Positions 1 to 64,000 of a DNA stretch of 64,000 nucleotides are shown piece by piece. The notes under the pieces were generated by a model. The model saw only the letters and a list, made by a program, of their open reading frames with translations. It was not told the origin of the DNA and ran no database searches. How positions within the stretch are numbered: the stretch's first letter is position 1; every line of letters begins with the position of its first letter. The DNA lies in assembly GCA_921293015.1 (NCBI GenBank), contig OV121086.1, positions 47,199,402 through 47,263,401 of the forward strand, given 5' to 3'. The translations under genes were made by a program, and so were the position numbers. The stretch comes from Phorcus lineatus. Its lineage: Eukaryota; Mollusca; Gastropoda; Trochida; Trochidae.

Positions 1-3000
1 AAATGTTCACAAATTATCAGATTTTCTCTTTCATCAGGAAGAAATTCACTTTTCAATATCGTAGAGGAAACAATGAGTACCCTTAAGTGATTACTGGTTT
101 CTTAGAGACTCACTAGCATTTTAATTTCAAATGTCTTAAATATTATTGTTTCTTTTTTGATAAATGTTTTATTACAGAAATCCCTTTTACATAAATGGAC
201 TCCAGTCAAGGGCAGCAGAAGCCGCTTTTGAGTAAATTTATCATCCAAAACTGTGTTCCAAAGGAATATCGCTTGTGGGAGATCAAGGAGATATCGTTTC
301 TAGGAGATATCGTTTTGACATAACATTTTGAACAATGCCCTGCTACAGTCAAGTTAATGACATCACAATTGTTTTACATCATCAAGTAATGACATCAAAC
401 TGCTTTACCGTCAGAACCATGACGACGTCACAGTGCTATGACATCATCGCACTGAGAGTCTCATAGTAGTGCAGTGTTCAGAAACATTTTTCTTGGAATG
501 ATAAATAGAATCTCAAACAATTGGCAAATATTAAAAGTAGATCAAAAACATCATCAGTGTGTACATTACTTCTTAATCCAAATATGATAAGTTGCAAGTC
601 AAACATGTTGTTGTATGTTTGTAAAGGTATTGTTTTAAATTTATGATGGTGAATGTCATTCTGTAAATACTGCCAATAGATATTACATGCAGTTTGTGAC
701 GAGATGAATTTAACCTACTTTTCAAACACTTATGTCTGCTATTCACTGCGTTCCCCCTAAGGACAGTGTCTAATGCAATTTCTTTGACATTTAGATTTGC
801 CTGCGAATTCTTATATTTTCCTTTTATCTTTAAGACAATTAGTTCGCAATATTCTTGCTGTCGCATTACGGACCTCAAAGGATTATCTCTTTGATTTGAT
901 GTAAACTAAACTTTGACTGAAACTTCAAAGCTATTCTTACAATATATTTTATCGTGTAATGTATTTACCTACATAGAACTATTATAAAAGCTATGAATTA
1001 ACATTGTCTATCGCTTCGGTAGAACCATGTAATTACAAATTTACACAATTGTAAATTAATTGTCAAAAGGGATACAAATTTTATATATTAATTTCCAGTT
1101 TAGAATGAAAACAAAAGCGTTGATCATTTGCTTTCAAAGAAATAGTTTTAACTGCAGGTAAACCTGATCACAAAATTGCTAATAGTTGACTGATGAGTTT
1201 GCAGCTTTGCTCTTTTGATACTCAAGCTGTCTAGCACAACTCCTTTGGGTTAAATTTAGATACTTGTAGATTTATTTGTCTACGTTAATTTACCACCGCA
1301 AGAATAGTGATTGTATATTTGTGCAAATAACAATTAATATTGTGTTAGGTAGTGTCATTTCACGAGACCACAATGTTCACAAAGGCATTAGAAACTCAAG
1401 ATAACGTGTTGTTTCCATAGCAATACTAACCTGGAGGATAATTGCAAATAGCTCCAAGCTGGATCACTCGTTTCTGCTGTACCATTGAAGAACTGTGACG
1501 ACTGTCTGGTTTATTTTTGTCATGTAGGTAACTTGGGCATACTGTTTTCATACACACAACGTATAACTATGGATGTGACTGTAATACAACATTTGATCTG
1601 TTAAACATCATGAAGAGAAACATTTGATTATTTTTTAATATTTCATGTAATAATATTAGGTTTTTATCGGCAAATGATATTTGGAACCTGCAAACATCAT
1701 CAAAAACATATTATTTCCATCTGAATTTTTCTATTTTTATACACAAAATTCCACGGCTGGACAATAGTTTGCTTCAATTATATTTAATTACTTAATAAAC
1801 ATCTTTCTGTCCTTGTGTATGTTTTCCTCATCTACTACTACTAAATAAAAAGTGAACAAAGAACATCAACACAGTAACAAAGAGGTAAATGATTTCAAAG
1901 GCACCAACTTTAGTTATTGTGCTTATTGTGGTTTGTCAGTATAACATATAAATGAATTTGAAAATTGAAAGTTATCAAGTTCTCATTAATCAAATATTCT
2001 AAAAACTCTGAATATCCATCTACATTGATAAGTATATGTATGTGATGCTTATCTGTATGTTTATCATGGCAGTATAGATATACTGTTCTATCACTCTTTA
2101 ATGTCAGCATGACAATTGGAACATAATGTTTCACCCGATATGATTACTGAAAATCAAGACTTTATGAGCGTTTGGTAGATTTTTACTCCACAGTATTCAC
2201 CTGAAATAGATGAAACAATTTTTCTTTTAAAAAATCAGTTAATTTTCTACAGTTTTATACAAAATATTTACTATGAAAATGGTCAGTTAAATTGATGATG
2301 TAAGTTAATGTGAAAGTAATATTTTATCTAGTTTGTCTATTGAGATGAAGCCAACAGACGCTTGTTAGTGCCTGAACTTGATCAGTTGTGCACTAGTAGT
2401 ATGTTGCTTTGTTATGATAGTGCTGGTGATTAATAATTTTTCATTTGAATTTTATTTCAGAAATGCTTCAATCAATAAAGTTTGGCATAAGTTCATTTAA
2501 CTTTTTTACGCATTTTTTTTATGTTAATTGTTTCTTCAAGTGAACAACATTTTCGCTTGTTACTGTTTCCGATTATTGCCTTTGATTTCTTGGTTGCTTA
2601 CCTATTATTTTCATTTGTGGTGTAAATAATGCGCGAAATAGCGAACGTACCACATTAACAAACTTATATTTATAAAGATATTTGCTCTACATTCGTTATT
2701 AAACAAAATTTAAGCATAACTAAATTTATTCTGTTTTAAGGTTTGTCTTACATCAGTTCGAAGTTCAATTGTCTGCAAACAAATGTTTTCATTCAAATTA
2801 CTCATCGAAACCATTTCCGTTGACATTCTTGACTTCCTTATGTTTCTGAAGATATTGCCTTTCATCCTAGATAGACATGTCTTTTGGGACATCAAGAGAA
2901 ATCTCTAAAGAAACATTGGATTGTTTGAAAACAACTCTGTCAGATCATCTTCACTCTACAACCAAAGAAATAATCTTGGAATATGTCTTCAGGCAAAACA

Positions 3001-4135
3001 TCATCATTTCTTGAATACAAGACCAGAGCTAACTTAACTCATTGAAATAAAAATCAGCTCTTTACATCATGCCCTACATGTTCTTCGTGGATGTAGTAGA
3101 TTATTTTTAAAAGTCTATCAAAATTAGATAAGGATTCCTGTTTACATTGAATAGTTTCACTGCACTTAACGCTGTACCAAGGTAAACCTTATAAAAGATT
3201 CCAAGGACGTGTATTTCGATTGTCTGAACTATAATATATATGTGTACTACTGAGTTATAAGATAAAAAGTTGAATGTAAAATTTACGGGATTCATTTTTA
3301 TTTAACACCCGCAAATTTAATTTGATACCGACAGCGTTATTGTTAAACTTTTCATGCTCGGCCTCCTGCATAAATGTGAACATGACAACTGAACAACTAT
3401 ATATATTCTTTTAATTCACTCAGGTTTGCTTGCAAATATATTTCTAACTCGAATTCCATTTAAAAGCATGGCCAATCTCAGTACAAAACAATAACGAAAA
3501 ATACACCACAAAGAAGCCACATGGATATTTTCAAAGGCAGGCGTACTTAATCAGATTACGATAACATTATCGTTTATCGTGTGACTGACCTCAATAAAAC
3601 CCATCTTAAGTTGAATTTAATGGGTGTGTCTTAGTTCTAGGAGCAAAGCTGTTTATCTTTCATTAAAGTGAGATGTTAAGATTTTATGAGCAGGATCTGG
3701 TATACTCCATCTCTTTTTTCTAGAATTGTAAATCTAGTTTACAACGTATCGTCACGAAAAACATACTGCAACGTAATATTAACGTGACACATATGAAACT
3801 GTTGTATGGGGTAAATTTTACCATACCAAAATAAAGCTTTCCGTGGAGCTATTACAATTTCGTAAAGAATTGATATATTATTATCAGATTTTAATTTAGA
3901 GGAAGAAATCTTTGTGTACATGTATCACATATAATCACAAAATAAGAAAACTTTGAATGTATAAACTACGTTATTGTTACATAGATCAAATTTGACTATA
4001 CCAAAATAATCTTTACACGTAAATATATCCAATTCCTGTTTCCTTTCAATTGGTATATTGTTTTAATTAAAAATTATTTTCAACTAAAACATACAAAGTT
4101 AAAATAGGGAATATTGTCTTAGTTGCACTAAACAT
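1..4135. other. Gene-poor AT-rich sequence
   Basis: No supportable gene. Open frames are short, AT-driven and lack recognisable domains. The only structure worth noting is a cluster of TGACATCA-like octamers near the left edge, listed separately. No tRNA, transposase or reverse transcriptase motif was seen. Confidence 0.6.
358..448. promoter_or_regulatory. Cluster of CRE/AP-1-like octamers
   Basis: TGACATCA occurs at 358-365 and 390-397, TGACGACGTCA at 420-430 and TGACATCATC at 439-448, with a further ACATCATC near 377. CRE and AP-1 sites bind bZIP factors such as CREB/ATF and have the consensus TGACGTCA or TGAnTCA. Four related sites in 90 bp are more than I would expect by chance in AT-rich DNA. 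No adjacent transcription unit is visible, so this may equally be a decayed tandem repeat. Confidence 0.25.
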
Positions 4136-4251
4136 CAGGGCCTCCTTTCACAAGGCCCTAAGGTGATCATAAGTCCTTAAGGTAACCTTAGTTCAATGTT
4201 AAAGAATGGGAGATAAGGTTAACCTTAGTTGCTTTGTGAAAGGAGGCCCTG
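4136..4251. mobile_element. MITE with CAGGGCCTCC terminal inverted repeats
   Basis: A 116-bp fold-back sequence. The left end CAGGGCCTCCTTTCACAA is repeated as its exact reverse complement at the right end, and weaker pairing (AAGGTTAACCTTA-type sequence) continues inward. It has no coding capacity, so it would be a non-autonomous DNA transposon. The CAGGG terminus resembles hAT-type ends, but I see no convincing 8-bp target duplication in the flanks (left ...TAAACAT, right GGAATGTT...). The superfamily is therefore unassigned. Confidence 0.75.
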
Positions 4252-12654
<8,403 letters not shown>

Positions 12655-12785
12655 GCTAAGGGAGTGAGTTGGGGTTTAACGTGTTTTGAACAATATTTCA
12701 GTTATTAAACACGTGGATGACAAGCATCCAAAAAAGAGTGGACAGATCAGGGAGAAAGGGATCGAGCGAACAGACAAAAAGAAAG
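12655..12785 (-). mobile_element. Old SINE 3' tail, minus strand
   Basis: The block begins GAGTGAGTTGGGGTTTAACG, which is the reverse complement of the GGCGTTAAACACCAACTCAC-type tail of the better preserved SINE at 30907-31219. It continues with a CAATATTTCAGTTAT segment that matches the tail-proximal region. It also aligns with 19190-19325. The tRNA-like head is not recognisable, so this is a decayed or 5'-truncated copy. Confidence 0.55.
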
Positions 12786-15437
12786 TAGCTTCTGAAACAA
12801 AGTCAGGTCTTAGGTTGAGGCACATGTAAAGATATGTCAACAGCAAAAACGTCAACAGCTAATTTACGTTCATCATTGAACAGGATGTTATAACAAGACA
12901 ATGGACAAAAACAAGTATTTCTTGATGGGCTTTCTTTTTCGCTAATATTACTAAATGATTCTGCAGTAAAGTTGATTGCGTTAATAATTAGGCTTTCAAA
13001 TACAAAGTTCCAATTCTGTGGTTCTGCCGGGCTGCAAAACAATGCGTCATTGTACAGTGAGTAGATCAGTAATGTCAAAAAGCAAAGATTTAATCAAAAA
13101 AATGTGTGTATGTTTGATCAGTAGGGTTGTTCAGTTTTAACTTGAAACTGTTATATGTGGCTTTGATAGTTGTCAATGCCCGTAATCTTGAATTGTTATT
13201 GATACTTAAGAACCTAAAGCAGATATTGATGCCAATTATTATTAATCTGTTATTGTGCGAAAAGTCAGGTTTATTGCGTAAACAATAAAACGCATTCTTA
13301 ATGATATACTACTGAAACTTCAATTTATATCTTTTTCATAATATGAGTGTTTTTAAATATTTTGATTATATTACTTTGTTTTAAACAAATGTATTCTTAT
13401 CAAAATGATGAAGTTATTGCTCGACAATGACAAAACAGTTTTGTTGTCCATTGGCTTGAAGAACAACACATTAGGGCGTCCCCACATAAGTTTCATTTAT
13501 TTCTATTGTTCCATGAATACTTGCCAAGTTATTCCGAATATTTGTTGAACAGATCATTCAGAACTGTTGACGTTTCCTTTATCATTTGAGCAGATATCGA
13601 AAAACGATCTCATGTATTTTTAACAATTTCGAAAATAATTTAAATAAATGTGTGTCCGTTAATACAAAAAGGATAATGATATTGGCAAATGCTATGATTT
13701 GATAAAAAAATTTTAACAATACATCAAAAATCTTTTATAACTGCACCTTGGAATATATTTAGTGCAATGAAGACACAAATACTACTAAAATGTACGACTA
13801 TGACATTATACCGGAAGGGGGACATTATACTGCTTGCTATACAAAATTCTTTTAAAAAATGCATTAAAGCAAAATATAAAAAGAAACATACGAAACATTG
13901 TCAATACTTCTTTACACTTTCCGTCTAACCGTTATGTAGGTTAATTAATGCTGTGTACGACCCCTAACGGCACAAGTCAACAGTGAAAATACAATAATGA
14001 CGAAACAATCATTTAATTGTTTGAACAGACCAAATCGATCATTTCCAAACTGAGGTATGTTTACTTAACACAGGGGTGCTAAGGGGATATAATAATACGT
14101 TATTAACTGTGACCCCGGTCGGTGTGTGCATTTCTGAAATTATAGACAGTTGTGACATTCTGGCATCGAAATATATAAAACGTTTTTTTAGTAAATTTTT
14201 TTGTAATATGAAAAACAAGTTATTCTTGAAAGAATGTCCAATCACACCACCGTATGGCATTTCAGAATGCATGTAGAAAAGATACATACATGTGAACGTT
14301 GAACTTTTTAGCGCAGCGTAGACATTTGTTTACTTTCAAGGTGAGATTGAGAATACGCCGAAAGACTACATAGTGTTTCTTAGGACGCCAGGGCCTGGAA
14401 GCCATTGACTTGACCAATAGACATCTATCGAATGTTTGGGGCTCTGCACATCAGTGTTAAGCATTGAAAAAGAACATGGCAGTAAATTAGCCTTAATGTC
14501 ATTCGAAATACATTATCGATTTTGAAATAAACGTGTGCTCTTTGTTACCAATGTTATATTTTGTGACTTGATAATTTACAGCTTGGAAACACTTCAACTT
14601 AGAGACGAGTATCTGATTCCTTATTTGTAATTGTCCTAAAAGTAATTTATGTCTATTTTCTTAACTTACTTCTCAGTAAATTTGTATAGTTTTGTTTATG
14701 TTGCTCAGACAGTGATAAAAAAAACAACGCCATGTCTGTCATGTGATAAAATCCATTAAGAACAGTTTTTACATAGGGAGATACATGCTTGCTAAATTCA
14801 AGTTTCAAATAACATGAAATTTCCTTTGAATTATGCTCTTCGGCATATCAATAATGACAACACGTTTCATCTACAAATGCCAGTTACGATACAAAATTAT
14901 GAACATGAAATAAATATTATAACAATGAAAGGCAGAAACATAATTTGGTCCTACACAGCAAACAGAAATTAAGAAAGTACTTTTGTGATCTAATAGTGCT
15001 AACGTTGGAAGTAATTCAGCTCAAATTGCTACATCAACTGTCTTGCCTTATTTTACGAACCCAAAAATAGACGTCTGTCAACTATAAGCCTCTTCTTAGT
15101 CAAATCATTTCTAAACAATTAGCACCTGTGCATTTGGGAGATTAATTAGAATAGTAGAATGTGATAATAGGCAAATTTAGTTAACTAGAATATTTTCAGC
15201 ACTATATTGCTTCTGATGACAGAATAATTCTTTGTTACACATGCGTTATTCTTTTGTTATGAGTGAAACAAACTATTGCTAACTAGGACACTTTAAATGG
15301 TCATCTAATATATTCGCCGTTATATATTTAAGGGCAGTAGCACGTGTTTTGATAAGAATCATCTCACGAAAAAAAATGATTGAAATATTGTAAGGCAATC
15401 AACAGAGTCAGTTCATAAACGAACGTAACAAGTTCAA

Positions 15438-15570
15438 TTAAGACACTCGAATCCATTTTCTTAACATAAATGATTTAAAAGTTTTCAAACAAAATCGGCC
15501 GCCAACAGTTTTCGATTGATACTTCATATTTTCTATGTAAAACAGGTTGACTGATGTGGTATTTGACCCT
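15438..15570 (-). pseudogene. Exon-like fragment, copy 1 (KYQxKT motif)
   Basis: On the minus strand a pyrimidine-rich stretch ending in TTTTTTCAG precedes AGGGTCAAATACC, which looks like a splice acceptor at about 15570. Downstream the frame reads a peptide with MKYQSKTVGGRFC followed by TFKSF and RKW. The unit B counterpart reads IKYQAKTIDGNFC, TFKSY and RKW. The first part of this copy is in a different frame from the second, so it appears frameshifted, and it ends at a stop soon after RKW. No protein family was recognised. Confidence 0.35.
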
Positions 15571-17109
15571 CTGAAAAAATACATTTGGCATAAACCTATA
15601 TAATTAAGGAAACATTTAAAAACATAAAACCTGCCCTTCATCAGAGCATCTTTCTCATATGCAAACACTTCATGCCGGTACTTGTAAATTTACATGGTGA
15701 ACACTTTCTTCAAAACAAAATGAAATGATTGATTTTAACATTTTAGTTTTTTAAGCAATACAAAGATGTCAGTATTTATTGTTATCATTAAACCAAATCA
15801 GTTTGCAGCTTCATTGCTTTGGTTTAGTAGGTGTGGTAATCCGCAACAGAAGCACTTTTCTGCTCAACATACACTTTTAAAAACTATGTTATGTTTTTTT
15901 TTGTGGTGTCAATGTAATTGTGGTACGACATGTACAGTGAAAAATTATATAGTGCGTGAAAACCATTTCTTGTTTGAGTAGAATTCCTAAAAGGTCAGGT
16001 TACTTTTTCACTCATTGGAAACTTTTAACAGCATATCAGTGTGTCCAAAATGTAAGTTGACTAGCCAAACTAATTTTCAGCTAATTCAATTATTGTCGAT
16101 CATGTCTGGCTTGCTACTGACACAAATAATTTTCTCCCCACATTTAGAATTTTCGTAGTTGATATATCACTACAGAAAATAGCATCCTGCCATTTGAACA
16201 AGTAATTATTACTATTGTGTCACTGAGGGTTACTGAACTACACTGTGTCGTTGCCATGGCTATGTTATCCCGAAAGCGTTAACAGGCAGCTATTGTCCAT
16301 CTGTGATGCGCCAAAAGCGACAATATTAGGTTCCAGACATGAAAGTCTCATGTTTAGGCGTTCTACTCCAATCAGCTTTATTAATAATAAATATATAATA
16401 AAATATGTATAGAAAATAAATTGAAATTAGAAATGGAATAACTCGAAGTTATTATTATTATCATAATACACAAAATGATGTTTGAGTATCTATACGAAAA
16501 CTCAAACGTTTTGCAATATTCCGATCATAAAACGATGGTTATGACGTTCCAACACAACGGGTCAAAACCAAATGTTTTTCAGTCTTATTGTAATGACCCA
16601 AGCTGATAGCGAATTAACAGTATCCTCTGTTAAGGGGATGCACGTTTTCAGACTCTCTCTGAAACAGCATGTCTGCATACAAGTCATAACAAGAAACTTA
16701 AGACCATGAAACTTTTGTGTAGCATCACGTCGACACATAGGTAACACCTAGAGCGACTTTATGGCAGTGATTCTTTGCATTTATTTGAAAATATATATGA
16801 AAACGACACCCTGAAATTAACTTTTTTTTATTAGTAACTTACCAACTGGCTCATAAAAAAATCTACTCATTGCTATAGTTACAAGAGTATCTTTTATTAT
16901 CCATAAAATATTTTATATACTTATCATAATATCATATAATTTACTCCCTTTATTTACACACTTTTTGTCTTATATAAAACTTCATCTTAAATCTATCATT
17001 TTTCAAGAACATCTTAAACATAAACATTAAAGTCCACTCATATATGTAAATATATTACTCACTTCACTCTATATATGATTTTCCATTTTTTTAAAATTAG
17101 TGATTCCAG

Positions 17110-17215
17110 CTGAGATTGAGAATTCAGCTGACAAGTCAATTCCCAGTAATCAGTGGTAATGACGAACTTTCCGCCTTCATGTCATTCAGAAGATGTGTAC
17201 TGTCATGCAACATCC
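17110..17215 (-). pseudogene. Repeated exon-like motif, copy 1 (unit A)
   Basis: On the minus strand this carries the recurring pattern TTGCATGxCxxxACACATCT followed by xCxGAATGACAT. Its direct counterpart is at 28690-28785, and more distant relatives are at 19570, 20490, 32850, 33370 and 36090. The frame aligned to the best-preserved copy contains stops here, so this copy would be dead if it was ever coding. The shared TTACTGGGAATTGAC downstream ties it to the unit B copy. Confidence 0.35.
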
Positions 17216-18279
17216 TCATTCAAGAAAATTAGAATAGATTACTCTGTGTTATTAATAGTTAAAGTATTTACATTATTTATCCTTCTGAATGAAAATATAC
17301 TTTAACTATGTTATCGTTACTTACTTGCTTTCCTTGTACCATACAGTCACATTTTGAAAACTGTAAAAACAGATAATTAAAATATAACATGTTTCAAATT
17401 AAGAGTTCACTTCACTCCATAGTTGTAACCATAAATTCGCTGCTTGATGTCATGTTCAATGATACTGAAATAATCAGGTGTGTAACTACATGTTTTTACA
17501 TTCTAAAACCTGAAAATTCGAAGTGAAAACCTATATCCCTATTTTTCACTGCAGTATTGTGTATCATGGATTGTTAGAAAAATGAGATAAAAAAAGAAAA
17601 TGATATCAACGTGCTGAAATTTCAATCTACATCTATATGAAAAGGTTTATTTTAATATAATGATATGTAACAATCAAGACATTGTCTTGAAGTGTTATGT
17701 AATAATGATTTTTTCCACCGTAGATGCTTCAAGAGTGTATATTATTTTGTTTCAGTTTACTTAAAGGTAATTGTATTGGTAAGGAACTAAGGTATTTGAT
17801 TTTCTGAATTTTTTAGAGCCACTTGGAAAATGTATGACTGGTGTAATATACGTCAGGAAAGTTGCAGACATTTACGACTTGCGCTTCTCTACAATATGCT
17901 TGGGTAGCAAATTGGCAGCAAAAAATATGTGGTAGCATTTTATTAAAAAAGATTAAATTGTGTCATTCAACAGATGTAACCAAGGGATTTCCTTATCTTC
18001 AATATATTGGTTAATTTGATTGAATTGGATAAATAAGCGCTATTGTTTTTTAATATTAACGTACGGATACCCCACGATTATTTTATTTGAAAACCGATAA
18101 ATTTCTATGAAAAATGCAATTCAAATAATAGAATAATGAAACTTAAGACTAACTTGCACAATCTTTGAAGCGATTCACTTTTTCAGTCGAAAGGCTTTTA
18201 TGAGTACTCGCTAATTTTGGATCTAAATCTAAAAATGTCATTAACACATATACACAAATTTCCCTACAATACAAACATT

Positions 18280-18520
18280 AAGACGTATTTCTGAACACTA
18301 CCATTATCCCTTGTGTGACAAACAGCGAGGACACGCGATCCCCACTGCAGCATTAGAGGATTCCCAGACCAGAACAGATTAATTTCTTCAGTGTCACATC
18401 TGAATCACATTATCAAGCACACATCAAAGGAAAATGGAAACAAGTACTTATTACAACCACATTCAACTTTGCGACAAGTTATCATTATATGTTTAGAATG
18501 CCGTAATTTAAACTTTCATT
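18280..18520. other. High-identity island, copy 1
   Basis: From ACGTATTTCTGAACACTA to just past ATGCCGTAA, about 230 bp match 31659-31885 with roughly 12 differences by eye (about 95%), whereas flanking duplicated blocks are far more diverged. Both copies can be read in a plus-strand frame ending in an MP-stop, but this copy has a TAG inside it where the other has an AAC codon. A diverged third relative lies at about 35305-35400. It could be a constrained exon or RNA, a gene-conversion tract or a young dispersed repeat. Confidence 0.6.
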
Positions 18521-19189
18521 ATTTTTAATTCTATCAGCTACAATCAGCTAGAATGCCTGTGTTCTTACAAATATTTACATAAGTTATTGAGTGATTATGT
18601 TATCATTTTGATAGCTTGCAATTCACCGTTAATGGTTTGTGGTTGGAGTAACAGATTACACTTTTGCTCCTTTAATTCATATACTTTTATAGGCTCGCTG
18701 AGTGGGAAGTTTGCTTGTTTTCTTCCTCCATTGCTAATTCATTTGAGATCAATAGCAGGCTTGTTACACCTCTAAAATATTAAAACTTTTGTGTCACTTT
18801 GTTATAAAAAAAATTTCATTATCATCTTCTTATATCATCGGTACATTTATTTTTGGCATAAATGGATTCCCCTATGAATATTCAATTATAAGTGGGGTTT
18901 TGTCACAATCTTCAAATTTATGAACTCAACAAATAAAATGTTTCAAAGGGATTTTTACATTTGCAAGCAAAGTCTATCTTATTATTTTATTTTCTAAGTA
19001 GAGATATCAAGGCTAAAGGCTGTCTGGTTTTTGATGTGGACAAGGAAGTTAACCTTCAATTTAATTAGTTCGATATGACAATCATAAAGGACTAATTAAT
19101 AACTCCCACCCTAATTTATTCTGAGACAACTAATTAGTTTCGCGTAGATTAAAAACGAACAAATTATTCCTTCTCAATTTGAATTTAGA

Positions 19190-19325
19190 GAGAGTGGGCG
19201 AGTTATTGTTTAAAGTGTTTTCATCAGTATTTCAGTTATTAAACACGTTGATGAAAATCCTCCGAAAGAGAGGTCAGGACAGATGAGTGACAAAATGGAT
19301 CGAAATGATGAGGGACAAGACAGAA
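19190..19325 (-). mobile_element. Old SINE 3' tail inserted in unit A, minus strand
   Basis: It aligns with 12655-12785 (GAGTGGGCGAGTTATTGTTTA, then CAGTATTTCAGTTATTAAAC). It is absent at the corresponding point of unit B near 32620, where GCGTAGATTAAAAA runs straight on. It is therefore an insertion after the duplication, or was lost from B. The orientation follows from the tail homology to the SINE at 30907-31219. Confidence 0.5.
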
Positions 19326-19429
19326 AGAAGGCATAGAATTTTAGACTGAGAAACATGATAGACATATTGAGTGTCCATTCTTATATTAGAAAAATTATAA
19401 TAATCATTTAGAATTCATATTTCAATCAC

Positions 19430-19645
19430 ATCCCCTCATAAACGAAGGGTCAGATGAACAGGCTGTGTGAAAGATATGTGCTGAAGGTGATAATTGCGAA
19501 ACACATCATTTCCTGGAAATCAATATAGCATCCGAATGCCGCAATGAAGCCAAGTCATTATCACGATCCTTGACATCATATGTCATTCCTGTAGATGGAT
19601 CTTTGCATGCAATTTCCTCCTTCAAAAGACAAAACTTCTGCAATT
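19430..19645 (-). pseudogene. Repeated exon-like motif, copy 2 (unit A)
   Basis: The minus-strand frame reads IACKDPSTGMTYDVKDRD and continues to a stop shortly after DAILIS. The unit B partner (32685-32906) reads IACQDPSTGMIYDVKVRD and stays open for 73 codons. A 1-2 base indel after ILISR breaks this copy; beyond it, a shifted frame again resembles the partner (LQHISFT). Such protein-level similarity across a broken frame is what a decaying coding exon looks like. The function is unknown. Confidence 0.45.
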
Positions 19646-20439
19646 AATTGGATCATCGAACATATCAGAGGAACTTTGAAACATGTTTTCCAATCTTGAA
19701 ACTGAAGCTTAGAGTGCATTTAGGTTGTGAATTAAGTTTTATAATTCATTATTCTGTATTATTTCGACCATAGCCAAATTAATCACGCAAAGCTTCTTGT
19801 CTGCATTGGATGGGCAGATTAATCATATTTGTGACTGTCAATATATCTGATAATGGAATGAAAATGCAATAATGCAACTATCTGAATAATTTGTATGCCA
19901 CCATCTACCAGATAATTTAAGATTTCAAATCCTTTCCCCTAAAGCGTTGAAAGCATGTGTCTGAATGTACATCTCCTGAAAATAAACCTAGATATTTGCT
20001 CTGTGTTGGCCAACTCTTGCATAATTTCATTTGAACAAAAGTCATTTGCCAATTGAAGTAGAGAAATTTTAAGATGTTTTTTTCTAAGATTCACGATATA
20101 CATGGTCGCAATAAATTAAATATCTTGCTTTGATGACATTCAGAGCCTTTCATGTGAGAATTTACTTTAGCTTGCACTCAAAAGACATCTCTAGAAATGT
20201 TCCTAACGTTTCAGGTACTACATATGTTTAATCATCCATTTATTAACTAAAACAAATTTTGCTAGTTAATTAAAGGTGTATTTATTTTCTTCATTTGATG
20301 AATGCACTCAAATATTGAGTGAATAAAATAGACTTTAAAATTGAAAATTATCTTAAATTAGGGCAGGCCCCCTTTGAAGACATTGTTCTATATGCAGAGT
20401 AAGTGTTGAACTTCATAGATAACTGCAACATATTAATAT

Positions 20440-20545
20440 GATTTCCTTGATAAGCACGAATGATGAACTGGATGATCTTGAATATCCTACACGTCATTTG
20501 TCATTCTGTAGATGTGTCCCGCCATGCAACTTGCTCATTCCAGAC
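20440..20545 (-). pseudogene. Repeated exon-like motif, copy 3 (unit A)
   Basis: The minus strand contains GTTGCATGGCGGGACACATC followed by TACAGAATGACAAATGACGT, which matches the same motif at 33310-33420 and, more distantly, copies 1 and 2. Relative to copy 2 a base is missing within the ACAGGAATG segment, so the frame breaks. No family was recognised. Confidence 0.35.
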
Positions 20546-21654
20546 AACAGAAAGACCTCACTCTTTAGAATAAGGCGTGTGCAGTGTTTAAATCAGCGAC
20601 ATCCCTCTCCATTGAAATTTTTGAAAATCATCCAAGTTCAAATATAACTATGGTAATAACACTCAACACTATAGCAAATTAACACAATAAAGGATAATAA
20701 AAAATCATTGGTGTACTTCCTGTCACCCAATATATTTACCGTCCCTGTACAAATAGAAATGAGCAACACCATCCTCAATTATACAGTACATTGTCATTTA
20801 AGTTTCAATATTTTTTTGGTCTAAGATGTCTAGATGATGTTTGATTGAACACATTTGTGTAGATAACATTGTACAATATGTATCCTTATAATACCTGCAT
20901 TCGTAGTATATGTAATGTGAATTTGTTTATTAATGTTATCTAAGTCTTTTAGTCTCTTCATTAATCTTTACAAATGAATCTAATAACCTGATATATCTGA
21001 CATTTTACAACATATATTCTGATGGTTTAAGATAACTGGTTATTTATTTCATAGTCACATCCAGTTGAAATGTACAGGAATGGCTACTCTAGCTTGGTTA
21101 ACACAAACGTTCTCATCAATTGTATTGGCACCTGGTTAAGTTAATTTGACCGATTGACTAACCAGATCATTCGTGACCAGTCAATGTTGGATACTCCTGT
21201 AAGTAATAAAGAAGTTAATTTGGTGTCGGACAACTGGACCAGTACTGTCCATCTGGTATTTATCACGTCAGCTTGGTTTATAACAAGACTGCATTTGTTT
21301 GTAACAGGAAACGGTTGTAAAAATTATTCAACATCACTTGGTCATCACAAGTGCTCGTTATTCCAAGAGTCTCATTTGAAAAGGATAAAGTAACAGTTCA
21401 GTTATTAAAGACATTGCGTTTTTATCATAATATGAGGTAACAAGTTTCTTTAGTCAATCTAACTGAAAGTATATGCAAAAGACTGACTGTGACAAGAATA
21501 CAGAACACATATACAACAATCAACATACTTATCAATATAGCTCTCATCCTCATTAAGTAACGTAACTGAATACTTATCAATTAAGTTTAACACATCAAAT
21601 TGTATGAACGTGACAGACTATTTTTGCAATGAATATATATGTATATATATATAT

Positions 21655-21835
21655 ATATAGATTAAATATAACATACTTCACATAGTCGTTTGAAGAATCA
21701 TTTTAATCCGATACTAGTATTTCGTCAATAGTATTGACTCATCAGGGATGAAACGATATGATCGTTAACATCGCATTACAAGCGTTTTTATAACAAAATA
21801 TACGCACAATGGACAAGGATATATTGTAAATTATG
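21655..21835 (-). repeat. PLE terminal arm (pLTR), left
   Basis: This 181-bp arm lies downstream of the minus-strand coding region, separated by about 170 bp of 3' untranslated sequence. It is in sense orientation relative to the endonuclease frame and contains the sense hammerhead motif at 21697-21762. Confidence 0.92.
21697..21762 (-). ncRNA. Type I hammerhead ribozyme, sense copy
   Basis: Read on the minus strand, all conserved parts are present in order: outer stem I ATCAT, inner stem I ATCC, core CTGATGA, stem II GTCAA/TTGAC, core GAAA, a short stem III within ATACTAGTAT, a cleavage site after ATC, then GGAT and ATGAT closing stem I. The internal loop of stem I and the very short stem III are typical of hammerheads in Penelope-like elements. 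The expected role is self-cleavage of the element transcript. Predicted cleavage is between 21710 and 21709. Confidence 0.9.
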
Positions 21836-22005
21836 CTAATCAGGTGACATCATGGTTCTTCCTTGTTGGTCTTCTGATTGACACAATCACTCTCTTATGA
21901 GTTTACCCCTTGAGCAATATGTTAATGTGACATAATCCCTTTTGTTTTTAAATAGCTCAATTGTAGTTATATGAGATATATGTCAGTGATTTAAGGGTAA
22001 TCATC

Positions 22006-22844
22006 TCATTGTTTATTTAGTGAGGGTCTATAGGTGTCAATGAAGGACTCTTCAAGTCGTAAAAGTGCATTTGAGACACTGCCCATGTTAGATTTATGAA
22101 ATAATTTATAGAAAGGAAATATTTTGAAATCACCATTTGCACAAGTAGAAAGATGTTTATTTACAAATAAACAGCGGTATCTGCTATCGTTATTGTGTTG
22201 TCTGTGTAAGGTTACCCTATTTCTTAGGCATTCAGTTTTACCAATATAGGATTTTTTACACTTAGGGCACGTTATTGCATAAATGACATTTTTTGAATTG
22301 CAGTCAAAGTTAGATTTTATTTCAAATGTTTTGCCATTGTCAAATTTGAAAGACGAGCCTTCTAATAAATGGGGACATGTGCCACATCTTTTATTTGAAC
22401 ATTTGGAAACTGAAGGTCTTTCTGTTGGGTTTTGAATACCATCATATTTAGCCCTTGTTAAGATGTGTTTAAGATTTTTTGGCTGTCTTTTGCTTTTAAT
22501 GATTTTATTTCTTTTCAACATTTGGCCTAACCTCTTGTCTTGACTAAGCATCGGTAAGTTCCGATGTATAACAGGGAATAATTCCGCATTGTTTTTATTA
22601 TGTGTTGTCACAAAAGAGATTGTGTTTTGGTCCTCATTTATTTTATCTTTAGGAGTACGTAACTCTTCAAGAGTGAGTGCCTGTGCTTTATTTATTCCAT
22701 CTTTGATAAGAGGTTCTGGATAGCCTCGCTGCAATAGTGAAGATTTTAGTTCCTCTAATCTTAGAGACCTGAGGTTTTCATTACTAATTATGGCACAGAC
22801 ACGTCTAGCTAGACAATAGGGCAAGTTTGTTTTGACATGTCGTT
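22006..22844 (-). CDS. Penelope-like element protein, C-terminal GIY-YIG endonuclease part (5'-truncated)
   Basis: About 280 codons are open on the minus strand, ending with TGA at 22008-22006. The frame continues upstream of the TTG at 22824 to the junction with the inverted arm (reading RHVKTN before LPYCLARR), so there is no real start codon: this is the tail of a longer polyprotein. Numbering from residue 1 at 22824, the LPYCLARR segment that follows the reverse transcriptase thumb in these elements is at 1-8, and a Cys cluster (C142, C147, C150) matches the metal-binding motif before the nuclease. The GIY-YIG nuclease spans about 180-270: VIYAITC at 180-186, YIGKT at 193-197, R201/R203, H207, E258-E259 and N270. 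In the family this domain nicks target DNA for reverse transcription. Without the polymerase domain this copy cannot be autonomous. No internal stop or frameshift is visible, which fits a young copy. Confidence 0.9.
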
Positions 22845-23025
22845 CATAATTTACAATATATCCTTGTACATTGTGCGTATATTTTGTTATAAAAACGCTT
22901 GTAATGCGATGTTAACGATCATATCGTTTCATCCCTGATGAGTCAATACTATTGACGAAATACTAGTATCGGATTAAAATGATTCTTCAAACGACTATGT
23001 GAAGTATGTTATATTTAATCTATAT
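22845..23025 (+). repeat. PLE terminal arm (pLTR), right, inverted
   Basis: Reverse complement of the left arm with one mismatch. It is joined to the coding sequence where the reverse transcriptase domain should be, so it replaces the missing 5' part of the element. It carries a hammerhead motif on the plus strand, antisense to the endonuclease frame. Confidence 0.92.
22918..22983 (+). ncRNA. Type I hammerhead ribozyme, inverted copy
   Basis: On the plus strand: outer stem I ATCAT 22918-22922 with ATGAT 22979-22983; inner stem I ATCC 22931-22934 with GGAT 22971-22974; CTGATGA 22935-22941; stem II GTCAA 22942-22946 with TTGAC 22952-22956; GAAA 22957-22960; stem III within 22960-22969; predicted cleavage after C22970. 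Every core nucleotide expected for activity is present. It would be functional only in a transcript running opposite to the endonuclease frame. Confidence 0.9.
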
Positions 23026-23053
23026 GTGACCTTGCGTTTGAACCAATTCAACT

Positions 23054-23172
<119 letters not shown>

Positions 23173-23202
23173 CGCGTTGATAAAAAAAACAACAGCACAC
23201 AA

Positions 23203-23244
23203 CATTTTCTCCTACATGTTTCGATTTACTCTTCAGGGAGAATG
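23203..23244 (-). ncRNA. Degenerate hammerhead-like motif
   Basis: On the minus strand: stem I strand CATTCTCC (23244-23237), CTGAAGA (23236-23230), a collapsed stem II GTAAATC with only the closing G-C pair, GAAA (23222-23219), CATGT, then A as the cleavage base (23213) and GGAGAAAATG (23212-23203), which pairs with the first strand over GGAGAA. The core fits the CUGANGA...GAAA...UH consensus, but stem II is essentially lost, so activity is doubtful. It lies inside the hairpin at 23218-23260. Confidence 0.45.
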
Positions 23245-23260
23245 AAGAGTAAATCGAAAC
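23218..23260. repeat. 18-bp perfect hairpin
   Basis: GTTTCGATTTACTCTTCA, a 7-base spacer GGGAGAA, then the exact reverse complement. A weaker outer pairing exists between AGCGCGTTGAT (about 23171) and ATCAACGCTTT (about 23262). The loop-side sequence TTCAGGG resembles the ATCAGGG next to the PLE ribozyme, so this may be the end of another, older Penelope-like copy. Confidence 0.75.
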
Positions 23261-23279
23261 AATCAACGCTTTAAGCTAT

Positions 23280-23834
23280 GAAGACTGTACACTTAAATGA
23301 ACTTTCACCTTATATATATATCAGTGTTATGTCCATGCATTTACTTACTTGATATTGTAAAGCAAGTACAGGTAAACACTTTAAGATATTACAATTGTGA
23401 TTATGACTGTGATTGTGATTATTAAAGGATTATGAAACAGTTCCTTCGTAGTTAATTAGATAGTCATTCAGTTTATTTGCTTATCAAGAATATTGACCAT
23501 GCATCTATTAGGCGATCATTTGTAATATGACAGTCATACCTTAAGCATTCTCAAGATGTATCCTGATGCTTATGTCCATAATACCACTTGGATAAAAATC
23601 TTCATTCACACAAAAAAGTAAATAAATGTAAGAGATTTAGAAATATAATGTATAAGATAGAATTTGTATTAATTTTCGATTTATTTGAAAAAATACCGCT
23701 TTATGGTTTGTGGTAAGTATCAATTTAACATATTGTTAAAAGTTGAAAATTGATACTTGATAAAAAGCCATTATCTGTCATACTTCTTTTCGAATTCATA
23801 TTTCTTTGTTATTCTGGGTATTGTTCGAAAGTGA
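23280..23834. other. No gene seen
   Basis: AT-rich sequence between the hairpin and the start of recognisable unit B homology. No coding, RNA or repeat signal was identified. Confidence 0.5.
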
Positions 23835-26537
23835 AACAGAGTTACGTCATAGGTTGTAGCATGTACAAAAATATATAAACAGCATGCACGTGAAAAAACC
23901 TCACTGTTTTTCATAATTTGTACAGAATAATATAAGCATAAAAAACTTTCTTGATGGAAACAAGTAGTTCTTGATGGAATTGGTTTTCTCTAATATTGCA
24001 AAGCCAAAATCGGCCATATAAGTTCCTAATCCTACATGATATACAATGAATTTGATGTTGTGACCTCAATCATGAGAAAATGTTTAGGAGGAAAAACAGT
24101 TATGTGATTCTGCGGGGAAGATCCTGTCTCTCATAATTAGATTTCAAAGTGAATTCCGTGGTGCTGACTGACTACTTTTGGTAGATAAGCAATCTCAAAG
24201 AGCCAAGACCGGAATGATTGTGTATTTATTTTGGATCAATCAAGGTGTTAAGTTTCATCCTGAAGCTGTTCTGTGTGGCTGTTATATTTATGCCTGAAAG
24301 GTAATCTAAAAATGTAGTTCATACTTGCAGCCTCTAAGGCAGATTGTAGAATAATGTTGATGCCAAATGTGATTAATCTGCCAACATACGAAATGTCATG
24401 TTTACGGTGTAAACAAATTTGAAGCATTCTTGATGTAGTAATGTTTCTTTTTTTTAAACAAATGTTGTTCATAGAAATAGTTGATGGAATTATTGCTCGT
24501 CAATGATAAAACAACTTTGGATGAATCACATCAATAAATTAGGGCGTCCCAAATTTTGTTGAAATACAATTATTGTTTCATGACTATTTTCCAAGACGAT
24601 TAACTGTATTTGAGTATTTGTGAGATCTCCTTTATCATCTATCGAGAAACCATCACTTATCTTGACAAATGAAAGCCTATTTGAAAAACTACATATTTGG
24701 TATCAACTAAGTTCATCAATTAAAAAAAAATGTACAAATGATATTTCGCTATTGAACACAGAAATCATCATATGTCATAATTAGGTTATGAATTTGATAT
24801 ATGCTACTGTTTCAAAATAATTATTTGAAATGACATTGACATATTTCAACCTTCATAATAGAATATATTAAGTGCAATGAAGACGCAAATATTAAATACA
24901 CAATATGTGAAAAGGAATGTTATACGGCTATATAAGACATTACTATTACCATTATAAAACATTATTACATGAAACACCCACAAAAATTTCAATAAAACAA
25001 AATATAAGAACATATCAAACATTGCCAGTAACACATTACACGTTCCTCCTAACCATTATGTTGGTTAATACTTGCCATATATGACCCTTAAATACACTAG
25101 TCAACATTGAAAGTAGAATAATGACGAAATAATCAATCCATTGTTTGACCAGACCCACTCGATCATATCAAAACTGAAGAATGTTTACTTAACACAGGAG
25201 TTCAAAGGGGAGATAATAATACATAATTAACTGTGACCCTGGTCGTTGTTTACATTTCTTGAATTATTGACACTTCCTGGCATCGAAATAAATGACTATT
25301 TTTATGTAATATGCAAAGTGAGTTATCCTTCGAAGAGTTTTCGAATCACGCAATTACAGGGCATTTAAGAATTCATGTTACAAAGAAGGAATACTTGGGA
25401 AGAACTACTTTGATATGATGCCTTGTTTCATGTATATGTTATGTATATTTCTACATATTCATTGGATTAGTCATACTCGTTCAGCTATCAAAGATTTTCC
25501 AAATAATATACTATACTATGAATAAGAACAGATAATGTTTTCATCCTTCACGCACTTCTGAGAAATCATTATGATAAAATGTAAGAAAGAAATTTATTAA
25601 GTTTCATTTGATCGTTACTTAAACTTTATGATGTGTTATCAGAATAATTAACCCCGAGAGCTATAGCCCCTGTGACATTGTGTCTGAACATGTATAAAAT
25701 ACATGATAACATAAAACATTCAATTCGTATAAGTATAGCTTTGGTAAAGAAACCTGTTTAATTCCATATTTCATACATTTAGTTATACACTGGCATTTGT
25801 CAAGCTCGATGACATTTTGTTCAAAGTCAACAAAAGCTCTGAATTTTTTAGATTGGGAAAATGCATCTCAAGCTTCTCAGCACGATAGCTCAAGAAAAGC
25901 CACTTAATATGTTCCATAGAAATTGTTCTGTTGCATCGAATTGTCAATACTCTGAATATGAATGCATCATTAAATTGAGATGTATGTTTCAAATATCATG
26001 AAATGTCATTTACATTAGGTTTCTAAGCATTTCGATACATACGAAATCTTCTTCTAAAACATTAAAGAAAAAACTGCTCAGAAGATTAAATCCAATATTG
26101 AAAAGTGTGATACCAATATGAAATCGCTTTAGTTATCATTCTAACGTCTAATTTGATACCACAACTGTCTTGCCTTCTTTTATGAATCCAAAATAGACGC
26201 CTGTCAACCATAAGTTTCTAATAAGTCAAAATCATCACCACACAATTAGTCTGTTTGGGAGAGTAACAATACTCAGACTGTGTTAATGGGCCAAATCTAG
26301 TTTACTAGAATATTTTCCAACGCTATATTGGTTCTGATGATGAATGGTTCCATTGTTATTCATGCGTAAACCTTATCTCACCATTTAGAAATACTATTGC
26401 ATACAAGGACGCTTTAAACAGTTATTAAGTCTATTTTTTCATTATATCTTAAAGGGACCGTGGCAAGTGTTTTTCAGTCAACAAAGGGATCTCACGAAAA
26501 CGAAATAGATGAAATATTGCTAGGCAAACTTTTTTAA

Positions 26538-26720
26538 TCAACAGAAACAGTTCATAAACGAACGTAACATGTTCGGGTAAGCTTCGCGAAGCCATTTCCT
26601 TACCTTATACGATTTAAAGGTGTTCGAACAAAAATTACCGTCAATAGTTTTTGCTTGATACTTTATATTTCCTTCTCTTACTTTGGGTAATACAGATTGA
26701 GTAATATGGTATTTGACCCT
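26538..26720 (-). pseudogene. Exon-like fragment, copy 2 (KYQxKT motif)
   Basis: Better preserved partner of 15438-15570. After the acceptor-like ATTATTTTCAG, about 60 codons are open, reading RVKYHITQSVLP, then IKYQAKTIDGNFC, TFKSYKVRKWLRE and a Cys-ending tail. Differences from copy 1 in the later half are largely conservative at the protein level (S/A, V/I, I/L, F/Y), which supports past coding. A third, shortened relative starts at 61354. The protein family is not recognised and no start codon or complete gene is visible. Confidence 0.4.
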
Positions 26721-28231
26721 CTGAAAATAATGCATTTGGCATAAAGAATGTAGAATCGAGATATTGCCTTTAACAAAGCAATTTTACTTTATGCAAACAC
26801 TTTATGTCGGTACTTGTAAATTCACATGCCATGTATCAGATATTCTTCAAATGATAACTAGTTTAAATGATTGTCATTGTCATCTGATATTTGAATATCT
26901 TATTTCTTCATTAAATTTCAAATCATAATTTCCAAAATATGAGCTATGAAAGATAAAGTGGACTTGTCACTGAATTTGCTTTACATACTTGAAATCAAAT
27001 CTATAAATGGAAAGCCGTTAGATATCGTTTATCATATACTGAAAACTCTTGTCTGTAAAAATACAAAATGGACATCAATAAAACTAGTCACCTTTTGCTA
27101 AGAAAAATGAAACAATGCTATGGCAACATCATTTTCATCTCTGAGTCATATTTCATTATAACAGGACGGCTTTCAATGAAGTAACAATTATTTCTAATAC
27201 TGTTACAGAACTTGTTGTGACAAAAATATTTTTCCTTGTCACTGTGAGGGAGAATGAAATTTAAGATAGAGCATCTATTTCTATCACTCAATGTACACAT
27301 ACAAATTGTATAGTGAAATAAATATGTCGTGTATTTCTTGTATGGAACAGGTGAATAATTACCTCAAAATGTCTGAAAGGTCATGTTAATTTTTTTGTAA
27401 ATGTAAACATTTGCTAATTTTCTGGAAACCGTTTCCTTACATATCAATTCATCCAAATGTAAAGTGAGGAGCTAAACTAATATTCAGCTAAGTTAATCAT
27501 TATTGTCTCTGTCTGGCTTGCTTTAACGGACGAAAAATAATCTTCTCCCAACAATTGGAATTTGCGTAGTTGATTTATCACCACAGAAAATAGCATCCTG
27601 CAATTTCAACAAGTAATAATATCTATTGTGTCACGAACCATTCAGTAATCACGATCTCTACACATAGGTTACTGAACTACACTTTGTCGTTGCCATGGAA
27701 ATGCCATCTTTTAAGTGCGTACAGGCAGCTATTGTCCATTAGATGTGCCAACAGAGATATTGTATTCTAGTCATTTACGGGTTCATACTTATTGCATTCT
27801 GGTTATTGCAATTATGTTATTTAAACATAGGTATTGTCAATGTGTATAGAAATTTTCTGCGCCATCAAGACATTTAAAAACAGTGTGAAAAAACAGTGAT
27901 TCCCTGTCCTACAAAAATGACCAAAACTGATGACCAACATACAAGAATATCCTGCAGTGGATATATCTAATTTTATAGGCTTTTATGAATCAGCATATTC
28001 CGATTTATATAGAATTCAGAACTCAACATATATGTCACAATGAGAAATGTAGCATTACTTGGTTCTTTTCCGTTGAAGAAAAATCAAACTCAGAACTATT
28101 TCATTACAATGCTCCTAGAATATATTGCATTTGCAAATGTATATAAAAATTACACACTGAAGTGAACATTTTAGTACGGTTCACTTGCATGAGTATCGAA
28201 TTATTACATTGTTTTACTTAGTCGCTTTGAT

Positions 28232-28244
28232 TACATTCACTTTA
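28232..28244. repeat. SINE target site duplication, left
   Basis: TACATTCACTTTA, identical to 28588-28600 on the other side of the SINE. Confidence 0.92.
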
Positions 28245-28587
28245 GGGGGCGGAATAGTGCAGTAGCTAGAGCGTTGGCTTCGGATCAAGGGGTCCATGCT
28301 TCGAATCTCGCCAGGGGACTAAGCAACTTTGTCTGCAGTAGAGAACTGTTCTACACGCAGTCAGGTTTGGGTGCAATGCTACAGTCAGGTTTGGGTGCAA
28401 TGCTACACTGAATTTCAGTGCAGTACCACCCATGGTTCGGTAGTTAAAGCCGATGCTGGCAGGTTTCACCGCAAACCATTGCCACAATTTTCTTGCGGGC
28501 TTTCACCCTGCAACAATACTGGCAGCCACCATATAAGTGAAATACTCTTGAAAACGGCGTTAAAGCCCAGTATCACCTCACCTCACC
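28245..28587 (+). mobile_element. tRNA-derived SINE with 13-bp target duplication
   Basis: The 343-bp element is bounded on both sides by TACATTCACTTTA (28232-28244 and 28588-28600), a perfect 13-bp target site duplication. The head contains pol III promoter-like sequence: an A-box-like GTAGCTAGAGCGTTGG and a B-box-like GCTTCGAATCT about 40 bases later. The body ends with GGCGTTAAAGCCCAGTATCA and a (CACCT)n tail. SINEs are mobilised by LINE machinery. An internal 24-bp direct duplication is listed separately. Intact flanking duplication implies a fairly recent insertion. Confidence 0.9.
28358..28405. repeat. 24-bp tandem duplication inside the SINE
   Basis: Two perfect adjacent copies (28358-28381 and 28382-28405) of a 24-mer beginning CAGTCAGGTTTGGG. 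The SINE copy at 30907-31219 has only one, so the duplication is private to this copy or to a subfamily. Confidence 0.93.
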
Positions 28588-28600
28588 TACATTCACTTTA
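28588..28600. repeat. SINE target site duplication, right
   Basis: TACATTCACTTTA, identical to 28232-28244. Confidence 0.92.
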
Positions 28601-28689
28601 CTAATAGAACACTTCGATTTCGTCTTTAATCTGACATTTTTCAAGAATACCATACAGTTAATCTTATAGCAGCTTGACAACGACAAAAA

Positions 28690-28785
28690 AGATTTCAGCT
28701 GATAAGTCAATTCCCAGTAATCTGTGGTAATGACTAACTTTCCGACATCATATGTCCTTCTGAAGATGTGTTCGGTCATGCAACA
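28690..28785 (-). pseudogene. Repeated exon-like motif, copy 1 (unit B)
   Basis: Partner of 17110-17215. The minus strand reads MTEHIFRRTYDVGKLVITT, then DYWELTYQLK. The YDV after the ACATATGATGT segment corresponds to the YDV of the 32685-32906 copy. The frame is open here but interrupted in unit A. The family is unknown. Confidence 0.35.
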
Positions 28786-29169
28786 TCCTCATTCAAGAAA
28801 ATTACAATAGCTTATTCTGTATAATTAAGACTTCTATTAAGAATTTAATTCACTCCGATGGTACTAACATAACTTTTCTGATTGTGTCATGTTCAATCCT
28901 ACTGAATAGTTAAGCGTGTAACTACATGTTTTCTATGCTACATTTAGAAATGCGAACTCACAATCAGTATTACTCCATTGCGTTCCACTGCAGAATTGTC
29001 AGCAAAATGAGAAAACAAGACAGAAAATGATACCAAAACAATGTGTTGAAATTGAATTTTTTGTTTATTTTTACAAAATAATGACATAGATACTTCAATA
29101 CATAAAAAGAAATGTAACGTACAATGCTGTTTTTTCCTAGTTGTTAAAGGAGTGCATATTATTTTGCTT

Positions 29170-29440
29170 CAGTAAAATTACAAGTAATTGGTGAAGAAAT
29201 GAAATTAAAAGGTCTCCTAGGAAAAGGTATGACAAGGTGTAATTTATGTCCAGAGAGTTGCAGATTATGGGACAAACGATTCCATGAAAACTCCTTTGGT
29301 GGCAATTTATTAAATGGATTGGCAATATGTCATTCATCAAATATCGTGAAGACATTTCGTAATCTTGGAGTTATGTCGTATTTACATAATGTCCTCTCTA
29401 GACATCATCTTTTACCAAATGTTATCAAAGGTTGAGATGG
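29170..29440. other. Duplicated block without supported gene
   Basis: Aligns weakly with about 17765-17960. Both strands have short open frames (plus strand 29199-29435, with a CNLCPESC segment), but the unit A copy does not preserve a frame. No domain was recognised. Confidence 0.3.
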
Positions 29441-30906
29441 TTCTGTGGGTATGTTCAAATAGTAAGAAAAGTACCAATAGTATTGATAACTGATATGGTT
29501 TAATAAGCCTCAAACTTTTAAGAAAAGTTGTGTAACGCATGAAATTGCAGTGAAATCAAAATAAAGAAAATCAAATAAACTCAGTGAATTCGATTAAGAA
29601 ATTATTAAAAAATCCCTTAGTTATCTCTCTTGTTCTGCAAAACTGCGTGAACCTTTGCCTAGCAGCCAAGAAAAAAGCCAGGTTCAAACATCAAGGAATT
29701 AATTTTTTCACTGTAAAACAATACTAATCAACTAAACTTACTAATTATTTAACTTTAAAATGATCTTATTCAAATGAATATACAAAGATAACCCAAAAAA
29801 ATCCAATTATTTGTTATGAACAGTCTCTTATAACAGACCAAGAATAGACCCCGTCCATAATGACGTAAATAACATTTTAAGGAATTAAAGAAATGTATAC
29901 TCTTCTTGTAACTCTATTTGCACTAAACCGTCTGACTTATTTCAAAACAAGAACAATTGCACTGCGGGGTCTTTACAGCCAGGTGTGCGTGTAAAAAATC
30001 TATTCAATTTATATCATCTTATATAAGTATCAATGAATATGTTTTTAACAATATTAAATTTGGGTATGTTTAAATTGAGATGAGAATGGCATACTGCCAG
30101 AGCTGTTTTTTACTACTTAGTCGCAAGGATTGTGACTCCCATTCTTGCATCCTCTATATCTTTGATTCACAACATCATTAACTTTGTTCTAAGATAAACT
30201 ATCTAAGAGCAAAAATAGTCGTAGGTACCATGAATTAACATTGGCCTCCGACTGTCAAATAGTAAGTACAGAGAGATCTTCGAAAATCTAGGCCCAGGTT
30301 CATAAAGATCGTGACAATTAATTGTATTAGTGACGCTTGCATGTTCACTTACAAATCGTGGTACGAGGAGCTTACAAACTGAGGGCTGTCATCATCATAT
30401 ATCTGCTCAAGGCAAAAACACTTGACCATCTGGCAGGAGTCATTGGGCAGCTGCGAGTTTTTTGTCTGGAACTTCCGCAATAAGTAAAAATCCATTATCT
30501 GATAAATTGCAACTTTTGCAAGATGTTATTATAAAATCTCAACAGACATTTATGAATGTTACAAATTAAAAATGTGAATAGTAAAACCCCAATTGTGATC
30601 CAAAAATTTGCAAATTCATATTTAAAGAACTAACTCAATGGTCACTAAGAAAGCAGTTGTTCAACTCTTACCGTAGCATCTGGCAATCCTATATTTTCAT
30701 TTACTGATAAGTTCCAGTTTGTAGAAAGATACGAAACATCAATGTACTTTTTGTTTTAATATGTAAGAGTGGTAATCTAATAAAACTATAAATTAACTCT
30801 AGGTAGTCAATCTTTATGGGAAAATGAGTTCAAAGGTGTTCTATCCATTTGTGCTATCCAATATCTCTAATAATAGGAAAAAGACCTGGATTAATAGAGT
30901 GTCCCC
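29441..30906. other. No gene seen
   Basis: AT-rich. A TTCGAAAATCTAGGCCCAGG string at about 30279 recurs from 4977 and probably marks a MITE end. No other signal. Confidence 0.5.
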
Positions 30907-31219
30907 GGGGATTGACATATGATAATGTTTTCAGCTTCGTTCAGGAGGTCCGTGGTTCGAATTCCGCCAGGGGGCTCGGCAACTTTGTCTGCAGTAGAGA
31001 ACTGTTCTACACGCAGTCAGGTTTGTGTGAAATGCTACACTGAAATTCAGCGCAGTACCACCCATGGTTCGCTAGTTCCATCCGATGCTCGCAGGTTTCA
31101 CCGCAATGCATAGCCACAATGGTGTTGCGGGCTTTCACCCTTCGATAATACTAGCAGCCGCGATATAAGTGAAATAATCTTGAAAGCGGCGTTAAACACC
31201 AACTCACCTCACCTCACCT
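30907..31219 (+). mobile_element. tRNA-derived SINE, second copy
   Basis: From the B-box-like GTGGTTCGAATTCCGCC onward it matches the SINE at 28245-28587 through the body (AACTTTGTCTGCAGTAGAGA and the CAGTACCACCCATGGTTCG segment), ending GGCGTTAAACACCAACTCAC plus (CTCAC)n. The A-box half is degraded and no target duplication is clear, so this copy is older. Confidence 0.85.
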
Positions 31220-31658
31220 ATAATTCGGGCTGTTTGGTAACAAAATGTAAAAGTCAAGTGTATTCATGAGGAAACTCTGTGTCTTTGTCTCTCTGTCTCT
31301 TTTCATAAGGAAATCAGGTACTGAAATTACCTGCCCTTGATTTGCATCAGCCGATCAAACTGCAAATAGAATGGACCTACTATGCTTTAAGTCTTTCTTC
31401 TTTTAGGAAAAGGCTTGCAATTCAAACTAACCGAGGATTAAACATGAAACGTCTACTAGCAAAACACTATTAACGAAAGAGGAATATCAGCAATATTTAA
31501 GGTTCAAATCATCTTTAGTACGTCCAGAGGTTTTTATTAGACTTACTTATCCTTTTCATATAAAACAAGACATGTCCAACATATCTACACACAGACTTCC
31601 ATACAATATATGTTGATGAAGTGAACTAGAATGAACTGTAAAATGAGTAGATACAGCA
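31220..31658. other. No gene seen
   Basis: AT-rich spacer between the SINE and the high-identity island. A small TCTCTGTCTCT run occurs near 31288. Confidence 0.5.
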
Positions 31659-31885
31659 CTGACGTATTTCTGAACACTATCATTATCCCTTGTGTGACAA
31701 ACAGCGAGGACACGCGATCCCCACTGCAGCATAACAGGATTCCCAGACCAGAACAGATTAATTTCTTCAGTGTCACATCTGAATCAGATCATCAAACAAA
31801 CATCAAAGGAAAATGGAAACAAGTACCTATTACCAGCACATTCAACTTTGCGACAAGTCATCATTATATGTTTAAAATGCCGTAA
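31659..31885. other. High-identity island, copy 2
   Basis: Partner of 18280-18520 at about 95% identity by eye. The plus-strand frame across it is open here (through TRSPLQHNRIPRP to an MP-stop). The other frame, RISEHYHYPLCDKQRGHA, is also shared between the copies with a synonymous change, but ends at different stops. Neither frame is clearly coding. The sharp fall in similarity outside the island is the notable fact. Confidence 0.6.
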
Positions 31886-32684
31886 TTTCAACTCTCAATT
31901 TTTTCTTTGTTCTATCAGCTACAATTAACTAGGATACCTATGGTCATTACAAAATATTTGCATTAGGTATTTAGTGCTTGCATTATCTTAGCCGAGTCAT
32001 TTAAATATTCTGAAATAGATCGTCTAGTTCTCGTCATTTGTTATTCATAAAAGAAGAGTCTATGATGGTTATACGTTATACCTACTTTCTGCACATGCAG
32101 TAACACTTACATATGCAGGAACATCAAATCAGATATCTATAATTCATTTCCGTAACCAGGTTGTTTATCAAAACAATCAAAAAATGAATTCTTAGTGATA
32201 ACCATTACAGAAACAGTTTTGGCACCCTTGTTACACCTTTTGAATATTCCAAGTTTTTTCTCATATTCTTTCTTCAAATATTGGCACATTCATTTATTCC
32301 ATATCGGATTACCAAACGTATAAGCATTCATTTCAAAGTGGTTGTTATTTAGATCCTTAGTATATACCTATTTATGTGAGAACAACTGACTTACCCTTAA
32401 AATTTTTAAAGGGATATTACATATGCATGCAAAGTCAATCTTAATCATTTTCAAGTAGAAATGTAAAGGTTAAAGGTATCAAGGCTTTTCCTGCTAACCA
32501 GACAACCGGTGTACCTTCAATCTATCAAGTTCCAGCCCAGACCAGTTGTGACAACCGTACTAAGGTCTAATTAATTAATTCCACCGTAATTATTTTACAA
32601 ACAGCGTAGATTAAAAAAAGTACAGTTAGATACATGGTATACATATGGAGTGTCTATTCTTGGATTTATTCCGTTATTTACAAT

Positions 32685-32906
32685 TCACATTTCTACCACA
32701 TCCCCCAATAAACGAAGGGTTAGCTGAAGATCCAGTGTGAAAGATATGTGCTGAAGCTCATAGTTCTGCTGACACATCATATCCCTTGAAATCAATATAG
32801 CATCTGTAAGACGAAATAAAACCAAGTAATTATCACGAACCTTGACATCATATATCATTCCTGTAGATGGATCCTGGCATGCAATTGGCTCGTTCAAAGG
32901 CATCAA
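32685..32906 (-). pseudogene. Repeated exon-like motif, copy 2 (unit B), longest open copy
   Basis: 73 codons are open on the minus strand. The frame contains IACQDPSTGMIYDVKVRD, a hydrophobic stretch LVLFRLTDAILIS, two more Cys-flanked segments (DMMCQQNYELQHISFT) and LTLRLLGDVVEM. Unit A (19430-19645) encodes nearly the same peptide with an indel and a stop. A shorter, more diverged version appears in unit C near 35935-36125. This is the best evidence in the window that the duplicated unit once held a minus-strand gene with a repeated small domain. I do not recognise the family. Confidence 0.45.
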
Positions 32907-33309
32907 AGTTCCTCAATTAACAACCTAATTGGATCATCAAATATGTCATTGAATTTGGTGATTGGTTTTTCGATCTTGAAACTCAAGCTCATACACATAG
33001 TGCAGTTAGATGAGAATTAAGTGAAATATCTAGTAATAGTAAGATAAATATATAGCGTGGTATATGCAAATCTAAGTCCTATCATGTATTATTTTCACAT
33101 ATACTCATTATCTTAACCTTAAAGGCACCTAGCACACTTTTTAGGTACAAATTGGATAGTTTAAGGCTTATAAGAATATAGGCACTCGCTTTAACTTTTT
33201 TAAAGCCTTGTTCTATGTGAAATATGAAGAGAAAGTGTTTATCTCTATAGATAAATGCAAAATAGGAAAACTACTCCGGAATGTTCATCTGACAGATCTA
33301 ATTTTCATG

Positions 33310-33420
33310 ATTAGCGAGAATGACTAGCTGGATGATTATCAATACCCTACACATAATATGTCATTCTGTAGATGTGTCTTGTCATGCAACTTGCCCCTTC
33401 CAGACAACAGAAAGACCTCA
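33310..33420 (-). pseudogene. Repeated exon-like motif, copy 3 (unit B)
   Basis: The minus strand has AAGTTGCATGACAAGACACA followed by TCTACAGAATGACATATTATG. It pairs with 20440-20545 and is related to the other motif copies. It is frame-broken in the same way as its partner. Confidence 0.35.
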
Positions 33421-33769
33421 TACTTAAGAATTAGTTGCATGCAGTGTATAAATCAGCAACACCATCCCCCTTTAACCTATTAAATGGATTTTGAATTAAA
33501 TTCAGTTAAACTGACATTCTAGAATTTTCGGGTCTTTGAATAATATGTGCGTTTATACTTTTTATCATGTATCAGTATAATTGATATTTTACAAAATGAG
33601 TTGACATTTGACTGATATATATCTGAACAAGTGTGCAGCATATATTTTGATGATAAGATAAGTGCCTATTCCTTCAAAGTTACCTTTATAATCATAATTT
33701 GATTCGTACAGATCATACGGTACATGCAAAATATGCATCTGTTCAAAGGTATTGGTAGTTATATTGAAA

Positions 33770-34610
33770 CATTTTAAGATACAAAGGGCCGTTTCAAATC
33801 TGTGGGTTTGGGTACTTTGACTGTCTAGAAAAGGTACACTTAATTGCCTGTAAGAAATTCCCCGGGGTAAAGATGAGCACATCAAATGTGATAGTATATG
33901 GGGAATGTGGCATATACCCTCTCATCATATCTTCACAAATAAGAGTGATTAAATATTGGATAAGACTATTAAGTTTTGCCGAGAATGTACTATGATATGA
34001 CAAAGAAGGTAAAAGGAGTTTGGCATCAGATGTTAAACTACTTTTTTCAAGTGGATTCAATCATATGTAGTATGAACAAATGGTTGAATTTCAGTCATTA
34101 TTTCTCAATAAATTTTCACAAAGATTAAAATATAATTACCAACAAAACTGGTTGGAAACAATTTCAACATAAGCAAAATGTAACTATTACTCTACGTTTA
34201 AAATCCATATATATACTAAACGTTACCTAGCATATGTTAATGTCAAGAAATTTAGAATATCATTGGCTCGTTTTCGTTGTTCATCTCACAATCTTCTGAT
34301 TGAAAAGGGTAGATATATAAATATTAAAAGAGAGGATAGAATCTGTAAATGCTGCGATAATAATGCTATGGAAGACGAATATAATTTTTTGTGTGTCCAA
34401 CACATAAACCCTTTGAAAGTACATTAAACAAATATAATTTGTCCCTCAATTTATTAATAAAGTATCTTCATTAATGACTTGTTTGGATGAAAATGTTATC
34501 CGGAATTTATTCGCCAAGCAATGATGTTAAGAAAGATGTGTATATGAAATGTACTATAGGCCTGTGGTCTACTCAGTACTGAAATAAAGATTGATAAAGC
34601 AGGTCTCAAA
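33770..34610 (+). pseudogene. Decayed LINE (non-LTR retrotransposon) C-terminal region
   Basis: Translation of the plus strand gives fragments typical of the region after the reverse transcriptase in many invertebrate LINEs: CGFGYFDCLEKVHLIACKKF, then NVIVYGECGIYPL at 33785-33920. Further on are RFRCSSHNLLIEKGRY and a Cys-rich RICKCCDNNAMEDEYNFLC end motif (34275-34400). Multiple frameshifts and stops are present. It resembles the LINE at 54.94-56.58 kb (shared VYGECG and ACK motifs) but is older. Confidence 0.75.
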
Positions 34611-35229
34611 GAAAAGTACAAGAATTACTGATGTCTGTACAGGTTTCATCAATTGGCACTTGGTCAATTTAATTTGACCGACTGACCCTCCACAGGCAAG
34701 TGGCCAGACCAGTGTCTGTTCAATATTGGATATTCCAGTAAGTAATAGAGAAGTTAATTTTATTGTCAGACAACTGGGCTAGTACTGTTTATCTGGTCTT
34801 CATCAGGTCAGCCCACACGTCAGTAAATAACCAGGTGCTGTATGTTTGTAACAGGAGACTGTGGTAAAATAAACATTCAATATAACATAGGTAGTCCAAG
34901 TGCTCGTTATTCCAAGTATCGGCATTGTAAAGAAAAATATAAATGTGAAAAGGTGTCAGTTCAGTAATTAAAAATACTCAGTTATATCGTATACCAAAAA
35001 AAAAAAGAAAAAGAAATCCTGTTATCAATCTAACTTAACTTGTGTAACTTGTTCACTAATACTGTATGTGCCTGTTTCTAATATATTTCAAATTGAATCA
35101 ATACACTCATCCATCTCATTAAATCCATCTCAACTCTCATCCCCATAAAGCAATGTAATAAAATACTTTTTACCATTTACGTTTAACACATCAAATTCTA
35201 TTTATGTGATAGAACATTCCTACAATAAT

Positions 35230-36600
35230 AATAGCAAAGTGCACTGTGTTTTAACCGAAGTTAAAAAAGGAAAGTTAAAGGAGTTACGACCAGCAACTAA
35301 TTTCAATATTACAGGAATCTCACAGCATAACAGATAAATTTCTTTAGTGTGTCAACTAAATCACATACACAAGCAAACATCAAAGAAATATAAAAGGACA
35401 TGTAATGATATCTGATGAGTCAGTGGTCTGTTATGCTTAGTTTCAGTTCTCAATGTATGAAGTTGTTTTTCATCCCACTCAACTACATGCTGTTTGTTCC
35501 AATGGTCCTATTTGTTTGACTATAAAGGATTCATCAATGATTACAATGATAAAATCACTTTTGAGCTATTGATTGATTACGCCGCTGATGACACATTTGC
35601 CTGAATTGTTTTTCTCAATTTATAACGTTGTTTCCCTTCTATCCAACTACATTTACATTGTGTTTTTTCTAATGGTGCTTTAACTTTGACTATGCTTGTG
35701 TCATGTATGATTTTCTGCAATAAAATCGAATTGTCCTTAAACATTAAAATAAATTGTTGTCCTAAGGAATCGATTTCTATCTGTTATGCAAATTCTTTCT
35801 ATCTACTTGAGTAAACCTGAACAATTTTCGCAAATAACATACATCTAATTTTAGACTGATGTTTCTATGAGAGTTTTTAATCATATTTTAACTAATATAA
35901 TTAACATACTTTTATGTTCTTCCCCCGAAAGACGATTACAAAGAATTATCTCAGTTATGAAAGATTTGTGCTCATAAATAGTTGTGAAGTTTCTGTTGAC
36001 ACACTCATTCCTAGACGTCAGTTGAGTATGGGAGAAGAGAAATGAAGTCAAGATATTACCAAGGCAAGATCAGTGATATTAAACGTCATTCCTGCAGATT
36101 ACTCATGCAGGTTTCAGAGTTCTAATTGAGTTCAGCCATCAACAGGTTTAATGAAATTGTCTTTTTGATGGAAAATTTTGAAGAATATTTTTTAGATTTA
36201 GAAAAAGAGTGTATCATTTTTTCTAGACATGTGACAGTTGATTTGAAAAATACATCTTCAGACTCGCTAAATATTTGATGTTACCAAAGAAAAATAAAGA
36301 AAATCTGATAGAATTTTAAGATCCCGCTTCTATATTAGCAGTTGAAATCACGAAAGCTGCCTAGCTAAATCTTTTTGTTGAAATCTCGCTTTATGTAAAT
36401 ATTATGTGTGTCAATCATTGTTGAGTACAACTTGTGCAATATCTTTGCAATTATCTTCTTTCATAAATTCCATCTTCTACCATAAGTATGTCTTCTTGAT
36501 CCTATATCATTGTGTAATCTGAACCACTCTGCCTGCCATACAACCTAATCATTTACTTATATATAATTTTCAAATCAACTAGTTGCAACTTGTTTTTTAG
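35230..36600. repeat. Partial unit C of the tandem duplication
   Basis: Diverged third copies of unit segments: about 35305-35400 matches the island at 18350/31740, about 35930-36130 matches 19440-19640 and 32705-32890, and about 36490-36560 may match 20470/33340. Much shorter than units A and B and more eroded. Confidence 0.55.
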
Positions 36601-36884
36601 TCCTGTCTGGTCACAGAATTGTTAATCACAATGCAATTTTATGAATGTATTGTTCAATCGTGAGTATGGAATCTAGTTGTAATAAAGAATATGTAGAGGA
36701 TATTTAATGACATCCTTAACTTTGATATTCACGAAAAAAACACGTGGCGATTGAAGTTTTCAGTTAAAACAGTTTGGACATGAATATATTTGCATTGAGA
36801 AGCCAGCTCTCCTTCATTGTTTTACATTTAAGACGTTTATAAGGTTTTATTTTCAGGCAATTTACTGTGCAATAAAACAATAGA

Positions 36885-37960
36885 TGGTTAGATATGAATG
36901 TATTTCAATGTTTCTGTGACAAATGGGGCATGGAAGTAGATTTAGATGGATTAAAAAATCATTGTCTTTCGTAATGGTGGTTATCGCGAAAAGGTTGAAA
37001 AATGGTTCTATAGAGGTATGCAGATGATAGTAATTACCCAATATAAATATCTTGGCATACTTTTCATTTCTAGATAAGTATGGTCATGTGCTTGTGAAAT
37101 GATTGCTTTGCAAGCAAGAAAATCCTTCTGTTAATTAGATTATCAGGAAATATTATGATATGTCACTTAAAACAGCAACTAAAATGTTTGACACTAAAAT
37201 ATTATATGATGTATGTGAGGTAGTGAAATCTTGAGTAACATATGTCGAGAATGTATTGATCAATTTCAAAGTGGTTTCTTTAGAATATATCTTGGAATAA
37301 ACAAATACTGCTCGTTCAGCGCAGTGAAGAGAGAGATTGGAAGGTACAACCTAAGTGGAAATTGTTTTTTTATAGATGTATTAGCTATTGGTCTAGACAG
37401 ATCGCATGAACAGCCACACGCTTGCTATAATAGTGTTCAAAACTGGATTCCCTTATATCTATATCACCTAAGTTAGTGGAGATATCAATTATTTTCTAAG
37501 ATTAACTTGGTCTCAGCATATTGATAGTTATATTCATAATTAACATATCTTTATCACTTTAGTTCTTATAAATCACTACTTGCTCCGGAATTCCATCTAT
37601 ATTATCAAGTTCCATAGACAGAGACTTAACAGTTGTTCACACGATTCGCGTCGTATACTTTCTCATAATCTAAAGATTCAAAAGTAGCGCCGTAAGAAAC
37701 ATACGGAAACTGTTGAGTCATATGCGAAAAATGTGACAGTATGGTTATCGAAGATGAATATCACTTTATTTTAAATTGTCCATACTATACTGTTAGCAGA
37801 AGTAGATTTATTCAAAAATGCTTTCGCTATTACCCTACCCGAGATAAACTTCAGCAACTTACATCAGTACGCATAGATGGGTTATAGGACTGGCATTGTG
37901 AATGTTAAACTAATCTCTTACATGTATTTTGTCTTGACACATTTCATGTGCTCAAGTAAC
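36885..37960 (+). pseudogene. Decayed LINE reverse transcriptase C-terminal region
   Basis: Frames on the plus strand give DKWGMEVDL, a VFRNGGY-like segment, ITQYKYLGILF (37035-37065), REIGRYNLSGNCFF (about 37330-37370) and a terminal CDSMVIEDEYHFILNCPYY zinc-finger-like motif (37735-37790). This order (end of reverse transcriptase, YKYLG motif, linker, Cys-rich EDEYHF motif) is that of LINE ORF2 C-termini. The many stops and frameshifts make it a dead relic. The upstream polymerase active site is missing. Confidence 0.8.
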
Positions 37961-37989
37961 TGATATATATCTGTTAATATATATACATA

Positions 37990-38540
37990 ACCATGGAACA
38001 CATCAGCATGGTGCGTGGACTCTCAGCAATGCAACGTCATGAACGTAGCAAAGCAATTTACGAAAGTCCCACCCGTTTGCATAAAATGCTCAAACCGTAT
38101 CGCTACCGTGGGCTAGCGCTAGGCCGTAGCAAAAGAGTGTACAATGTTAGAGTGCTCACTCTATGCTATACTTATATTTCACTTGACTAGATAAGTGACA
38201 TTAAAGGTATAATCAGACGTTGTGCAAAAAATTCTCAATCAAAGTGATGTAGGCTTTAAGTTGCAAATGCGAAACCTATCTGTTCTACCAAGTGCTGCTT
38301 ACATCTAGGCGTTAGTGAAGGATATTCCGAAAAAGGTGCGTGAGATGAGTTGCGTGAGATTTAAAAAAACATAATAATTTTTTTCTTTTCTTTGAAGCTT
38401 ATTGCTAAAAATAACTGCGGATACTATCTATAAGTTTTTAAAGTTTGACGAACTTTAAGAGTTTCTTGTTATTATGAACAGACATGTTTCCATACCATCC
38501 CAAGAAAGGAAGGATCAATACTGTTTGAATAAAATCATGA
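37990..38540. other. No confirmed gene; palindromic patch
   Basis: A plus-strand open frame at 37993-38190 (65 codons) directly follows the LINE relic but has no recognised domain. It includes a near-palindromic GGCTAGCGCTAGGCC at about 38111-38125 and may be part of another mobile element. Confidence 0.4.
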
Positions 38541-39345
38541 TAGTTTATTTTTTAAATGATTCAATTTCCACTAAGACTGCAGGCGTCGTTTTGGTAAGAG
38601 GTTGGAATCCTTTCTGAGAACAAAAGTTTTATATGAGAACAAAATCTCTGATATTTGTCACTTTAATCAAATCGTATTGATATATCGATATAAAAAAAAG
38701 TTCCTAAATTATTAACCACTGAATTTTGAAAAAGAAACGCGTACGCAACTGATAACAAAGCAGCCAAATGGTCCAGTCCTGAGAAAATAAGGACTCGAGG
38801 TGTTTTATTGCATGACTATATTTTTCTGACGTCAAATTATCCTATTTTTGGTGTTATGGTTGTATTTCTATTTGGATAGACCGTTAATCTGCCTCGTAAT
38901 GATATCTTTCGTTGATAAAGAATAATAAATTCGCCCCGTGGTTTGTTATCTGTATTATTAAACGCTATGCAAATAATGTGAGAAAGTAAGATTAATAAAA
39001 ATATCAAGTACAAGAGTGAAGTAAATATTCTAATTAGACTTCATTTCATAATATATTTGCTCATTTATTATCGAATTGATGTTGTTTAAGATAGTTGTTT
39101 TCTGTCAGTCATTAACTCAAATAATATCATACCTATCATGTTCGTATTTTCAAACTAAACCTCTTTTTCATTTGCACTTATTAAAATTTATCTGTGTAAC
39201 CTTTATGAAGCTTCTAGTAAAGCAACTGTATCAGGTTTACTGGCTCGGTTTTAATATCTGAATGATTCCTTTTCTCAAAATAACTTAATATGACGTAAAT
39301 AAAAACGATATAATCTGAACCGAATTTCAAATTTACTGGAGGTAT
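38540..39345. repeat. Duplicated block D, copy 1
   Basis: Matches 43.8-45.95 kb in order: the segment with TGACGTCAAATTATCCTATT at 38827, GTTTGTTATCTGTATTATTA at 38940, CCTTTATGAAGCTTCTAGTA at 39200 and the following AATTTCAAATTTACTGG. Similarity is moderate and gapped. No coding frame is conserved. Confidence 0.65.
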
Positions 39346-40556
39346 CGCGTACGTTAAATACGTAAAATAACTGTCTAGCTGAAGATCCTTCACATTTATT
39401 AAAATGATTTTAGGAAGGTTTCATATCAGAATACTCAAAATTTGTCTAGGTGTATCATATGTCTTTATAAAGAAAATAATCTATTCTATTAATAGCACAA
39501 TATTGCAACCGAGCCTGAGAGAGACTCAGGCTTAGTCGATGCAAACTGAATTTCATATATTGTACTCTCAGTAGTAAGCAAACCTCATCTGAAACATTGT
39601 AACATTATGAATACTTTGAAGCTTCAATTTTTAATTACATTGAGAAGACATTTTGTTTGTAGGTTTTGATAAATTAGCTACCTCCTCAAAGATGCTTTTA
39701 CTCTATATTTCGAAGATGAACATTTATCAGGTGTTTTTGTATTCTTTGAATGACTTTGGTTACCTATGCTTTTGGGTTCGTCTTTATAAAATTTGGTAGA
39801 AGCATAAAACACAGCAATGTATCTATGAAGTCTTTATTTCATTTCTAATGTCATGTGGCATTTTCTAGCAATTTAGCAATTTAAGTTTATCTTAAAGTTA
39901 GGATTTTTATGTGGAATACAAAATACAATCATTTCGAAAGAATGCATTCCAAAGTGATTTTGTTTTACATTTTGCGTTAGTCATTTAGGGAAGTTTCATA
40001 ATTATCTTATCAGTCTTTTAACAATACCCATAATAAGAGCTTTTGAATTATCATCTACGAAAATCTTATCTTAATATTTTCCGTAACACATTGAAAAACA
40101 TATGTATTAAATTTGTAGAAAAAGGCCTCATTATATAAATAATTTAAACGTAAATAGTCTAATTGAAATCCAACTGACATTTTCAACTGTCATCCTGCAG
40201 AATTAAGCTTTGCTAAATCGAGTTTCCGCTTAAACTGTGGTGGGGGATTTATTTGCATTTTAAAAAAAAACTCATGTTCAGAACGATCATTGAAATGTTT
40301 TAGTCATTATCTTTCATTAAAATTTCCTTTGTGTATTTGTGCAAGTTAGTAAGAAATCTTTAGAAGCTTTATCTTCTTGTGTTCTTGTTTCTTATCTCCT
40401 CTAGTTACGGCTATATCGCATCTGATTTGCAGTGTGGCGTCAATGTCCTAATTTATTTTTAATAGTTCCTCATAATAGCATTGCATGTCGTTAGGTGAAG
40501 AAGTTATTTAATACGTCTGCGGACAGTACAACATTTTGACATAAATACTTAAATAG
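39346..40556. other. No gene seen
   Basis: AT-rich. A short inverted GCCTGAGAGAGACTCAGGC lies at about 39514. No coding or RNA signal. Confidence 0.5.
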
Positions 40557-40857
40557 ATGTTTATTTCTACTTAAAGTGTGTTTTACTTTTTACCTTCAAA
40601 ATATATCCTGCAAAGATTATCAGGCAATATGCATCTGTAATGTTATGTCTTAAATGACAGAAAAGGTTTGCCCTGTATGAGACAATTACTTCATGAATGT
40701 AGCAGGACGTGACTGCTTTATACATACAAACAGCCAATCAGATGTCAGACCTGAGATGCAGGAGGGTAGATAATGAAATGTGACCAGACTCCTTCAGTCA
40801 CAAGGGCAAATGATATAAATGAATGTTATTGACAGGTAACAATACACATTTTATGCT
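40557..40857 (+). repeat. 300-bp dispersed repeat, copy 1
   Basis: Shares CAGGCAATATGCATCTGTA, GGTTTGCCCTGTATG, TCATGAATGTAGCAGGA, TGCTTTATACATACAA, GCCAATCAGATGTCAGACC and ACCAGACTCCTTCAGTCACA with copies at 48412-48713 (+) and 59743-60030 (-). It has a TATA-like and a CCAAT-like element in a fixed arrangement. No conserved frame runs through all three. Confidence 0.85.
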
Positions 40858-41479
40858 TAAAATATTTTTGTTGTTTAAATATTAAATAGATTTTATCCTA
40901 AATTTTTGACTGAAAATGGACACAGTGGACATTTGCTATTTCTGTTGTCTACTTCCTACAAAATTTTTCTAATTATCATTTTCTTTATTCAATGTATTGA
41001 TTTTTTTGGTTTTTAACTTTGATAATTTGGTTCCTTACATATTAGCCATAAAAATTATGATGGTATTGCAAATTAGAAAAAACACATGAGTTAATATTAA
41101 CTCTCGAAACTCTCGTCGCTCTTAGTGTTACATAGTTATTCAAATAATTTATCATAATACAATTCAAATGAATTAAAGCAATTATGTTAAAAAAGAACAT
41201 AAGATCATGTGGCTCGTTCTATATAGAACTACAAACAAGTATAGCCTATCCTTTGCGTAGGAATATACGTCATTCCATAAATTCAATTTCAGCCTTCGAT
41301 AAGCCAAGTCTTTACGTTTTTGTACGCAATAACTTCAAAAACCAACATAAAATAATGGAAATGCATGGAATGGTTTCCGTTTTCTTAACCTTTTTAAAGT
41401 GTGTTAGGTTGTGTATGTGTGAATTATAAATGATTTCAATTGATACACTGATTTTGACTGTTTGAAGATTGTAGATGAT
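40858..41479. other. No confirmed gene
   Basis: An open frame at 41184-41429 (+) of 81 codons has no recognisable domain, and an overlapping minus-strand frame has none either. Confidence 0.4.
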
Positions 41480-41650
41480 CATTCGTAAACTACCACGTAT
41501 CATACAGAAAAACCTCGTTCGAGAAGACATTTTGAGACATATGTTTATGTTCCTATTGTAAGGCCTTCTTTCGTTTTGCCACTTAAATACAAAATACATC
41601 AGGAACAATATAGCTATCTGTTCTGACAGCAATTATCTGGAATATTCTGC
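41480..41650. repeat. Local duplicated segment, copy 1
   Basis: ATATGTTTATGTTCCTATTG followed by TAAGGCCTTCTTTCG matches 42508-42545 (ATATGTTTATGTTCTAATTG, TAAGACGATCCTTCT). Weaker similarity extends on both sides. Confidence 0.5.
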
Positions 41651-42439
41651 TCTCGACATATAATTATCTCTTATGTTGTCATGTTGTCATGTTCTCGTTC
41701 TTGAAATATTTTGCAGACAATTTTAGGCTACAACATGTATTCTATGATACTATTAAATAGCTAGATTAATAGTGTAATTTCATAAAGACGTTCGCTGTAA
41801 ATTGATCATTATAGCATTCAAAGTAGCGCACTCTAAGATAAAATAGTGTTACTCCATTTTTTAAAGCTGGTTCTGTTATTATGTGACATCTTTAAAGTAA
41901 AGATACATATGAAATTGAAATGTCTTTAAACATACCGTTATTAAATTTTAAAACTAGTTCAACGTAATATCATGTGTCCCCCTCGGGCTCTCTAAAAGGA
42001 TGTTTTAAGCATAATGTTTTCAGTTACTGTGATGATATAAGTTACCGTACATAATAATTCATAAACCATATATTACAAATTATGAATATGTTATTTATCG
42101 CTATATCAAAAACCTGCAGATTCTGATTCAGATACAGATTTATTTTCTTCCACTCATATCGCGAACATAAAACTAATAGGTACGAAGACCATGTTTTCAT
42201 CACTCTTTCTATAGTTAACTTGTGACAACACTGACAATTGACAATCTCATATTTCATGGCAAAATGATATAATATTTTATCCAATTTATAAGTGACCGAG
42301 AAAAAAAGAAACATATGTACATGTCTCATTTGTCAATGTTCTTGGAATTAAAGGAATTTTACATCAGGAAAATAAACCAATGCTATATACAATTTTATAT
42401 TTCTATGAACCATCGTGAAATATTGATCAAAGTAAAAAG

Positions 42440-42645
42440 CACATTATTTGCTTGATTCATGAGACTGTTATTACTGGATTACATAGACGAATCTCACTTT
42501 GATGAAGTATATGTTTATGTTCTAATTGTAAGACGATCCTTCTTAAGTGGTATTCCGATACACCATCCATTCAGGAAACATAACAATTTGTTCTGGTACA
42601 GCCACTGTCAGATCTTTCTGCTCTTAAACACTTATCGTCCTTAAC
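42440..42645. repeat. Local duplicated segment, copy 2
   Basis: Partner of 41480-41650, about 1 kb downstream in the same orientation. Short open frames cross both, without a shared peptide. Confidence 0.5.
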
Positions 42646-43799
42646 ATGTGTTTTCCCATTAGAATTTATCCTGAAAGCCTTTCAAAATTGTAAGTTATAT
42701 CCTATAATAATTGTAATATATATAAATTTTGTCTACAAAGGTTAACTGTTAAATTTTTAACTTTGTTTGCTTTGTCTTAAGCATATGAAAGTTAACATCA
42801 GAATTATTAGAAAAGAAAATAAATAACTTTATTAGTGACATGACCCGATAACCTAAAACGTATCTGTACCTGAGATTTCAGATAAGCCAGGGGGTAATAT
42901 TGTAAGTTAAGGGACCACAATCGCCTTGTCTCATCACCTCTTGAAAGTTTTTAAAGCTTTCCCTACGTTCAGCACGTAAATTGAGATTTATTTGTTTTGC
43001 AGGGGAATTAAAATTCAACCCAAGGCACATATATGTCTTCAGTGAGTAGTGAGTATGTCCGTTCACCACCTTTGATGTCGGAGTTCGAATTTATTTATAG
43101 ACGTTAAAAGATGGGAGTTGGGTTGGGTTGTTTCCTTCAATCTACGCAGTAAAGGATAGAACAACGCTTGAACTGGCAGCGTGAATGGATGTATAAGTAT
43201 AAACATGTAATTGTAAGACATAAGATTTATTGACTGTTATACAACAGGGTACGTCATTGACTGAGTTTCATCAAATGATATCTTTTAAAGAATATCTGAG
43301 CAGAAAACCAAATACGGATCATATTGAATATTAATTTCACTTAGGAAGGATACAGCCTTCACGCATTTCTCCAGTATACAATCTCACGCTCCAATCGGGT
43401 AATATTTGTATAAATTACTCGGTAACAGTTTTGCAAATGACGCTAAAAGACATTATTTACCAAAAAGTTTGCGTATGCCTTCTTCAAGAGGAACTGTTCG
43501 TTGATTTGTTTAAGAATTACTTGTTCTTTTGAAAACAAAGGTTTTCAATACAATAATTGCAACGGTGACTTGAATTCGATGCAGATATCAAAATTATACC
43601 TTGTCCATAAATCGTAGTCATATTCATGTTAAGATGATAGGCATATTACAGACTATGAAATTAACCTCAAAATTTAGATTTCTTATTCAAATAACCATTT
43701 TGCAAAACATGTTACCTGCGAGACAATTTCAGGCATTTGGTAATGTAATATCTAAAACATAATCATGATAAAACCTTCAACCAATCAGAGCTCTCCGGC
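42646..43799. other. No gene seen
   Basis: AT-rich, with a GTTGGGTTGGG patch near 43119. No supported coding or RNA gene. Confidence 0.5.
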
Positions 43800-45950
43800 A
43801 GTCATGAACCACTGCACTGCAATTGAGTTTCTAATCATAAACAATGCCACATAAACATGAAAAGCAATAGTTCCAACCTGAGAAAAGTAGGACTTTTATT
43901 TTTATTTTATTCATTAAGATATCTTGCAATATTGCATTTGGCTGACGTCAAGATAATCTATTTTTGAATTATGCTTATTTTCCTTTTTATGAGACCACAA
44001 ATCTGCCTCGTTACACGAATAATGATATTATTTTCGATTAATGAGAATCAGACGGCAGCGTTTGTTATCTGTATCAATAAACATTGTGTAACAAATGTTA
44101 GAAAATAGGAAGCCGAAACTTTTTTAGATGACTACGCCATTTTATAACACATTCACCAAGAACATACCATTTTTCAATTGATTTTCTTTTAGACAGTCAA
44201 ATTGAGAAAACTATTCGCTGAGATATTACATGACCTCGTGAATTCTTAACTTATATATTTTGTGATGGTACATGTTTAATTTGTTGTTTTTGTTGGCAAC
44301 AATTTAAGTAATATCTTCTTAAACTGTGATACATATTTATAATGGAATCTGTACACGTGATATGGTAAAAATTAAAGCCCAAAGCGCACACTAACACTTT
44401 AGATACCTCTAAAGGAAAATCAACGAATTTAGAAAAGAGAATCCAAGTCTTTCATGGGGATGTTTTCAAAAACATGAAGTTTGTGTAATAAATTTTTTTT
44501 GATAAGGCGTATTTCGAACTTAGCAACTATTTTCGTAGTTTCTTTAAAGGCGTATACTAACATGTAAATAAAATAATAGATAAACCAGTGTTTTATTGAC
44601 GAGCCAAAAAAAACGTGAAATAAACAGTTTCCCTTGGGCATCAGTAAAGATGCTCTATGAATATAGAGTTGAGGTTCAACAAGCCAGGACTTTGTTACTA
44701 AATGATATGATTTTTACGCATTTGTACTTGGAAGACGATACCTTGTTGTGATCATTTGAATTTATGGTGGTGTTACAGACTGCGAAATATTCTTGATAAA
44801 AGTTGATTTTTTTCACTCACAGTACTAAGATTTAAAGAATGTATAAATGAGTTTCTGGAGACATTTGGAATAGGTTAATTGACGATCAGAGGACACATGT
44901 TCTGAATAGGGCGTTAAGGATAATGACTGCAACAAGATTTTCCCTCTAGGATTTGAAAATAATTACCCCTTTATATCATATTGGTGTTTATGTTGCGGCA
45001 GTTAAATGTTTATCATATTTATTTAAGGTATATAACTATTTCATGCATTATTTCAAACAGAAACAATTACGAAAACACAATCAATTTTGAAGTTAATCCA
45101 CAACGTCCTCTGTATGTCTTGTTATTTACTTTAGATGTGAGTAATATCATTATTATACGACTGATTATTATTATCAGAGAATACATTCATTATGGTTGTG
45201 ATTGCGGTGAATAATTAACTTTCCATAGACTAAATATAAAACATACGTCATTATTGATTTTGTATCCCACAAATGAGCGTGAGTTCGGCACGTTCATAAC
45301 AACTTTAATGTTAGCTTTCATGATTATTTGGTGTTTTTCCGATAGTAGTGAAGCCTCCACGAGAGCTATCAACAATGCCAATTAACGGCGACGTTAAAAG
45401 GCAAGGATTAATTATATATTTTTATTGATTTTAATTACTTTGACCTTCTCATATCTGTCTTTGGGTGGAACTTTCCATTGAAGATGAGGTCATTGTGATT
45501 TAACTGTGTCATTCTGTTAATTATGTGATCGATTTGATCGTTTCATTCAACATAGTGTATCTTTGACCTTATTTTGTAATTCAACTTCGTTCAGCGTCAT
45601 TATTGCCTCAAACTTATTGGCAACCAATGACCAATTTCTTAAATATCCACTGTAACAATGTTAAATTGATAGACTGCTAAATCCGAACTTTTAAGAAGCC
45701 ATCTGCGCAAATATCTTTTCAAATATCACTGTGTTGCTTGATGTATTTGTGGTCTTTCAGTTCTTATATTTGTTTAACCTTTATGAAACTTCTAATAAAG
45801 CAATGAAGGTTTACTAGCTTGGTTTTGATATGACACTTTTCCTCTAAATAGCACAGTGTGACGTCAATGAATGAATAAACCGAAATCCCGCTGAATTGTG
45901 TGAAATAAACCTAATTTCAAATTTAATGGCTGTGTTACTTGTTCCTCTTT
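43800..45950. repeat. Duplicated block D, copy 2
   Basis: Partner of 38540-39345, with extra sequence of about 1.3 kb between the two matching parts (43.83-44.12 kb and 45.75-45.93 kb). Shared landmarks are GGCTGACGTCAAGATAATC at 43941, GTTTGTTATCTGTATCAATA at 44059 and CCTTTATGAAACTTCTAATA at 45779. Confidence 0.65.
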
Positions 45951-48411
45951 TTTGTTATCTTTTTATACCGAAAATTATCAAATCTTTATGAGTTAAAAAA
46001 AAGCAAAAGAAGTTGGTCCTTGGAAAGAATACATTTTTCAAAGCTTTAGAATTATATGAGCTTCATTTATAGTAGTAAAGTACGGGAATCTGCATCTTCG
46101 CATCTTAGGATCTTCGCATTCAAACTAAGAAATACAATATAAAGCTCCAAGATGAAATAACTATGCCTGTTTGTGAACACATCGAACACATGTACCTATA
46201 GGAGTTTACATGCATGTCACAAATTCAACAAGTTTTGTTGTAGAATATCCATTTTGAATGAAATTATCATAAGTGGGACATGGAGATCATAGTATAATAA
46301 TTAAACACATGATGTACATGTAGTTCAGGATGTTCTGAAATTCTTTGATTTACTTTATTTTAAATTCGGTTCTTGCATATTATGATATTGTTTATATATA
46401 TACTTTTAAAAAGTCTTTAAAGGAACAAGATAGCCAACTATATCATCAATGACCATACGTCATTTACTAGTAATCCACATAAGCAAACCAAGCGATTTGA
46501 GTTTGAGACCAAGTCAGTTTTCATTCAAAAGAGATTTTTGCAAAGTACTTAATATAGAAAATATATATAAATAAATAGTGACGGCGTAATATCCTGAGAA
46601 GAATATCTAACAACTTGGTTAATACATCGTTCGGTATTAATTCGTTTTCACTTTGTAGAGGCTTTGTAGTGGAAGAAAAGTCCTATGATTTGGCAACATG
46701 CATTGCGCATTCAACTCACGCAGAATTTATCATCATGGACTTGGGAACAACGGGACATCAATGTGGTCTGTGGGCTTTCAATCCAGACGTCTCATAACTC
46801 ACGACTTATTAAAAAAAGAGGTGGGTGGATGACATCTTGTTTATATCCAAGCAACCAAACCGTGTTTGTCTAAGTTATGGCACACAGTTCGACTTGCTTT
46901 CGGTACCGGGAATATGAGCTTAGGTAAATAATGTCGCTTTGGGTGGATAGATGGCGTGGTTACACTAATTACGTCATGAGGTGTCATCAAAGGAAACTTC
47001 TCACTTGTGTGATTCATTTCCATAATGTTATCTTTCTTCGAAAAAAAGAATGCATACTTAAAAATACCCAAGCATTCTTGTATTAATTGAATACATATAA
47101 AAGTAGTAATTGACTGATTAAGAGAGGATTCTATGACATATTATTTCTATCACGCATTGGCTCAATCATGATTACATTGAAATGTTCATTTTGGTGATGC
47201 TGGCAATGTAAAAGAAACTCAAGGCCAACATTTTCATTTCACAAATAAATGCCACTATAGTTCATCAAATTTTAGTTCTGTGTATATGTAATTGTGAAAA
47301 GGTATTAATCTGGAAGGTACTGTATAGACATTTATAAAAATGTCATTCCACGAAGATCAAAGTTGGTAACCTGTCCAAAAACAATCTGAAATCTTAACTG
47401 AGAGATTTTTCTGAGAGTTTTCTGTTTTCAAGCTCTGGGAATGTTTGTTTTCTTAATCGTAAAATACAGAGTCTCAATCAGTCAGAGCGATCAATGTATA
47501 AGCTTATTCAAAGAATGAACGGGAAGACGTTTTTTTAATGATTATTTGCAATGTGTTTTTTTAAAACCAAAAAATCAATTTGTCATCGTCTCAACAGGAA
47601 TTACAGCATGTCCATATATATATTTAAGCAAAAGAATATTTTTTGCACGAGCATTAATTCTATTACCGACAAACGTTTTCAAGATTCAGCAGATCGTTCT
47701 AGAAACTTTTAATACGTCAATATAGCATACTTTGAAATAAAAATCACTATACATCAAGCACCGATGCGAATCTGTGTCTGAATACAAATGTTTATCATAA
47801 AAATTGGGAACACATATGTTTGTGCTGTGTAATCATGAGGGCAGAATCGAATCATTCTATCTTCTATTGCTCGTGGTAAAGGTAGATGCTGCTGTTTTGA
47901 AATTTGAGTTGCAGTGGCATAAGGGGATGCTTATATATGGCTCTTGAAAGGTTATAACGTTTGGTGTTATTGTCTTAGAGCTCTGCAGACAAGGTAGAAG
48001 GGTTTAGAAAGGAAGCAGAGGCTTATGGAGCAATATTTTGCATGGTTGAAGTAAGTATATTTCTAAACGGGATTAATTCGTACGGTATGGGGTACGGTAT
48101 AGGATGCATGATAGTTTTTAACATTAGAATTTTTAGAAGAAAGCAGACATTTTAGAACAAGCACTCTTTTATACTAAAACATTCCTCTCTCAACAGTTTT
48201 ATTATCCTTCAAAAGGTTAATGCTATTAAACTTCTAAATGTCCCAAACACACAGCATGCACATGGGGTTTTTTTTATATCTTATTTTCACAGTTACTCAG
48301 TTCTCTCATTTTTGTGGTAGCGGTGCTCTTCAAACAATGCTACTTTTTTAAAAGCCTGCATTATTATTATTAAGAAATATCAAGGGATGTAATTTGTTTT
48401 CTTGTGTATCA
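45951..48411. other. No gene seen
   Basis: AT-rich. Several 60-76 codon frames (for example 46615-46873 + and 46841-47071 -) carry no known motif. No RNA gene was recognised. Confidence 0.45.
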
Positions 48412-48713
48412 TGGACATCTATTTTTACATGGAAGTGTCAATTTCTTTCTAACCTCAAAAATAGTCTGCAAAGATGATCAGGCAATATGCATCTGTATCG
48501 CTTATGTCTTAAATGTCAGGAAAGGTTTGCCCTGTATGGGGCAATTACATCATGAATGTAGCAGGAAGTGTCTGCTTTATACATACAAGCTGCCAATCAG
48601 GTGTCAGACCTGAGATGCAGAAGGGCATATTATGAAATGTCACCAGACTCCTTCAGTCACAAGTGCCCATGCAATATCTGAATGTTATTGACAGGTGTAA
48701 ATACACATGTATA
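48412..48713 (+). repeat. 300-bp dispersed repeat, copy 2
   Basis: Best-preserved copy, sharing the landmarks of 40557-40857. An open frame on this strand reads IVCKDDQAICICIAYVLNV. Copy 3 reads IVCKDDHAIC then YVLNV, but copy 1 is interrupted, so coding is not supported. Confidence 0.85.
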
Positions 48714-50037
48714 ATTTACGTTTGTCGGATTCTAATGTCACATTATCTTGCGATGTCATACATAATTTTTATCGTCCAGCTAATACAGTGTATTAGTACT
48801 GACACAAACATCATCAGGAGAAAGAACCGAATTACGAAACGAAGTAGCATTTGAATGGTACATATGAACAATGTTTTCGTGTAAATAAAAGAATATATAT
48901 ATACTACTAAATGAACACTTTATTCTAATCCGTAGTTTCCCAAACTCTGGTGCAGCATACCGACTTACAATATCTGAATTACCTTTATTGATTTCTAAAT
49001 TTCATGTAATTGTTTGAAATATGCTGTGATTGCCATAGGGTATTTGAACAATGTCCCTGTGTGTAATGGGTTCACCGTCTTTAAGTGTGTTCAGTCTACG
49101 GAAGTGTTTCATCTGACTTCAGGGTCAAGATATGTTCTCTCTCAGTGTAAATCCAGGGGATTTTGTTTAATCAATGTGTTTAAAGGGGCATAGAGTATGT
49201 TGCTGGAATCATATATGAAACTTATTTTTTTCATCGAGAAATACTGCTTGTATCTATATAACCATCCGAATGCTTCAATTCAATCAATTCATTATTGTGA
49301 CATTAAACAGCTAAATTCGTTAAAAAAAGATCGAAAAACCGGACAAACAAGGACTCAAAGGTAATTTTGGAACGCATTTACAGCAAACACAAAGAAAATG
49401 TGGCTTGGTAGATTTAAGTGGATCATATAAATAGGATTCATTAGACGGAACGTAGAATTTTCGGCCGGCTTCCTAACATCTACATTGTCGAGTTTTCGAT
49501 TATGATACATGATTTGAACTTTACTCACCTCATATTGAATTTTGAGCAACGTAAAAAAAGTAAAACATACGCTGTATCACTTTAACTCTAATCTGATTCG
49601 GTTATATATATAGGTGTCTACTATATATATATATATAGAATATCGGGCTTTAACCAAATCAATTTTGTATTCAAGGTCCCGCAAAGTTTATATAGTTTTC
49701 AAATATCCCAGAAATTCAACACATTAAAATTACTCTAGTTATTGTCTCATGCCTTCATCTTTGTAGGAACAAGTTTCATAAGAAAATTCCGATTTGAAAA
49801 CGCATTATGTACATATGTATATCAAATAAAGACAAAATGTTAATATTTTGGGGGACAAAAGATATTTGTAAACCATAATTAATTTATTAGCAGCTATTGA
49901 TATTAATTTAAGACTAGGAAACGTAAATTCTGACCAAGAACAAATCTGAATAAGGACACAAGCTGTCAAATATTCATTTGATTTCTTTCAAGCTGGAAAA
50001 TAGATATACAACAATATACCACACCATAGACACCAAA
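48714..50037. other. No gene seen
   Basis: AT-rich with TA-rich palindromes near 49617-49640. No coding or RNA signal. A minus-strand frame at 49355-49549 has no recognised domain. Confidence 0.5.
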
Positions 50038-50136
50038 TACTACTACTACCACTACTACCACTACTACCACTACTACTACCATTACTACTTCTACTACTAC
50101 TACTACTACTACTACCACAACTACTACAACTACAAT

Positions 50137-50187
<51 letters not shown>

Positions 50188-50352
50188 CACTACTACTACA
50201 ACTACAACTACAATTACTACTACTACTACTACTAACAATAATATTAATAATACTAATAACAACAATAATATTAATAATACTAATAACAACAATAATAATA
50301 CTATTAACAACAATAATAATACCAGTAACAACAACAATAATGATAACAATTA
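50038..50352. repeat. Compound ACT/AAT/AAC trinucleotide microsatellite
   Basis: The first about 195 bases are ACT repeats with occasional CCA, ACA and ATT units. The rest is AAT/AAC-rich with phrases such as AATAATATTAATAATACTAA repeated. The poly-Val/Leu and poly-Tyr open frames on the two strands are products of the repeat. Confidence 0.97.
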
Positions 50353-53339
50353 ACTGATATTAGAAGTCACTGGAATAACTTTAATCAAAATATCATTTTC
50401 GGTAATTCAAAAGAAAAGATTATTTTGAAAAATGTTAAATAATTTAATGATGTGGCAATTTAGTTAAATAATATTGTGACCGGTGTTTTTTTTTTAAGGT
50501 TATTTAGACAACTGAACCATAAAGATTCAACGGATGATGATATGAATGAAGAAGAATACATTGTATCGTTATGAAACCCTGTTCTTTGCTGAACACCAAA
50601 AGTACGTTTATAGTTCTTTTTGTTGGTTATTTCATGTAGTCAAACTAAATCAAAATTTCTCCAAGTGACGTCATTCAATTAGATTCTTAAAAGCTTTGTT
50701 GATTATACAATAACGTTTTTCTTGATGCACAAGGTTTATTTCAGGTAAGCAAGTTTGTTCCACAGGTGACCTTAGACGTCAGGAGCATATGGTAAGCATA
50801 TCAAGCCAGCGTGAACACATATATCTAAAAGCTATGATTATAACTCTAAATCAACTCAGTTCGGCTTGACACTAAAACACTGATGTAATGTTATTCAGGT
50901 GATATTAAAAAAGCTTTTTCCTTGTCATTCTTCGTCTCAGGGCATTTGACATTTCTAGTGTAAAAACAAGAAGTATTTTTATGCTTTAAAGACAATCCAT
51001 TGAAAGTGTCAGATACTTATATCACAAAGGTTACAGAATGCATTGTAGGTGTATGTATTGTGTCTAGTAGCCACGAAAGACATTCAAAAGTCATTAAAAA
51101 AGAAGTAATGGTCTATATCACAAAATCATAGAGGTGCACGAACCTTGCATTTACATTATGGATACAGCATATCCATACAGGGTATTCCATAATAAAAATA
51201 TGACATTTGTTTGAACTATCTTAGGAGTATGTATTAAATCTTAAAGGGGTCACCAAATATATATGGTTATATCAATTACTATATTTTCGTGGCAGTAATA
51301 TTTATATCTACGATCCTTTAAAACACCATGGAAATGACGCCATACAAATACCCATTATCGTTATTGTTATTATATATTATCAGTAAGCACTAGCTTCTTT
51401 TTATAAATATTATCAGAACAATTTGCGTTGCTGCATTTTTCAATGTTTAACTTCATTATGACGAAGAATTCGATGCACTTCTTATATCCTAAACTTTTTC
51501 TAGGAATAAAGAAATTTAATACCATCGCCACATGAAATGTCTATTGACGTAGGTGCCTAGGTTGAATGCACCTTTGGTATTTCTGCAACCACAATGGGAA
51601 ACATTATTCTATTTCCATTTCCATTTAGACCTTAACGTCTGGTAAATTGATAAATATTTAAAGGTGGTCAATCTCATTTAAAACCAAGGATCACCAGTCT
51701 ATTACATTTTATCACATCATGAAAAAAATTCCTTGTCAGTATATAAATCTATATCTCTATGGCTTGTGTAGCAATATCTGTTTACTCCACTGAAAATGAA
51801 ACTATTATGATCTTTTTTCTTGAAAAAGTAGCGTTTAAAGTTTTACGAATGCCACAGTTGATGGAACAAAATAACGTCAAGCCTGACCTCTACCTTTTGT
51901 ACAATAACCATTTGCTGCATTGTTTGAAGACAACACTTGATAAGTTCATCCAAAACATTATAAATACCTTTGAATTTGTTTGTAACCAGCATGTAAAAAG
52001 ATAAATAACTAAATTTTATGACACAATTGATCGTGTTTGTTGCTATCTTGTTGCATAACATCCTCTCATGAAGAGCAAATGCAAACTATGCTTATAACAA
52101 TATTGTTAAACAAGTCAATTCTTCTTTTTCACAAGGCCTGTGGGTGTTTTGGAGGAAGAAATTCGATAATTTTAAATGTAAATGTTATGGGTTGGGTACG
52201 AACACTATTTTGAAGAAATGATAAGAGGTTTGATAATTGGACAACTTCGCATTAAGCATTTACTTTGATTATGCACTATTCTATTAACTATGTTAGAATC
52301 GTCTGGAAGTGTCCTCCTTAAGTATGGCCAAAGTGAGAAAGATTATGTACGGGCTTACTGGTACATCAGAAGAACATAAGATATTAAGATATTTCAATGA
52401 GATTATCACAATCACCACTTGCACTGCTAAAAATGTTAATTTTGTCTGATGTAATTGTAGCGTTTTCAGTCATCTTCATGTAGTGACAACTATGTCAAAG
52501 ATCTTCAACTGTGTAGTGACACACCGTATCTTTATCATGCCAACAAACCGTTCTTGTGCTAATTGGTCTTTTGGAATAGCTCCAACTGATAATGGAAATG
52601 ACAGAGAAACATGCTTCTGATATAGCACTGTACATAATCTAACATCACTGACAGCAGGGGCTCACTGACAGAGAGTCGCACTGATTTTTAAAAAATAGAA
52701 ATAAGAGCTTTGTTACTTAGAAGAAAGGTCTTTATCAATGTAACACAATTTGTTATATTAAAATTATGTCATTTTCCATGTTGATATATTTATCAGTGTC
52801 GTTCAAACATTCTAAAGTTTAACGCATATCTTACCACAAGGACTGAATATTCAGGTATAAAATGTATGTATACATTCGTATATTCCTTTCCTCTTTTTGT
52901 TAGCATTCAATCACAATTATAAGCAATAACTTAGTATAACAAATATACGAAGCAAACTGGTTTTATTGTTATATGTATTCTTCAAAAGATGAAACCCTAA
53001 ATATTCTTTTCAAAATATTTATTGCTTAACCTCGAAAGCAACCTCTCATATACTTTAAGGGTAAAAGGTGCAAATTCGCATTAGCCAATACGACTGCAAC
53101 TTATTTTTGTGTGTTTATATCTGTTCATTAGTCCACGAGGTGACGTCAAAGTCAATACTCATTTCCAGCAATACTTTCTTATTTCGTTTTAATAATCAGA
53201 TTCAACTGACGTCATATAACGTTGTTTATGTACCTATTTTCATTCAAGTCCTATAAGTGAATATTAAATTAAATCATTGAGGAAATTACAAAATGACACT
53301 GTCTATAATTGAATGATGTTGGGGTTAAAGGTTGAGGTA
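50353..53339. other. No gene seen
   Basis: AT-rich. CRE-like TGACGTCA occurs at about 50666 and 53209, and GGTGACGTCAAAG near 53140. Frames at 51759-52004 (+) and 53068-53256 (+) have no known domain. Confidence 0.45.
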
Positions 53340-54278
53340 AACAGTATTATGACGTCATATTTGGAGCGCTATAACACAAGTTTAATATTGCCGCTTATCT
53401 CGGCTTGGACAGCAATGTCGGATACTCATTGGTCAAAAGCGGTCACGTGCCGTAGGTATATTTTTCTATGTTAAACTGGGTCACGCGCAACCCTAGTAAC
53501 GAGAGACGACGTACTGTCAAGAGTTATCTCCCTTGTCCCATTGTAAACAAAGGCTACGCTACGCTGGTTTGTTGAACACTACCTTTACACGCTCAGTGTA
53601 TCTTCCCATTTATTAAAGTCATATCTTATAATCACACTGCTGGAACAAAAGTAAACTCTCCTACAAATGAAACGTTGGTGCTGAGAAAAAATCGTGACAA
53701 GTCAAAGGCTTGCTAACGGCCTGTCGGTTCATTAGCTCGCAGCGGGGTTGTCTTTTAGCGAGCTGGAGATTGGAATGTTGAACCAGAAAACCAATCTATA
53801 CAATATCAGTCGAGGTCATCACCGACTCTTCATTCATATTCATTCATATTCAAACCAACGAGTGCGTTATGCAGTGATGCATGCATGTTCTGTGCGCCCG
53901 ACAATTTCACACTAACTCGCTCCTTTTACGGCGGTCGGCCATGACAGTCAGAAAACTACGAAAATTTTAGCGCCGCTTCAAATCGAACGTTTTCAAGGTG
54001 GAACGTGTATACGAGGTCACGTGACCAAACAATCAAAATTAAATAAGCCTTGCAATACTCGTTATGTTTATTTAATTTTGTTAATCCGCATTTACCGTCT
54101 AGTACCGCTCCACGGTACTAGACTATACTTTTTGAGTTTTAAACGGTGATGTAAAAATCATTTTTGTTACTTGATAAATAAAAAAGTTATACTGACAAGA
54201 TCAGCCGCCATTTTGACCCATCCAATCTTTCAAGCCATATTTAAAGCATACAGTAAGGGTCCTCGTCGAGATAAATAC
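53340..54278. other. CpG-rich, site-rich interval (possible regulatory DNA or non-autonomous element)
   Basis: Base composition changes here: CpG is frequent (ACGCGCAACC, GAGACGACGTACT, GGCGGTCGGCCATGAC). There are CRE (TATGACGTCATA near 53350) and CACGTG E-box sites (near 53444 and 54019), plus GCCGCCATTTTGACCC near 54205. It lies directly before the palindrome at 54279-54417. It could be a host promoter or CpG island, or the body of a mobile element whose end is the palindrome. No open frame is supported. Confidence 0.35.
54097..54123. repeat. 11-bp perfect hairpin
   Basis: GTCTAGTACCG, five-base spacer, CGGTACTAGAC. Confidence 0.85.
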
Positions 54279-54417
54279 GTTACCATGTGTCCGCGAGTTT
54301 GATATGGAAATATATCATGTGTCCGAGTCAAATATCAAACTCGAACTTCGTTCTCGTTTGATATTTAACTCGAACACATGATATATCTCCATATCAAACT
54401 CGCGGACACATGGTAAC
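54279..54417. repeat. 139-bp near-perfect palindrome (fold-back)
   Basis: The left half begins GTTACCATGTGTCCGCGAGT and the right half is its reverse complement with a few mismatches, with an apex near 54350 (GAACTTCGTTCTCG). Its length and architecture are like the palindrome at 55812-55951, although the sequence differs. Probably a fold-back MITE or the terminal part of one. Confidence 0.85.
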
Positions 54418-54937
54418 TTATAATAAATATTACACTGCGGTATCTCACACGGGCGAGTAATAATTTGACGTATCTCCAAAGAAGTTGATAACTGGCCTCA
54501 TTGCTGGAAAACCAACTAAATACAATCAATTCTTGCACGTTCGTTTGCCTTTTTTTGTCAAAACGACGATGAGTTGTATAGTCGGGAGGATGACGGTTGG
54601 AGTGGTTGACCCAGACGTAGCGATCCCGGCACACATCTCGAGTTCTTTTAGGTGGAATTGGTCGACCAAAAAAGATAACATAAGCTGCTCTAAAGAATAT
54701 TCAAATGACTTCAAACTGCAGATTGCGACTCAACAGTTTCAATTTGACCTTTGCAGACGTTTTCATTTTCGCATCTCAATTGTGGCATATTCACAACCTC
54801 TTTTTTCATGCAAAGAGAAATAACGAAATGTAAATCGACATGGACCCTTTACTTATTTCGAAAGAGGATTCAACTACTGACCATATATTCACACTTTATG
54901 CAATAATACACATTTTTTTATCTCGTAGTAAACATAA
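54418..54937. other. No gene seen
   Basis: Overlapping short frames on both strands (54365-54823) without known domains. The interval ends where LINE homology begins. Confidence 0.45.
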
Positions 54938-54940
54938 ACT

Positions 54941-55460
54941 TTTGCCGATGATGTTATTCTTGTTTCAGATACTGGTATCGGTCTACAAAACCAGTTAAAT
55001 GTTCTGGAAAGATATACAAATGAATGGAAATTGTCTGTTAACTTTGAAAAAACGAACATAGTTATTTTTAGAAGGGATGGTCCTGTCGCCTCTAAAGAAA
55101 AATGTTTTTTGAATGGTAAACAGGTATCGATTGTTAATAAGTATAAATATCTTCGCCTTATATTTTCCTCCACTATTAACTTTAAACAAAGTGTTTTAGA
55201 CCTTAAGTTACGTGCCAAAAAGGCCCTTATCAACATTATGTTTCCCACAACTTTGGGATTTTATATTCGAGAATATATTTCAAATTGATTCACAAATCTA
55301 ACCTGTTATGCTTTATGGATCTGAAATTTGGGGATTCCAACGTCATGAATGTATTGAGAAACTACACCTTCTAGCATGCAAACGATTTTTAAATGTAGCA
55401 TAGGCAACACCGACTTGCATGGTTTATGGTGAATGTGGTAGATATCCTGTATACATAATT
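54941..55460 (+). pseudogene. LINE reverse transcriptase, catalytic and C-terminal part
   Basis: The first frame runs from FADDVILVSDTGIG (FADD = palm-domain metal-binding aspartates) through WKLSVNFEKTNIVIFRRDG and NKYKYLRLIF (usual YKYLG, here with Arg in place of Gly) to a stop at 55288. The reading then moves to another frame from about 55302: PVMLYGSEIWGF, LACKRFLNVA, a stop, and MVYGECGRYP. At least one frameshift and one stop make it non-functional. Confidence 0.85.
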
Positions 55461-55582
55461 TAAAGTTGTGGTTAAGGATCCTTCAAATGCACGAACAAAG
55501 ACTACCAAAGCTAGCTTATAACATACTTGTTCACTTAGATGATATGGGTAAGATAACATTGGTGACTCATATAAAAAATCTT

Positions 55583-55950
55583 TTATTACCCATATGGTTA
55601 ATCATAAGCGGTGACATATTTTCAATATGAGCACATGTGCACATATCACTATTGCCAAGCAACGATTGTTTCAGCGCGAGTGACCATATTTTGTCGTCTT
55701 TGACGTCATATAACTATTGCTCATGACGTCACTGTATCGGGCCGTCGCAAGGGAAGGAGGAATATGAATATTTACCTGCGTTTGAAATGGAATAGAATCG
55801 GTAATAAAGAAATTATTACCCTCGGAAGTGTGTCATATGACTTTTACAAAACTCGTGCGAATTTGTGTATAACCCTCGCTCTCGCTCGGGTAATACAAAA
55901 ATTCACACTCGTTACGTAAAAGTCATATGACACACTTTCTCGGGTAATAA
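55583..55950. mobile_element. Insertion with TTATTACCC terminal inverted repeats inside the LINE
   Basis: 368 bp bounded by TTATTACCC (55583-55591) and GGGTAATAA (55942-55950). The LINE frame before it (THIKNLL) resumes after it (FVFVWLNQTVGNINLF), so it interrupts a formerly continuous coding sequence. The right 140 bp are a palindrome. It has no coding capacity and is rich in CRE-like TGACGTCA (about 55699 and 55723). It is probably a non-autonomous DNA element; exact ends and target duplication are unclear. Confidence 0.65.
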
Positions 55951-55951
55951 T
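55812..55951. repeat. 140-bp near-perfect palindrome
   Basis: ATTATTACCCTCGGAAGTGT...ACACTTTCTCGGGTAATAAT. The halves are reverse complements with scattered mismatches and a CTCGCTCTCGCTCGGG apex near 55880. It forms the right part of the insertion in the LINE. Confidence 0.88.
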
Positions 55952-56482
55952 CTCTATTTATTTTCTCATGTGTTTGTATTTGTGTGGCTAAATCAAACAG
56001 TTGGTAATATTAACCTATTTCTTAAACAAGTTCGAGAATTTGTTAGCATGTTTCGGGAGTGGCACTCCAATCTAGACAATAGCACAAGATATCAATTGTA
56101 CAGATCCCACAAGAGTTTAATCCAACCAGAATTATATCTTACTATATTGACATCAAGAAATATCAGACGCACATATGCATATTTCCGATTGGGCCTGTTA
56201 GACTTAGCTGTTAATACAGGCAGGAGATTTTCAATAGAAAGACACTTAAGAATATGTCCATTATGTAAATCTGCTGTTGAAGATGAAGTCCACTTTACTT
56301 TTGTTTGTCCACACTATGATGAATTAAGAAAAACATATATTTCACACCGTTATCTTTCAACGTACCCTACAACTGCCTTTATTTCACTTATGTCTTCCAG
56401 AAACGAAAAAGTAATACGTAATCTAGCGCATTTTGTAAATCATGCTGTTATATTAAGAGACAAATTAATAACTGAATTGTGA
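55952..56482 (+). pseudogene. LINE ORF2 C-terminus with Cys-rich motif
   Basis: Open from the end of the insertion to TGA at 56482; the ATG at 55970 is internal to the original protein. It contains FVWLNQTVGNINLFLKQV, REWHSNLDNSTRYQLYRSH, a LRICPLCKSAVEDEVHFTFV motif (C-x2-C, then H and C: the zinc-knuckle-like element common at LINE C-termini) and a basic end. It is intact over about 170 codons but separated from its polymerase domain by the insertion. Confidence 0.85.
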
Positions 56483-56580
56483 ATTTGCTAATTAATGTTA
56501 ATTGTTATGTTTGTACCCACTGTAAACTTGTACCACTTGTATATAGGCCGGAGGTCTTAAGGACAATAAACTTCTTTGAC

Positions 56581-57480
56581 TTTGATTATAAAAGTACCCC
56601 ATGCTTTATCCGTATTTGAAAGTTGCCTTGTTTGTTTTCTAATTACGTTTTTGTGAAAAATCAAAAAATGTTTCTAAAGCTAACGAAAACGTTAAACCTT
56701 TTACGTTATAGTTTTTTGCGCTGTCTCTGTAAACAATCACACAACGATGTTGTTATGGAAAAAAATGTTACAGTTGAAGTGTTTTTGCTGCTCATAAACA
56801 AGTCCAAAATTCTCCTTATCACTTTTGCATTTACTTTTGTTGTTAATATGTTGTTTCGAATGGCGTTTAAATGAAGTGTTATAAATGGTGTTTGAATTAT
56901 TCTATAACTAGATTTTATTCAAACAAATTCACAGGTAACAAAAAAGGATTTACAAATCCACTCATGGATGCTTCGGAATTCTTAATTTCTATTGCATACA
57001 GTTTTTTTTACAGATATAATGTAACTTAATTATATTATTATGGCATTCAATTATTCAATATAATTTATACTCTCTAAACCAAAGGGCTCATAATAAGTAG
57101 TTGCGGCTTACACTCTTAAAAATGTCTTGTCAAATTGTTGAGACATTTGGAATATTTTCAGCTTTTCATTTGTTTATGATATACATTATAATCTGACTGT
57201 ATTACATTGCAATAAATGCATTGATATCCAGTTCTGAAGAAGAATAGGCTAGATGGGATTTAATGAGGTGGGAGCCAAGACATCACCATTACTCATAAGA
57301 TCATGATTTGACATAGGATTCAAGGAAATGAGAGAAGCCGCACGGTTACAGCTCTCTGCTAGTGGTCAAATTAAACGCTTAGTAGACAGAACAGAAACGT
57401 CGATCTTGACCAAATGCGTGAAACTTTCATGACTTGCAATAATCGACTTTTGGAAATGGTAATAAGTAGCCAGATAACAG
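56581..57480. other. No gene seen
   Basis: Spacer between two convergent LINE 3' ends. A frame at 56623-56874 (+) lacks any known domain. Confidence 0.5.
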
Positions 57481-57485
57481 ATTGT

Positions 57486-58346
57486 AAGATAAGATAAGAT
57501 AAGATAATCTTTATTGTCCCAAAAGGGAAATTTGTTTTGTATAATTACAATATAACATAACATATATAATAACATAATATTAAAAAACAATTCATGTCAA
57601 AACAGTTAAGATAGACAGATAATTTACTTAATTTACATGAAAAACATGATGCAACATTAGACAGAATTTATTTCTCTAATGCTGCAGGGAATGAATGATT
57701 GGCGGAACCTGTTTGTTCGAAAAGTCGGCATACGCAGCCTACGTCCAGAAGGTAATGTCGTATATTCCAAGAAAAGTGGATGGGAAGAATCTCCCAAAAT
57801 TTTGTTTCCTTTTTATGATAACTGCTGCTCATAAAAACTGCCGATCGTTTCAATAGGAAGCCCAATAATCTTAGATGCGGTATTCATGATTTTTATCAAT
57901 TTGTTTCTTTTTTGAACAGACAGGTTCCCAAACCAACTTAAAAAGTTAAATGTAAGGACACTTTGAATGAAGGTTCTGTAAAACAACATCAAGCTTAAGA
58001 TGGTTTGATCTATTTTAAAGTATTTTAGTTTCCACAAGAAATGTAAACGTTGTTGTCCTTTCTTATATATTTTCTCAGTATTCTCATTCCAAGAGAGTTT
58101 AGAATCAATGATAGTACCTAAGTATTTATATTCATTTACTCTTTCTATTTCATTGCCATCAATACACACAGATTTTAATGTTGACTTAGTTCTCCTAAAA
58201 TCAATTATCATTTCTTTAGTTTTTTGAACGTTCAAATATAAAAAATTAGATTTACACCAATCCACAAATCTTGATAGCTCCGATCTATAGTTCTGTTCTG
58301 ACTCTCTAATTAGGCCTGCAGCGTCGTCAGCAAATTTGTAAATCAA
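57486..58346 (-). mobile_element. Rex1-like LINE, 3' end
   Basis: The minus-strand reverse transcriptase fragment is followed by a short 3' untranslated region reading TTTTGGGACAATAAAGATTA and a terminal (TCTTA)n run (plus 57487-57507), a tail style known for Rex1 elements. The 5' part is missing upstream of FADD: a TGA lies just before IYKFADD. Confidence 0.85.
57660..58346 (-). pseudogene. Rex1-like reverse transcriptase C-terminal part
   Basis: About 177 codons from 58346 to 57813. FADD is at residues 5-8 (catalytic motif of the palm), KTKEMIIDFRRTK at 42-54, YKYLGTIID at 73-81, KKGQQRLHFLWKL at 95-107 and LPIETIG at 163-169. This order matches Rex1/CR1-group polymerases. The frame ends early and the remaining C-terminal similarity (LRMPTFRTNRFRQSF-like) continues in other frames down to about 57670, so it is frameshifted. 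The apparent start is not a true initiation codon. Confidence 0.85.
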
Positions 58347-58349
58347 AAC

Positions 58350-59742
58350 TCATAAGAAGAATCAGAATGATCAAACTGACTGATGGTTTACCTTTGTTTG
58401 ATGTGAAACAATCGGAAATATGAAGTAAATATTACACATCAAATCCAAAAAATCGGAATGATATACATTCAGTAAAATTTTTGTTTTCAATTATTCTTTA
58501 ATCAAAATTCAATTTTTATTTTCAATTATTCTTTAAACACAAAGGCCGAACTGAGATTGGTAATCATCCGCTAATCGACTACAAGCAGAAGTGTGTGCTT
58601 TAATTAGAAACTTTAATAGAAATATTTAAATTCTATATTTGTAGCCTGTTTACCTTTATTTCCTCGCTTATATGCACAACCACTTTACTTCTAATTATGT
58701 CACAGCATTTGTCTGAATCTTGCAGGAGCGATCTGGGTTCTAAATTGACTATGAAACTTTACTTTATTAAACCGTATTTTCTTCAATGATCAAATGTGTT
58801 TCAGTCAGTCATTCTAGAGTGGCTGGTTATGTTGACCAATAAAGCTCACAGTATTTTAATATGTGAAGCAGTAAAAACACACAAAGTTTAATTCGAAATA
58901 CCAAAATTAAATACTAGGACAAAACTATTCAAATTAGAACTTAAAAGACAATAATTACTAAATACTCTTTGTTAAGATGTACAAAGGATTACATCTTCAA
59001 TCCTAAAAACCTTCAAATGAGGCTTATGAATAAAACATTTCAAAAAGTGGAAGGTTTTTCGAAAAAGGATGCTTCCTTATTCAGAGTAAATTCAAGGTCA
59101 GCTATTTACTGCGATAATCAATTTCAATTAAGTATCAACGTATACATGAATCTTCTTGAACAACAAGGATCAATGACAACATACTTGAGAAAATCAATGA
59201 CTGTTATGTTATAAACGATTCCAAAGCTAGGAGAACAAACATAAGCAAGGATTACCATAACACGTGTAAGTGTTACTTGATGATTCATAACGTCTTATGT
59301 TGTCTGTAACAAAAAATTAAGTTGCATTAGCTATTTACGTTAAATTTAAAGTGATCGACGTATTTGACCTCCACTGTAAATAATAGTTCCTCTAACCTAT
59401 ATACACAGATCTGATATTCCGAACAGTAATGGTTCAATTGTTGACATGAACTGAATTTGTAATTCTACTTTACAAGTATTCACATTGCATTTTCCTTTAT
59501 AGGAACCAGCTGTTTGTAATATCCCGTATTATCTATCGATATAAGAAAAAAATATAGAATATCTATTTCAAAAGAAATGAATCAATTTAAAAAAAACTTT
59601 AATTACATTTTGTGGTAGATACAACAACACGAAATGAACACTTGTCTATATGGTAATTCTCAGTAAAATCGTCTTTGCGAATTAGGAACATTCCAGCTTT
59701 CAGAAAATGATGTTTTAAACATTTAGATCAGAAAAAGGTGCA
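58350..59742. other. No gene seen
   Basis: AT-rich with a small TTTTCAATTATTCTTTAA duplication near 58484 and 58518. A frame at 58969-59214 (+) has no recognised domain. Confidence 0.5.
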
Positions 59743-60030
59743 TGTGCATTTTCACCTGTCAAGAGCAAGAGATATATTATAGGGAATTGTGACTGCAAGA
59801 GTCTGGTGACATTTCATAACTTGCTCTCTGCATCTCAGGTCTGGCATCTGATTGGCAGCTCGTATGTATAAAACAGACGCTTCCTGATACATTCATGAAG
59901 TAACTACAGGGCAAAACTTTACTGACATTTAAGACATAAACGCTAGAGGTACATATTGCGTGATCGTCTTTGCAGACTATGTTTTTGTAGGTGAGAAATA
60001 TTAATTTGACACTCAAATGCACAAATGTTG
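59743..60030 (-). repeat. 300-bp dispersed repeat, copy 3 (inverted)
   Basis: Reverse-complement copy of 40557-40857 and 48412-48713. It retains GCCAATCAGATGCCAGACC, ACCTGAGATGCAGAG and CCAGACTCTTGCAGTCACA, with about 10 bp missing after TTTTGCCCTGTAG. Confidence 0.85.
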
Positions 60031-61289
60031 TTACATGTCGCAATAGAAATACCAGCGTGAAATTAATATATTCGTAGCAATTTACAGTTAACTTGTACTT
60101 AACCAAATGATCAAAATTAAGACTGACAATTCAGTCTCTAACTGGTGATAATTTTCAAATATGAAAACAAAAATATTCAAACAACTTTTTCATGTATTTG
60201 TTTTAGTATGTACCATGCTACATTTTATATCCTTAAGAAGAATACTAGACGAATCGACTAGAGTAATAAATAAATCTTAAATAATGTGCTCAGAAAAAAA
60301 ATTCATGCTGATAACAAATTGTCAAATATGATTTTTTTTGCGTGACTGCTATATACTTACATACTATAACAAATCCCTTTTAAGATCGATAGGGAAAGAA
60401 AACCTCACGCATCTCCAAGTGTTCTTTCCTGATTTCTTACCAATATGAACGTGTCGTGAGCAATAGAAGACAGATGATAGTGCAAAAACTCGGTTTCTGC
60501 TCGAGTGATTACACAGTACAAACAGATGTGTTCCTAAGGGCAGTGTTATTATAAACATTTGCTTGCACACCACAGAATATCTCTTCTCGCTTTATTTATA
60601 ATGTTAGTGTTGCATCAAGCAAAACACCATATTGACATTTTCAAAGTTCTTTAAGTATCTACTGAATAATCTAAGCATCAATTACCCATCTGTAAGTGAA
60701 AGTAACAACATTTTGTATACTTATACACACATCAATTTTTACTTGTTCTTAAAAATATAATCACTAAAATAAAATCACCAGATAAAGAGCATTGCCTTCA
60801 TAATTCATATTTTTCAATAACATTTTTTCGTCATTTATGTTTTCTCAAGCAAAATGCAATTTTGATACTCTATCACAAATAACGGAAACAAGCTTCTGAT
60901 GACAGCGTTCACATATGGGTTACATTGTGTTGGTATAATTCACCAACTTTGATCTGAGAGCAACTCATTGACGTAAGAAGTGCATGACAGACGTTTACAT
61001 AGACCATCTTGAACATCTAAGTATCTTTAGGGAGCCACTCAAGGATACCTTGTCTTGGCAGTAACAGTGGTACAAGAAATACAGTTTTTAGACACAATTC
61101 TACGACTTTATTTGTATTAGCATTACTACCTGTCAGGAACAATAAACATATTGCATGCTCATCTGATGTAACGTTCGTTAGGTAGTATTCTAAACTCATT
61201 CCTATTCTCCTCCGCCGCTTCTCATGTCTGATATCTTACAGACACATGGTGTGAAAAAGATGTTTCTTGCACTCGTGCTGTACCATGCT
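60031..61289. other. No confirmed gene
   Basis: AT-rich. At about 61132-61162 a minus-strand GATGAGCATGCAATATG resembles the GATGATCAGGCAATATG of the 300-bp repeat and may be a fourth, decayed copy. No other signal. Confidence 0.4.
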
Positions 61290-61354
61290 CTAATGAAATA
61301 TTGTTTAAGGGGGTTTTGCTTGATACTTGTTAAAGAAATGACCTGTTTGACCCT
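61290..61354 (-). pseudogene. Exon-like fragment, copy 3
   Basis: On the minus strand TATTATCTTCAG precedes AGGGTCAAACAGG, and AAGTATCAAGCAAAA follows after a deletion relative to 26538-26720. The acceptor-like sequence and the upstream TATGCxAAxTG are conserved with the copies at 15570 and 26720, about 35-46 kb away. Too short to assess coding. Confidence 0.35.
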
Positions 61355-61429
61355 CTGAAGATAATACCAATTAGCATAAACTGATGTTTTCATAAACGCG
61401 CTTCTGCCCCTTTAATACAAACGGAAGAT

Positions 61430-62764
61430 AAATGATGTAAAAGTTTTTAAATCATTAATACCTTAACTGCTACTTTTCTTTTAGAATACCTATTTCATAA
61501 ATTGTATAACAGTACCGATGTGTATACACATTTACGTTTGTTTTTGTAAATCAGTATATTTTAAAAGTATTTGGTATGAACAGACATTCATTTCATGTGA
61601 TAAGGCATCTTATCACGGTGTAAAATGTATACGCTGACGGTCCATACCGTCATACCCTGGGTAACAACCAAACTAAACCCTCATTATATATTTGCAATAA
61701 TTCGATGTAATTAAATGAATGTCAGTAAATCACATAGACATATGTCTGATTTAAAATTTAGTGATGACATTAAAATGTTCTTAGAAATGCTTATATTAGT
61801 ACATACATAAAACGAATCATTTAAACTTAAATAACTCCAAAGGCAACACACACGTTTGAAATTACTACCGATGCATGCGGAATCGAAACAATTGGATTAA
61901 GGTCTAAGTTGAAAGTTGTCACAGATCCAATATAATCATGCTGTTGCACTGATACCTTTTTCATTGTTTCAAATATTTTCACAAAATGACAAAGTACAAG
62001 TAGAGATGCGAATCGAGTAATCTTATCCATTATGATAACGGAAATGTCAACGGTATTTGTATCTGTGTCTATACATCATCAGACGTTTCGCACGATGCCT
62101 GTTTCGTATATCATACACAATTTTAAATCAATTTGCTTTAAATAACGGTTTTTAACATTCTCACTATCGGATAAACATAATCATTATGCAACTTCACAAA
62201 CTTTTATTAAAACGAGAGTGCTCAAGTACTCTTAGACGTATTGTTATAGTAAATTAGAGGATGCGGTTATTCAAATAATTTTGCTTTTTCTTTTGGATGC
62301 TGCTTCTGAATGTTTTTAAAAACTTTAACTTGAAATATTATTGAAATTTAAAAGTAGATTAAGTACATGATGTTTGTATACCTTGCAAAAGGGTTAAAAA
62401 TAAATTTGTATTGGAATAAATGTTAAGCGTTTATATCAGTAGTTGAGGACATGAGTCTAGACATGTCAGCTTCACATGTTACAGGGCAATAATGAGAGCA
62501 TAAATGTTCTTTTAGTAATAAACTGAACAAAATAATCTATTTCAACATTGTCTTTAATTCATTTTATCATTTCTTCTTGTATTGCTGTTCATAAAACCGA
62601 ATCGTACATTTAATATTTGGGCAAAACGTATTCTTGTAGTTGCATTTTATGTAAACTAGTGCTCAAAATAAAAAATACAGTGTGTTCGAAATGTCCTTTC
62701 CATATCAAGTCGTAGGTACCGTTTGACTAACAGCAAACAGCATGTGCTATCATGATCTGTACTT
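61430..62764. other. No gene seen
   Basis: AT-rich sequence without recognisable coding, RNA or repeat features. Confidence 0.5.
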
Positions 62765-62769
62765 TCACA

Positions 62770-63590
62770 AAAAAAGTTTAAATTTCTTGAAATTTTTCAA
62801 TAATTCAATAAACGCCACAGGACGATGCTGAATAGACAAAGTAAGACGAAAATTGACGTTGAGCAATGCCAATATTGTGGCAGGCATACCTCTAGTTATT
62901 GAATTGTAACAGGCGGCCATGGTAGTCTTCAGATGTGTCCATGAAGATAGTCCCATAAGTGTTCTATACGATTCATGTCTGGAGAACATGCTAACCATGA
63001 CTTAACAACGACGTTGGCATGATGCAAATGGGCGTATACAGTCTGGTTTGTGAGGGCCTTAAGTTACAGTGTTAGTAAACAGTGCCACGCGGTTGTTGGT
63101 GGATAAATAGAAAGACAAGAGGTCTTGTAACTTCATCCCTGTCTTTTCGTGAAGTATGGTCACCACAAGTCTCGTTTTCAGACTATCACAGATTCCTCTC
63201 AACCCTATAACGCCTATATCTCCTAAGGTACGTTCTTCTTCAACGCAATGTAGTTATAATTGATCAATGGCAAAACCTACCCTTGTCTGTCAAGCGTTGT
63301 CAATACCAATCTGACAACATTTAACTCGTCTGTCTAATGTTCGCTATATCTTTGTCGCCAGTATAATATAAATCGACTTATGAGGTATCCTAGTGCCGTC
63401 GTTGCTGTTGACGTTGCTGACATAAAACCTTTCCCTTAGGTAAAGTGACTGGTTGTGGCGATCATCACACGTGCTTGACCACTCCTTGGCTTTTCTGCTG
63501 CATGGCCTGTATATCTGAGTCTCAACAAGTCAACAGTTGCAACAAATCTTAAGAAATATGCTCGCGTGACAGCTCTCTTTCTCTCAACTG
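62770..63590 (-). pseudogene. Decayed Tc1-like transposase
   Basis: Minus-strand fragments in the expected order: AAEKPRSGQAR (about 63505-63473, the Arg/Gly-rich stretch after the helix-turn-helix), then RHNQSLYLRERF followed by TSTATTALGYL, and near the C-terminus ACSPDMNRIEHLWDYL (about 62992-62945), the SPDLNPIEHLWD-type signature around the third acidic residue of the DDE catalytic triad. Numerous frameshifts and stops in between. Terminal inverted repeats were not identified. Dead cut-and-paste transposon. Confidence 0.8.
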
Positions 63591-64000
63591 GATTCAAACA
63601 TGTGTGATTGTTGTATTATTTCAGCCTATGTGCTACTAAAGTATCGCGTTTGCTGTCAAAATGCATGATGTGCATTTGGTGTCACACCAGAAAAAGCGAA
63701 TTTTGGATTTGACCTTGTCATGAATTACGTCATATGTAGCTGAAACAGACTATTGAACAACAATTACGTATATGAAAAGCTCTCCACACATGCACATCAG
63801 TCATAGAATAAGGATTCGTAGTTTTTATATCAGGCGATAATTACGGATTAACGACATAAACATATTTTTGATACAAGAATCAGATTTCCAATAACGAGTA
63901 ACTATTGATATCATAATATGATTATGTAGTTCGATATATATACTTATCATTGCCTGTTTGCTTGTTATTTGACGACAAAGAAGGTTTAGAAATGTTAACT
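63591..64000. other. No gene seen
   Basis: AT-rich end of the window; no feature recognised. Confidence 0.5.

Follow-up and report, generated by a model that had tools for sequence, protein, structure and literature searches.

Inverted pLTRs and 3′ extensions count among the peculiarities of Penelope-like elements (PLEs) in a 2022 curation guide (PMC8969392). 5′-truncated copies bounded by inverted pLTRs, with a tail optionally present on one inverted pLTR, were described by Arkhipova et al. (2013; PMC3846280), and the figure legend of a review covers minimal hammerheads in PLE repeats (PMC6155905). The biochemistry of one such element, Poseidon of Anolis, has been reported by Frangieh et al. 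(2024; PMC11167929): the protein has a preference for AT-rich DNA and, in vitro, cuts and extends the two strands. It starts internally on the RNA, at two adjacent sites, and the tail corresponds to the sequence that separates these sites. For the superfamily, published work already covers inverted arms, the tail and the ribozyme, and the anatomy is known. A count of tails per insertion was not found in the literature searched, a scope that left subscription papers mostly outside. LINE-1 elements generate 5′ inversions by twin priming, in which two primed DNA ends give an inverted 5′ part, often with microhomology at the join; a different nuclease is used there and the second primer anneals internally.

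The window analysed here is a stretch of 64,000 nt from Phorcus lineatus (GenBank assembly GCA_921293015.1, contig OV121086.1, positions 47,199,402 to 47,263,401). Self-alignment of the insertion in this window yields two inverted arms of 181 nt each with a spacer of 1009 nt and a single mismatch (arm position 158, window 21812, G vs. T). An earlier note, made from the sequence alone, had described these arms with one visible difference and had stated correctly that inverted arms are known for the superfamily (PMC3846280, PMC8969392); it had missed the 32-nt tail, the (TA)n on both sides and the hammerhead motif in each arm (Table 1). The tail lies beyond the right arm, and many other copies have it at their ends as well. 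The (TA)n directly adjoins the left arm, and on the right side it comes after the tail. The insertion is made up of two inward segments, an untailed one of approximately 1190 nt from the left end and a tailed one of 213 nt (181 + 32) from the right, which meet at 22844/22845 with a microhomology of 3 bp (CAT) common to both sides. When a 120-nt arm query was run against the assembly, 40 of the 41 matches listed were 100% identical over all 120 nt; the similarity of the arms is thus not due to chance. The G at the mismatch is confined to the window copy, where only the left arm has it (1 of 71 base calls across the family) (matches shorter than 30 nt or below 95% identity were dropped here and in the SNP and join comparisons). 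It is one of four differences in the long arm (1190 nt) that have no parallel in any other match, while the short arm (181 nt) has none. Since the base is private, the idea that position 158 is a family polymorphism showing two templates was rejected.

Table 1. Features of the insertion and its target site in the window (64,000 nt; position 1 is its first nucleotide).
Feature	Position	Strand	Remark
(TA)n run, target side of untailed end	21642..21659	.	last 5 nt overlap the element start
Left arm: 3′ terminal segment of element, sense orientation (ORF strand), untailed end	21655..21835	-	
Type I hammerhead ribozyme motif with very short stem III, left arm	21706..21749	-	descriptor match
Rest of 3′ untranslated part of element	21836..22005	-	
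3′ part of element ORF (L034 residues 510-788): post-RT-core region, Cys-rich linker, GIY-YIG nuclease	22006..22844	-	
GIY-YIG endonuclease domain (PF01541; residues 208-296 of 301-codon frame)	22024..22290	-	
3-bp microhomology CAT, join of long and short cDNA	22845..22847	.	
Right arm: inverted short arm, 3′ end of element antisense to ORF	22845..23025	+	
Hammerhead ribozyme motif, right arm	22931..22974	+	descriptor match
32-nt tail, extension of element at right end only	23026..23057	+	
(TA)n tract, target side of tailed end	23059..23170 (23059-23132 and 23135-23170)	.	

The endonuclease frame is unbroken, as the earlier note had stated: the minus-strand frame 22006-22911 is open over 301 codons and matches GIY-YIG (Pfam PF01541, E = 1e-7, 32.6 bits, cut-off 22.6). 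In a longer copy (L034) a single open frame of 788 residues holds both RVT_1 (residues 280-467; E = 5e-6, with 26.8 bits under the cut-off of 29.6) and GIY-YIG (residues 695-783; E = 4.8e-7). The window copy starts downstream of this RVT_1 match, so the join does not lie at the beginning of the polymerase domain, where the earlier note had placed it, but after the RT core (residue 510 of L034). The RT core with YLDD is gone, the nuclease is kept, and no upstream Met is left. The region retained between RT core and nuclease is presumably the thumb together with the Cys-rich linker, and we take DKGGAVVIMD and RYLDD of L034 to fit an RT of the PLE/telomerase branch. Repeats of the pLTR type occur as inverted arms in 27 chained insertions and as a direct partial tandem in M23. 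To judge by this anatomy, with predicted RT and GIY-YIG domains in one frame, pLTR-like ends, a tail and a hammerhead motif, the element is an endonuclease-bearing Penelope-like element. A search against solved structures returned endonuclease II (2wsh, E = 0.01 and 0.019) and apolipoprotein A-I (E = 0.5), which were taken as chance matches. An extra open frame lies upstream of the RT frame in another of the longer copies, L037 (3200-4141, minus strand; best Pfam E = 0.05, unconvincing), and L020 (M11) shows an internal jump in direct orientation from q1771 to q2406, where q is the distance from 21655.

A hammerhead descriptor of core and stems matched once per arm and nowhere else in the window; 200 shuffled versions of the window gave no match. 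Scanning the window with Rfam at the gathering score gave no match; a permissive scan gave 16.7 bits for RF00008, whose gathering score is 48.5. The tailed segments of L012 (M46; q1-55) and L032 (M27; q1-54) stop beside the predicted cleavage point of the hammerhead (q55/q56). Such end points would be expected of cDNA from self-cleaved RNA, and two cases are too few to claim anything.

Genome searches covered the assembly of 958 Mb in 74 contigs. For each query 40 candidates were scored; the candidate numbers are lower bounds (at least 1207 for the element query and at least 658, 1094 and 1184 for the others). From the 40 scored of 1207 candidates the element query obtained 123 matches, and the best-scored copies are 98-99% identical. 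The family is young, with many near-identical copies, and the window copy itself is an ordinary, young, 5′-truncated Penelope-like insertion; in this respect the earlier note, which had called it a young truncated Penelope-like element with inverted arms, was right. It had attributed the near-identity of the arms to a recent insertion or to arm-to-arm conversion. The young age is borne out, and conversion is not needed, since the best-scored copies are 98-99% identical anyway and the one base at which the arms differ is a private change of the left arm. Among 106 matches beginning at the element end, the end points are spread over positions from q30 upward, and on this ground the idea that the break marks a domain boundary was rejected; the floor of this range results from the dropping of matches shorter than 24 nt, the reference spans 3000 nt, and the fetched stretches clip some copies. 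The longest arms stand head to head in L038 (G000:C9:57204100-57211900), where both are 2772 nt long with 99.86% identity and each contains an open frame of 789 codons. One outer end of L038 is tailed and the other is untailed.

The part worth following is the pairing of tails across copies, the single window copy being ordinary. For a first set, 68 loci were merged into 52 stretches, and matches of at least 25 nt and at least 90% identity that lie at most 30 bp apart were chained. To be scored as tailed, an end had to be preceded by 32 nt of which more than 80% agree with the tail. Nineteen chains, including the window copy, have an element end on both sides, and all 19 combine one tailed with one untailed end (tail on the right in 10, on the left in 9). 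A second set was picked by the tailed end and comprised 44 matches, 40 of them full length; 20 of these 40 places had already been covered and the other 20 were examined, dropping matches shorter than 25 nt or below 88% identity. Eight of the 20 new places, among them L087, are two-armed, and their other end is untailed in 8/8; the remaining 12 are one-armed, complex or clipped by the boundary of the stretch. Taken together, 27 of 27 two-armed insertions chained from BLAST matches carry one tailed and one untailed end. Among 103 scored ends (ends not starting at q1, shorter than 28 nt or below 90% identity were left out), 60 are tailed and 43 untailed, numbers that come from selected sets and hence give no genome frequency. 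If ends were independent and tailed in 60/103, the pairing would arise by chance, by our own arithmetic, with a probability of approximately 1e-6 in the first set and 0.001 in the second.

Ends too distant or too short to chain were sought with a pattern scan, which gave 32 facing pairs and adds three fitting cases: M51/L038, L077 with a 13-nt arm and M41 with an 8-nt arm. The pairs M39, M45 and L081 were dismissed because only (TA)n is present at the supposed second end, and M3, M7 and L087, whose worn ends the pattern scan missed, were kept from BLAST. Two exceptions were found. M24/L037 is tailed at both outer ends, the second tail being incomplete, and a tiny insertion consisting of 33 + 13 nt (L019 with L088, M48; approximately G000:C7:47351415-47351462) is tailless at both. 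Chains, long-armed and very short-armed cases combined, the one-tail pattern holds in 30/32, so the pairing is strong and not absolute. The tiny insertion sits in a (TA)n tract beside a larger copy. At the untailed end of L030 (M12) the element opens with its first 15 nt twice in tandem, as though reverse transcription had begun again.

The two arms of an insertion also tend to share family SNPs. At q151 they agree in all 14 of the first-set two-armed insertions that cover this SNP (19 examined); independent arms would agree in approximately 60% of cases per insertion and in all 14 with a probability of 0.0009 (own arithmetic). Over the 4 of 7 SNP positions that are comparable, 17/18 arm comparisons agree, where 10.7 would be expected under independence, and the only disagreement is that of M12 at q689. 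This agreement suggests that the arms usually come from the RNA of one source copy, a resolution that extends to the copy and not to the molecule. The joins of the first set are simple in 15 and complex in 4 of the 19 insertions. An overlap of 2-7 bp is present at seven of the 15 simple joins (probability by chance 0.156 per join, binomial 0.0046); the other 8/15 are without overlap and contain 1-19 nt of filler, which a mismatch near the end of a match can mimic. A rule by which greater length goes with the tailed segment, or with the untailed one, was rejected, since the tailed segment is longer in 10/15 simple joins of the first set and in 4/8 of the second; thus, neither segment leads.

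Insertions are tied to (TA)n, and some tailed sides abut other, mostly AT-rich sequence: a pure TA run beside the element is shorter than 8 nt at 13/60 tailed ends vs. 2/43 untailed ends. Target site duplications are unreadable because (TA)n masks them, and part of the TA run could have been made during integration. On the far side of the (TA)n tract in the window, positions 23171-23330 belong to another repeat family, for which 40 of at least 353 first-look candidates were scored. This repeat has a 45-nt hairpin and ends that differ in extent, and looks like a very short insertion, two-ended and with a tail of its own, of a different element.

Pairing, shared alleles and joins point to an integration in which, probably, reverse transcription was primed from each of the two target ends, began at two neighbouring start sites on RNA from one source copy, and yielded two cDNAs that were end-joined to give a 5′-truncated insertion into (TA)n. 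The activity of the Anolis protein on both strands and its two adjacent starts (PMC11167929) speak for this reading. The element protein would cut both strands within (TA)n, and, as the structure of the product implies, each DNA end would then prime reverse transcription of the element RNA. One start would be the site at which the tail begins and the other would lie 32 nt further in. The cDNAs may then be joined through microhomology, CAT in the case of the window copy, and the inverted arm would be the second, short cDNA and not an inherited pLTR unit. Against two-ended priming speak the tail exceptions L037/M24 and M48, the disagreement of M12 at q689 and the 8/15 joins without overlap. What also counts against it is that the bulk data of Frangieh et al. 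(2024; PMC11167929) give no start-site difference between top and bottom strand. The RVT_1 match of L034 and the Rfam score of the hammerhead, both under their thresholds, weigh on the same side. More tentatively, and with some doubt on our side, integration in this family might be a built-in asymmetric two-ended reaction in which each target end is extended from a different one of the two adjacent start sites, with a single source copy supplying the RNA, much as though one RNA were gripped by a two-headed enzyme whose active sites are non-equivalent.

The earlier note had read the arm as a 181-bp pLTR that replaces the RT at a domain boundary, and had proposed a genome-wide junction search to tell a propagating derivative from a single event. 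A fixed inverted pLTR in a compact, nuclease-only unit that propagates has a parallel in Adineta vaga, where inverted pLTRs flank 5′-truncated copies and one of them also measures 181 bp (PMC3846280). We consider this very unlikely here. An exact 33-mer spanning the junction occurs at one place in the assembly (reversed control: 0), and only 1 of 41 listed matches to a 120-nt junction query crosses the join; the junction between arm and coding sequence being found once, the window copy is not a propagating derivative. Inverted arms in other copies measure 8 to 2,772 nt, and the 5′ breaks lie elsewhere. With arm lengths and truncation points varying this widely, the length of 181 bp is particular to the window insertion. 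That the inverted repeat is a product of the assembly is an explanation to which we assign next to no probability: the left arm carries a private base that sets it apart from the right one, the tail is on one arm only, and the same assembly contains 26 further two-armed chains whose dimensions differ.

Snap-back, or self-priming on one template, was proposed for palindrome-bearing Penelope junctions of Adineta vaga (PMC3846280) and would also produce an inverted repeat. As an explanation for the window copy it is unlikely, since at the join element position 181 is connected with position 1190 through 3 common bp and the sequence is therefore not mirrored around this point; moreover, the outer ends start at different sites, and the tail differs between the ends in 30/32 two-ended insertions. 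Two separate head-to-head insertions into one (TA)n tract, followed by deletion of the middle, would agree with (TA)n tracts that are seemingly hit repeatedly and with the other repeat at the far side of the tract. This sequence of events is highly improbable, as no TA run is left between the arms, the source allele is common to the arms in 14/14 insertions, and one tailed and one untailed end are combined in 27/27 chains.

The family is useful, being young and rich in near-identical copies, and every two-ended insertion in it preserves the two ends and the join that a single integration produced. Near-strict tail pairing together with single-source arms is a specific constraint on PLE integration, which can be tested in the published in vitro system.

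The family resembles LINE-1 twin priming in its probable priming from two ends, its inverted part and the frequent microhomology at the join; unlike in LINE-1, each outer end falls on one of two fixed positions close to the 3′ end of the RNA. With the endonuclease-bearing Penelope elements of Adineta vaga it shares 5′-truncated members that are flanked by inverted pLTRs (PMC3846280). For some of those, target duplications of 8-10 bp are described, whereas here (TA)n hides any, and many more copies are available here. There is a likeness in anatomy to Poseidon PAc of Anolis carolinensis, which has RT and GIY-YIG in one frame, a hammerhead motif at the pLTR/ORF junction, an optional tail of 30-40 bp and an AT-rich target (PMC11167929). 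The target here is mostly (TA)n, and our data come from surveying some of the copies in a genome, whereas PAc is known from biochemistry, in which extension of both strands was demonstrated in vitro.
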